From positions 5,184,871-5,248,870 of the forward strand of contig JAJEKV010000010.1 of assembly GCA_021234155.1 (NCBI GenBank): DNA of 64,000 bases, read 5' to 3'. The position numbers and the translations under genes are program-made. This stretch comes from Isoetes taiwanensis. Taxonomy: Eukaryota; Streptophyta; Lycopodiopsida; Isoetales; Isoetaceae. How positions within the stretch are numbered: the first letter of the stretch is position 1; each line of letters begins with the position of its first letter. Below the pieces are notes generated by a model that had not been told where the DNA came from, did no database searches, and saw only the letters and a list, made by a program, of their open reading frames with translations. Of this stretch, positions 1 through 64,000 are shown piece after piece.

Positions 1-700
1 GGCAGGGCTTTAAGATGTTGTTGACCCATGCCATTGTATAAATGAGATTTCGAAGGCGAGCATCTTCTATATTTACCACCTTCTAATAGTATAATTTGTA
101 ACATTCTAGAGCAATGCTTAAGAACCTTTGTAGAAGAATTTTATATGAGACTGTAGACTTGACTCCAAGTTCTTTAGCCAGAATGGCTTTTTGGAACCGT
201 TCAAAGTCATCCGGGGTGGCAAATGATATTATTTGCCCCCATACTTCCACTCCATATAGAATAACCGGCTCCATCAAAACCCGGAACAAGTGTGACTGGT
301 GGGGCCAGTCATAAAGCTCTATTATGTGACAGTTGTTCTGCATTTGTATATAAAGTCTTCCAACCTGCCGTCACCCATTGTCAAATACAAGTATCCCAAT
401 ATGTGGTAGTAGTGAATTCTACTTCGAAATATTCATATGTTTGCATCACTTGCACATTTTGATTTTGATAAGTGAATCAAAGTGCGTTTGTTGTCAGAAG
501 GCGTCGAAGCACCTTGGCCTTGGCCAAATTGGCGCCCATTCAGTGTCTTCAATGCATCAAAATGATTTTGCATACTTCCTGGGGTTAAAGCTAAGAGATC
601 CACATCATTTACGTATGTCGGTTGTCGGATGATTGGTGAACCATCCGGCCCCTCTACCTCAATGTTGAGCTAAGGATAAATTTTCTTCAACCAGTCATGT
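1..700 (-). mobile_element. Decayed LINE (non-LTR) reverse transcriptase fragment
   Basis: Read on the minus strand, about 570-690 encodes a conserved RT segment containing NIEVEGPDGSPII, then TYVNDVDLLALTPGS. This is the catalytic YxDD block of LINE reverse transcriptases, but the first aspartate is asparagine (YVND), so this copy would be inactive. Further downstream, 83-343 encodes LFRVLMEPVILYGVEVWG, which matches the RT thumb/connection region that follows the catalytic block in plant LINEs. In-frame stops lie between and before the two pieces. The copy is cut by the window start, so its 3' end is not seen. Family assignment is by motif; it is a different lineage from the long LINE at 19.4-25.3 kb. 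Confidence 0.75.
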
Positions 701-2582
701 TACCTGCATGTTGTTACTCTAGTTTTCCTTGTAAGTAAAACAAACATGTTGTTGATGTATGTTTAGTCTGGTGTAGTTGCTCTTAGAATACCATTGTAAC
801 ATATGCGCTTTATTAGCATATTATATAACAAAATTATAATTTGGTCCATGGCTCAAAGTGTTCCTTGTTTATCCATATAGTAGATATAACTCAAAGCTAA
901 AACCCTGAATTTCTATACTAGATGAATACTTTTAGGATTTAGGACTTAGTGTTATTAATTTATTCAAGATTTAGTATTATTACTGCCGAGCTATGCCACC
1001 ACGGTTCAAAAATAGGGGAGTTCCTCATCTGCCATTTTTGGTGGTTAGACATACTGTTGTTTTAGAGCCCAAAGCCTACAAGGACTCTTTGTAAAATGTA
1101 ATTTTTTGTGACCATTAGATCATGCAATATCTCGCAGAATATTCCATGACAGTCATCAAGCGTACAACATAGCAAACATACTGAACTTCTCACATCAAAC
1201 CTTTCTTGTTTCTATTTCTTCTGAGGAATTGAACATCGTGTTTCACTAGAAGACACAACAAAAATATATGCACAATAGAAAACAGAGCAACAACAACAAA
1301 CCCCATAAGAAACAGAAGAATCAGTCCAGCCTTGGCTGCAAATCGACCCTTCTCCATTGCTCAACAACAAATCTGCCGGATTTAACAAGGTTGAGCCCTA
1401 ACAAGGTTTTCTTCTATGAAAACCTCATTTCTTACTCAAACACTGCAAAAGAAGCGGATAGAGCCCTGTGGCCGTCGATCTTGCTATGGTATGCCTTGTG
1501 GAGCGTGGCCTAAGCCTAACCGCGGTGCTTCCCAAATCGAAAACATGCAACAGAAAAACTGCAAGCTTAGCTATGGCTATGGCCGAACATGCAACTAAAG
1601 CTATAAACTTAGGTAGAGGCCTGGCCACCTCCAAAAGACCCATCGTCGCCTTCCTACAAGAATACTGTGGCCATGGAACCTCCATCCCTAAACCTTCTGG
1701 AACAAAAAAAAAATACAGAAAAAGCTTCTATTTGGAATCCACCATGCCAGCATCAGCAAGCTACATATTTTCATACTAATACAGTCGAAAACCTTAGACA
1801 ATCTTCTTAGGTAATAAATGTATGCTTTGTGATTTCGGCCACGTTACATTATTACATGATTTAAAAAGACCATAATCTTAGTAAGTGCACCAAAGTCCCT
1901 TTATGCCATAATATAACGGCAAGAGATAAGGATGAGTAAATCTTGGATGCTGTGAGGAAAGAAACTTGCCCACCAGAATTGCACATACTCGAACTTCATT
2001 ATCAAAAATGTAAATAGCAAAATCTGTCGCATAAGAACACCGTTTGGCAAAACAATTATTCGAATGTAGAGGAAATGTGCACGGCCAAAAATGATTCTCA
2101 AATACACAAAGGGCAATATGCCCTTGAACTATCCTGAACGAACAGCTACTGAAAAGTATGTATATATGACAAGGGAAGTTACATTTGTACACACTCAAAA
2201 GTAGACGACAATGTCCCAACTCTCATACATTGAAGAATCTGTGGCATATCTTTCATAATCTTACATAGCTTCACCAGCAAAAATTGGAATTCCTGGAACT
2301 CCTTTGAATAAGAATGGAGTACAAAAGAATTATGGCGCACAATGAAGTGTGGTGAAGAACCTGTATAATTGCTAATTCATCGGGTAAACTGTGAAAGCAA
2401 TTTGCATTTTGTATGCATGCTATATCGGCAGTCTGGTCAAATGACGCCAACAACGGACCAAATCGAATAGATCCACTAATGTCGCCCTCGTCTTTAACAT
2501 TTATATAAGCATTCCTTGGGATGAGAGGCTGCCAAAACCAGCACAACACCTTGGGATCCGTTCAGCATACGCCAGCACTTTC
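701..2582. other. Spacer, 3' flank of the UBP12/13 locus
   Basis: No convincing gene is seen. Short open frames around 1268-1779 lack recognisable motifs and overlap each other on both strands. The part nearest 2582 would contain the 3' untranslated region of the minus-strand UBP12/13 locus. Confidence 0.5.
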
Positions 2583-4996
2583 TCAGTTATATATCTTCAC
2601 AGGCTTCTCAAGTTGGTGCCGGTTCTGCATGTACTAAAGTATCAACAAAACATGTTTCAACCATAGTAGGCTGCTCATCTTATAAAAATATAATCCAACC
2701 TGGTTCAGCTGCAATGACCTCTTAGGAGCATTATCTACATGCTCCAGTCCCAAATAATGCTCCCATGCACCATAAGCATCCCTCTTCTGTTTTCAAACCT
2801 TGCAACTTAGTCTCCAATATGCCAGAAACAAGCTTTACCAAAAGAAAACTAAAGATCTGGAAAGAACCTGGAAACGAGCTGCAATTGTCTCATTGTCCTG
2901 AAGATACTCGCATCGTCCCAGTGAAACAAAGGCGAACTTCCACTGCATTACAAGCATTACATGACAGAATTGCACCACAAATGCTTAAGATATGAAAGTT
3001 CCAAAAATACCTTAGAGAATTCCTGAAATTAAGCTAACTTGTAACTTGCTTTGGATACGGTTCTTGACATCAGATAATGTATCATGCTCTTTAACTGCTA
3101 GAAAGAAAGGCTCACCAAAATTTTGTACCTGTATGCTTCAGAATTAGTATAAAATCATAATAGGTGAAGTGGAGAACATGGCCACTATACCACATGGTTC
3201 TGAGAAGCATCACGAGTGAAATGGTAGACATGAATTATGCGATCCTGAGCCCCAAGATCTTTCTGATCTTCTGGAATCTGATGCCCATTAGCTCTGTAAG
3301 AATGCAATACTGATAAAAGTAACAAAAACAAATTCAGCCTAAGAAAGAAACCTCTTCAGCCCGTAACGTCCAATACTGGTCATTAATGTTTTCAATCTTT
3401 TCTGTTAAAGGAAAGATCTGAAACTCCACAGGATTAGAATGAGAAATATAGTGTCTTACTAGCTCGAGAATTGTGAACTCCTGAACAGTGACATTACCTT
3501 GTAGATCTTATGATAGAATACTTCTAAGATTCTCAAGTCTGCTTTAGGATCAGATAGCTCAACCTTCAGGACAAGCGGTAAAGGTTAGACACCATATTCC
3601 TCTCATCTATACAAACATAAATTTATCTAGCCTTACTTTTGTTTTAAGATCATTAATAACATCACCAACTGTGCTTTGCTTTGGCAACCTGATGCTCTGC
3701 ACAGAAACCTGCATATACGTTCTTCCGTTACCAACTGCCAAAGAGCTACAATACAATCAATCCAATATTCACCTCTTCTGTCCGTTGATTGTGGAATGCC
3801 ACCTTCAGAGTCTTCAGACCCTGTAGCTCCGGAAGTGGCATATCGAGAGTCTCAAAGTAAAGAATATCAGTTGTCTGCCAAATAATAATTTCTTAAAAAG
3901 TCGGCACAATAACGTACAATCCACAGGATGAGCATTACCTATCATCAACAGACCTGATTGTAGTGGACAAGCATCTCATTAAGGCGCTCTGCACTACGAT
4001 ACTTGATAGACTGTGGTTTGGGCTGCTGAGAATAACAATTATGAGGACGTAAGTCTAATTTTTTGATGGATCGTCCATGCCCAAGTGTTGGGCAACTCTT
4101 TCAACCACATCATCGTATGTGTGCTGTTTTGAACTGGTTGAAAGACGACCACAGATTAGAACATGAATGTAGAAAAGCTAAAACAACAAATTTGTTGACT
4201 AGAAACTTGTTGATAGATTCTTAATAATGATACCAATAAATTGGTTACATACAGCTCCAAAGAGAACTCGTCTTCTTTTGGCTTCTCAAGTCTCCGAAAC
4301 CGAACAACCTTAAATAACACACATACCACAGACACCATATCAAAAAATGTTAAAAGTAAAGGGCCCAAAACAATTTATTATTTAAAGTAGAAAAATCTTC
4401 CCATTACACAAAGAGGAGTTAGAAGCCAGCCAATCATTAAAGAGCATTTTCATTAAGTCCAACAATTCCTCTGTTAGAAGTGTCATCTATATAAGACTGC
4501 CTGGCATAATAATATCTAGGCAACCCGCCTAAAAAGAACTGCAGAAGAAAATAATCTCCTACAGATCATGGGCATGGTGTATCTAAATCTTCAGAAGATC
4601 TAGCAAAGCGTCAAAAATACAAAAAACACAAAGAGGGTGCTTAGCAATTCGGCCCCAAGATGATTGAATGGAAAGCCAAAAACGAATAGTCAAAGCAGCA
4701 TAAGATGCATGTTCCATGAGGAGAGAGCCTCACCTGTCGATTGCGAACATACTCAAAGAACGAAGGAACATCTGGATATCTGTAACAATCTTCTTCTTCT
4801 TTTCTCAGTTGCCGCTGATAGCAAATTATGTCACCATCTTCCAACTAGAACAAATTCCTCGTGTCTGAGTTACTCCAAACAATGGCTATCTAGTGTCAGA
4901 TACAATACAATCAATCGATTACATTACCTGGCTAATCTTGTATGTCATTTTCTTGTCCATATGCTCGCACATAACATTGGGCTCAAACTTTATTTC

Positions 4997-6852
4997 CTAT
5001 AATTTCAAACCAAACATAATTAAGAAAAATAAATAATCTAACAAACAATCCACGATAAAAGTAAAATAGAGAACAATAGAGAACACTGGCCAAAAATACA
5101 TATAAAAGCCAGAACAGGTGGGAAAATGAAAGTTGGTGAAAAGTTATTTAAATAAGAACAAGTCAAGAACCATGTGCAAAAAAGGATTCTAGATGCAAAT
5201 TCGACTGTCGCGATTCTCCATAGAAAACGAGTCTCCTGATCTTGAAGGAACAGCATTGACTATGTTCTAAAAATATTTTACATGCAAATATCAGTGTTAC
5301 CATTCTCCAAGAAAAGGGAGCTTCCTGGTCTTAAAGGAGCAACATTAGCTGTGTAAATAGAAACACAAAAGCAAAACACAGTCCTTTTAGAAGATGAAAC
5401 TTGATAAGAAACAGAAGGGAATTCATGCTAACACGAATAGGGACTAATTCTACCACCAATCAAGTGGGACATCTCCATCAAGCTGAACCTTCTGCAACAG
5501 CTTTTGATATCTATGCTTTCTTGCATTTTGTGCAAGTCTGTAATAGTTTATATTAATGCCCCTGAAGATTGGGCCTCCTTGCAAGATAAAGATGATGTTT
5601 GTACTTGGTCTCATAGGCGTTGCCAATGCAACACAATTGGACAAATGGCTTGTAAAATTAAACAAGCTATCATAAAAGATCGTCACAAGTATGACGGCTT
5701 GATTTCTAACTATCTTTTTGTCTGCTTGCATTTACGATTAGAGACTACCTAGGGAAGTGCAAATGAGAGAGATGAGTAAAGGATCAACAACTTCAAATGC
5801 TTTTAAAGGAGATGAGGGAGATGTAAATGTGCTTGTCCATGGAAGTTTATCGAGTGACAAACTTCTGACTTGTTTGTCGAAACATCTTATTTATAGACCT
5901 CGTGATCTTGCATTCAAGTCTTTCTAGAGATACTTCGGACACCTAATCAGAAACTCATGCAGCACCAGATCAATTAGCTTACATTGGAGCAACTTTATGT
6001 CTCAAATACATGAATAATCCTACCAGAGAAAAAAAAAATACGAACTTCTTTGAACAGTTCAGCTGATGGACCTGGTTACTTCAAGAAACAAGATAAAATC
6101 CACTGGTACAATTTAGAACGTCCGTTCACCAGTTGTGGATTGAGATTGGTAGGGCTAAGCATATTACCCACGAGGACAAAGAATTGTCCATTGTATGATC
6201 TGAATATGGCTGAATCTGAGGAGTGTTCCATCTTTACCTGTTCGACCTACTATATCATAAGAGCAAGACACTATTGCCTCTTTAGAGACTCAATATCTTC
6301 ACAGCAGTTTGAGGTAAATGTATATCTCAATATGTCTGAAGAACTTTCTTTGAACAGAGAAGCATATTCGAACACAGGGATAACTAAACCAAGAGGTTCA
6401 AGACAAGCAGAGAACATTATTTTTCTCAGCTAAGGCCCTTACCAGATGACTGGGTAATTGAGGACTCGATACGGAAAATAAATCTTCTGATTCTGAAGAG
6501 GTAACATCAGCACTGTCCAAGAACATAAAGCGAACAGCAGCAGAAAAAAATAAAACAGGTCTAATGCTGACTTATGGCCTATTTTAGAGTGGCTCGAATG
6601 GCAGATGGGCCATCCCTGCCAAGTTCGATTTCCTAAGACAGACCTCTCCCCGCCTCCCTCCCTCCCTCCAGTATATGTCACTACCAACCCAGCCAAAAGG
6701 AAAAAGGGCACTTTCTTCCCTTTTTCAATAGTGCATCATACTGCCCTGTTAATTACAAACCTGTAGACCTCTCTTACATTCAACCGCCAATGGATGAAGG
6801 CTTCTAATCTGGTGCCAGACAGTTATAATTTTTACAATCTTTATGCACAAAC
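4997..6852 (-). other. Enlarged intron 19 of the UBP12/13 locus
   Basis: The intron between exons 19 and 20 is 1.86 kb, while most others are 70-450 nt. It holds several open frames on both strands (for example 5504-5752 and 6050-6433) without recognisable domains. A mobile-element insertion would explain the size, but no terminal repeat or poly(A) boundary is visible. Confidence 0.45.
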
Positions 6853-7807
6853 CTCATACAGCTGAAGCTCTTCATCTGGAAGAAATCCGGCTAACTCGTT
6901 CAACCTTCGTATAATCTCCATTGGTCTTCCAGAAGATTTCACAAATTCCTTGCCTACGTAACTGTAAAGAGACATGGTGCATAAAAATCTGATGATCCTG
7001 ATACCCATGCATTTTCACAACCTTAGCTCACAAGAGAACAAAAAACATACCGCAACTCTTCTGTTGTAGGGTCATAGAGCTTAAAAAAAAGTAAGATATC
7101 TTCCTTTGTTTTATCAATAGGAGAATATTGAACACGTTGCCCCTGGAAGGACATGTAAAAACTACGACTTAGCATTTCTCAATGTCACATGGCTTCAATA
7201 ATAGGAAACTCAATTTCGAATGGGCAATCATATGCACTAAAAACGAACCTGAGGTGGAAGAACTTCTAGAAACAACTTCAACTCTGCGCTATAAACTTTG
7301 TTAGAGGCCTCCCTCAGAAATGCAACCTGCAAATATCAACAAATAGGGTTCCTGTAAGCACAGCAGTTATATCGAGAAAATGCTATTTCCAGATGGAGAC
7401 CTAACGATCAGGATCCCAAGTAAAATTAACAGATTTGTCTTGCTTCATTTTGCTAATGGGGAAGGCCAACCTGTCCTCTCAACTTGAAATTTGCAGAAAA
7501 AGCAACGATGTACACATCTTCCAATTATAGCTCCCTTTTACAATGCACACTACTACAAAATTCCTGGTCACCTAACAATTAACTTACGCTCTGCAATTGC
7601 TCTTGTTCAGTCAAAGGTCGGTTTGGAATGGTGCGTATGGTTTTGCCGCTTAGCCCATAACCAGAACCTCTGGCATTGAACTGGAACTCCGAACTCCTTT
7701 GCAACTTCTTCCTACAAATGACACGTTGCACACAACAATGAGTGAATCAAAAGAATATTAGACATTTAAATATGTGTACCACCATCTGACATGATCTCAC
7801 CTTAAAT

Positions 7808-11616
<3,809 letters not shown>

Positions 11617-12100
11617 GCTCAAATCAAATCTGGTGCAAATGATGGGAGATCAGGGGCCCAAATTTAACAAGGTGGTGCAGCAGGACTGGACAGATTGAGA
11701 AGGGAAGGGGAAGCGCCGTATTCCGACGCGATGAGAGGAGGAAGAAGCATCGCCCCTGCCTGCACAATACATAGATAAACAACAGAGTCATACAAACAAG
11801 CAAATGTGCGAGTGGGTCCCGAAATGGCTTTGTTCACATTGCACACTTGGTTCTGGATGTTTTGCAACGCCATTTTCCAGGTCCGCAACACCTTCGGAAA
11901 GTTTTTGTTCGGTGCTAGAAACCGTTCAACCCCCAATGGTTAAGAAAACAACTCACTTCAAAGCTAAAATAAACTACAACGTAAACCACTGGCAGTCAAA
12001 AATTCCTCGATTTTTTGCTATTTGTTTAAAATGGGTAATTTTTGCCCTGGGGTTTCTAGGCGGCGCCGCTTCCAACGCCGCCACAAGTTCACAACAGCAT
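11617..12100. other. 5' flank of the UBP12/13 locus
   Basis: This is the region immediately upstream of the start codon. The stretch 11660-11760 is more GC-rich than its surroundings and contains a pyrimidine-rich run on the minus strand, as expected for a plant 5' untranslated region or proximal promoter. No TATA box can be assigned with confidence. Confidence 0.35.
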
Positions 12101-14381
12101 TAAAATACACTTGCTCAAACATATTAAATTTCAGTGTTACAGATATTTCACTATTTCCTTTGGGCATCCACACAGAGCAGAACTTGCTTCCTTTTGTGCC
12201 ACACAGGAAATGCAAAGATATTTTGGGACAGAATCCAAAGCAATTGAAACACTCTCCTCACGTGGGAAAGTGCCAATTTGTAACAATTTACTTCGTAGAT
12301 GGTCAGAGCCTGCATACCCAAGGACAACGCATAGCTTACAACTGACAAAGAGCATCCATAACAAGAAAGTCCACAGAAGAATATGATGTGTTAGGCTTAC
12401 GTGTTATACTCTAACTATCGAGCGAGTTGGAATATTAAGATGTGCCATCATCGTCTTTCATGAACGTAACCACATAGGCCTATTCCGTGAGAAAGCTGAA
12501 CCCTAGAATTTGGCACTTACAAACTTTTCCATATGCACCACCTTTTATGTATCTCATGTTCACCAAATTATCATTGTTGACCCAAGCAAGCCAGGTGGTC
12601 CTAGCATTCGCCACCTTACGCTACTCTCGCTCCATCTGGCTCTTCCCCGGATGTTGTGACCTTATGGTAGAGGCAAGTGCTTTCTTACTAACATGGGGGG
12701 CAAGGTTATCAATAGAGACTTACTGACAAAGCTAGAAAGTTAGAGAATCTAATGAATTGTATCGTCCATAGAGACCAAAAGATGTATGGGACCAATATAA
12801 TAGAACACTGTACCTATTACTATCAATCTTTTTAATTTGGGATTATCCGATATGGCCAAAAAAGTTTTTGGAATTTTTTTAAGATTAATTTCCTAAGGTT
12901 TTCAAAGTTTTGGCCGTCGGAAAAAAGTCCTGGCACTCCAAAAATCGGGAAATATTTTGGGCTTTGGGTTTTTGCAGATAGAAATGCCTCTTAGATAGAA
13001 ATGCTAAAATGGTCGGAAGAGGTGGTGCCAGATTCGGCATGCATGCCATGATTGCTCAAGCGGTCGGCATCTTATGAATCAGGCAAATGAATGTCTTCTC
13101 TGCGGCATGTGTGCCATTGTTGCTCATGATCTGTTTGCCTCTATTTTCTACCAGGAGCTGGATCGTTTACAAATATGGGTGCATGAAGTTCGGCTGCAGG
13201 TGAGAGCATTTAGGGCTTCTTCTCTGAAGGATTAGCTGTCATTCTTTAGTTTCGATTTTGTTGTATGCCAGGGTTTTTCCAATACATATCCACGATGGTA
13301 AACATGCCTGGAACAATTTATATTTTTGCTTGTGCCATGCTTTGTGCAGAACTGATGGCATCAATTTATGTGTAGCAATTTATGACTGCAAGTTACATGT
13401 CCAGTGCTACTTGGTATATTTAACATGTATGTCATGTATATGGTTGTCTAAGATGGGATTCGTATGAAGAGACTATCTTCGTTTTAGCTATTCAATGGTC
13501 CCATGGACATTGAGTCATTTCCATTAGCCAAGAAAAGTCAGCAAATATGTGTGCCAAATTCGATGTTGCAATAACTATGGCAGTTTACTCTTTTGTTTTC
13601 CCTTTTTGACATTGATTTCTATTTGGGGCATATTTGCAGGGGCATATATGCAGGGATCTGCTATGATTATGACAAGATGGTATGAAATGTTAGTGCAAAA
13701 GCACTTGCTTAGATATTCGATTATTGTTTAGGTTGTTGCCTTTGAGTTCTACAATGTGTAAGTTATGTCTTGCAGTAAACCTGTATACAGTTCTCTTCAA
13801 GAGTGGACATCTAATATGCTGATAGCAGTTTACTTCTTGGTTCCTTTGTAGGTGAATATCTGCAAGCACAATTCTGTTTTATTTCTGACTATAAAGCATG
13901 CTCTAATTTCTACCTACATGTTATGTGCAGGTAACTAATCCTCTGGAGTTGCACTCAAATGGCTTCCCGATCAAATTTGATAGGTTAGAAGGTGCTCTTG
14001 GTTATACTTTATATAAAGTTGAGAAAGCTATTGTTTTCAAGTCAAAGGTTCCATATGTAGGCCATCTATGCTGTGGAATGTGAATAGAAAGAGCCATCTG
14101 ATTTTGCATGGCATAGTCTGCCCTCCTTTTCATGCTCAAACCTTCATCTACATTATCTTCTTATCTGGTGGATCCATGCTCCAATTGGATGCCATTTAGT
14201 CTTTTTGTCATGTGTTTTCCTTAATAAACAACACTGGAATCAGGTCCCATATGATTTCCTTAACAAACAACATGGGAAGTAGGTTATCCTTTTTATTGCA
14301 CCATTCTATTTTGCCTATGGTGAATTGTCCTGGTATGCACAATTGTGATTAGAGGTAGAGCCAAATGTGGCATTTTGAAGG
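12101..14381. other. Spacer with two possible orphan exons
   Basis: Mostly unremarkable sequence. Two stretches look like short plus-strand exons because both splice sites and an open frame coincide. 13155-13199 is flanked by CCAG and GTGAG and encodes ELDRLQIWVHEVRLQ. 13931-13983 follows TGTGCAG, precedes GTTAGA, and encodes VTNPLELHSNGFPIKFD. I do not recognise the protein and cannot link the two exons with certainty. They may be remnants of a gene decaying across 13-17 kb. Confidence 0.25.
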
Positions 14382-14526
14382 TCCCATGCATCAGAAAGAT
14401 ACTTCCATGAATTTTGAGGCTAGAAAGATAATCACAATATAAATTCTCCTGGAGAATTTATATTGGCAGATTGTGATTATCTTTCTAGCCTCAAAATTCA
14501 TGGAAGTATCTTTCTGATGCATGGGA
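14382..14526. repeat. Long near-perfect foldback (hairpin), 145 bp
   Basis: The left arm starts TCCCATGCATCAGAAAG and the right arm ends with its exact reverse complement. The outer 57 bp pair perfectly. After an 8-nt bulge on the right side (ATTGGCAG), a further 11 bp (ATAAATTCTCC with GGAGAATTTAT) close the stem around a single base. Transcription from either strand would give a stable stem of about 68 bp. It could be a very young MIRNA-like locus, a recent inverted duplication or a MITE; no target-site duplication is evident. Confidence 0.85.
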
Positions 14527-15119
14527 TTGATTTGCATACAAGCCCATTCCAATTTGCTGCACTTCTTTGCCATCAAAGGATATTACCACAACGAGTTCTA
14601 TTCTAACATATTATTGTTTTTCTTTGTTCTATAGTCCTTGAATAGTACAAACAAGTTATTGTTTTTTCTAATGTGATTGCATCTCAATCGGGGCTTTGCA
14701 TTGGATTTATGTCCCATCTGATCCTAGATTTATGATCCAATGGCTCTCATGTTACTAATCATTTCATAGGCCTTAGTAGATAGAGAAAAAAATGAAAAAA
14801 ATGAATACTTCAGGAGCATGTAGATGGGGTTTTATGGGCTCAAGTCCTGAGAACTTGAGAAGCAATGTGAGACATTAGGGTCTCAAAGTTAACACATTAT
14901 TTCATACCTCTGTGCATGATCATGAAGATAGCAAACCCTTATCATGGCGACAACATGCATACCTTTTTGAGCTCTTGAATGTGGGATTGGCCACTCTTTA
15001 CGCTACATCGGGCTGCTTTATATTCTTCTTTGGTGATGGATTATTAATTGTGATTGGCCATCATTATCAGAATTTTATCTTTAATAGAAGCTTCACCCCA
15101 AATATGGAGAAGATGTAAT

Positions 15120-16020
15120 GGGGAAACAAGCTGCTCTTACAGGAATAATGTGTCTATTTTCATGTTCTTGATAACATTCATGGCAAAGGTTTCTAGATTT
15201 CATTAAGCTTTTTTCCCTTGCTACTTGCGGGAACTAGAATTATGCGGTCGGACTTCCTACAAGCGGCTTTAAAAAGGCTATCGGTTTTTTGAGCGGGGGC
15301 CAGCGGTCTTAGATCATAAAAGGTAACATACTTCATTGATGCACTATTCTTCTTCATGTATTTAGAAGGATATACGTTCAAGCATATTAAATTGTTGTCG
15401 CTCAAGAGAAGCAAGTCGTATCACGTTACAGTGAAGCTAAACAACATCACTAGAATATGTTTCTGTTTTTGATGGTCATGTCAAAGGGATTTGTTTAAGG
15501 TACAACAGCAGGATATGTTTCTCTCATCTTCTCAAGTGGTCAGAACTTGGATTTATGTGCTTTTAAGCTATACGTTGGTTGCCACAAAGAATCACAAAAG
15601 GTAAAGCACATTGCCTCCAAGAATCACATTCGCTTTGCGATGATAGAAATTATGTCTTTCTGTGATATGATTTGAAAATTGTGTGCATGGATGCTACCAT
15701 CATTTTGGCCCCTTGGCTACGTACAATATGTAGCCGCTTGGATGTGTGATCTGAGGAACATGATAGTGCCATAAATAATTAGAATATTGGGGTCTTAGAG
15801 GAACAACATGCTTATTTTCAATGTTGTTAAATAACATTCATAGCAGAAGTTTAGATTTAATCTGCTTTTTCATTTCAGGCTTTCGTACAAACAGTGTCAA
15901 AAAAGGCCAACCAGCTTTTGCGCAGTGCCTAGCTGTGAGAAAAGGTAACATACTTCATTGATGCACTTCTTCTCTATGTACATGGAAGGGTATATGTTTA
16001 AGAATATTAATTTGTTGATG
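15120..16020. repeat. Degenerate direct duplication, ~640-bp period
   Basis: Segments near 15120-15400 and 15780-16020 resemble each other. Both contain AGGTAACATACTTCATTGAT followed by similar A/T-rich sequence, and both are preceded by related ATAACATTCAT and AAG-TTTAGATTT stretches. This looks like an old tandem duplication of non-coding or intronic sequence. Open frames in it are short. Confidence 0.6.
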
Positions 16021-17029
16021 TTCTAGGTATCCTCCCGTGGAATAAGAAGTTTGCTGATTTGTATTTGAATCTTTTAAATGGCTATACCTAATGCCCATCG
16101 ATCCATGATATTAATGCAAGTGTAAGTAAATTGGAGTTTGCAAAACCATATTTAAGATATTTGGAGTTCGCATGAAGATAAGCCATGTAACAACCCTTCA
16201 TGAACATGTTGTAGGCTGATTGGCAGGATATAGGCTCTATACGAGATGTAGGTTGCACATATTTGCAAACTTTTGTTTGCAAGGCGCTTCACTTTGGAGG
16301 CCGCATGTTACCAGTGTCATTGTCATTAGTCACTTAAGAGTTTTGCAAGCATTTGAGTAATTATATTGTGTGCAAAAATGCTATAGAGAAAACGTTGTTT
16401 TGATTATGGCTTGCTTGGTTGGGATTTATATGTAACATTCCCATGTGCTTCAAACTAAACTAGAGGCCCATCTCAACACCTATTAGATATTTAGAACGGA
16501 TACACTGTATATTTAAAATCAACTGTAGTTGCAGCTAATTTGTTGAGCTGAGTTTCAATTCCTTCTGTAGTATTTTTTAGAGCACAATTTGGCCCAGAAT
16601 TGTCAGTTTAACCATTGTCTCTGTTAACTGATAGTTTCTTCCTTGCATTTGCAGATTTTCTTTCAACGATGTTCTCGCGCAAGTATGTAGGCCTGAAGCA
16701 TAAGAGATAGATCCAACAATTTGAGGATTGCACTTGCTTCTCCATTAAATCTTCTTTTGTATTGAAACTTTATGTTTGGAAAGTTCAATGCACTAGCTTT
16801 CCTATAGGAATTACGATCATTATATGTTGACTTAGGTGAATCATGAGTTTATATATGTTTCATTTCGGAGGCACAATTTTAAAGCTAGCTTTGTTTGTTT
16901 TGCCAAATGCATAGACAATAAAAAATGTGTCTTTTGGACAACAAGACAAGTCTATGATAAGATTCACTTACAGATTTTCGTTGTAGCCCTTCACTTTACA
17001 TCCCAAGACCAGTATGCAAGCCTTGGCAG

Positions 17030-17370
17030 GAATATTATTTGTAGTTAAAACTTAGGTTCGCACAATGAAGTTGACCAAGGAATAGTATTTGCAGTTAGAA
17101 CTTAGGTTCTAGCAATGAAGCTGACTGACGATGAAGTTGACAAGTCACAGGGTTGACAAGTCACATGATTATCGAAGATTGGTCGTTAGGTCAATTTTGT
17201 GAAGTTGATGATTAAGATTATGGTTCATATGTAGCAAATAGAATCGATAAAATGGCATTTTGTTCATGGAATTGGAAGTACCACTTATTTATGGTTAATA
17301 TAGCTAATGGAAATAATAAAATGCCATTTTCTGTATGGAATAGAAAGTAGCACTTATCAATAACCACGAG
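17030..17370. repeat. Two small adjacent tandem duplications
   Basis: Around 17035-17125 a unit containing AACTTAGGTTC..GCAATGAAG is repeated with a period of about 65 bp. Around 17225-17365 a second unit (TAGCAAATAGAAT..AAAATGGCATTTT) is repeated at about 78 bp with several differences. No gene is seen in or around them. Confidence 0.6.
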
Positions 17371-18818
17371 CTACATGCGTTAGGTCACAAACAAGGGGGA
17401 TAGATTGTTAATTTCATATGTTCGTATAAAAACCTAATAATTTAAAGAGAATTCCAAATAGTTTTTCTTCCTTACCGGAAAATCCCAAATTAAAGGGGTT
17501 GGTTACATATTCTTAGCTTCTGATTCATGCATATAGGTCAGAATACTCGATTTGAGGTTCTTAAATGCTATCTTGATATGGTTATTTCCAGTATAGTAGT
17601 GAAAAAGAAAGCACCGACTTGAAATTTAGAGTTCCCTACACATGGTTCAACCTTTCTCATAGACGCTTCCAAACATGCTGGCACCCCTTACTACATGTCA
17701 AATTTGAGATGCTTGAATGTTATACTACTAGAAAGGAGAGTTGTTAGTCATTACATTTTTCTTTTTTTTTATTAAACATGTCTTCTGTTACATCTAGATG
17801 CATGTGCATGCCCACCATTACTACATGTATATGGATTGATAAATATGTATCAACATGACCAACCAAACCAACAATCAAACAACCACCCTTTCACATTGTA
17901 GTAAAGCTCGGCAACGCCGAGCACCATAACTAGTCAAGATTAAAAACAAAAACCCTTCCAAGGGTTTTTGAAGGACAAGATATAGAAAACTGATACTATA
18001 AGGATTTCATAGCAGGGGCTAAGCTGCAGGAGTATAAACCAAAGCCAAAATGTCCATTGTAATATGGTATAAGAGAGAAAATGGCTAAGGTTTCACTTCC
18101 ATCTGCCCCTCTCCCAATCTCTTTGTAGTTAAGATCGACCATGGTTATTGGAAAAAAGACTTTGATGCATGATGACCATGATGCTCAGAGCCCAAAGCGT
18201 TATCCCATGAGTCCAAGGGCTCGCTAGCATCTACCTTGGCAACCCAATCTGAGCACAATCTTAGTTCTCCAAGATGGATAAGATTGGTATACCAACCTCT
18301 ATTAAGGAGCACTATTCGTTAGAGAGAGGATAATCCCATCAGGGACTCTCAAAGATGGGAATACTCCATTCTTCCTCACGGTATTATGTACCTGGATTGA
18401 CCCAGTTATGCTTTTAGATCGCCGATCGTCATCAGATGCCCTAGTTTCTAGAATATGACTAGGGCCAAACACATATAAAAGATACCAAAATCGGACATAG
18501 GAGCCGAATATATTTCAATGGTAAGTAGAGTAGAAGCAAACTACTGATGCTGCATCCTTTTACATCTTCCGACCAGTAAGTACTAGCTTAAGGTTGCACC
18601 ATGAGCATAAATGTCATAGATCATTTCAAGTGATGAACAATACTAACATGCATCCATTTAATAAAGAGCAACATCCATGGATAAAGATTACCTAAGAAGG
18701 GTGAAGAAAACATGGAGAGCACACCAAATACGCTAGCAAAGATGCTAGAAGGGAAGATCTATATCTAAGGATAGTGGGGATTGATTTTCTATGCAAGAAT
18801 GGTAGGGAGAAGCTTAAG
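17371..18818. other. Spacer
   Basis: A/T-rich sequence without recognisable genes. No domain, splice pattern or repeat stands out. Confidence 0.4.
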
Positions 18819-19141
18819 AGAATAGAATAGAATTTTTATCGTCCACGGAGAGCAAATGTGAAGAATTTTGAAATGGGAAAGTGGGAGTTCAAATAGACAG
18901 ACATATATACAACGCTTGTTGGAAAGCTGGTTTAGAGATCCTTCCAACGGTGTATGGTACCTGCATGCTTGGCTTTGTTTCTGTGCTCAAATTGGCACTT
19001 TTCCGGGCTGTGTGCTAGGGTTTCTGTGGCAATCGGTAGACACTTCGACGGACTCTATCTCTCACATCCGGTGTCAGATTTTCATGTGCTTGTTGGTCTC
19101 CGTGGACGATAAAATCATATTCTATTCTATTCTATTCTATA
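18819..19141. mobile_element. MITE-like element with ~30-bp terminal inverted repeats
   Basis: The left end reads AGAATAGAATAGAA then TTTTTATCGTCCACGGAG. The right end (19098-19141) is the reverse complement, CTCCGTGGACGATAAAATCA followed by repeated ATTCT units. The element is about 320 bp with no transposase. Repeated AATAG/CTATT units at both termini obscure the target-site duplication. Non-autonomous DNA transposons have this shape; superfamily not assigned. Confidence 0.65.
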
Positions 19142-20361
19142 TCATGGGCATATACGGATAAAAGTGTCCTTTGGCTACCATAGAGACCGTAATATCCTCT
19201 TTAAAGGATAGATATAGGGACCAATGACAAGTGGAGTGTATACTCTTTTCTTAAAGAAGATGGGCATTATCCTCGATGTCGAACAAGTTAATCTAAACAG
19301 CATGAATATGTAGCACAATAATAGGGGGATCGAGGGGGGTTTGATATGGATGCATAAATCATTATTCCCGAGACCATAGACCATACCCCTAAAACAATTG
19401 AATGGGTTATTATTAGGGGGGGAAAATAGATTCAATAGATACAGATAAACCATGATAGAGATGACGCTGGCGCCTGGAGCTCGGGTTCTGGCGGCGAAAC
19501 TTTGATCGGCGATATCTCTCTTATCTGGTGTCAGTTTTCGGCGTGCTTGGGCTTGTTGGAAAGCTTGCTCTGAGCTATTTCCGGAGGTGTATAGCATTAG
19601 CTGTTTTGCATGTGGTTTGTTGCCTCAAACAGCTGATTTCCAGACTGGTTCGGATGTCATGGCTCCTGCCAGACAGGCTGATGGGGGATCGTTTGAGCCT
19701 CATGGCTTGGGGCTGAAGCCAAGGGAGATGACGAGGAGAAAGAATCCTCCAGTAAAGGGGAAGGGCGCGGGTCTCGGCATGCATGAAGCGGCACGGGCTG
19801 TAGGAAGTGGCGTGCAATTGGTGGCAGAGATGAGGGAGCTCTTGGAATCCCCTTCGGTTGAGAGGTATGTGGATTGCTCTTCCTCTCAATATAATTCCCG
19901 AGACCCGATGATTGTGTTTTGGAGACTCGGTCTTGATTCCATCAAGCATGCCCCTTTGGAACCGGATCAGTAATGCCCTCTTCCCATGTGCTTGGGAAGG
20001 GATCACTTCTTTGGTGATCGCCCTCTTCTAGGGTGCATGTAGGCGATGTGCCTCTGGGGTGCCCCGGATACCTCTCGGGGTGCGAGGCGGCAGCCCCCAA
20101 CTCTGTCTTGCCCTGGCGGAGTAATGACACTTGTTGCTTTCGCATCACTTTTTGGGGTTTTGATTGGATCAAGCGCAAGGCTCGAGTGTAGGACTGCCCG
20201 TGTTCAAGAGGCTCACGAAATTTGTGGAGGATCATCACTATGTTGACCTGCAGGCAGCTCTTCCAGAGACTCCATGAATAGATATTGATCATACCAGGCA
20301 TGTTCAGACCATTGAGAATCTAGTTTCATTTGCAGTACTGGGCTACTTCACGGGTTACATA

Positions 20362-20892
20362 TTGGACACGAGGAGGTTTAGCTCTTGGCTTGCTAGACAT
20401 CTGAGGCGGATTGGTTTGCCCAGGTATCAGTCTCTGAAATTCCTACCAAATAATTTTTTCATAATCATGTTTGAGGCTGAGTCTTCCGTGCGGCAATTGG
20501 TTAGTCGGGGGGTGGATACTTTGGGTGAATCATATGTGTTGTATCAGTATTATACTCCAGCAATGTCCACCAGTTCTTTGACAATGGTTAAAATCACGTG
20601 TTGGTTCCAGATTCAGGATCTTCCTCCTGATCTGATGGTGCCTGATTTCTTGGTTTCTATGGCTAATGGCCTGGGTGTATATTTGGCTCATTCTATTGTG
20701 CAGTCCCCAAGATGCGTGTTGCTTTCATGCGCTGCGGCCTCGCCCACTTGTCTTCCGGTGCGTAGTGGTCCCGGCATTTTCTCGTTCCGATTGAAGCTTT
20801 TGAATGGCTCGAGATCCAGTGGATGTTTCCATCTATTGTCTTTGCCATCCGACCACATCGATGATCCCCTTTGGTCTTTGGTGATGTGGTAG
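20362..20892 (+). pseudogene. LINE ORF1, DUF4283-like domain
   Basis: The 176-residue frame contains FLPNNFFIIMFEAESSVRQL and, about 50 residues on, ITCWFQIQDLPPDLMVPDF. This resembles the DUF4283 domain at the start of plant LINE ORF1/gag proteins, in which a W-x-[RI]-x-x-LP block is conserved. ORF1 proteins bind element RNA. The downstream part (about 20896-21300) is glycine- and arginine-rich in another frame, fitting the usual low-complexity ORF1 tail. A frame break separates them. Confidence 0.6.
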
Positions 20893-21415
20893 GGGTTGCG
20901 GGTGCTATTGAGGGCCCGAGGATTCCTTTGTTCCGAGGCAACAGGAGGAGGACTCCGTGGTGCAGTGAGTGGAGTTGGACGAGGTGGTGGTGTGGTTGGG
21001 AGAGGTGGTGTGGGACGAGGCCGGGGCAGGTTTGCTGCTGGCCGCCCATTGGATGGCAGGGCTAGGGGACGTGGTGCCTCAGGGGAGGGCTCAGATGATT
21101 ATTTGGTTGTGGCTAGGTCTGAGGACAGGGCTGTGGGAGGGGCTGGTGATCCTGCTGGGGATGTCCAGGTAGCGGTATGTGATGAGCATGAGGTGGCTGG
21201 AGCAGCCCGGTTGGAGGTAGAGACTAGTGTGGCCCATGACTCTATGGAAGTGCCTGGGGGACTTCCAACACGTGTTGGAAGTGGAGTGTTACGTTGGTAA
21301 ATGGGCCGTGGGTCACTTTCTTTGTGATTAATCCTCTGGCTCTAGATGATGACTATGTGGAGTTGGCTGATGGCCTGGTGGGTAGGCATGTGGGGCTTGA
21401 CACTTCTCCTCCGGG

Positions 21416-22260
21416 ATGAATAGGTCGATCCTCAGTTGGAATGTGCGGGGGGTGCGGTCCTCTAGTAGTAAGAGGGCCCGTGTTTCTTTGGCACTTCGGC
21501 AGTTGCGTCCTGATATTGTTTGCATTCAGGAGCATAAGTGTCACAGGGGTGATATGTCTAGGCTCATGAATATGGTTGGTAGGCAGTTTGTTTCTATTGC
21601 TTCTTCTTCTGGGCGGACTAGTGGGGGTACTCTTATTGCTTGGAGGATGGATGTGCAGGTCACCTACTCTGCAGCAGACAGGTTTGGTCGGTGGGCAATA
21701 ATTAAGTGGTTGGAGGGAGGGCAAGAGTGGGGGATTGTTAATGTTTATGCCCCTAATCAGCCTTCTCGGGGTGCTTTATGGCCCACAACCGAATAAGTTC
21801 TGAGCCCTTGGTGGGTTGCGAGGTTGCTTGGTTCTTTGTTGGGGACTTTAATATGGTAGAGCAGTAGAGGATCGCCTCGGTTCGCACCAGTTGTGCATGG
21901 GTTTGAGAGGGACCGGTGGTCTCGTTTTTGTTGCAGGATTTGGCCTTGGTTGAGGTCCCCAGGGGACTTGTCTTTCACCTATTGTAATAGGCGATTGGTG
22001 CGGGCCAGCGTATCGCGAGGCATGACCCGGTGCTATGCTTCCCCATGCGCCTTTGGATGGTGTGCCCTCTTTCTTGTTGGAGGAACATTTTGTCTACCTC
22101 CATTTCTGATCATTACCCTCAGGTTGTGTCCAGTCAGGGTGCGGTTGCCTCTCGACCCTCTAGGATGGTGTTCCGTTTGAACACCCCGGCCGGGGCCGAG
22201 CGCGGATTTTCGGCCCGGTGCAGGGGAGTTGTGGCTTGATACCTTTCATCTCCGAAGGGT
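21416..22260 (+). pseudogene. LINE endonuclease (EEP) domain, broken
   Basis: The frame 21416-21796 begins MNRSILSWNVRGVRSSSSK and continues to LRPDIVCIQEHK, which are the first two catalytic blocks of the APE-like endonuclease of LINEs (N in SWNVRG and E in QEHK). WGIVNVYAPN is the next conserved block. The frame then closes with a stop at about 21796, and remnants continue to about 22260 in other frames. The enzyme nicks target DNA to prime reverse transcription; this copy cannot encode it whole. Confidence 0.75.
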
Positions 22261-22806
22261 ATGTCCGGTATGGTGACCGCGTTGGCCGTGGTGAAGCATT
22301 TTGCCAAGGTCTTTGGTAGGCAACGTGTGCAGCAGGGCGGCCAGGAGTTGCATGGTCTCTATCGGGAGTTGGAGAACATTCGGGCGCAGCCTTCTGATGG
22401 CATTAGGGAGAATGCAGTGTTGCTGCGTATTGGTGCTCTGGAGCGGGTTAAAGTCGTGAGGCGGCGTGTGAAGGCCTTACCTGGTTGAAGGAAGGGGACA
22501 CAAGTTCGTCGGTGTTCTTCCAGAAGCGGCTAGGCGTGGCGATATATGCGCGGCATCTATGGCGCCCCTTGCTTTGCTCGATGGCGCACTTTGGAGGATC
22601 CCGCTGATTTGCAGCGGTATGTGCATGCTCATTTCTCGGGGTTTTTCGTGACAGCCAAGACTCTTCCCTATGAGTAGGAGATGGGGAGCTCTGTTTTGGG
22701 GGCTGTTAAGCCATCTATTCTCGGGCCTCATCGGCGTGAGAGCTTGGGCGAGGAGCTCTCGAGGAGAGGATTTAGCGGAGGCATGTATGTGCATGGCCAA
22801 GGATAA

Positions 22807-24150
22807 ATGTCCTCGGGCTGGATGGCATCCCGTGGAGTTCTTTCGGACTTATTGGGAGTGGGTCGGGCGAAGTCTGCGGTACAGGTGTATCTTGAGTTTC
22901 TGCGGTCTTCTCAAATGGATAGGATCTTGAATACTGCATGCATTTCCCTGATTCCTAAGGTTAAGCAGCCTTCTACCATTAATGATTGGAGGCCTATCTC
23001 CTTGTTGTCCTCTGTGTACAAGATTATTGCGAAAGCCCTGGCAGAGAAGTTGAAGCCAGTGTTGACTTCTTCCATTAGTAAGGTGCAGTCTGGGTTTGTT
23101 CTTGGGAGGAACATTTTGACTAATGTTGCCGCAGCTTATGAGGGCCTTTATTGGGGCAGGAGAACAGGTCAAGGCATTGCCCATCTTAAGCTTGACTTTG
23201 CCAAAGCTTACGATAGTGTCCGTTGGGAGTTCTTGTCTGCCATTATATTAGCGTTGGGCTGTGGTCCACGCTTTCTGAGAGATCATGAAGCCGCATAGGT
23301 CGGCCACGGACTACGGTGGTGTGCCGGCCGGGAACCCTCGTCTTTTTCTCCTTAGGTAGAGGGGTGCGTCGTCGGGGGTGCCCTTTGGCCGCTTTTTTGT
23401 TTACGATTGTGGCGGAGGCCCCTGTCTCGATTGTTTTTACCGGTGGTGGAGGAGGGGTGGTGGATGGGCTTGGATGCGGGATGGTAGCCAGCCAGATTAT
23501 TAACCGTTCACGATGACACTTTCCCTTCTTCTTGGTGGCGAAAGAGGAATCTGCGAAATGTGAAGGGTCTGGCTGGATACTTACTCCTTGGCCTCGGGCA
23601 TTCTTCTTAATTGGGGTAAATGCTCGCATTATGGGGCTCGGTGACTCCGCCTCCCCTTGTTTGGCTCTATTCCTTGGAAGGTGCTTCCGGTAATGTGTGT
23701 ACTAAGGCTGTTGGGTATTCCCTTTGGAGGGGATGTTTCCTGGGGAGGATGTGGGGCCAGATTTTGCGGGGGTTGCGAAAAACACCTCAATTGGTGGAAG
23801 GGTAGCAAGTTATCCATGGCAGGTAGGATCACTGTTGCCAAGTCAGTACTTTGTTGCACTCATGTGTATACAGCATCTGCGATGTTAGCTCCTAAGGGTA
23901 AGATACAAGCTTTGGATAAGATTGTTCGAAATTTTGTGTGGGGCGGGGATGATGAAGGGGCGGTTGTTAAAGTGGCTTGGTGGAAGTGTCTCCGTCCCCG
24001 GGAGGATGGGGGCTTGGCCATTCTGGATTTGGCGCTGCATAGTAAGGTGTTGGTCTCCAAGTTTGTTTGGAGCACTCTGCAGGATGGAGCATCTTCTCCT
24101 GATGCGACGTTGTTGTTTGTGTGGCATTTGGGAAGCCGTCTGTGCATGTG
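22807..24150 (+). pseudogene. LINE reverse transcriptase, broken in several frames
   Basis: 22807-23298 encodes ACISLIPKVKQPSTINDWRP, ISLLSSVYKIIAKALAEKL, QSGFVLGRNI and LKLDFAKAYDSVRW, the classical RT blocks 1-4, with the first catalytic Asp in DFAKAYD. The FADD block follows near 23508-23520, where the frame is off by one base (TTCAC-GATGACACTTTC). The RT thumb resumes at 23700 (LRLLGIPFGGD, WWKGSKLSMAGRI, NFVWGG, VAWWKCLRPREDGGLAILD). The RT is clearly recognisable and clearly dead. Confidence 0.8.
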
Positions 24151-24769
24151 GAGTTGCCCTGGGCACTGTTGTATGGTCTCTGACCTTTCCTACATGCATC
24201 CCCTTTTGTCACGGGGGTGTTGCAGGCTTGGGATCATGTGCGTGTGCTCTTCCAGATTATGCCTCAGTTTATCACCACTCTTCTCCTTTCTTGTGGGTTC
24301 CTCTACCCCCTGCGCACTTGCCCTTGGCTGCCACTGTGCATGCTCGGATGCAGGCCCGTTGGAGGCGAGGTGCTGTGCTCACCTTGGAGGATTGGTATTG
24401 GGGTGGTCAGCTAGCTTCGTGGGAGTTCTTTTGAGCTCGCTTTCGCCTGAGGGGCAGTGACCGGGCTATCTGGGAACAAGTGGCGGGGAGTATTCCGCTA
24501 CACATACCTCTAGTCCCTCAGGATGATGTGGTGGTGCAGGTTTGGAAGGTTCATCCGGATGTTGTGTCTTCTTGTTTTGTGCGGTCTTGTTACCGGGTCT
24601 TTGGCTATTCATGACACTCGCCCCTTCCGGGGCAAGTGGTCTCGCAGCCTTCCGTTCTCGATGGGCTTCGGTTTGGACGTGGACATGGAGCTCACTTCCC
24701 CCCCAGAAGGTTAGGGTGCTTCGCGGGCGGTGGTGCACCGCCAGATTAGGGTGAATGCCCTTGTGAGTC

Positions 24770-25190
24770 GGGTTTAGGGCGGGGTTTGAGCCCTCTCTGC
24801 TCTTGTTGTGGCCTTCATCGTGAGACTGTGGAGCATTGTCTGGTTTTATGCCCTCACTTGCAGCCTACCTGGGATTGGGTCGTGGCTGTTTGGTGAGATT
24901 GACTAGGCCGCCATTCTTGCCGCTTCATGTGTATCACGGTGGTTGGCGGCTCTTGCGGCAGCAAGCCTTGCATCTGTGCGTGGCTTGGTTGGTGTGGCTG
25001 ATTTGGAAGCGGCGGCGGTTGTGGATCTTTCAGGGGATTCAGCAGCCTGCAGCCTCTCTGATTCCTCGACTTAGGTACAAGATATTTCAAAGCTTTCTGG
25101 TGTTCCGGGGATTAGTAGAGCGGAAGTTTGCCATTTGGCGGGACTTCTTGGGTGTTGTAGATGGTGATGGTCGGTTTGTACAGCAGTAGA
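24770..25190 (+). pseudogene. LINE C-terminal zf-RVT zinc finger and tail
   Basis: Near 24785-24890 one frame reads LCSCCGLHRETVEHC followed by LVLCPHLQPTWDW, the Cys/His pattern C-x2-C..ET.EH..-C of the zf-RVT domain at the end of plant LINE ORF2. The frame 24836-25189 encodes the usual post-zinc-finger tail (AWLVWLIWKRRRLWIFQG) found just before the end of ORF2. Confidence 0.65.
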
Positions 25191-25332
25191 GTTGCAGTTT
25201 TTCTATGAGTTTGTTGTGGAGTGTCGAGGTATCGCTGTCTCTTTGGGGCAGTTCTCCTTCCTCCTCACTTGCTTTGTAACATTACCATTCTTTTAATATA
25301 TTGATGACACAGTTCTTCAAAAAAAAAAACAT

Positions 25333-25860
25333 TTTTTTTTTTTTTTTTTTTGAGGGTAAGATTATTTATGTGTATTAAAGCTGAAGAAGTATGTACAACA
25401 GATACCCTTTAAAGGGTGAGTAAATCACAGCCAATAAGGTTGATTGGGAAGTGAATACACCTGTACTACAGAGAGCATCATCTCGTCTTCCCCACTGACG
25501 GGGTACTATAAGGGAAAACACCTATCTTCTCCGAAGAGTAGGTACTATAGAGAGAGGCAGCTCCATTCCAGAGTAGGATCCCACAAGCAATTCTCAGTTC
25601 TGGATAGGTAAGCTATCTATATTGTTCCCAGTGGCAACATCATCTCCCATACTATCATTATCCACCCAATGACACTTAAAAAGGGAGTAGAACCCCACAA
25701 GAGTCCCTAATCTGTCAAGTCCCTTGTTGTAGTTTGTGCCTTTCTTTCTATGATGTGATAATGCCATCAGTATAACCTCCAGATTGAAGGAGTTTTTTAG
25801 CATCATTATGGAGATACCTTGGCCACCCAGAGTCACATCACACTGATGTTTTCAAATCAC
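25333..25860 (-). mobile_element. 3' end of a second LINE, inserted tail to tail
   Basis: On the minus strand the segment ends AAATAATCTTACCCTC followed by about 20 A (25333-25352 as T on the plus strand). This is a typical LINE 3' end with poly(A). It directly faces the poly(A) of the plus-strand LINE. Its 3' sequence differs from that LINE, so it is another family. The 80-codon minus-strand frame at 25594-25836 has no recognisable domain. Confidence 0.6.
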
Positions 25861-27065
25861 CCAGAACGTCAAATTCACTAGGGAGGCTTCTATGCAGCAC
25901 CTATCTGATTGCATTGGTTAAAGCATTGTTATTAGAATATTGAATAATTTTGGTAGAGGTTTGAGTCTCCATATTTTATATTCTAAAACCTTAGGGAAAC
26001 CTGTATTTCATATTTCGAAATCATAGGCGCCCGCAATCATAAATGATCATAATAAAAAAGAGAGGCGCCCAGAGGCCCCAATATACAAGTTGGGGCATAG
26101 GATGGACAGATCCAACGACTGAGACAATCCACGGCGCATCTCGTATAGAACACCTCATTTATAAGAAGTTTATGTGTAAACATGATAACACGATATTACT
26201 TGCGTAATCTTGCAATTCATCAATAAGAATTTTAAAGATTTGAGGAGTTAATTCATCGACATTTACAATGGTAACTACATAGCATAGTTCCTACGTTTTG
26301 AATGCACAAAAAGAGGAAAAGTCCTTCTTGAGATCAACTTCCATTTGCTAGGAAACTTCTTTTCACTTGCAACTTCATGTTTAATGAGGTATTCCTTATA
26401 CATTGTCCTTCTGGTCAAGGTCTCTACTTGCTAAACTTTTTCAGCTCTAGGATATTTATTGGACATGTTTGTAAAATCTTAGATTTTGTGATAGCATTAC
26501 TCGGAAATTCATGCGCTAAAAGTTACTCCATTTCTTAGCTCAAGAAGATATTGAATCTGTTGCATTTGTTTTTGTTCCTTCCACGTAGCGAAAGCTCTTG
26601 CTTTGTGGTTGTGGTACTTCACCGAGAATTTTGTAGGTCCAAGTTGATGCATATAGACATATTCATAGCCATTGTAATTTTGTGTATGTTTCTTCTAGTT
26701 GAATATTTGTATTGCAAATGTGCTAAAGAAAAAAGAGAAATTTTTTTAGCAAAACAACCGCTTTGTTAGGGACATGGTGCTTTCGCAATCTAATATAAAA
26801 GACTTTATGGACTTTAAGTGTGGTGGGAGTTCTAGCTCGTAAGCAAGATTCCTTACTTTTTCTAATTGTCTTGAATACGCCCCATCTTGGGGCTAACTTC
26901 TTTCTGGCACTAATTTCATTTTTCTCTTTCTTTACTCCATGTCATCCTTCTCAACATGTCTATCTGTCATTTACATATCTGCATATGTTTTTGCTAGTTT
27001 GTGATCTTAGAATGCATTCTCTTACCTTCACTTTGATATGCTCTAAGTGAAGTTATATGCCATTT
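25861..27065. other. Spacer
   Basis: No gene, RNA or repeat recognised. The frames at 26551-26769 and 26820-27050 lack identifiable motifs. Confidence 0.4.
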
Positions 27066-27195
27066 GGTTGTTGACCATTATGCACCACACGCACAAAAAG
27101 AGGGCTTTTGTTGTGAGCCATTGGTTGTTGACCATTATGCAGCACACACACAAAAAGAGGGCTTTTGTTGTGAGCCATTGGTTGTTGACCATTGA
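27066..27195 (+). repeat. Tandem repeat, ~57-bp unit, two and a half copies
   Basis: GGTTGTTGACCATTATGCA, then a CAC-rich run, then AAAAAGAGGGCTTTTGTTG and TGAGCCATT, occurs twice in full, followed by a third partial GGTTGTTGACCATT. Copies differ at only a few bases, so the duplication is recent. The inner part of the unit is found inverted at 30202-30238. Confidence 0.85.
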
Positions 27196-28324
27196 GAAAA
27201 AAAAAGGCTAAAATCAATGGCTCAGAAATGGTGCACTCTAGATGTACGCATTAGTACATCCATTTGAATACATCACGAAATCATAGGATTCAAACCTTAG
27301 TGAAAAGCGTACAAAAACACAAAGAAAACCCCCTGTTATTATGCTACATATGGGGGCTTTTGTATGAACATATATATGAGTTAGCCTAATGTATTAGGAT
27401 AGTCTAGCAAGCATTATGCTATGGACGTATTTATGCAAGCTTGTAACAACATTTTGTAAACTGTCTAAATCTTGATTAAATGGAGTTTTCCTGTGTACAT
27501 ATGGGCTTAACACAATACAGTAGTATATGGTGCTAATGATGACATGTTTAATGAATATTACAATGCATATTACACCTATCTAAATAGGAACCATCTTCTG
27601 TAAGCCTAAATGGCAGTGGATGTATTGAATCAATGATTAATGAACAAGCTTATAATATTCTAATTTTGATGAGCATACTAAAGGTTGCAAGGTATTTTAC
27701 TTTATCTATTAAAAACAACAATGTGTAAATGGGTGAAGCTTAAAGCAATAGTTCTTTATATTATGGCAGAATTCTGAGACATGAACTCATTGTCAACAGG
27801 CTGCAATATCATATAGACTTCGAAAGGCAGCATGCTAATAAAATGTCCTATTGGTTGTAGCTTATGATCTTATGGAATGATAAACTAACTATAGATTTAA
27901 TGTCTTGGTGATGGTGTTCCATTGCAAAATGAGCTCAGTTTGTATATGGGAAGTTAATAGTATCAAGGGATTGACAAAGATATGTAATAGCGCTAGTTGG
28001 CTTTTGTCAAGGTTGGTTATGGCTGAGTCTTTTTCCTTTCACTTCTGATGGCCGCTGTGGTTTGCTATAGAAGTTCATGAACTCACAGTGTCGGAATGGT
28101 AAAACCCTTGTCCACAATTGATGCAGTCAGATATGCAAAATGCTTGTTGAAATGCAAGATGGGTGAAATCAGGTCTGCGAGATGTCTATGTCGCACACAA
28201 AGAGGTATGCACTTGAAGTTTTGTTTACTCTTTCAATGCTGGCTAGAATGCAAAAAAAATTTCGAGCCACCAAGGCCACGCTGTGAGCTTCTTGAAGGAA
28301 GTGCGACTGGTTCCCTTGTGTGGC

Positions 28325-28775
28325 CACTACCCAAGAGACCTCAGATCAGGCAAGGCTACCCGCTGAGTTTAAGCATATCATTAAGCGGAGGAAAAGAAAC
28401 CAACAGGGATTTCCCTAGTAACCGCTGAAATGAACCGGAAGGTGCCCCAGATTGAGAATCGCGGGCGTTACGTGTTGCTGGTGTAGTGCAGAAGAAGCGT
28501 CCCCTGCGGGCGGTCGAGGTTCCCCTGGGGAAGTGGGCGCTGAGAGGGTGAGAGCCCCGTCAGGCCCGGACCCTGTTGCTCCACGAGGCGCTCTCTACGA
28601 GTCGGGCTGTTTGGGAATGCAGCCTTAAGTGGGTGGTAAGTTCCATCTAAGGCTAAATATTGGCAAGAGACCGATAGCGAACAAGTACCGCGAGGGAAAG
28701 GTGAAAAGGACTTTGAAAAGAGAGTTAAAAAGTGCTTGAAATTGCTGGGAGGGAAGCGAAAGAGTAGCCTTGCCG
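28325..28775 (+). rRNA. 25S/28S rRNA 5'-end fragment (pseudogene)
   Basis: The segment contains highly conserved large-subunit rRNA tracts in order: TACCCGCTGAGTTTAAGCAT, AAGCGGAGGAAAAGAAAC, AGAGGGTGAGAGCCCCGTC, GACCGATAGCGAACAAGTAC, and AAAGGACTTTGAAAAGAGAG. This is the first ~450 nt of 25S rRNA, through domain I. Variable stretches differ strongly and some core positions are changed (ATCATTAAGCGG for ATCAATAAGCGG), so it is a fragment and probably not functional. No 5.8S or ITS is recognisable upstream, and similarity fades into repeats at about 28775. Confidence 0.85.
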
Positions 28776-28814
28776 CTACGATCCGTTGAGGTTCGGCCTC
28801 TTGTCTTTGCGATT

Positions 28815-29090
28815 TGTCCCTCTCCTCCCTAGGTATGTGGGGAGGGTTACGTCATGGCACTTGGTCATTTATTTCTCCAAGTGCTAGGGAGGGTTGCAAG
28901 CCAACACTTCCTCCAAGCATGGCCGATCAAGTGGAGGAACCCAACACTTGGTCATTTTTTCTCCACCCGAGCTGCTTGGGGAGGGTTACTCGTGGCACAC
29001 GGTCATTTTTTCTCCCAAGTCCTGGGGAGGGTTGCAAGGCACTGGCACTTAGAGGTTCCTTCTTCCAAGCCGCTGCCGAGGGGGGATTCC
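28815..29090 (+). repeat. Short array of ~60-110-bp related units
   Basis: Units share GGGGAGGGTT(A/G), then GGCAC(A/T)(T/C)GGTCATTT and TTTCTCC. Four or so copies are separated unevenly. They follow the rRNA fragment directly and precede the minisatellite. Open frames here are a by-product of repetition. Confidence 0.6.
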
Positions 29091-30200
29091 ATGGAGCAAC
29101 CAGACTTGGTGGTGTTGGGTTTGGTTAATTGGCCCCCATGCCGGACTTGGTGGTGTCGTTTGGTTGGCTATGTTGGTTGGCAGCCCACCCGGCTTGGTGG
29201 TGTTTGGTTTGGTTACTTGGCTCCCATGCTGGAGTTGGTGGTGTCGTGTGGTTGGCGGCCCACCCAGCTTGATGGCGTTTGTGGCTCGGTTAGTTGCTCC
29301 CCACCCGGTTGGCACTGTTGGCTCCCCACCCGGCTCGGTGGCGTTTGGCTGCCCACCAGACTCGGTGGTGTTCAGTTCGGTTAGTTGACTGCCCACCCGT
29401 GTCAGTGTGGTCAGATCGATCTGTTTGGCTACCCACCCGACTTGGTGGTGTTTGGCTCCCCACCGGCTTGGCGGTGGTGTTTCCGAGGCGGCTTCGGTGG
29501 TGTTTGGTCCGGTTGGTTGGTGCCCACCCGACTTGGTGGCTCTGTCGGTTAGTTTGGCTACCCAACCGACTTGGTGGTGTTTGGCTCCCCACACGACTTG
29601 GTGGTGGTTGGCTCCCACACGACTCGGCGGTGGTTGGCGATCCATCCGACTTGGTCGGGTCTTTGGCCCGCCGTCATTGGCTTCCCACCCGACTTGGTTG
29701 TTTGGCTGCCCACCCGACTCGGTGGTGTTTGGTTCGATTAGTTGGCTGCCCACCCGACTTGGTGGCTCTGTAACTTGGGTACACGCGACTTGGTGGTGGT
29801 TGGCTGCCCACACGGCTTGGTGGTGTTTGGCTACCCATCCAACTTGGTCGGGTCTTTGGCCCGCCGTTGTTGGCTTCCCACCCGACTTGGTTGTGTTTGG
29901 CTCCCCACTCGACTCAAGGGTGTTTGGTTCGGTTAGTTGGCTGCCCACCCGACTTGGTGGCTCTGTCGGTTAGTTTGGCTACCCAACCGACTTGGTGGTG
30001 TTTGGCTCCCCACACGACTTGGTGGTGGTTGGCTGCCCACTCGACTTGATGGCTCTGTCGGCTACCCATCCGACTTGGCGAGGATTTGGATGGCCGTTGT
30101 TGTCTCCCCACCCGACTTGGTCGTGTCGTGTGGTCTGATCGATCAGCTTGGCTACCCACACGACTTGGTGGTGTTTGGCTGGGTGGTTGGCTGCCCACCC
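29091..30200. repeat. GC-rich minisatellite of CCCACCCGACTTGGTGGTGT-type units
   Basis: About 1.1 kb is built of imperfect units, mostly 27-40 bp, made from blocks such as CTGCCCACCCGACTTGGTGG and TGTTTGGCTCCCCAC, sometimes with GGTTCGGTTAGTTGG. Because the units lack stop codons in several frames, long open frames appear on both strands (up to 299 codons on the minus strand at 29049-29948). These are unlikely to be genes. Higher-order repetition is visible: a block near 29640-29760 recurs near 29840-29950. Confidence 0.85.
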
Positions 30201-30289
30201 GAACAAAAGCCCTCTTTTTGTGTGTGTGGTGCATAATGGGCACATGAAGGGCTTGAAGGGCGCATGTAGTGCAGTTTCCCCGTCGGCAA

Positions 30290-30400
30290 CACATTTCTTA
30301 TCATAACTTTTGATCCAGAACTCTGTTTGAGATGATTTTTATTGCGTTGGAAAGCTCTCTCTGAGATCTTTTTGATATTATATGATATGGATATGTTTGG
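30290..30400. repeat. Copy of a dispersed repeat motif (reverse orientation)
   Basis: The stretch with CATAACTTTTGATCCAGA, CTCTGTTTGAGATGA and GCGTTGGAAAGCTC is, in reverse complement, similar to the GCAAGCTTTCCAACGGAT..AAACAGAG..GTTATGG tract repeated at 63.5-63.8 kb. Related GTTGGAAAGCT sequences also lie at 18919 and 19555. It appears to be a conserved piece of a common plant retroelement, family not identified. Confidence 0.5.
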
Positions 30401-30910
30401 TTAAGTTATGTATGCTAAAACAGCAATTTTTCGGCCGGGTTTGGTAGGCTTTCACATCCTACCAGCTGATTAATACAGGATTGCGCTATTAGATATTGTT
30501 TTATGGCTCATTCCGAATGAAGCTTGCAAAAAAATACCATGCATTTTTAGATTTTGAGGCAGTTATTAAGCAAATTCCAAGGCTTCTAGATCCTTGTGCT
30601 AACAAGCAGAAAAGTTTCCCACTTTGGTTTCTCACCACAAGAATCAATGGAGGCCAAAGGCTGCTGTTAAATTCCGGTTGAAAAATGTTTGTGTATGGGT
30701 GTTACAAACTTTATGACTTTCAGAATAATGGGATCAATCTGCTCTATCTTTATGGTAACTTTTACTTATGTTCTATTTGTTTTATTGTGATCAAATTCAA
30801 AAGCTACAGGTGATAAAAGTCTCAAATGAACTCTAGTTTTTTTCTGGTTTGAATTCTAAAATTTTTGTCACACCGGGGAGGGGCGTCCCTAAGGCCCCGA
30901 AGGGGCGTAA

Positions 30911-31546
30911 ATTTTTTTTTTGCAACACAAACCATTAACATCCAACATATAAAAATTAAATCCCCCAACACATAACAACCAACATATAACAACCATTGAC
31001 ATTAACAACCAACACATAACTACCATTGACATTAATTAACACAACCATTGGGTCCAACACATTTAAATTAAAATCCCCCTTAAACCCCCTTTGGTTTGGG
31101 TGCATATTCACATGGGGGGTGACTCCGGGCAACGAGAGCTGTTGGATAGGCATATTCACCCCTTATTCCTTAATCTACACCATACGTAAAGTTCCTCGTT
31201 TGTGGGGTATGCAAGTACAAAATTTGCTATACTGTATAACAAGATTCGCAAAATACTATAAGATTTCAAGCGGGATATTATATGGTGTTGATTTCGTACG
31301 TGCAAAATACAATTATGAGGGCTCTCGCTGCCCTACGTCACCCCCCATGTGAATATGCACCCAAACCAAAGGGGGTTTAAGGGGGATTTTAATTTAAATG
31401 TGTTGGACCCAATGGTTGTGTTAATTAATGTCAATGGTAGTTATGTGTTGGTTGTTAATGTCAATGGTTGTTATATGTTGGTTGTTATGTGTTGAGGGAT
31501 TTAATTTTTATATGTTGGATGTTAATTGTTTGTGTTGCAAAAAACA
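30911..31546. mobile_element. TIR element with ~210-bp inverted arms
   Basis: The left arm (about 30915-31126) starts TTTTTTGCAACACAAACCAT and the right arm (about 31335-31546) ends with the reverse complement, ATTGTTTGTGTTGCAAAAAA. The arms stay closely similar to CCCATGTGAATATGCACCC next to the centre. The ~210-bp middle (31127-31334) has no recognisable coding sequence. Arms are internally repetitive (CAACACATAACAACC-like). It is a MITE or foldback element; flanking A/T runs hide any target-site duplication. Confidence 0.8.
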
Positions 31547-32910
31547 TACAACATAGACAACTTAGTTTGCTGGAGAAGATCTTCCATATTATAGTATGAT
31601 AAACCATCATCTAGTAAATGCAAAAAATGGCAGAAAAAGTATGATTACAAGATTTAAGTATAGTAGACTACAGAGATCTCCCTATGCTTGATCTTGTCCA
31701 TTCAGAATAAACCTAATTCCCGGCATAATTGCCAAAATGTGTTGTAGTTAGTGCATAAGTCGCTCCAAATATCCTTAACCATACGAACTCTTCGAAATAT
31801 CCATATCCTCGGCTACCCATTTGAACGGGAAAACAAAATGCATACAAAAGGAGGAGAACCACGCGTACCTGCAACCAACCATCACAAGTTAGCAGTAATC
31901 CTGTAACTGCGCAAGGCCCAAAAGGTACATATGGTGTTTCTCGGCTTATCACCCTTCACATTTTGTACATTTTTTCCCTTGTCCAAATGCACTAGCAAAG
32001 GACAAATAATCCTAGATATACACTAAGTTTTTTTGAAGCACTATAAAGGATACAAACATAACAAAAACTTTTCTTATGTCAGAGTCAAATACCATGTACA
32101 CCACCACTATTTCATACAAAGGGACAAAACCCCTATGCTTGCTGATATACCAGGTATTATATGTCAGATTTTGATATATGTGTTCTTATCCAGCTGCTGA
32201 TTCCTGTATACATATTAAACCAAAGTTTTAGTCTTTCCTAAACACATGTAACATCAGCATTTGTTTTACACATGCAACTTATCAGCATGTTATTCCTACT
32301 TCATTTGTTTGTTCATTACAAATTGACATGTTAAATACCTGGAATTCGTCCATATCCTCGTAAAATTGTGTCTTTGGGACAAAACAACTGGATGAGCCAC
32401 TATTCTTGTAATTTTGTTGCTTGTTTCTGCTGAAAGAAGTCGACCTTTGGGTGAACTGCCCAGTGTTGCTTTCACTGAATGTCGTTTTGGCATCAAAGCC
32501 TCTGCCTTAACTCATTTTATCAAGATAAACCCTATTTAAATTGGAATTCAGGGAGCACCACTGCATTTTTTTATTAAATATATGCTCATTTAGCACCTTA
32601 CAAGCCTCAAATTGATCCGACTCATTGCCGGGGTCGTAACCCATCTTATTAGCCTAGCTTGCAGTTCTTCCCCCCAACTACCAAGTACTGCCAAGTTCAG
32701 GGTCAAGCCATCTTTCTGCCAAGTACAATATTCCCAAGTTCAGGGTCAAGTATCTTTCTTGATTCATATACACTGCTAGAAATTAGGGATATCCACAGCT
32801 GATATCCTTAATTTCGGGCATTTAATAACCCAGGCTAGGTGTTCCGCCCACTTATACAATTCTTATAGTATTAATCCTCTTTTTCTCAAAAACAAATTGG
32901 TTCATATTTT
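31547..32910. other. Spacer
   Basis: No recognisable gene. A small imperfect duplication (TTCAGGGTCAAG with neighbouring bases) occurs near 32696-32752. Confidence 0.4.
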
Positions 32911-32960
32911 TTTTTTTTGAAGAACTGTCTCATCAATATATTAAAAGAATGGTTCATATT
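32911..32960 (-). mobile_element. Extremely 5'-truncated LINE copy (3' end only)
   Basis: Read on the minus strand it is ACCATTCTTTTAATATATTG, then ATGAGACAGTTCTTC and poly(A). This matches the 3' end of the long LINE at 25285-25331 with one or two differences. Only about 40 bp of the LINE is present, typical of aborted target-primed reverse transcription. Confidence 0.75.
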
Positions 32961-33239
32961 TAAGCACAAGACATTGAAATAGTTTATGCATCATGTTAGT
33001 TATTCCCCATAAACACCATATGTGTCCTACTTACATATGCTAATTAGAAGTAATTATATAGAAAAAAAGAAAAAAACTGAGCTCCCACCGCCATCTACAG
33101 CGTGGGTTGGATATGTTATCACCATTCAATATTTCTTGCATGGACATACAAAACAAAATCAAAATGGCGTTTTGCATGGAGAAATTTCGGCAGTTGGCCA
33201 TTCTAGATGGGCAATACTTTTGGTGTTTTCCACCCCTTC

Positions 33240-34020
33240 TACTTCCTCCCTTCCTTTGGAACATGTGCATATGCTTAGCGGCCAAAATCCCTTAACTTCT
33301 CATAGTCTATATTTCTGTCTAAGCACAAAGGCTTCAGTATTTTCCCTTTCAAACTAGAGGAGGGAATAATGTTATGTATCAATATGGTTATCCTGGCAGC
33401 TTGCTCCCCAAGGAAGTTTGACAGCCTAGTGTGTTTTAGCATTGCCCTTACTGCATTGAGAATGGTTCTATTTTTCATCTCTGCAACCCTATTCTGCTGA
33501 GGCGTATGGCTAACTGTAAGCTTCTTCTAATTCCATGATCCAAGCAGTATTTTTCGAATCTTCCAAAAGGTACTCCCCTCCTCTGTCAAAACATATACAT
33601 TCTATTTTCCTTCCAGTCCCATTCTCCACTTATGTGGCGAAGTACCTGAAAGCATCAAATGCTTGATCTTTTGTTTTTAGAAAATAACATTTTACTCTTC
33701 TGATGTGATCATCAATAAATGTTACAAAATATCTCCTGCCGCTCAGGCTTGCTACATTTATTGGACTGCATAAGTCTATGTGCACAAGATCTAAAATCTT
33801 CTTAGCGCGCTTTGAAGTCTTTGGAAAAGGATTCTGCACTGCTTTCCAAGCATACGACCAGCACATAGAAAATTCTTTGGTTTCCTGCAAGAATTAGATT
33901 ATGTTTAACCATATAATCCACATTGTTGATATGAGTGTGATCGAGTCTTTCATGCCACAACTTCATTGAAGTTACTGTGACCTTACTTACTCCTGCTATG
34001 CTAGAACTGAAGCAAAACAA
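33240..34020 (-). pseudogene. copia integrase region
   Basis: 34020-33802 encodes the GAG-pre-integrase segment (VTSMKLWHERLDHTHINNV). 33890-33630 encodes the integrase catalytic core with DLVHIDLCSPIN and YFVTFIDDHIRRVKCYFLK, holding the first two Asp residues of the D-D-E triad. 33478-33275 encodes MKNRTILNAVRAMLKHTRL, the segment following the catalytic Glu in copia integrases. The Glu itself lies in a frame-shifted stretch at about 33480-33560. Integrase would insert the cDNA copy; this one is broken. Confidence 0.75.
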
Positions 34021-34441
34021 GTTTCCAACTCTTTTCCCACATACTTGTTATCAAGAAAGATTTTACACTCAAGCTTATCAAACAAAAGTTTGTAGCCTAG
34101 ATCCACAAGCTGGGCAACAGATTTTAAATTTCATACAAGCCCAGGTACACACAAGGCATCTTTAAGATCAACTTTTCTGCCTTCCAAATCAAAGATCTCC
34201 AAGACACCAGTGTCTTCTACACTCTGCAAACTGCCATCTCCAAGCTGGATATGTCCTGAAGCTTGACTTGTACATTGCTTGAGCAATTTAGCTGAAGATA
34301 TTACACTTTTTCAGCTCCACTATCTATGATGAGAAAACCATCACCAAATCTGTCAGCAATATGGTTTTTTCTAGCAAATAACAACATTACATACCTCAGC
34401 ATCGTCATCTTGCTCTTCCTCTGCAGCTTCCTGTGTAATAC

Positions 34442-34906
34442 TCACAACCAGATTCTTCCTACCTTCTCTTCCATGAAATGAAAAATTCCACCACGTTGGA
34501 CAGATCTTCCTCTTCCCCTAGATCCTTGTCTATTAGGGCTAGAACATGTTGCAGACATATGCCCCTTTCCTCCGCAATTGTAGCATTCAATTTCTTTAAG
34601 TTTGGGGCAATCCACCTTCAAGTGACCATACAGATCACAATTAAAACAAGAACTAACACGTCCTCCTCTCCCCCTGGAACTACCACGAGACTTATAGCTG
34701 CTAGAATATAGCACCTCTTGCTTTTCTTCCTCTTTTTGAAACAAAGCCTTCTTCGCAAACCCTATCCTTACCATTTCTTCTGCATTCTCCCTTGTTGTAG
34801 CAATATTTCTGATCAAAGTAGCTAGATTCTCAAACTCATCTTCCACAGATCTTGAAATTGTCAGTAATTGGAACTCATCAGCAAGAATAGTTCCAACACC
34901 TTTCAA
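34442..34906 (-). pseudogene. copia gag, two CCHC zinc knuckles
   Basis: This 154-codon frame carries two perfect C-x2-C-x4-H-x4-C knuckles, CFNCDLYGHLKVDC and CYNCGGKGHMSATC, after an Arg/Gly/Ser-rich linker. Such knuckles bind element RNA in the capsid protein. The N-terminal half of gag lies upstream at 34907-35384, separated by stops. Two knuckles instead of the usual single one in plant copia is a minor peculiarity. Confidence 0.8.
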
Positions 34907-35400
34907 GTCTACTACTACACTATCAAAATTCTGGAAAAAGCTCGGTTACCTTATCTTTATCATGCAACTTCATCTCCCTCAATTCTTTATCCAGAACATT
35001 TAATTGAGAAGAAGTCTTAACTTGAAAATGCTTTAAAAGATAAGATCACATTTCTCTAGGATTCTTACCTCTGATTTTCAGAAGAATTGAACGACTGGCT
35101 TTGCTTATAATAATTGTTTGTGCTTGTAAGTACTTTGATTTTTCAGACATAGTATCATTATCACTAACCGCTGCTGTTGTTGATGATCATGCGGATGCAT
35201 TCCCAGTAGTTACACTACCAGAAGTGGAGGAAGCGGTACTAGAAGTTTGAGAATCTGCCACTAAACTCTACAATCCTTTTGTCTTGAGAATATGTTCAAT
35301 CTTTTCCTTCCATATATATAACCCAGGTCCATATCTGTAAACATCCACATCATTCAAAAGACTAGCTCCAAGCCTGCTTGCCATGTTCTAGCTCTCATAC

Positions 35401-38400
35401 ACAGCTTTACAACACAAAGCCGCACAACACATACACAGGTTGGCACATCACAAATCGGCACTGCATCATACAGTTTACCCAAATCGACCAGCACAATCAG
35501 ACTTGTACAACCAAATTTGGCTCAAGCAGAGAACTGCCAGATGCTTTTTTTCTTTTCTTTTCTTTTCTTTCTTTTACTGCAGATAGTTTGGTCGCCGTCC
35601 GTATCAGACTTTCTTCTATATCATTCAATTAGAAGGTCACGTGCAAAATTTCGTGGCCCATAGTAAAATACATATTTTACAATATACACATATGATATGA
35701 ATACCATCAAATAACAATAACTTTCTTAAAAAAGAGACATTATTACATTTTCTTAACATAGCCGATACCTGAGTCAATGATCCACAAATAAAAGGAAAAA
35801 TGAAGGGTTGGGGGTTGCTTAATGCTACTATTTCTTTGCGGAAAAGAACGTCGAATGAGAAGAAACGCGAAAAGACCAAATATGTATCGCTCGCCCTCTC
35901 ACGAGAATATCGATCCTACGGTGTGGACGATTTGTATTTGTGATGAGGACTCGCAAAATACGCACACCAAAAGACTGGCCAAAAAGAATAGAACTCTGCT
36001 CTCCTCGCAAATCTACTGCTCTCCTCATAAACCTAAGACGCAAGATAACTGCAACTGCTCATGAAGATTGGGGTGCATATATCGTGAAGAGGACGAATAC
36101 CAGTGGCCATGATGTCGAGAAAGACTATCGGGAACTCCACTAGGCTGCGCCGTAGATATAGCCCCCCCCGAGCTGAAAATTGACGAATGATTTATATTTT
36201 TGCAGTCCATTAATGACTTGAGTGTGGTTTATTTTAAAAGATACATGTAGTAAGAGTATCACTTCTTGGCTGCAAGAGATCACAGATATTTGTGAAATCA
36301 AGAGTAATTTCATAATTAAGAGTTGCAGATCGACCGTGATTACTCAAATGTCTGTATCAAAGTCAGAATGGCTATTACAGGTCACAAGAGTCAATACTCT
36401 TATAAGCATTATGATCAGAGTGGTATTGTCACAAAGGCATATGCAATGGATGTCCTGCAATATGCTAAAGTTGACACTAATGCATTTCATAGTAATGTGG
36501 AGAATTTGGATGCTGGATTGACTGGGTTATTGAGTTCTGGGAAAGCTATTGGCTTGGTTGGCCCATTCTAATGTTGAAAGTCTGAATCTACTTGTTAAAA
36601 TTGATGATGACTATTCGTAATAATTTGGACATTGTTTTTTATGTAGTTCAGCACTAAGCAGTGCTTTTTCTAAGTATCGTTCGTGGTTTTATAAATTCTG
36701 ATGGTAAAGTTACATTTTCAGTAATAAACTTGGCAAGATTATCATTCAAGTTATAATTTGTCTGATGTAGGAACTTTCATGAAGAAGTTTTAAGTAATTA
36801 AATTATTGTTTTTTCCATGCGTAGTTTTTCTTTTCTGATTATTGTTTTTGTTTTAGATATAACGATGGTGCTAATAATGCGCAGGAGATTAGAGGTACTT
36901 CCCAGTCAATTGAATGTAAGTCTTTGAAGGTATTTGCCTTGAGTTTTGCAGGTTAGGCTTGCATTAGACAGATTTAAACTAAGTTGTTACTGCCTTATTT
37001 TATTAATATTTTCGTTTGTTTGCAGATTTTTGTTCAGCTTTGATCGAGCCGCAATATGGAAATTTACTTGCGTGACTGGATTGTTTTTTCAATGTGATGT
37101 TCTTCAGCTGTCATAATCTTTAGTGTGATCTTTTTTAATGAACTTGATTCAATATATAAAACCTCAGTTCATTGTGAAACTTTTGCGTGTTAAATGTGAA
37201 AGTTTTAATTGGAACTTTGGGTCTTAAAAGTTTGCATATAAACTTTGAGTGAGATAACATTGTGTGATGTAGGGCTTGCTTTTTTTCCATTCCAAAATGA
37301 AGGGATATGCCACGTGGCACTATAGAATTTACTTTCAGTCCACTTTCCATGTGGTGGTTATGTTAGCTTATTGCACTCTAAATTTATAAGGGCGTGGAGT
37401 TCATTCGCTGATAACCATCCCCTATCCCAGTAAAGAAAGACTAGATTCAACAAGCTGGTGCAAGAATAGGAAGATCAAAATGAGCAGAGGTTCTAGCAAA
37501 CCTTGGGCAAGAGATCAGGTATTAGTTGGAGCAGGAACTAGGGTCTATGATGGCAGGTTAGGACGTGTAGAGGGTGCAAATAGACCATCCTATTAGGTAG
37601 GATCATGGATATTCAACATAGTGGAAAGACATGCATCTTATAGTACCACCATGAAGAATGATAGTGCAAGCCAAGTTAGCGCACGGGATGAACTTTGCTC
37701 TCTTTAGGCCCTCATGTGTTTGCAAGGGCCCTAGCTCCAGCGTATTAGTTCTTCTTTTTGCTTTGGTTATGACAGCACCGGCTTTAGACCCTTATCTTAG
37801 GTTGTGTACATCCAATTTATAGAATGATTGAAGTGCTGCTAATGGATGGAAAAAAAAAAAAAAAACAAGGTGCTGCGCACGGAGGGTTGCCCTACGGTGG
37901 CCCGAGAATGTGTTTTCATGTTTCTTGTTGTCGTTTCTTTTTCATGGTTCTTGTTGGGTCATTTTGTGTGTCGGGGCTTATTAATGGTTTGAACGTGGGG
38001 TTTTGTTTTGTGTTGTTTTGTTTTGTTTATGAATTGTACATGGACCAAGAAGAGGCTGCAAAGCTCATTACCTAGACCAATTAGGATTGACGTGATTATG
38101 ATCTTTGTCTAAAACATATTAGCCATTTATGAAGAATGCTTTTTGTAGTTATATTAGTAATGGAAATTGTACAGGGCCTGTATGAATACATGCTTTCATT
38201 TTCTTAGTGAATGCATACAAATATTAAGAATAGAGGACCCAATGGTACAAAAGGACCAATTCGTGCTTTGGTAATATTGGTAAAGAAGTTGCATCAAGAT
38301 GCAGATGCAAACAGACCTATTATTGTCAATAAAATGCAGATTATGATGTTCCAAGATGTTTAATGAACGTCGGGCAGAATATCAATAAACACACGATCTT

Positions 38401-39900
38401 AAGGACCTTCCTATAGCAAGGTACATCTTGGGCAATATCGAGGCATCCATATATGATGGCAAATTTTGTACAGGCCAAAAATAACCTGCAAGACAAATAA
38501 AGCGTGATTATTAAGACTCAACATCGCATATCAATTGCTAAAGAAGTCAAACTTTAGCTGAAGAAGCCAAAGGCAAAAGTATTAATCAGTATGTCTATAA
38601 AGCTGTGCAAATACGTGACAAAAGCTAAATGATAAAATCTTATAGCAAAATCATATAAGTACTTCTACAACAATGTTTGATAAAGGCTGCGCTCTATATC
38701 TGTATGTCGGTAGCAAAATAGAAAAGTATATCAATCTCTAAGAATGTAATTATCCTTGGCATCAAATTATATGTTTATTGCATATTGGACATTAACACAA
38801 CTTGTTTATTAGGGGTACACACATGATCGAAATGTTGCATACATCATATGATTGTTCTTTTACACCATGATTCAATCACATTAAACTATGCAATTATGTC
38901 TATTGTGAAGGGCGATATAATCAATGTACATGTGTAATTAGTTGCTCTTATTTAAACAATTTGTTCATGTGGTTATTTCAGAGCTGGTAAAAATAACCGA
39001 GTCATTTGATGTTGTTTCTAGATAGCTCTACCATCACAAATACGAACATTAACTTATAGATAGAGCATTTGTTGTCTAGATGATCCAATTTTATGGCTGT
39101 ACGAGGGCTATTCAAAAACATTCCAATATGCTTTACAAACTGTTGGAGTCAGAAATGTAGTAAGTCGCATAAAGTAGAGGTGCGAATGGAGACCTCTAAA
39201 CCTACAATTGCGATGAATGTGGCTACTTTTCTACATACATACAAATAGACTTGTTATTGAATAGACTTAAATAACTCGAGAAACTGTAGCAAGTTGCAGA
39301 TTACAATATGGTACACACTTGCATGCTTGTCTCTATTGTCAATGAGCATATCACAGCTTGCTCTTCTGCAAAAAGAAGAACGATGGCTATCATTCGAGCG
39401 CTTCAAATTCCTTGTTTAAATTATATTCCACAATGTGCAAAAGTATGTTATACACAGCCATGCGTCAACTGTGATAGTACGCAAAAAAACTCAGCTATAC
39501 ATACTATCACACAATTTGCAAAAACTGTGATCACCAGCGATGATTAAAATTATGCAGAGATTAAGTTCCACTAACAATTTCTACATGATTCTACCTGTAT
39601 CACTTACCCGATTCTATAGTGCAGTCAGTCTTAATGACGAACAATCAAAACATAATCCATTTAGTCATCCTTGTTAAAAGTATCATATCTTTTAGACACT
39701 TCAAGATGCCGGAGTGAGTAGAAAGGCTGTTATTATATTAGAAATATGTGATTCCTATAGTGTAGTGGCCAAAGGTCCTACTTGCTTAGGAGTTGCAATC
39801 CCAGCAAGCCAAGCGATGGTCTAAATAGCTGCTTCACTGAATCTCTGCCATGTCATGGATTATAGAATGACTTGAGCAACCTTCTAATGAAAGGCTTAAC
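35401..39900. other. Spacer
   Basis: A/T-rich sequence with no recognisable gene. A few open frames (36222-36571, 37824-38075, 39308-39547) show no domain or splice pattern. Simple A, T and TTTTG runs occur. Confidence 0.4.
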
Positions 39901-39959
39901 ATTATTGCAAAAGAGGTTGCTCACAAAAGACAACTCGATTTGTTGCTTACAAAATACAT

Positions 39960-40140
39960 TAGGCTGGACAATTGCTCCGTACATACCTCCTATTACTGTA
40001 AACAATCTTCCTGTCTACTCCTAAATGAACATACCAATACAATTGCTCTGTACATAACTCCTATTACTTGTACATACCTATTACTGTAAACAATCTCGTT
40101 GTGGACTCCTAAATGTGCACACCATGAGTTCATTATCCTA
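39960..40140. repeat. Local duplication, related to an inverted copy at 53.7 kb
   Basis: A unit with TACTGTAAACAATCT and CTCCTAAATG is present twice (about 39960-40030 and 40040-40120). In reverse complement it resembles 53670-53765, which has CATTTAGGAGTACACA, TTTGTTTACAATAATAGG and GTACAGAGCAATTGTATTAG. It is a dispersed repeat of unknown family. Confidence 0.6.
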
Positions 40141-43100
40141 ACCCAATGCAAATAAAGGGAAACTAGCATACACCTTTTTACACCAACTATGCAAAATATG
40201 AAGTGCAAAAAGAAAGGGCAGCTACGAAGAAAAAGCCAGGTTCACCATAACCTTAAGCCAGATGGGTAGATGGGTAATGTCCTGCCCTTGACAGCCTTCA
40301 AACTCTGCTAACATAGCTGAGTGAGAAATCTTGATCATCTTGCCTGGAAGTATAAAGAACGGAGAAGTTAAAGGTCAACTTTCATAAATCTTGCACTTTA
40401 GCCAGTTGACACAACCGTGTTTGACTTTCCTCTATCATAACTTTTTCAAATAGTTCATTTCAACAGGAAAACTAATGCACATATTTGTTCTATTAGATGC
40501 AACAGGATCCTTGCACTCAATAATGAATGTAATGCATTTCAAAAAACGCACTGCTTTACAGCAATCGTTATAGAACAATAAATAAGGTTAGAAGAGCATT
40601 TACCATAGCTTCAACATCAAGAAATTGAGCTAGTCCATCTAACCCATGTGTAACAAAAAATCAACTCCTCATTTGTTAACCTGCACAAAAATGTCAACAA
40701 CACTAGTAAAATTAACATCCAAACATGCTTTTGATGACATGGAAAATAAAACTATTAACAAAAAGTGGAATACGGAGTTGTAGTTGTAACTCTATCAATA
40801 TGATGGCATTAGACTTGAAAGGCATTCTACTGTGGCTTTTAAAAGCTACCAAACAAATGCAAAATGCGGGGCCTTAAATCCCCAAAATCAAATGAAATTT
40901 CTCATGTTGGTAGCTGTCCAATCTTTGAAAAGAATATCATAATGACTTACGGGGCATGCGTAAGTCCATATAAATTTAACTCTTTTTAAGATGGATACCA
41001 TGATCAGCCACAAAATGGATTTTGCAGTCTAATGGTGGCTCGAATCGTGACCGAGGTAGTGCAAAACCGGCATTTAATTTCTGATTTAAATTGGCAATAC
41101 AACATATAGTGCTTGGAGCAAATGAAAATAGGGAAAATACAATGCAGTATAAGATGGCATCAGATCCCAATTTTACTATATTCAAAAGACTACTATGCCG
41201 GAATGTCATTCCTTTGTTTCGATGACCTCTGAGAGACACACGAATTTCGATCAAAGGATTCAGATGCGAAGTTCCATGTCAATTGCCTTCACCGGTTTTG
41301 TAATCTGTTATACAATTCTTCTTTGCTTGCGCAAACAAGCACTAAAATCCGACAAAAGAACATTTTGCAGCAGCTTGTTTTCATAAGCAAAGTACCATGC
41401 CAAAACCATTTGAGCACCCTCGCATCACCTGTTCCAAGCATTGCCGACTTGCACGCCTATCTACGACCACAAGCTACCTATCTACAATCACAAGCGCATA
41501 GGATAAACTAGGAATGGAATCTTTGGAAATCCACGGTGGCGGCACAACTCGAGCCGCTACAAATTGTTGATATAAAGAATGCAAGCAGAGAAATACCTCG
41601 TTTTGTGCTCTTGAGTTCGAATCTCGGCGCATGAACGAGCGAATCTACATCTGAGAAAAATGTTGCATGCTCGATGCTTTGATCTAAACACTACAAAAAA
41701 AACCAGAGGATAATAGTTATGTGTTCCTCATAAAGCGGTAGTTAAATCTAGCAATGCAAAAGCAAGAGCCCTAACTTGCCTTTGCCGGATCCTCTCTTGA
41801 CCTTCACCAAAAAATCAACTTTGACCCATTAGTTTATGCCCACAATCATATCTATCACGAATGGCTTATTTTAGGAGAGTCTAGGCACCGGAAATTTAAG
41901 CGTCCCGAATGCAAAGGGAAGTGATAAGACCATAGGCGTATATGCTACGGACGGATCCGAAGTACCATTGCGGATGTTGGCTCATCCATAAAAATAATGG
42001 AAGGATTTGCCACGGGCTCAATAAGCAATTGTAAAGGCGTTTACATTTTGCTCGTAGATAGACCCGGTGATGCCGGGATGCCAACAAGCTTGAGAACTAA
42101 AGGGAAGCAAGTTCCACAAGATCCACAACCTCTATTTCTGCTCCGATCCTTGCAACTGCGGACATAAATTACGAAGGAAAACCTTCTGGCGCTTTGCCGG
42201 TTTTCGGTTGGAGCATCCCGGATCCGAACACGGTGTGACCGAGAGTTTCTGGCCGAATAGTAGGTTTTGAGCAGTCATCAGCATATCCTAGGTATATTCT
42301 AGCATATACCTAGGATATGCCATAAACCCACATAAATAAGGGTTTGCCCCCCTAAGGGCAACCAAAAAAAAGAGAAGCCCCTTTTACATGCCCTATACCA
42401 TTTTACTTTAATGAAATACAAATAGCTTGCTTGCAAAAAGAAAAGGAAGAGAAGTAAATGCCAATGCGATCTATTATCCACAAAGTAGTTTTATTTTTCC
42501 TGTTTGGCGCTTCAAAGAATATTTTTATTTTTTAGGGTAAAATTTTTCAGTTTTATTAGGAAATGCGTATCTACCATTTGATGGCAATGATCATGTACTT
42601 ACCATATACTTACTGCAAGTAGAAGTGGGATTAGATGTTAGTGGCCATTTGTATAAGAAGAATAAGAAGTTTTGGTTGTCTCTTCATTAGAAGTCAATCA
42701 TTTGCGGGACATAAGATACTTGTGCAGAGAATCAATCAATATTGTTCTGATAACTATCTACGGAATCTACATCAGATGTCTATTTGAGAAAGAAGTGATC
42801 ATTGTTTTGACACTTGGAATGTAAGTTCATGGCAAGACCAATTTGTGGGAAACGAGAGAGGAGAATTTTTGGTCTACAAGCAATACACACAATACAATAT
42901 TGTTGATAAGTCACCTTACATTGCATGTCCATCATTGTTTCTGTCTTGCCAGTTTATCTGGCTATCTTCTTGATTGCAAATAATCTTGCCATATGGCACA
43001 TTTAGGTGGCATGCCAGTTAAAGAGTTTTGCTCGGCTACTACAACCAGTAACACACGTACGCATGGGAAAGAACAAGAGGAATTAGTCGTCTCTTTGTAA

Positions 43101-43969
43101 GAAGTCTTAATGATTATATTTGCGCAAAGAAACAATCAACCTTTTCGAATAGTAAGGTGGCACTATCTGCAGAAATCTACAATAAGTGAGAAAGAAGTAG
43201 TCAATGTTTTTGACACTTGAATACTGGTTCATGGCAACACCACAGAGTAGAATTTTTGTGGTCGACGGTTAACATACGTCTCTTCTTTCTAACATGGGCC
43301 AAACGACACAAGGTTCCATTGTGATAGACTGGGTCAAAGCCACTCACTAAATAAAATAAGCATATAGGCCTACCATGACCAATGTGCTGTTAAAGATTAG
43401 GGCCACGTGGCTTGCCACGTGGACCAAAATCTAGACGAAGATCGTGCACGCATTGAGTAGAAAGGGGCAATGGATATTTCGAAGGCAAGTTCCATTCTTC
43501 GAATTAGGGTCCCACGAATTCTTCTTCGGAATTGGAGCGCGTGCATTTGACCCAGCAATTTCTGCTCAAATATGCTAATGCTCTTTTTCTTTCCTTTGAG
43601 GTATCTCTGCTTGAATTACGCATCTTCTACGTCTCTGCTTCGTCAACTTGTCGATATAAACTTCGTCCATTTTCTCGATCTATCAGGTTTGCTTCTATTT
43701 TGAATTTACTTGGATATGGCGGTTGCCGCCTGAAATTTTTGCCCCCATTTTGATCATAGAAGTAATCTTCTTTTATTGGCGGGCATGCCGCCCCAATTCG
43801 ATCTAGCAAGGAATTGGTAGGTAGACAGAGTTTTTTCTAGAGCTTCTCGTTTTGGGGTCTTAACTACGGCAGAAGTGTTCAATTATGCGCCCGAGTTTGC
43901 AACTTAAATCCTAGAAAGGCTTTTGTGGACCTGTAATTTATCTTAGGGTTTGATAATACGGAAAGATCC
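40141..43969. other. Spacer and presumptive 5' flank of the MAPK-like gene
   Basis: No further gene is recognised. A short palindrome lies at 42281-42322 (GCATATCCTAGGTATA paired with TATACCTAGGATATGC around a ~10-nt loop). The last ~500 bp before 43970 would hold the promoter of the kinase gene, but no convincing TATA box is apparent. Confidence 0.4.
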
Positions 43970-45079
43970 TTGATATTTGATATGGAGCATCAGGGTTTAA
44001 CTTCTGGAAAGAAGGAAATGGATTACCATCGCTATTTTGATGTTTATCCAAAATATGTACCCTTTAATATGCTTGGCAGTGGAGCATACGGATCAGTCTG
44101 CGCATCTACCAACAAAGAAACAGGGGAAAAGGTAGCCATAAAAAAAATCCCCAATGCATTTCAGAATAGGATGATAGCAAGCCGAACCCTTAGGGAGATT
44201 ACCGTTCTACGGAACACAGATCATGATAATATAATTCCTATCAAGGATTTGATCCTCCCTGGAACAATAGATACTTTCCAAGATGTTTATATTGCTACAG
44301 AACTCATGGAGACGGATCTACATAAGCTTCTCCAGTATGAAGAGCGCCTTGGAGAAGATTATGTACAGTATTTCTTCTACCAGCTTCTCAGAGGTCTTAA
44401 ATATCTTCATTCTGGTAATATTCTTCATCGAGATCTTAAACCAAGCAACATCCTTGTAAATTGCAGTAATTGTATTCTTAAAATTTGTGATTTTGGGCTG
44501 TCCAGAATCTCTACAGAAGGGGATTTTTTAACTGAATATGTGGTGACAAGACCCTACAGGTCACCAGAATTGCTACTTGGAAGCAGGGATTACTCTGCAT
44601 CTGTCGATATATGGTCTGCAGGGGTGATTTTTGTAGAGATGCTTACTGGGAATCCCCTATTTCCAGTCAGAAACAGGGAAGAGCATCCTGTGCATCATTT
44701 GAAAATGATCACAGAACTTGTTGGCTCACCAGATGCATCAGATTTGGAATTTTTAGTTCCTGAGCAGGTCAGATCTCAGATTCATAGTGCCCTTAAGGGC
44801 AGGGAGAAAAAACCATTTGCAAGCAGATATCCAAATGCAAATGCCTGTGCATTAGATTTGGCAGAGAAGATGCTCAGATTTGATCCTGCAAAGAGGATCA
44901 CTGCAGATCAGGCTTTGGATCATCCTTATTTATCTGCTCTACATGATCCTAGTGATGAACCCACATATAAGGGCAATTTTGGCTTTGAGGATGCTTATCC
45001 TCCCAATTTGAATGTTGATGAGATCAGGTCAATGATATGGAGAGAAGCCTCTGCTTTTAATCCTCATCTTACCTTTTGA
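43970..45079 (+). CDS. Intronless MAP-kinase-like protein kinase, 369 aa
   Basis: A complete kinase domain is encoded without interruption. Landmarks by residue: P-loop GSGAYGSV (36-43), VAIKK with the ATP-binding Lys58, alpha-C Glu76 (TLREI), catalytic loop HRDLKPSN (153-160, Asp155), DFG (174-176), and the MAPK activation loop TEY (188-190), the dual-phosphorylation site. The C-terminus (YLSALHDPSDEP..WREASAFNP) matches plant TEY-type MAPKs of the MPK3/4/6 type, and the length is typical. Oddities: the near-invariant TRWYRAPE motif reads TRPYRSPE, with Pro at 195 instead of Trp; and there are no introns, whereas plant TEY MAPKs usually have several. A retrocopy is likely. Met1 at 43970 and Met5 at 43982 are both possible starts. 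Confidence 0.85.
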   Translation: MIFDMEHQGLTSGKKEMDYHRYFDVYPKYVPFNMLGSGAYGSVCASTNKETGEKVAIKKIPNAFQNRMIASRTLREITVLRNTDHDNIIPIKDLILPGTIDTFQDVYIATELMETDLHKLLQYEERLGEDYVQYFFYQLLRGLKYLHSGNILHRDLKPSNILVNCSNCILKICDFGLSRISTEGDFLTEYVVTRPYRSPELLLGSRDYSASVDIWSAGVIFVEMLTGNPLFPVRNREEHPVHHLKMITELVGSPDASDLEFLVPEQVRSQIHSALKGREKKPFASRYPNANACALDLAEKMLRFDPAKRITADQALDHPYLSALHDPSDEPTYKGNFGFEDAYPPNLNVDEIRSMIWREASAFNPHLTF

Positions 45080-46240
45080 TGATTATGACATCCATATTTC
45101 ATATTTTATGGCGATGAAGCAGTTTGAATCTTTCCATTCCAAAAAACCACCATACAAGTTGACCTCATAATTATGTGGGACTAAGGACCCAGTCTTATAT
45201 TCCATCTACATTATTTTAATGTTGATGTGAAATGTTTAGCCCGGTATTGACATCATGTTGAGAAACCGCTTTTGAAAGATAGTGTGTGAACACATATATA
45301 GTTATAGGGTGCCTCCAAGAATTCAATGGAAGCTTTGGGAGGCGTTGGGCTCACCACATGTTTTTAAAAATGAAGAGAACTTTGTAAAGATACCCTTGTA
45401 TTGTTGGGTAATTGTAAAGGTGCCCTTATAGAAAATATTAAAATGTCTTTCCTCCACTCGAAGTAGCAATTTCTCTTATAGTGTAAATTTTGCTATGTAT
45501 ATACACTTAAAAGCCAGATAAAATTAATTTATGGCTAATTCAACACAATCTACTGGTGAAGCATCTATATTTATGTTCCAGAATCAAGCACAAACTCAAT
45601 CTCACGCACATGAAGCTTACTAAGATCAAGCAAACCTATGAGTCCAAGAATTACATCACCTCCTGCAACAGTCTACCTGGGTCAGGCAGGCCTCGCAGCT
45701 CATCTGGACATCTTTCGACTGTCCAATAAAAATCCAATAAAAACTCCTAGCTGCCTTTATATTTGTGGGTTTCAATAAACTTATAATTATTTCGTTTCGT
45801 ATTTGGGGAGCGTATTTCACGCATGGTTTTGCCTAGATTTCTGGGATGTATGTATCTGGAATGGTATGTCGATGGTAATTTTTGGACGGATTCGAATAGC
45901 AGGAGCGCCATGGATGATGCTGGTGAATGTTGGCCGTGGTTTTGTTTTGTGAGTAGGAATTGTAGGCTTGCATAGACTTTATGGTGTTATGTGAGCTGTT
46001 GGTTGTCACTGGAATGAGCGAGAGAAATTGTGCATGGAATGATTTCTGTGGCATGGAAGGGAGGGCCGGAATTGTGACTAGGAAGAGGAGAGGTGATCGG
46101 CCTGGGATTGTGGTTTTGTTATACTTTTCAAGAGGAGAGGTGGACTGCTGTTGTTGGTGATTCCGGTCAAGGGAGAGGTTTGCTAATAGTCAGAGGTTCT
46201 GGGTGGAAGGAAAGATATTGGGCTTCGTTGTTTGTGATGT
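45080..46240. other. 3' flank of the kinase gene and spacer
   Basis: No gene recognised. No poly(A) tract is visible after the kinase stop codon, so the expected footprint of a retrocopy is missing or eroded. Confidence 0.4.
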
Positions 46241-47025
46241 TGTAACGGGCCAATGGTAGACCCACCACCTGCTACATGGCTTGGAATGTAAGCTGGCTAA
46301 CATGGCCTGTATGTAGGCTGGCTGAGCTACCCATTGTCCCGGAGTTTGTTTATGATGGTTTAGTACTTTGGTTATGTTCTTTGCTCTTGATGTTCATGAT
46401 GTTTCCTTTATTGTCATAGTCTAGCGTTGCACCATAGGTTCTTGTGTCTTTGAGTTGTTATGTTTGTTATCCAAGATTGCAAGATGTTCTATGCATGCAG
46501 AGGCAGCCAGGGATCCCCACTTAGTCACGAGGACTAACCCTCTTGAGTGCATTGTGCAGTAGATTAGCAAGCAGTGGTCAAGCTAGCGGCAGCAGTGTAG
46601 CCAGGGATCGTGGTTGAGTTCCAGAGGAGGGCTCTTGTGTTAAATTGCTCAGCTAGATCTTGTGAATGTATTGAGGATAGTGTTTTCTCTGAATATTATT
46701 GTATTTGATAACGGATATACTATGGTTGATCTCTTATTATTATGAATAAGAAGATTCAATTCTTCAGCAACGCTATCAACCTAGAATTAGTGCAAGTTTA
46801 GACAAGATCCCGAGTTGCCATGAGGGTCAACTCGGCAGGCTCGTCACAGTTGGTATCAGAGCAGGTCTCGAGTTCGAGTCTCCATGGGTGCCTATATGCA
46901 TGAATAATTTCCCAAGACTTGGTAATCACTGTGACGGTATGATATAGACATGGTATAGCCTTGGATGCTCGAGGACGAGCATAGTTCTAGTGGGAGAGAC
47001 TGTAACGGGCCCATGGTAGACTGCT
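46241..47025 (+). mobile_element. LTR retrotransposon remnant with internal deletion
   Basis: A left LTR starts TGTAACGGGCCAATGGTAG at 46241 and ends TCGTCACA at 46848. Two bases later comes TGGTATCAGAGC (46851-46862), a perfect primer-binding site for initiator tRNA-Met. Only ~120 bp later a purine-rich tract, AGTGGGAGAGA (46989-46999), precedes TGTAACGGGCCCATGGTAGAC at 47001, the start of a second LTR. All gag-pol sequence is missing. The second LTR resembles the first only for ~22 bp and is then different or truncated. Confidence 0.8.
46851..46862 (+). promoter_or_regulatory. Primer-binding site for initiator tRNA-Met
   Basis: TGGTATCAGAGC is complementary to the 3' end of plant initiator tRNA-Met and is the standard reverse-transcription primer site of many plant LTR retrotransposons. 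Its position two bases after an LTR ending in CA supports the call. Confidence 0.9.
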
Positions 47026-47269
47026 CGAGTATTCGATCCTTTAATGTGCCTGTGGGGCGTTCCCGAGATATCGGCATAAATGGGTAGAAGCGACTACTCA
47101 TAAACGTCTAGACGGTTTTGCCCAGTTGGTTAAGGGCATGTCGGTTAGAACGTTACAGATGCTTGCAAATTCCGAATAGAAGGAGAAGGATTCTACAGTC
47201 AATTGGGTCTCGTTCCTGCTTTTGTTTTTCAACGGAGCTATTGGTGTAGAAGCTTGGCAGAGATTTGCT

Positions 47270-47500
47270 GATACGCACAAGCTCTCAGCTGTATATTTCC
47301 GTTTGTTTCTGATATCGGCTGTGGTGTTCTGTTTGTTGTGCCCAGGGGCAGAGATCGGAATCCAAGCAGAAGCATTGGAATTTAGACCAGGGGGTCTCTG
47401 ATACCCAAAAGCTCTCGGCTGTATTGTTCTATTTGTTGTGATCTTGCTTGGGAGCCAGGCGAGAAATCCAAGCGGTGAGCATTGGAATTTAGTGAGGAGG
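47270..47500 (+). repeat. Tandem duplication, ~125-bp unit
   Basis: Two adjacent copies share CTGATAC, AAGCTCTC, GGCTGTAT, TTTGTTGTG, AATCCAAGC and AGCATTGGAATTTAG in the same order. Differences between copies are moderate. No coding capacity is recognised. Confidence 0.65.
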
Positions 47501-48039
47501 GGGGGCCCGAGAAGGAATTCTGTGGGAGGAGCGGTGGATATGCATCTACGCTAAGCAGCGAGGTTAAAGGTGAACATGTATCATATGCACATTCCCAGGG
47601 TGCCGCTTCCGGATGTCTGTTGTGGCATTTGCAGAAGCAGGGATGCAGAAAAGCTATTTCAGTCTGGATTGGGAGGGCCTGAGATGAGCAAGCAAGGAGA
47701 ATCTAGAAGGAAGTGTGGCGAAGAGAAGAGCCCTGCTGTAACATGGGGAGCAAGAGGGACATGGAGCATGGAATTCGTTGCCGATGGGGATGTCAGATTT
47801 TGGGAAGCGTTTAGTTGGGGTGATGCACAGCGGGCTGAGGACTCAAGGGGAGATGTGCTTGCAAATGGAAGTGCCGAGGCTGCCACTAGTGGGCTGGATG
47901 ATGGTGATAGGCAGGCTGTTGAGGTCGCTGCCTTATTTGAAGACCGTAGACCGGCCTTATATCCAGGAAATAGAGGGGGTGTGAGTAAAAAGGGAAGGGG
48001 AGGTGCTGCGAAGAGAGAGAGAAAAGCAGGTCACGTTCG

Positions 48040-48660
48040 ATGATGTCATCGCTAGGTGGGGGATCAAGGAAGAGATTGCATTAAAATATGAGGAGGACCC
48101 GACAAGATGCTTTGGGTATAAGGCAAACTTTCTAAACATGACCATAGAAGTACTCAATAGAGATACGGGATTGTATAGGACATACAAGTATGACAAAAGA
48201 GACAAATTGCCCTTTAAGGCAATTAAATATGTGCATGTTGACAGTTGTCGCCCTTATTATCAAGCTAGGAATGTGATGATTTCTCAAATTATACCATACT
48301 TATACATAAATTCGTGCCCCATCATGGCTGCAAAGGATATCATAGGTATCATCAACAGATTTGTAGCAAATGGTTTTGACAGCTACGGGCTTAAAAAGAA
48401 GACTCTGATATATTTGCGAAGTAATGATTTCCCCGGGCTTACGATCTTCAAGTTCTGATTCAAATAATCAGCAACCAATACTGAACTGGTACGTATTAAA
48501 TTTCTATATCCTGTGGGTTTATGTTCTTTAATATGGATTTCTTTGATAGGGATGGGTCTGACCTCTGCTGTGCAGTAGGGGTCAACCCACCCCTATGATA
48601 CAGCCTCCATAAAAATTTGGTCAACCTAGTCCTATGGAAGGAGGTAGGTTTTTTTTTAAT
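48040..48660 (+). mobile_element. Penelope-like RT 3' portion, copy A
   Basis: The frame ending at 48458 encodes the RT thumb also present in copy B at 52010-52441 (LKYEEDPTRCFGYKANFLN, then SCRPYYQARNV). The following ~200 bp of untranslated sequence is shared as well. Copy A lacks the palm with its catalytic residues. The frame is fused at its start to unrelated sequence at about 48045. It carries a 4-base deletion or shift near 48442 relative to copy B, changing the last residues. Confidence 0.65.
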
Positions 48661-48715
48661 TATAATACTATGCCTAGTTCAAATTATAGTGAAACAATAG
48701 TCAGCATGCTTATAA

Positions 48716-49290
48716 CTATAATTCTATACTGTGAAGCATGATGGTCCGTAACCAGGAGTTCCTCGTGAAGAGTATAATTGAACGTACCTAGAAAGAAATA
48801 GGGGAACATCTTGTAGTCTGCAAGAAAACAAGACATGTAAAATGTTCATAGCTCATATTGCAGGGAAACAATATAGATCAGGCTTAGGGGCGCCTCATGG
48901 AAAATATAATGTGATCGGGACTCAGAAGAAAAGGGAGAAAAATGATTTAAAAAAAAAAAAAGAGAACAAGACATATAGAGTATTCCCTGGCCATGAAGAC
49001 GTATTAAGGTATTTAGATCTGTATCTCAAGACTTAGTTGGCAGATAGTGCCCCAAGTTGAATCAATAAAGGATAGTTAATCTTAGTGGTGGTGCTGAGGA
49101 TATTTAAAAATTTGCTGTATGGATGATACAATAGCAAATAAATAACGACATCTAGGGCATATAATCTAGGTGGAGTATGAAATAGCTTGATAAAATTGGA
49201 TTAAGGATTTTGGTAGAACAATAAGAGATGGATGATGATAAAAACCAAGGCATATCCGAAATATAAGCTTTTTAAGAAAAAAAAAAAACA
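48716..49290 (+). repeat. Dispersed repeat, copy 1 (also at 59.9-60.8 kb)
   Basis: From TGTGAAGCATGATGGTCCG (48730) through GATGATAAAAACCAAGGCAT the sequence is nearly identical to 59957-60795. It is A/T-rich, with a poly(A) run at 48951-48962 and no recognised domain. This copy is the empty site for the 282-bp insertion found in the second copy: it reads GATCTGTATCTCAAG across the junction. Confidence 0.85.
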
Positions 49291-49701
49291 TATCTTAGAT
49301 ATTGGCCCTAAGGTAGTCAAATATTGTTTGTCTGGAAATAGGCTTGATGCTAATAACCAAAAATCCTATTGTCCGAAACTCACCTTGCCCTATTCCGAAA
49401 CTCATCTTGCCCTATTCGATGGCGATGGCTGGCGACATCTGGCAGCTAATCACATGGGAGCAGTACGAAATCTGCAGTGAATGCCTCTGTTTCAAGCATG
49501 AGAGATAAAGCAACTGCCAGACAAAGTAAGTGAATCCTCAATCCTAGATCTCTTCTAAGAATTTTGGGTCAAAACCTATAGACAGCAGACATGTAAAGGA
49601 ATAGGTTTCCCGCTTAAAGAAAGCTCTGTACGGTTTATGGCAGAAAATATCCCATTGAATAGTTGTTGTTAAGTCCTTAGATATCTAGATCTTTCTGAAA
49701 T

Positions 49702-50037
49702 ATGGAATGGGTATATGATTCAGACGGCAGACCCCTTAGTTCCGACTCTGAATATGAAGCACTGAATGATAAATGGTTAGAGGAAGAATTCCAAGCATGT
49801 ATTTCCTTATCTGAATGCTCTAAGGGTACCTACACAATGGGAGATATGCAAAGAAATGCTACAAACTCAAAGAGGGAAGCAAATGCTTCCAGAGGAGGAT
49901 ATACCAACAAGAAGAGCAATTTTGGAGCAAAAAACATGCACACTAGTAGTGCTGGGAACTTGGATATTGGAGATGTAGTATTCCAGACACACAACTGCAA
50001 CAAGAATATGCATCTGACCAGGACGAATTTCAGGTAA
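49702..50037 (+). CDS. Unrecognised 111-codon open frame
   Basis: The frame starts MEWVYDSDGRPLSSDSEYEA and is rich in acidic residues, Asn and Ser. No family is recognised. It lies 1.2 kb upstream of the Penelope-like copy B on the same strand and could be an upstream part of that element or a chance frame. Codon usage is not obviously biased. Confidence 0.25.
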   Translation: MEWVYDSDGRPLSSDSEYEALNDKWLEEEFQACISLSECSKGTYTMGDMQRNATNSKREANASRGGYTNKKSNFGAKNMHTSSAGNLDIGDVVFQTHNCNKNMHLTRTNFR

Positions 50038-51208
50038 CTGTTGTTCAAAATAAATGTGGACGTGCAGCAATTAAGATCTAAATTAATGGGCTTATAATGC
50101 TTAGTACAAAGAGTTACAGAAATTTGGGAAATTACTTCAACCAAAATATCAAAGTTGCTTGAAATTCGTTATATATTCAGGTTCTAGTTATTTCTCTAAC
50201 TGGGCAAGAGGATACAAGGGCTGATCGGCTATAAACCAAGAGGCTCCGCTGTACCTTTTGGCCCTTCGTGCATTACCAATATTTTGCTAATGTCATGATG
50301 TTTGGCTGCAGGTATTGGACCTCTCCTGCCCTTGTCTTTTCTTTGCTTGAAGTTTTTGAATTTGCTAGGATCTGGAATTGGAAATGGCTCCCCTACTTTC
50401 TAGGAAAACATCAATGATTGGAGATATTTTTGCAAGCACCACAAGCATAACATGGTTTGATATCAATCTATTTTTCGTCTAAATACAGGTTGTATTGCAT
50501 ATGTGAATTTTCTGATAAACAATAGACAAAATATGTACTTGATATGTACTCAAAGTTTGTTTACTGTATGGAAAAGGTAGAATTATGTCATAAGTTATCG
50601 TTATTACAGTAATGGAATTCTGATTTTGGTATAAACCTGTAAACAATCTCTATTTTTAAGAACAAGGATATAGTTATGGAAAACTAGTGTCTATGAGTTA
50701 TGCCATGTATTAAAATTTTAAATATAGTCTTGCAAAAGAGACTGGTGGCAAAGTAAAAGTAGTGCATAAGTGTTTAAATAGGCATCCACTTTGAAGTGGC
50801 TAAAAGAAAAATACAGGGTCCTTGTACAATAGGATGGTGCGATAAATACGTGCTCAGGTTAAGTAATTGTATGGCATTTTAGTGCTTAAACATGCTGCCT
50901 CCTTGAAGTTATAAAACAGGATGTCCTGCCCATGTATAGAAGGCTGTAGCAGAAAAGAATAAAGTGCCATGAGGAATAAGCAGGTTGGTAATCTGGAACT
51001 AATTGTCTAAGGTGTAATTCTGTAATATGCAACCAAGCAATGGGCAACATATGGGCAAGTGTTAGTCAAATTTTAGAGCTTAGAATTGACATGCAAGGGA
51101 TGTGTGGTTGCATGCATGCATGCATGGCACGTTGCCTCTTCTAAAATGTTGCTTCTAAGGCTATAGAGTTGTGCTAAAGGTTTACATATATGTAACCAAG
51201 GTTTAGGT
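50038..51208. other. Spacer upstream of Penelope-like copy B
   Basis: No gene recognised. A short GCAT microsatellite is present at 51111-51126. If copy B is full length, this stretch would contain its 5' region. Confidence 0.35.
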
Positions 51209-52620
51209 TTGTGTGATACCCTTTTTGAGATGCACAAGCACACTTGTCTGATACATGAAAATGATAGACTGATCATTAAAAATATAATCTCAGACTGCGC
51301 TATAATGGAAATACAAAAAGCATGCAAGAAGGACTGCACAAGGAAGTTTGCATTCAATGATGTATCAGTCATCAGAAATATGGAGTGGTTGTGCCATAAC
51401 TTCTACATCTCAGGCGTGGACAAGGCTTCTAATAACGCGGCATTTATTTGCCCAAGTTTTATCAGAGATCTAGCCATTAGAAGACTAAGCAGCAAAGACT
51501 TCCAGCTCATTGAAGAGCAACATGAGCAAATCAAGATTAAGACCAAGGACCAAATACAAAATCTTATTGGCAATGTTGACTTTGAATTTGATAGCCTCCC
51601 ATATCTTTTAAGCTTTTTTGTAGCTGATATTACAGATGCTACGAAAACATTCCGCTAAAAGGTGAGAATGGAATCTGCCATGTTATGAAGCAAGTAAGCC
51701 GGGCCGCTTGGGACTATATGAAAGGGGTCAATCATAGTCATGGGAAGTGGGGCATGGCAACAAATATGTGGCATCCCTATGGGATTCTCGTGTAGCCCGT
51801 GTTGGTGTAACTTATACCTGGCCTGGTTTGAAGTATTATTCATAAAAAACTTAGCAAAACAAGGAAGATACAAGGATATTGAAAAGTTTAGATATACATT
51901 TCGGTATATGGATGATCTGCTAGCAGTCAACTGCCCGATTATCAAAGAGTTTCTCAGCAGCGTACAAGTTCCTAAAATGAGTACCCTAAGAATTTATGAT
52001 ATGCAAACCTTGGGGATCAAGGAAGAGACTGCATTAAAATATGAGGAGGACCCGACAAGATGCTTTGGGTATAAGGCAAACTTTCTAAACATGATCATAG
52101 AAGTACTCAATAGAGATATGGGATTCTATAGGACATACAAGTATGACAAAAGAGACAAATTGCCCTTTAAGGCAATTAAATATGTGCGTGCTGACAGTTG
52201 TCGCCCTTATTATCAAGCTAGGAATGTGATAATTTCTCAAATTATGCCATATTTATACATAAATTCGTGCCCCATCATGGCTGCAAAGGATATCATAGGT
52301 ATCATCAACAGATTTGTAGCAAATGGTTTTGACAGCTACAGGCTTAAAAAGAAGACTTTGATATATTTGCGTAGTAATGATTTCCCCGGGCTTAAGTACG
52401 ATCTTCAAGTTCTGATTCAAATAATCAGCAACCAATACTGAACTGGTACGTATTAAATTTCTATATCCCGTGGGTTTATGTTCTTTAATATGGATTTCTT
52501 TGATAGGGATGGGTCTGACCTCTGCTGTGCAGTAGGGGTCAACCCACCCCTATGATACAGCCTCCATAAAAATTTGGTCAACCTAGTCCTACGGAAGGAG
52601 GTAGGCTTTTTTTAATTATC
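51209..52620 (+). mobile_element. Penelope-like reverse transcriptase element, copy B
   Basis: Reading across two one-base frame breaks gives a coherent RT. 51209-51658 covers the fingers (FYISGVDKASNNAAFICPSF) and the start of block A (LSFFVADITD). After the first break near 51633 it continues CYENIPLKGENGICHVMKQ. After a second break near 51765 it continues CGIPMGFSCSPCWCNLYLAW and block C FRYMDDLLAVN. The thumb has SCRPYYQARNVIISQIMPYL then IINRFVANGFDSYRLKKK, the S.HP..k..i..q..R...GY arrangement of Penelope-like and telomerase-related RTs rather than LINE or LTR types. Stop at 52441; a shared 3' UTR runs to about 52618. No GIY-YIG endonuclease is seen. Confidence 0.65.
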
Positions 52621-53410
52621 CACACATATATAATGGAGTCTCTCATTTTTTTTTTTTTTTTTTTTGTTCTGCACTTCTATTTTTTCTCCGCCGCAATCCA
52701 AATGCAAATTTTGGCGACACGTATCCCTGGTCCATCTTGCACCGACGTGTGTCTCCTTTTTTCGCTCATATTGTGCGTTGGATTTTTCTGTGGGGAATTC
52801 CTCCCGTCTCTTCCCCTGCAGCGTAGCTATTCAATGTTCCGGCGATCCCATTCCTCATTCTTAAATCTACACACAAACGGAGGGGAAGTTGCATGCAGAT
52901 GATGGAAAATAGATCTGTGCCGAAGGTGGATTTGCTTTTCTTATGATATTTTGTGTGCTGCCTGATTGGTTAGATGCAGCTTCTATTTCTGTGGAGCTTC
53001 TTGGAGCTTCTGCTTCTACATCGGCTTCTGCTTCTATGGAGTTTCTGAGCAAGAAGACGTGAGGTCTGCTCCGGCACTCTGACGCCATAGCCAAGCTGAG
53101 GTGAGATGTAGGCATTTAGGTATAGAATGACGCCATAGCCAAGAAGTAGGTGAGATTGGCAATTCCATCAACAATATGGTCTGCATCAGTCTCCTCTGCA
53201 ATATCCACGGAGTCTCCTTTCTCCGCCTCTCTGCCTCGCAAGTTGGTTTCTTCACCATATGAACCTCTATTATACAAAGTTGAAATTTTGATATTGCATT
53301 CAAAGGAATCATAGTTCAGATTCTTATTATAAAACATAGAACAACTTATCTCTGATCTCTGAATGGAGTCGTGATCATGGAGTTCTACTGAAGCTCAGAA
53401 TATCAGTAAC
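52621..53410. other. Spacer
   Basis: Begins with a T-rich run (52648-52666). Short open frames on both strands have no recognised domain. GCTTCT-rich repeats occur near 52977-53040. Confidence 0.35.
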
Positions 53411-53954
53411 GCGTTCAGACAATGCTTCAACTGAATTTCCTGCTCTGCTCTAGATGTTTTTGTGTTCTTCATACTTTTAGGCAAGAGGATCAAAATTTCT
53501 TCACTCAGCTATGTCAGCAGACTGTGAAGGCTGTTAAGGGCAGGAATTACCCATCTGGCTTAAGCTTCACTCGGCTTTTTCTTCGTAGCTGCCCTTTCTT
53601 TTTGCTCCATGTTTTACATAGTTGGTTTAAAAAGGTATATGATAGTTTCTCTTTATTTGCTTTCTGTTTGGATAATGAATTCATGGTATGTGCATTTAGG
53701 AGTACACAGCGAGTTTGTTTACAATAATAGGAGGTATGTACAGAGCAATTGTATTAGTATGTGCAATTAGGATGGAGGGCTTGCTAGAACTATGTGCCCA
53801 GTTGCTATCTCAGCAACGGCTTGAGGAGCTATCGGTTGTCCTAAGGCCTTTCGGACATAGCAAAGTATCTCCAAGAGAAACTGCTATTTGGCTAACAAAA
53901 AGCCTAAAGGGGATGCTGGCAGATGAAAACCATGCTACGGAAGCTGTATTTTAG
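53411..53954 (+). pseudogene. Possible host-gene exon fragments, unidentified
   Basis: Near 53482-53560 a stretch after TTTTAG encodes RQEDQNFFTQLCQQTVKAVK, followed by GRNYPSG. After an intervening repeat (53670-53765) a second stretch, preceded by ATTAG at 53769, encodes [20 protein letters not shown] and [20 protein letters not shown]. The helical, charge-patterned composition looks like genuine protein, but I cannot name the family. A dispersed repeat, also found inverted at 39.96-40.14 kb, lies between the two. Confidence 0.35.
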
Positions 53955-54924
53955 ATGTTCTGTACATTGCCTTGCCCTAATGGCCCTGTAAATTTCAAGG
54001 AAAGGTGTATTGACTTAGAAAGGATTATAAAGCTAGCATAGTGTCAGGGCAAAAACCCAGGTTTTGGAAAGTGGAGGTGCTTACAAAAGTATTTGATTAT
54101 GACAGTTCATTATATGTAAATTGACGGCTTTTATACTTTTCCTACATGCGATTCTTTTGCATGCATGGTGTTAGTTGTTCGATGAAAATGCTGGCTGCAG
54201 CTTGATGCTGAGATTCACAAGCAGTTCATATAGCTTCATCTCTGTCATTATTCGTTTTGGAGCCTACAGAATGACAGGAATTGTTTTCATCAAGGTTGCG
54301 AAGTAACATGATTAACGACATTGATCATTGTAACATTGTTTAAAGAAGTTTATGGAGATGTCTCGAAATTTGAGGCCAAAGGTAGTTATTCAAGATGCGT
54401 TTGCCAGAAAAGTGGCGGGGTCAATAGTTAGGATGTACTCCATAGTGGTGCCTATTATGAATTTGAGGGGTATGGTGTGATTTTGGAGTGTGGCAATAGC
54501 ATTTTTATTGATGCAGCTCATTTTTGAAGCTTTCAAAGTCTTATGCAACATGAATGTTTTCCTCAAAACCATTTCTGATGTACCTTTTCCAGTGCTCCAC
54601 CTTCCCATAAGTCAGTCATATATATATAATAAGCAGAAAAAAGAGCTATCCACTTCCAAGCATTTTGCTGGCAGATGTATTTGCTGTTAGTAGTACCATA
54701 TCCGAAGCTACATAATAGAAGAGAGAAGTATGTAGTTTTCTGTTAGTAGTACCCACTTATGTTGGCTACATATAGAAGAGAACGCTTGCTGAGATAGTGT
54801 AGTTGGCATTTGAGGAAATTCTATAGCACACCATTTGTTCTACTTAAAGATTGCAAGGATCAAACATGATTATATAATATTGCAAGGAACGAATTATTGT
54901 AAACATACAAGAAGAAATATATCA

Positions 54925-55048
54925 CGGTTGTCAAGGCCACCTTGAATATGTCTTTGCAGAATAGGCCCAATGTAAAAGGCAACCAAGGCCACCTTGAATA
55001 TGTCTTTGCAGAATGGTGCAAAAAAGGCCCAATGTGAAAGGCAACCAG
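54925..55048 (+). repeat. Tandem duplication, ~58-65-bp unit
   Basis: AAGGCCACCTTGAATATGTC, then TTTGCAGAAT, GGCCCAATGT and AAAGGCAACCA, occurs twice in direct orientation; the second copy has a short insertion (GGTGCAAAAA). Confidence 0.85.
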
Positions 55049-55109
55049 GTGTTAAAGAAAACCCAATGTTTGGCTAGAAGACTTGCTCCATCTAGTCCAT
55101 TCATGCCTT

Positions 55110-55300
55110 AGGAATCAGCTTTGAAATTCTCTAAAGATTCCCTTAGAATCTATCAAGTCTTTATTGAGATTCCTTTAGATTCTCTCAAGATTCCTTTCCA
55201 TTTCAAGAAAATTGAAAGATTATGCAAGATTCCTTGAGATTCACTTCAGATTCTCTAAGATTTTTTGAAGATTCCATAGATTTCCTCAATACTCAATACT
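55110..55300 (+). repeat. Degenerate AGATTC-rich simple-sequence array
   Basis: Short motifs such as AGATTCCTT, AGATTCTCT and GATTC recur at irregular ~10-20-bp intervals. No longer unit is conserved. Confidence 0.6.
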
Positions 55301-56390
55301 CCTTGAAGATTCGTAATGCCCTTTCTGATCCGCTTCCCTGCTCTGATATGTCCCCTCCTCCAACCGTGGCCGCCTTAATCTGTGTCCTCGAATATATATC
55401 TTCGTGCTCTTCCATTCAAAAGGGGCTTTTGCTCCTAGCTCTTAAATCAAACTTTTTTTCAATCTCAACCCTTAGATTAAATAACCATACTTTCCTTAGC
55501 CTAAACTTACATTAAAACTGTGCATGTCTCACAGTGATATCGTACCATTGTTTACCTTGCTCTTTGTTGTTAATTTTTGCAAGTAAGTGAACTAAACAGT
55601 GCATTGCATGTAGAAAGCCTTGCATTTTTACTATTCTATATGCACAACTCCGAATGTGTGGCACTAGCATTGTAACGTCTAACTCTTTATGGTGCAAGAA
55701 ATCAACAACAACGTCTAGAAGAAATAATCAAATTAGAAAGGCTTGCATTTTGATGATTCTATAGAAAGGCTAGCAAAAACAAATAAACATTTTTGCATAA
55801 ATATTGCTAGGACGAGAGGTTGCATAAGATTTTGGCATACACTAATGTATATGAATCCATACTTGAGAATGCATTATTTAGCATGTGATGTCAACTATCA
55901 AAACTGGGCAATGGGGTGAGAGTAATTTAAAGGAAAGGGAAATGTCTTCTGCCTTGAACAACAAAATGTAGTGCTCGATGAGACATTAAGGAACTATTGA
56001 AAAAACTAAGAAAGGCTTTAGACCATTAGTCAATGGCGACCTATGACATTTAACACATTGAAGTTTTTGCAATACTAGCCTTGCTAGTTTAACGCCCTAA
56101 GAACTAGATTAATATAATACCATATGCATAAAGTTGTTAGAAATCCATCAGATCGAATGCTATTTACGAGCCATCGTAGTTTTAGTATACTCATGGGGAG
56201 GCAAAGATATCTCTAATCTGAGTGTGTTTCACAGCATTGTATTGATAGAATTTCGTTACTAATGGGTCCAATTTCACGGTTTTGAAGAAACAGTTAACTT
56301 TACATTGTCACTTTTTAATCACATTATTTTCTTTTAGAACACAAGGTGAGGAAATGCATGTCCAATCATGTACATGTAGGTAATATGGAT
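55301..56390. other. Spacer
   Basis: No gene or repeat recognised with confidence. Related GGCTTGCATTTT(G/T)..ATTCTAT stretches occur near 55615 and 55740. Confidence 0.35.
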
Positions 56391-56900
56391 GAAGAGAAAT
56401 GTTTGTGGTGGCAAAGATGGATGAAGAGAAATGTTCGCGGCGGCCTTGGCCGCCGCGATAAATTTCTTGTAATACTATGCCTAGTTCAAATTATAGTGAA
56501 ACAATAGTGAGCATGCTTTATAACTACAAGAAATTTATCGCGGCGGCCAAGGCCGCCGCGAACATTTCTCTTTTTCAAATTCATCATGGAGAATCTGTGT
56601 TAAGTCCCAAACAGTGTTAAAGAGGGCCAGGGTCAAAGATACCTCCCCAAGTTCCTTTTGAGTTCCTGTGTTGGTGGAAGAAGCTTATTGATCATGTAAA
56701 TATGACCTCTGCATCATTTGTATTTCCTACAACAATAGTTATGCCTAATTTCAATGTTTAAGTTCAAAATGGAATATTCTACACACAAGAAACTTTGTGT
56801 ATAGAATATGTAAGAATGGAATTGATGGAAGGCCGCTGCGAACATTTCTTTTTTCTAAATTCACTGCGGGGGAATTTGCGTCACCTTGGACCTGGGGTGA
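56390..56900. repeat. Rearranged partial copies of the foldback arm
   Basis: Arm-like pieces flank the main hairpin. GGATGAAGAGAAATGTT occurs twice on its left (56380s and 56418). At 56831-56860 GGCCGCTGCGAACATTTCTT recalls the right-arm end, followed in both places by a TTT-rich run and AAATTCA. A small palindrome (TATTCTACACACAA with TTGTGTATAGAATA) lies at 56773-56806. Confidence 0.55.
56425..56571. mobile_element. GC-rich foldback element, perfect 47-bp arms
   Basis: Arms 56425-56471 and 56525-56571 are perfect reverse complements over 47 bp. Each arm contains its own palindrome, GCGGCGGCCTTGGCCGCCGC, so each can also fold on itself, giving a cruciform-capable structure. The 53-nt A/T-rich loop (ATACTATGCCTAGTTC..) is nearly identical to 48665-48716, where the arms are absent. 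A partial extra copy of the arm start (GATGAAGAGAAATGTTTG) lies just upstream at 56387. No coding sequence. Confidence 0.85.
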
Positions 56901-57744
56901 AAAACATCTCTAGCTGGATCTCAAACCACAATGCTCAGAGTGTATCTCAGAATGGAATTCAAATTGCAGAATTCACTTCGGAAGTTCTCTATGTGTTTTA
57001 GAAGACCTTAAATGGACATGGTTACATGATAATTTACATTTAAACGAATCTAAGAAAAAATGTCATTTCAATGGTAAGTTCTGCTTTCTTTAATCATGAA
57101 CTCCATTAGATGAGGCTGACTACTTTTGGGCATAAATGTTAGAAAAGTTACAATGTTGCTAGCATGTTCTCCTAGTATGATATCATACTAATATTTAGAT
57201 TTCAAAGTGCAAGATGGAAGTGTTGGAAAGTAAAAATGCATGTCATGGATAATTTTTGGGAATATTAAAATTTTGATATTTTGAGTGATTCTTGTAATAA
57301 GTTGAGTTTTACGTGGAGGTGTCAAAGTGGCTTATAATTAATGCTATTGATAAGATTTTTTGAGGGGAATTACAATTAGTGATTATTTGGTCAAGGTCCT
57401 AAGATTATACTCTTAGAATGAAAATAGCTTATAGTGGAAAAACATGGGTCTTATTCGGTAAAGGGTTGCGTTTTTATTTTTTTGCTAGTACAAAAATGGT
57501 GCCCAGGATCGTTTATCTAAGGTTTGACATTTTTGAAGCAGGGGGCCGATCTCTTCTACTCATAGGAAAACAAAAGTTCTAGCATCTAGATTTGAAAGGT
57601 AGGGAGCCTATTTATGCTGGTGAAATGCTGTATATGCTGCACCTATCTGTTCTTGCAGTTTATACTCCTAGTTTATTGCTTGTGATATAGCTTATGTGCA
57701 GTCGTTTTCTTGTGTATAGGTTGAACTTGTGCACAAACATGCAG
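56901..57744. other. Spacer or intron preceding the PUB fragment
   Basis: No recognised gene. The acceptor-like CATGCAG at 57738-57744 immediately precedes the PUB-like exon, so the preceding sequence may be its former intron. Confidence 0.4.
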
Positions 57745-57966
57745 GGCCTTCAGCTTTATGAGGATGCGGTGTCTATCCTGGATAATAAATGTGACAGAGA
57801 CACAGATCAAACTCTCTTGAGAAGGTTGGCAGAAAATCTTCACCTTAAGACTATGTCAGATCTGAAACAGAAATCCCAAGCGATTGAAGCAATGATTATA
57901 GACAAAGGCGGAGATATTGATAGAACACTAGAATGTGTTGCTTCCATTCTCAGAAAATTAGCCTAA
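57745..57966 (+). pseudogene. PUB13/PUB14-like E3 ligase fragment, UND domain exon
   Basis: After CATGCAG, the frame reads GLQLYEDAVSILDNK and LLRRLAENLHLKTMSDLKQK, then SQAIEAMIIDKGGDIDRTLE. This matches the stretch of plant PUB13/PUB14-type U-box ligases with the pattern LxRLAxKLHLMxIxDLxQESxALxxMVxSxGGD, just N-terminal to the U-box. A stop at 57964-57966 ends it; a one-base shift would allow about 23 more codons (NAIAVANTPEADKAH). The next exon found is 0.8 kb away after a foldback insertion. The exons before and after, including all ARM repeats, are missing. Confidence 0.7.
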
Positions 57967-58153
57967 ATGCCATTGCTGTTGCTAACACGCCTGAAGCTGA
58001 TAAGGCTCATCTTGAAATGGCTCGTCCTACAATATAGAAGTTGGGTCCGTTTTTTTTAGTGGCGTGCATTTTGGTGCCGACGCGTGGCATTAGCCAATAA
58101 CGCGGAATGGAAGTCGGCTTCACCTATTCCGATTGACTGGCTGCACCGGTTAG

Positions 58154-58275
58154 GGCTTCGTTAGGTTTTGTTTTAGGTTTACAGTCGCCGCCATCGCCAG
58201 TTCTTCCCAGATCGCTTAGGTTTTGTTTTAGGTTTACCGGAGTGCTTGCTGCCATCGCCACTTCTTCACAGATCG
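58154..58275 (+). repeat. Tandem duplication, ~60-bp unit
   Basis: TTAGGTTTTGTTTTAGGTTTAC followed by GCCATCGCCA, TTCTTC and CAGATCG occurs twice. It lies between the two PUB fragments. Confidence 0.8.
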
Positions 58276-58618
58276 ACGGAGTTCTTACTGCGCTTGCCAT
58301 CGTTGCCATAACAGAGCATTTTGAAGCTCGTAATAGGCTCTGTTTTTGATCCAACGCCCAATTTTTTAGAAGAAATGCTTGCCATGGCCTCGTTCTTCGG
58401 CCCAATGCCTGCTCTTCGACCTAGTTTGCATGTATTTTTTACTTCTGCACAGGTAGCAGATCTTTCAAGGTTCGAAAAATCGCAAGTTTATAGCCGGATC
58501 TGTTCAAATCTTCACGAAACCTTGTCGGATCTTGTAAGAATGCTGTAAGTCTGCTGTAAGAATGCCCTATAAATTTGTTGGATCTGCAGAAAGAAAAAAA
58601 AACGTCCCCAACTTCTAT

Positions 58619-58753
58619 ATTGTAGGGGAATGGAGGTTGGGGCCTCCATTCCGGATTCCGGTTTCCAGGTGACCCGCTCCCGGCTAACGCCGGTCGCGGG
58701 ACCCCACCTGGAAACCCGGAATGGAGGCCCCAACCTCCATTCCCCTATACAAT
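58619..58753. mobile_element. GC-rich foldback element next to the U-box exon
   Basis: Left arm 58619-58671 starts ATTGTAGGGGAATGGAGG; right arm 58705-58753 ends with the reverse complement, CCTCCATTCCCCTATACAAT. Differences are a 6-nt insertion in the left arm (ATTCCG) and two bases (TA) in the right. Each arm also contains an inner palindrome, GGAATGGAGG with CCTCCATTCC. The 33-nt loop is GC-rich and self-complementary in part (CCGGCTAACGCCGG). No coding sequence. Confidence 0.85.
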
Positions 58754-58766
58754 AGGGTCATCGGTT

Positions 58767-58859
58767 GATAAACAAGGATTTCCGACCCTTCCTGATGATT
58801 TCCGTTGCCCCATTTCTTTGGAGGTGATGAAGGATCCTGTGATTGTTGCCACTGGCCAG
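58767..58859 (+). pseudogene. U-box domain exon fragment (PUB13/14-like)
   Basis: 31 codons read [20 protein letters not shown] then [11 protein letters not shown], ending at a GT donor (CAG|GTATTC at 58859). This is the first half of a plant U-box, which recruits E2 enzymes for ubiquitination; the exon break after TGQ is typical for PUB13/14-type genes. The second half (T-Y-D/E-R.. IxxW) is not found downstream. It lies 14 bp after a foldback element and is probably the next exon of the fragment at 57745. Confidence 0.8.
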
Positions 58860-59242
58860 GTATTCGATCATCTTTGTCGCCTAAATCCTTTCATCCATGC
58901 CGCTGTTTTTGCTCTCGTCTGTTACTCCAGTAGCACATTTCTTTTTCTCCGCTAAATCAAGCAGTTGCAAAAGCATCAATTCCTCTGCACAGAATGCTTC
59001 TTCGCTTTCTGTGGGTTCTGTTCTCCAGCCAGCATCCAGCCAACAATTTTGTTTGTTTGCGGTTAATGTTTTATGCGACCTGTGCTTTTCTTTTGAGTTT
59101 TTATTACACAATATCTTCAACTTATATTGATCATTGGCTACTTCATCTTGATATCAAAACGAGGTTCTAAGGGTGCCATCGCTAGTCATATGCATCTCAT
59201 CCCGCTCCCTACAACCTGCTCCCTCTGTCTCAAAATCTACCC
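58860..59242. other. Spacer between U-box fragment and TRM-like fragment
   Basis: Would be intronic to the PUB-like fragment if that gene were whole. No second half of the U-box is found in any frame. Confidence 0.4.
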
Positions 59243-59725
59243 CTATCCGGCAGTCTGGGTTGCTAGAACTTGAATGCTCTCCAATCGCCCAGAAAATCCT
59301 TGGCCGTTTTTGGATCTGCTACTTGCCTTACAACAGAGCCGCGTTGAGATAATCTGTGAACAGACCTCATCACTTCCACTTTTCCTTGGCTCCATGTTTT
59401 CCTGCTCTGTTTTCAAATTCCTTGTTGAGCCAAGGCGGGACAAAGGCCTGAGAGGCCCGCTTTTTGTAGAATCTTTGACAGGTTTCCTCGGCCCGCCCAT
59501 TTTCTGGGATTGAACCGCCATTGGATCGAGACCCATTAGCTTCGCAATCACACTGGGCGACTTTTTCTGTCCGCTTTTCGTTTCTTCCAAATCCATTTCC
59601 GGCATTGGAATTTCTACACCGAACTGCAACAAACGAGCTTATAGCATTAAAAAAAAAACCATAACCCAGAACCAAATCCAGCGCAAAACTTACCGGAATG
59701 TCGTCATTCTTGCCATAATCAGAAC
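59243..59725 (-). pseudogene. TRM/LONGIFOLIA-like (DUF3741) gene fragment
   Basis: Two minus-strand exons: 59725-59694 (SDYGKNDDIP, flanked by TGCAG and GTAAG) and 59623-59243, which begins FGVEIPMPEMDLEETKSG and contains KKSPSVIAKLMGLDPM. The SPSVIAKLMGLD motif is the hallmark of plant LONGIFOLIA/TRM proteins (DUF3741), which associate with microtubules and the TTP complex. The rest of the exon is basic and Ser/Pro-rich, as in the family. The frame stops at 59243 after about 137 residues, against many hundreds in intact members, and no further exons are recognised. It is a truncated fragment. Confidence 0.75.
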
Positions 59726-59926
59726 CTGCAAAACATACATTTGAGGCGCCATAGCTAAACACCGGAGAGAAACAGGGGAGATATTTTATACGCCATAAAT
59801 GCTCATAAATGCGTCTAAACACAAATTAATGCCTTGCAATCAATGAGTGCACACGTGTCATATTTTGGTAATTTTGAAGAAAGAAATTAGGTGTGAACAG
59901 AAATGCGATACTGCTTTAGATATGGT

Positions 59927-60795
59927 AGGATAATTCTATACCTATGTGAATGGATTGTGAAGCATGATGGTCCGTAACCAGGAGTTCCTCGTGAAGAGTA
60001 TAATTGAACGTACCTAGAAAGAAAATAGGGGAACATCTTGTAGTCTGCAAGAAAACAAGACATGTAAAATGTTCATAGCTCATATTGCAGGGAAACAATA
60101 TAGATCAGGTTTAGGGGCGCCTCATGGAAAATATAATGTGATCGGGACTCAGAAGGAAAGGGAAAAAAATGATTTTCAAAAAAAAAAGAGAACAAGATAT
60201 ATAGAGTATTCCCTGGCCATGAAGAGGTATTAAGGTATTTAGATCTGTATACAAGAATGGCTCTGCGCCTTGGATTCCGGAGCGCGTCGGCACTTCTTCC
60301 ACGCCGGAATCCAAGGCGCAGAGCCATTCTTGCAACGTGAAATCATGGGTGCCCTAGATTCAGTGCCACGTGGCGGCCATCCAACGGTTAGACAAAAGAA
60401 TAGCAGGTGGAAATGCAGAATGTCGTCCAGAATGTTTGCTACAATTCAGGGCAACATTCAGGAAAAGAATAGTTGCCACGTGGCGCGGCGCTATTGGATG
60501 AGAAGGCTGAATCTAGGGCACCCTGATTTTACGTATCTCAAGACTTAGTTGGCAGATAGTGCCCCAAGTTGAATCAATAAAAGATAGTTAACCTTAGTGG
60601 TGGTGCTGAGGATATTTAAAAATTTGCTGTATGGATGATACAATAGCAAATAAATAACGACATCTAGGGCATATAATCTAGGTGGAGTATGAAATAGCTT
60701 GATAAAATTGGATTAAGGATCTTGGTAGAACAATAAGAGATGGATGATGATAAAAACCAAGGCATATCTGAACCATAAGGCCTTTAAAAAAATAT
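59927..60795 (+). repeat. Dispersed repeat, copy 2, carrying an insertion
   Basis: Direct repeat of 48716-49290, some 11 kb away, with only scattered differences. Relative to copy 1 it is interrupted at 60250/60533 by a 282-bp insertion with a 4-bp duplication. Similarity ends at an A-rich run in both copies (49280; 60790), suggesting a poly(A)-like 3' end and possibly a retroposed origin. Confidence 0.85.
60251..60532. mobile_element. 282-bp insertion with two nested inverted repeats and GTAT duplication
   Basis: Comparison with the empty site at 49021 shows GTAT at 60247-60250 and again at 60533-60536. The insertion contains a perfect 29-bp inverted pair, CAAGAATGGCTCTGCGCC.. (60252-60280 and 60304-60332) around a 23-nt loop. 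A second pair of ~28-bp repeats containing GGGTGCCCTAGATTCAG lies at 60335-60363 and 60507-60534. CCACGTGG palindromes occur inside the second pair. The latter resembles a MITE. Whether the insertion is one element or two is unclear. Confidence 0.7.
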
Positions 60796-63400
60796 ATCTG
60801 ACTAAATATAAGATTATGCGAACCGGAAAAATTTTTAGAATTATCATCATTTTCCGGCTATCCTTTCCGACGTGCACAGGAAGCCATTGCAGAACTATGC
60901 GTGCAGAATGCAGAGTAAAATTTGTTTTCGGAATTATCTATTTCTTTCCGACGGGCCTCTTTCAGCTATCGTCTACACGCCATGGCTATGCCCTCGTTGC
61001 CTCTTCTCCTCTGGGTTTAGCTCTGGCCTTTGGTCGACGTTTTTATTTCCGGGAGCACATGCTCGTAGCTTGAGAGCCCCGACTATGCTTCTATCGTTGC
61101 TTCTTCCCCTCTGGATTTCCTGGCTTCTCTGTGGTGTTGTGTCCCACAGTTCTCCTGCAAAACGCGTGTGATTCTGGGTTACACTAGCGGAGTAAACCGT
61201 GGATTTGTGCAAAGCCCACTTCCGGTTGAAACCGTGTAGAAGCTCTCCGACAAGTGCTATCTACTCCGTTTATTTTTTAACTAAGGACTGGGGGCTGAGC
61301 GTGGGCACAAGGTTTTCTTCTTGCCGCGTACTTCTAATGCGGCATTTCACGTTCATTTTTCCCTCTAAGCCTGAACAAGGTGATTTCTCTCTCTGTGTAT
61401 GAGTTGAAGCCTCAATCGCTGCCTCTTCCCCTTTAGATTTAACGCTCTTCTTTTCTGGTCTTGAGAGTCCCAAGGTCCTCCCGTACTGCTCTAGATGTGG
61501 AAGCTGGCACTAGATGTGGAAGCTGGCAATTAGATTGCCCTATGCAAACGGCTCGAGCTAGCAGAATCGGCCATTTTTAGATATGAAGAGTGGAATAAAT
61601 TTGTGTGGTAAGCTTCCTCTACAATTTCCTCTGCCAAAAATTAGCGGGAAAGGGCAAACTTTGCAAGAGACAAATTACATTTGGACCAAACTGGAGAGGG
61701 CTTTCCTGCTTTTGGGTTCTGTGAGCACAAACGCCTCCGTGCTCCTGGATTACCCTGCCTAGCTGCATCCCTATTGCATGCTTTGATTTTTGCAGTGTGG
61801 CTCTCAATTTTGCTCTATTCCTAGGACATTCCAACATATGATGATTTGAAGGCTACGGACGTTCTGGGCGATTTTAGCTGAAGTTTGTTGGCACAAAAAC
61901 AAGCAGTACTTAACAAAAATGACACAATTTTCTTTAGGAAGCTCGGTTTTATACAGTGGTAAGTGAACAGATTACATGGCCTGCGTTATTTGGTTAAAAC
62001 TACAAGGACTATACAATTTGGTTTTCATTCTATACTGTGCACTTGCAGATGAACATGGATGAAGGCGTTACAGGTGGTATCCTTCTCTGCTATGTGTATG
62101 GGTCCTAAATTGCTCCAAGCCATGCTATACAAACTGATTGTCGTCCTGCATTTTAGGTCCAGGCCTTCCTAGACGGTTCACACAACAAGGTTGGCAAAGG
62201 AGAAAGGACAATATGGTTGATAGTGAATACTGTCTTTACATTCTTTCTTGTGTTTTTGAAGTCATGTTTAACAATCTTACATTTTGCTATGTCTCTGCTA
62301 CTTTAAAATAAGAGTTCATTAGAACTTTATGGCATGTAGCTCATCCTGGAGACCATTGTGAGAAGGAACATTCTCAGACTATAGGTTATCAAGTATCCAT
62401 CAGAATATAGCCATAACCTCGCTGGCATGAATGGACTACATGGCAGCTGTGAAAGAGGTACAGGATCTTAGGAACATGCTGTTGGTGATCAAGGTAGATT
62501 AGATGATACAATTCAACAGCAGGAATTCATGAATTAGAATTTAAAAGATGAATATTGCACAAGTTTGGCTGCGAGACGTTGCTTAAATTATCGTTGGAAT
62601 GCTTAAATTATCGTTGGAATGCAGTAGCAGGTGTGGTCGCCATGTTTTACATTGCATATTCAGCTAAACTCTTGGGTTGGTACAATTAAACATGGTAATC
62701 GTGGCATTTTTCAAATTATTGGATGTAGTTGATGACAATGAATTGAAACATCAAGAAGCTAGCTGGAAAAGGTGCATCGAGAAATGGTTGGAGTATATGT
62801 GGTGCTCCACAAGTGGAACAAGTGGAAGCTGTTTCTGGGACGCTTTGGGCGCTCCAAGAAGTAGACCCGACACAAATATTGGGTCACAACTAGCTCCAAG
62901 GTAAAATCCCCTTCTGTATATTACTTTCGACTATCTCAGAATCTAATTCCTTACCCTATTATGCAGATCCCCTGATACACCGTTACTGCAGCTTCTTCTG
63001 CTATTTGAACAAACTCCCCCGTGGATCTTAATGGTAAGAATAAGCTTTCACTCTTCTTTGATTTTACTTTGCAGCAACATTTAAGGGATACGATCTCTAA
63101 CCAAAGCATTACAAGGAGATGCAGCTCGTCAATGTTGGAAGGGATTCTGACGTTTAAGTTGGTTTTAAGCATTATCAACTAGAGTTCTTTGACAGGCAGT
63201 TATGTAAAGACAGGTATCTACGATTACTTAACTTCAAGTGTTGATTAGCTAATTGAGCCTTTGTGTTGTTGTTGACAGTTTGAAAGATTATTGTTTAAAC
63301 GTTCAGTTTTGCAACTAGGGTGAACTGGAGGTAATGCGTTCACCTAAATGCTTTTGTAGGACACTCGTTAAGCTTTCCAGCAAATGCTCATGGATAAAAA
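60796..63400. other. Spacer with small duplications
   Basis: No recognised gene. Short direct repeats occur: CTAGATGTGGAAGCTGGCA twice at 61491-61530, and GCTTAAATTATCGTTGGAAT twice at 62580-62620. Open frames such as 62677-62904 have no recognised motif. Confidence 0.4.
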
Positions 63401-63424
63401 GCAGAGTTTTCTTTTCAAAGTTAT

Positions 63425-63784
63425 GCTCTTTACATGTTGTGCTGTCAAAGTAGGACAGCAAGCGGATTTTGTGATTTTAGACATACTTAGAATAAAAATT
63501 TGAAAATCATGTGCCTACCATTATTTTTAGATCTTCTTGCAAGCTTTTCAACGGATAGTCTTGCTAATGAAACAGAGGTCTGCTTTGCAAGTTATGGCCA
63601 AATCTAGAAAACAATTTTGTTTCTGCTGTCAAAGTAGGACAGCGAGCGAATTTTCTGATTTTTGACATAGTTACAATGACAATCTGAAGATCATGTGCCT
63701 AGCATTATTTTTAGATCTTCTTGCAAGCTTTCCAACGGATACTCTTGCTAATGAAACAGAGCCTTGCTTTGCAAGTTATGGCCA
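63425..63784 (+). repeat. Tandem duplication, ~185-bp unit
   Basis: Two adjacent copies share GCTGTCAAAGTAGGACAGC, ATCATGTGCCTA, ATTATTTTTAGATCTTCTTG, then CAAGCTTT-CAACGGATA and CTTGCTAATGAAACAGAG, ending GCAAGTTATGGCCA. Copy boundaries are near 63601. The second half of the unit is the dispersed motif also found inverted at 30.3 kb. Confidence 0.85.
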
Positions 63785-64000
63785 ATATCATGAGATAGGA
63801 CATACTTAAGATGGCCATTTGTACAACTTTTACATTCTCAACAGCCGTCTACATCCATCAGATCCAAATCTAGATTGTGATAAAAACAAATTCTCTCACC
63901 TTTGACCCCATCCAACACTTTTTTATAATCATTGTACTTAGAACCCATGAACCTCCCACCAATATCACCAACTGTCTTAATAGTCATAGACTTCAAACCT

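Follow-up and report, generated by a model that had tools for sequence, protein, structure and literature searches.

Three GC-rich foldbacks in Isoetes taiwanensis as probable 3' termini of Helitron-like and other hairpin-ended mobile elements

Three GC-rich foldbacks that lie close together in a 64,000-nucleotide stretch of Isoetes taiwanensis DNA (the window, meaning the whole stretch that was analysed) are, in our judgment, likely to be where mobile elements terminate at their 3' side, these being two Helitron-like elements and two short families of a single lineage, all of them probably mobilised by the rolling-circle route. Foldback 1 would have arisen from two independent Helitron-like insertions meeting tail to tail, whereas the other two would each close a short, non-coding, hairpin-ended element of a lineage that inserts at host AC.

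The three foldbacks are real, as a sequence-only reading of this DNA had proposed, and they represent more than one family, with foldback 1 unrelated to foldbacks 2 and 3.

56424-56572: foldback 1, perfect 48-bp arms (56424-56471 and 56525-56572) with 53 nt between them
58623-58747, plus strand: foldback 2, perfect 32-bp arms (58623-58654 and 58716-58747), the long 3' hairpin of element 2
60252-60332, minus strand: foldback 3, perfect 29-bp arms (60252-60280 and 60304-60332), the 3' hairpin of element 3

When the whole window was shuffled 40 times with its dinucleotides preserved, no foldback with arms of at least 16 bp and a loop of at most 120 nt appeared in any shuffle, compared with five in the real window. 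When folded as single-stranded DNA, foldbacks 1, 2 and 3 gave z-scores of -16.70, -14.59 and -11.73, respectively, and the arm of foldback 2, extended from 58615, reaches 43 bp at 91% identity. The inner palindromes described in foldbacks 1 and 2 are present as well, but the longest arm of the three is 48 bp, against the 53 bp given earlier. A separate, AT-rich foldback at 14382-14526, with 57-bp arms, is the longest perfect one in the window. The notion of a common design without common sequence was not confirmed: foldback 1 is the junction of two elements, each end of which is a hairpin alone, and foldbacks 2 and 3 share the outer edge CCATTC-NNN-TATAC. Folds of such stability could be expected of microRNA-type or other functional RNA hairpins, but we regard that origin as extremely improbable, given that an Rfam scan at the gathering threshold matched no RNA family at the foldbacks and that each of them is an element terminus common to mobile copies.

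In foldback 1, the 3' ends of two Helitron-like elements face each other tail to tail, 57 bp apart; it belongs to a different kind of element from foldbacks 2 and 3, rather than to the single undescribed family of three that had been suggested.

54909-56469, plus strand: part of Helitron-like element A common to other copies (54909-55901 at 95-96%)
56435-56469, plus strand: 3' end of element A, hairpin TCGCGGCGGCC-TT-GGCCGCCGCGA, then 11 nt ending in CTTG, with host TA next; assigned from its sequence and from the same end on different bodies elsewhere
56470-56526: 57-bp spacer between the two 3' ends, the loop of foldback 1
56527-59930 (5' limit approximate), minus strand: Helitron-like element B, 5' TCCTACC at 59930 and 3' CTTG at 56527, with gene pieces inside; end regions match other copies, and L109-L111 are relatives

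Each end comprises an 11-bp GC-rich stem, forming a 24-nt palindrome, followed by 11 nt that end in CTTG; by analogy with published work on Helraiser, this terminal hairpin may serve as a 3'-terminal stop signal. The 23-mer made up of the last bases and the host TA (the CTTGTA end) has 3,103 exact matches in the genome, and the last 50 bp are found again on at least three different bodies, where the outer flanks are unrelated. Of 20 loci retrieved, 19 were read at this end: the 3' terminus is CTTG in 18 of the 19 (CTTA in L037), and host TA follows it in all 19, as it does at every end found by patterns that did not require TA. The opposite end reads TCCT[TA]CC; among 14 resolved 5' ends, which were located by the TCCT motif itself, the preceding host base is A in seven and T in seven, and in six of them (L057, L058, L059, L063, L064 and L066) similarity to L006 begins within four bases of the motif. 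No target duplication was seen in the one comparison available, a repeat of the host flank at L006. Element A continues to the left of 54909, and a search for its 5' end did not reach it.

Pairs of such ends, tail to tail, occur elsewhere with unrelated spacers of differing lengths, at four places (three independent) with gaps of at most 61 bp and at two with gaps of 63-123 bp; a test for a preferred spacing showed none. Tail-to-tail pairs are commoner than even spreading predicts: five with independent spacers, the window's included, lie within 123 bp, against about 0.2 expected, a figure estimated from 3,103 evenly spread ends and not simulated. This excess, together with the identity of the two arms over 48 bp, is what a local inverted duplication of one Helitron end, by template switching, might leave behind, and a local mechanism of this sort had been offered in the initial reading. 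We nevertheless consider it very unlikely, as each arm is backed by a body of its own, with matches in a different subfamily elsewhere, the two arms cease to be identical at the element end plus TA, the spacers of other pairs are unrelated, and the clustering fits an AT-rich target preference. Two separate Helitron-like insertions remain our preferred account of foldback 1. Foldback 1 illustrates how the meeting of two transposon tails can produce an eye-catching perfect inverted repeat, a pitfall where small-RNA genes or MITEs are annotated from hairpins.

Fragments of a U-box ligase gene and of a TRM-like gene had been noticed between the hairpins, and both are present.

57662-58878, plus strand: U-box (PUB-type) gene piece, interrupted at 58029-58750
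59001-59933, minus strand: VARLMGL-motif (TRM-like) gene piece with the 5' end of element B, common to three Helitron-like copies of 2.3 kb (91, 91 and 84%)

The U-box piece matches positions 2-27 of the 73 of PF04564 and is contiguous in a paralogue (G000:C1034:18180146-18180321); the other piece matches PF14383, the VARLMGL motif, which is associated with TRM proteins. To judge from sequence comparison, these fragments are most likely cargo captured by element B, because the three 2.3-kb relatives L109-L111 contain this VARLMGL piece as well, flanked by the same types of terminus. The minus-strand element would thus have picked up parts of two or more host genes by some route of capture. A second full-length copy of element B was sought and not found. 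The proposal that the structured elements fragment genes accordingly applies to element 2, which split the U-box piece, but the relation is mostly the reverse, the pieces looking like Helitron-like cargo. With at least 3,103 tail copies, some of which carry gene pieces, the CTTG-ending element may be a chief agent of gene shuffling in this plant.

Another kind of mobile element terminates in foldbacks 2 and 3, and here the idea of structured elements that invade genes was well founded.

58029-58750, plus strand: element 2, 5' ACAATATAG and inverted repeat, body, inverted copy at 58595-58623, hairpin, 3' TATAC
60247-60534, minus strand: element 3, 5' ACGTAAAATC and inverted repeat at the 60534 side, body, inverted copy at 60335-60363, hairpin, 3' TATAC at 60247-60251

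Both are short and non-coding, begin with AC and an inverted repeat, end in TATAC and are located at host AC. The inverted repeat, of about 30 bp, bounds the body asymmetrically, the 3' copy standing directly before the hairpin. We compared element 2 with copies at seven further loci (L010-L016) and 20 more; for both elements, the ends of the copies are constant and the flanks variable. The 17-base end repeat of element 2 has 323 exact occurrences in the genome, against one for its reversed control, and the 20 inverted pairs retrieved from the 100 positions listed are all short, with bodies of 506-744 bp in the 15 whose body length was read. Among these listed matches (100 of 323) there was no autonomous element 2, the other listed positions having no exact partner nearby.

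AC lies on both sides of element 2 in 18 of 19 resolved copies, the exception being L014, whose 5' flank is TC. For element 3, AC stands at the 5' end in 19 of 23 loci. With the 18 of 19 element 2 flanks, a target duplication is indistinguishable from an element end that itself carries AC, and a fixed 2-bp AC duplication made by another kind of transposase would leave elements 2 and 3 with the flanks that are observed. Two empty sites of element 2 each keep a single AC(AA), one in the comparison of L003 with L004/L056 and the other in the uninterrupted U-box paralogue L105; no empty site was obtained for element 3.

Cut-and-paste, MITE-like transposition with a fixed AC target duplication, in which the right terminal repeat alone is extended into a hairpin, would account for these flanks and for the inverted repeat around the body. 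However, the outermost ends are not mutual inverted repeats (ACAATATAG versus GTATAGGGG in element 2, ACGTAAAATC versus GTATACAAG in element 3), the window copy of element 2 and L010-L016 all have the hairpin on one and the same side when their bodies are aligned, and an invariant AC duplication is not known to us from any superfamily, which also counts against this explanation; we judge it unlikely. As for the contrary case, that the hairpins belong to unrelated known MITE families, foldback 1 is indeed unrelated to the other two, but none of the three fits a MITE.

Our preferred reading, rolling-circle movement, would call for a RepHel enzyme. RepHel genes (PF14214 with PIF1) are abundant in the genome (150 scored of 1,813 candidates), yet a scan of 11 RepHel loci (L045-L055, including some 9 kb of downstream sequence for seven of them) found none of the three window ends, so that neither the foldback 1 end nor, with 100 of the 323 element 2 positions listed, the ends of elements 2 and 3 gained a RepHel-encoding partner. 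L052 has one loose TTTCTTGTA without a hairpin, and L053 a 16-bp hairpin immediately before CTAG, a canonical-looking end.

Canonical Helitrons (Helitron1) have 5' TC, 3' CTRR and a hairpin of 16-20 nt located 10-12 nt from the 3' end, and insert between A and T. The foldback 1 elements resemble them in the 5' TC, the GC-rich hairpin separated by 11 nt from the 3' terminus (the 24-nt palindrome being slightly longer), insertion adjoining T with no duplication seen, one 3' end on different bodies, and gene pieces inside. Against the Helitron assignment stand the CTTG terminus in place of CTRR and the host base before the 5' end, which is T in half of the cases and not always A. Such an element is missed by any search demanding CTRR. 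In the portions of the literature available to us on Isoetes Helitrons, lycophyte Helitron hairpins and CTTG Helitron ends, we found no description of any of these elements.

In design, elements 2 and 3 seem to follow Helitron2, but with an altered target site. As far as the available parts of the reports on ATIR elements (PMC3627910) and FoHeli (PMC5148889) describe it, Helitron2 likewise has an inverted repeat at the extreme 5' end whose partner immediately precedes the 3' hairpin, the asymmetric arrangement set out in PMC3627910, and no clear target duplication. According to the same parts of these reports, it differs in having a 5' hairpin, which the window copies of elements 2 and 3 do not (folding z +0.68 and +0.59), in its TTTT or T-rich target, in its usually much shorter 3' hairpin, and in its RepHel, none having been found for elements 2 and 3 (PMC3627910; PMC5148889). 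Because their hairpin is so long, the partner repeat of elements 2 and 3 lies about 80-130 nt from the end. Non-autonomous Helentrons (HINE/DINE-1), in the available part of PMC4067079, share subterminal inverted repeats, a 3' stem-loop and short non-coding copies, but insert in TT with T-rich borders, not at AC with a TATAC 3' border. The AC target, as opposed to TT or TTTT, and the missing 5' hairpin of the window copies count against a rolling-circle origin, as does the failure to find an autonomous copy among the listed positions or a RepHel link at the 11 loci scanned. We tentatively suggest, as a possibility somewhat short of even, that elements 2 and 3 form a distinct lineage of rolling-circle-like plant transposons, with recognition of AC, a long hairpin plus TATAC, and insertion into each other's TATAC ends (at L081, at L102 and at one site common to L020 and L023) that gives head-to-tail chains. 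In favour of a rolling-circle origin, the part of PMC4778049 available lists AC among the rarer targets of the RepHel element Helraiser, and the enzyme of elements 2 and 3 would bear on how rolling-circle transposases choose AC as against AT or TT.

All three GC-rich foldbacks that the sequence-only reading had placed in this region are present where it put them, and their arms pair without mismatch over 48, 32, and 29 bp. Under identical rules, the window contains five foldbacks with arms of at least 16 bp versus none in 40 dinucleotide-preserving shuffles, and single-strand folding departs from that of shuffles with z values of -16.70 (foldback 1), -14.59 (foldback 2), and -11.73 (foldback 3). 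An Rfam scan at the gathering threshold returned no family matching any of the three. The window's longest perfect foldback lies elsewhere, at 14382-14526 (arms of 57 bp without mismatches, loop of 31 nt, 35% GC), and a eukaryotic LSU rRNA fragment at 28359-28796 (Rfam RF02543, E 2.2e-71) adjoins GC-rich blocks at 19-25 and 28-30 kb. The features analyzed here are as follows.

56424-56572: foldback 1, formed by the 3' ends of Helitron-like elements A (plus strand) and B (minus strand)
58029-58750, plus strand: element 2, short and non-coding, with foldback 2 (58623-58747) as its right end and copies elsewhere
60534 to 60247, minus strand: element 3, short and non-coding, with foldback 3 (60252-60332) as its 3' hairpin

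Searching the genome assembly (1,658,258,908 bases, 1,110 contigs) with foldback 1 yielded 80 matches from the best 40 of 1,302 candidates scored, and those listed, the window itself excepted, comprise one arm each. At the first loci read, this arm is a terminus: the outside sequences are unlike, and the inside leads into one of at least three bodies (L003/L004, L005, and L006/L007/L008). Read outward, the 3' end consists of a GC stem (11 bp, loop of 2 nt) followed by TAAATTTCTTG. Host TA comes next in 19 of 19 printed loci (20 more places were fetched), two of which, L027 and L031, have flanks in common, and for which the query itself included TA; patterns without this requirement again gave TA at every printed Helitron-like 3' end. 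The 23-mer comprising this end and TA has 3,103 exact occurrences in the genome (1,561 and 1,542), and its reversed control none.

The end opposite the CTTG hairpin is TCCT[TA]CC, preceded by A in seven and T in seven of 14 resolved 5' ends, all located by the motif itself (L006, L008, L057, L058, L059, L063, L064, L066, L109, L110, and L111 by script; L007, L062, and the window by eye). The start of similarity to L006 falls within 4 bases of the motif as well in L057, L058, L059, L063, L064, and L066; no 5' end was seen in 6 of the 13 stretches fetched to look for one. These sequences follow the plan of Helitrons, whose canonical features are set out in PMC4067079, with CTTG replacing the canonical 3' end, CTRR.

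Foldback 1 is therefore the place where element A (3' end at 56469) meets element B (3' end at 56527). The bodies belong to different subfamilies, A matching L005 and L067-L069, and B matching L003 and L004. GATTC-rich tandem-like repeats occupy 55135-55294, inside the stretch common to copies of element A, and similar arrays adjoin L004. Tail-to-tail pairs with gaps of up to 61 bp occur at four places, three of them independent (two are copies of each other), and two more have gaps of 63-123 bp; the spacers are unrelated. A further pair, L115 on C1051, has a 150-bp gap. Apart from the window's own, the pairs lie at G000:C1002:325313, C1082:2472647, C1082:2499853, C440:80785, C931:2061223, and L115, with gaps of about 50 to 150 bp. 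Five independent pairs within 123 bp exceed the 0.2 or so estimated, not simulated, for evenly spread ends. Such clustering would likewise be predicted if a local duplication mechanism generated the pairs, but the bodies behind the two arms differ, and we therefore prefer a preference for AT-rich targets, which may have brought the ends together and is reported for Helraiser (PMC4778049).

The 5' end of element B was put at about 59930 because 59784-59933 matches many listed places (best 40 of 355 candidates scored). The stretch 59001-59933 is common to L109 (91%), L110 (91%), and L111 (84%), which end in the same CTTG hairpin about 2.3 kb from their own 5' ends, with different flanks. Within this stretch lies the TRM-like piece, with a VARLMGL motif (PF14383), a motif linked to TRM proteins. 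A relative on C1051 matches 56525-57689 at 86% and does not run on into the U-box piece (57662 to 58878, the limits of similarity to a paralogue), and 58879-59138 has separate matches of 80-96%. Element B is thus a mosaic. We infer that it moved as a whole, at its current length of 3.4 kb, and that its gene pieces arrived by capture; no second full copy was found among the best-scored candidates of the genome searches.

Most of element 2 is matched at seven other loci taken from the search, L010-L016 (best 40 of 1,257 candidates scored), and exact inverted pairs of its end repeat led to 20 further loci. The one-sided hairpin was detected by script in 15 of these and by eye in four more (L082, L083, L088, and L089); it is absent at L080, where the inverted pair lacks the TATAC hairpin and the sequence following the right repeat recurs before the left one as a direct repeat of more than 100 bp. 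Of 28 loci, among them the copy in the window, 19 had both borders resolved by a stricter script, 17 of them independent (L012, L013, and L015 have flanks in common). TATAC is followed by A in 18 of the 19 and by G in one, any base precedes the 5' repeat (T 7, A 7, C 3, G 2), and the element starts with AC in all except L014 (TC). Two empty sites were found: L003 reads GACC-ACAAAAATG where L004/L056 carries an element 2-type insertion, and a U-box paralogue at C1034:18180146-18180321, which matches positions 6-181 of the joined 181-base query at 97%, shows the element 2 site as CTT-ACAATAGGG. Both hosts have a single AC; the second may be the element's own or a duplication; the overlaps are longer than AC, at six and seven bases. 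Two copies about 2 kb apart, L072 and L073 (G000:C341:55103-58120), have the same flanks, one with a short hairpin and one with a long one, a difference that deletion between the inner-palindrome repeats would explain.

For element 3, 23 loci were read, amounting to 22 places (L022 is L093). It starts with AC(G/A)TAAA in 19 of 23 (exceptions L095, L096, L099, and L104) and ends with TATAC in 19 of 23, the 3' end being disrupted in L022/L093, L101, and L103. The first base of 19 distinct 3' flanks is A in 12, G in five, and T in two, one flank being a neighbouring element's and one common to L020 and L023. Its exact 17-base repeat occurs 23 times (reversed control, 2); the family is therefore small. 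Elements 2 and 3 have in common a 5'-terminal inverted repeat with its partner directly before the hairpin, a CATTC-NNN-TATAC edge, and insertion at AC, and would by these features form one lineage. At L081, L102, and the site common to L020 and L023, one element starts where another ends in TAT(A)-AC.

Most likely, a RepHel enzyme would nick at the 5' end of these elements and copy the strand, with the 3' hairpin as the stop; read-through past a hairpin, shown for Helraiser (PMC4778049), may carry flanking DNA along. For none of the three ends did 11 RepHel loci or the listed element copies yield an autonomous partner. Downstream of the RepHel gene in L053 lies a perfect 16-bp hairpin (4256-4291), and a CTAG|T-like end comes straight after it; nearby, most reading frames hold long open stretches, which suggests a tandem repeat array.

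Elements 2 and 3 can be compared with Helitron2 and with Helitron-5_SMo, in which SMo presumably denotes Selaginella. The mark of Helitron2 is a set of asymmetric inverted repeats whose 3' copy directly precedes the 3' hairpin; PMC3627910 reports it also for Helitron-5_SMo, and elements 2 and 3 display the same arrangement. We do not class them as Helitron2, because the 5' hairpin is absent from the window copies examined and the target differs; in anatomy, they resemble it.
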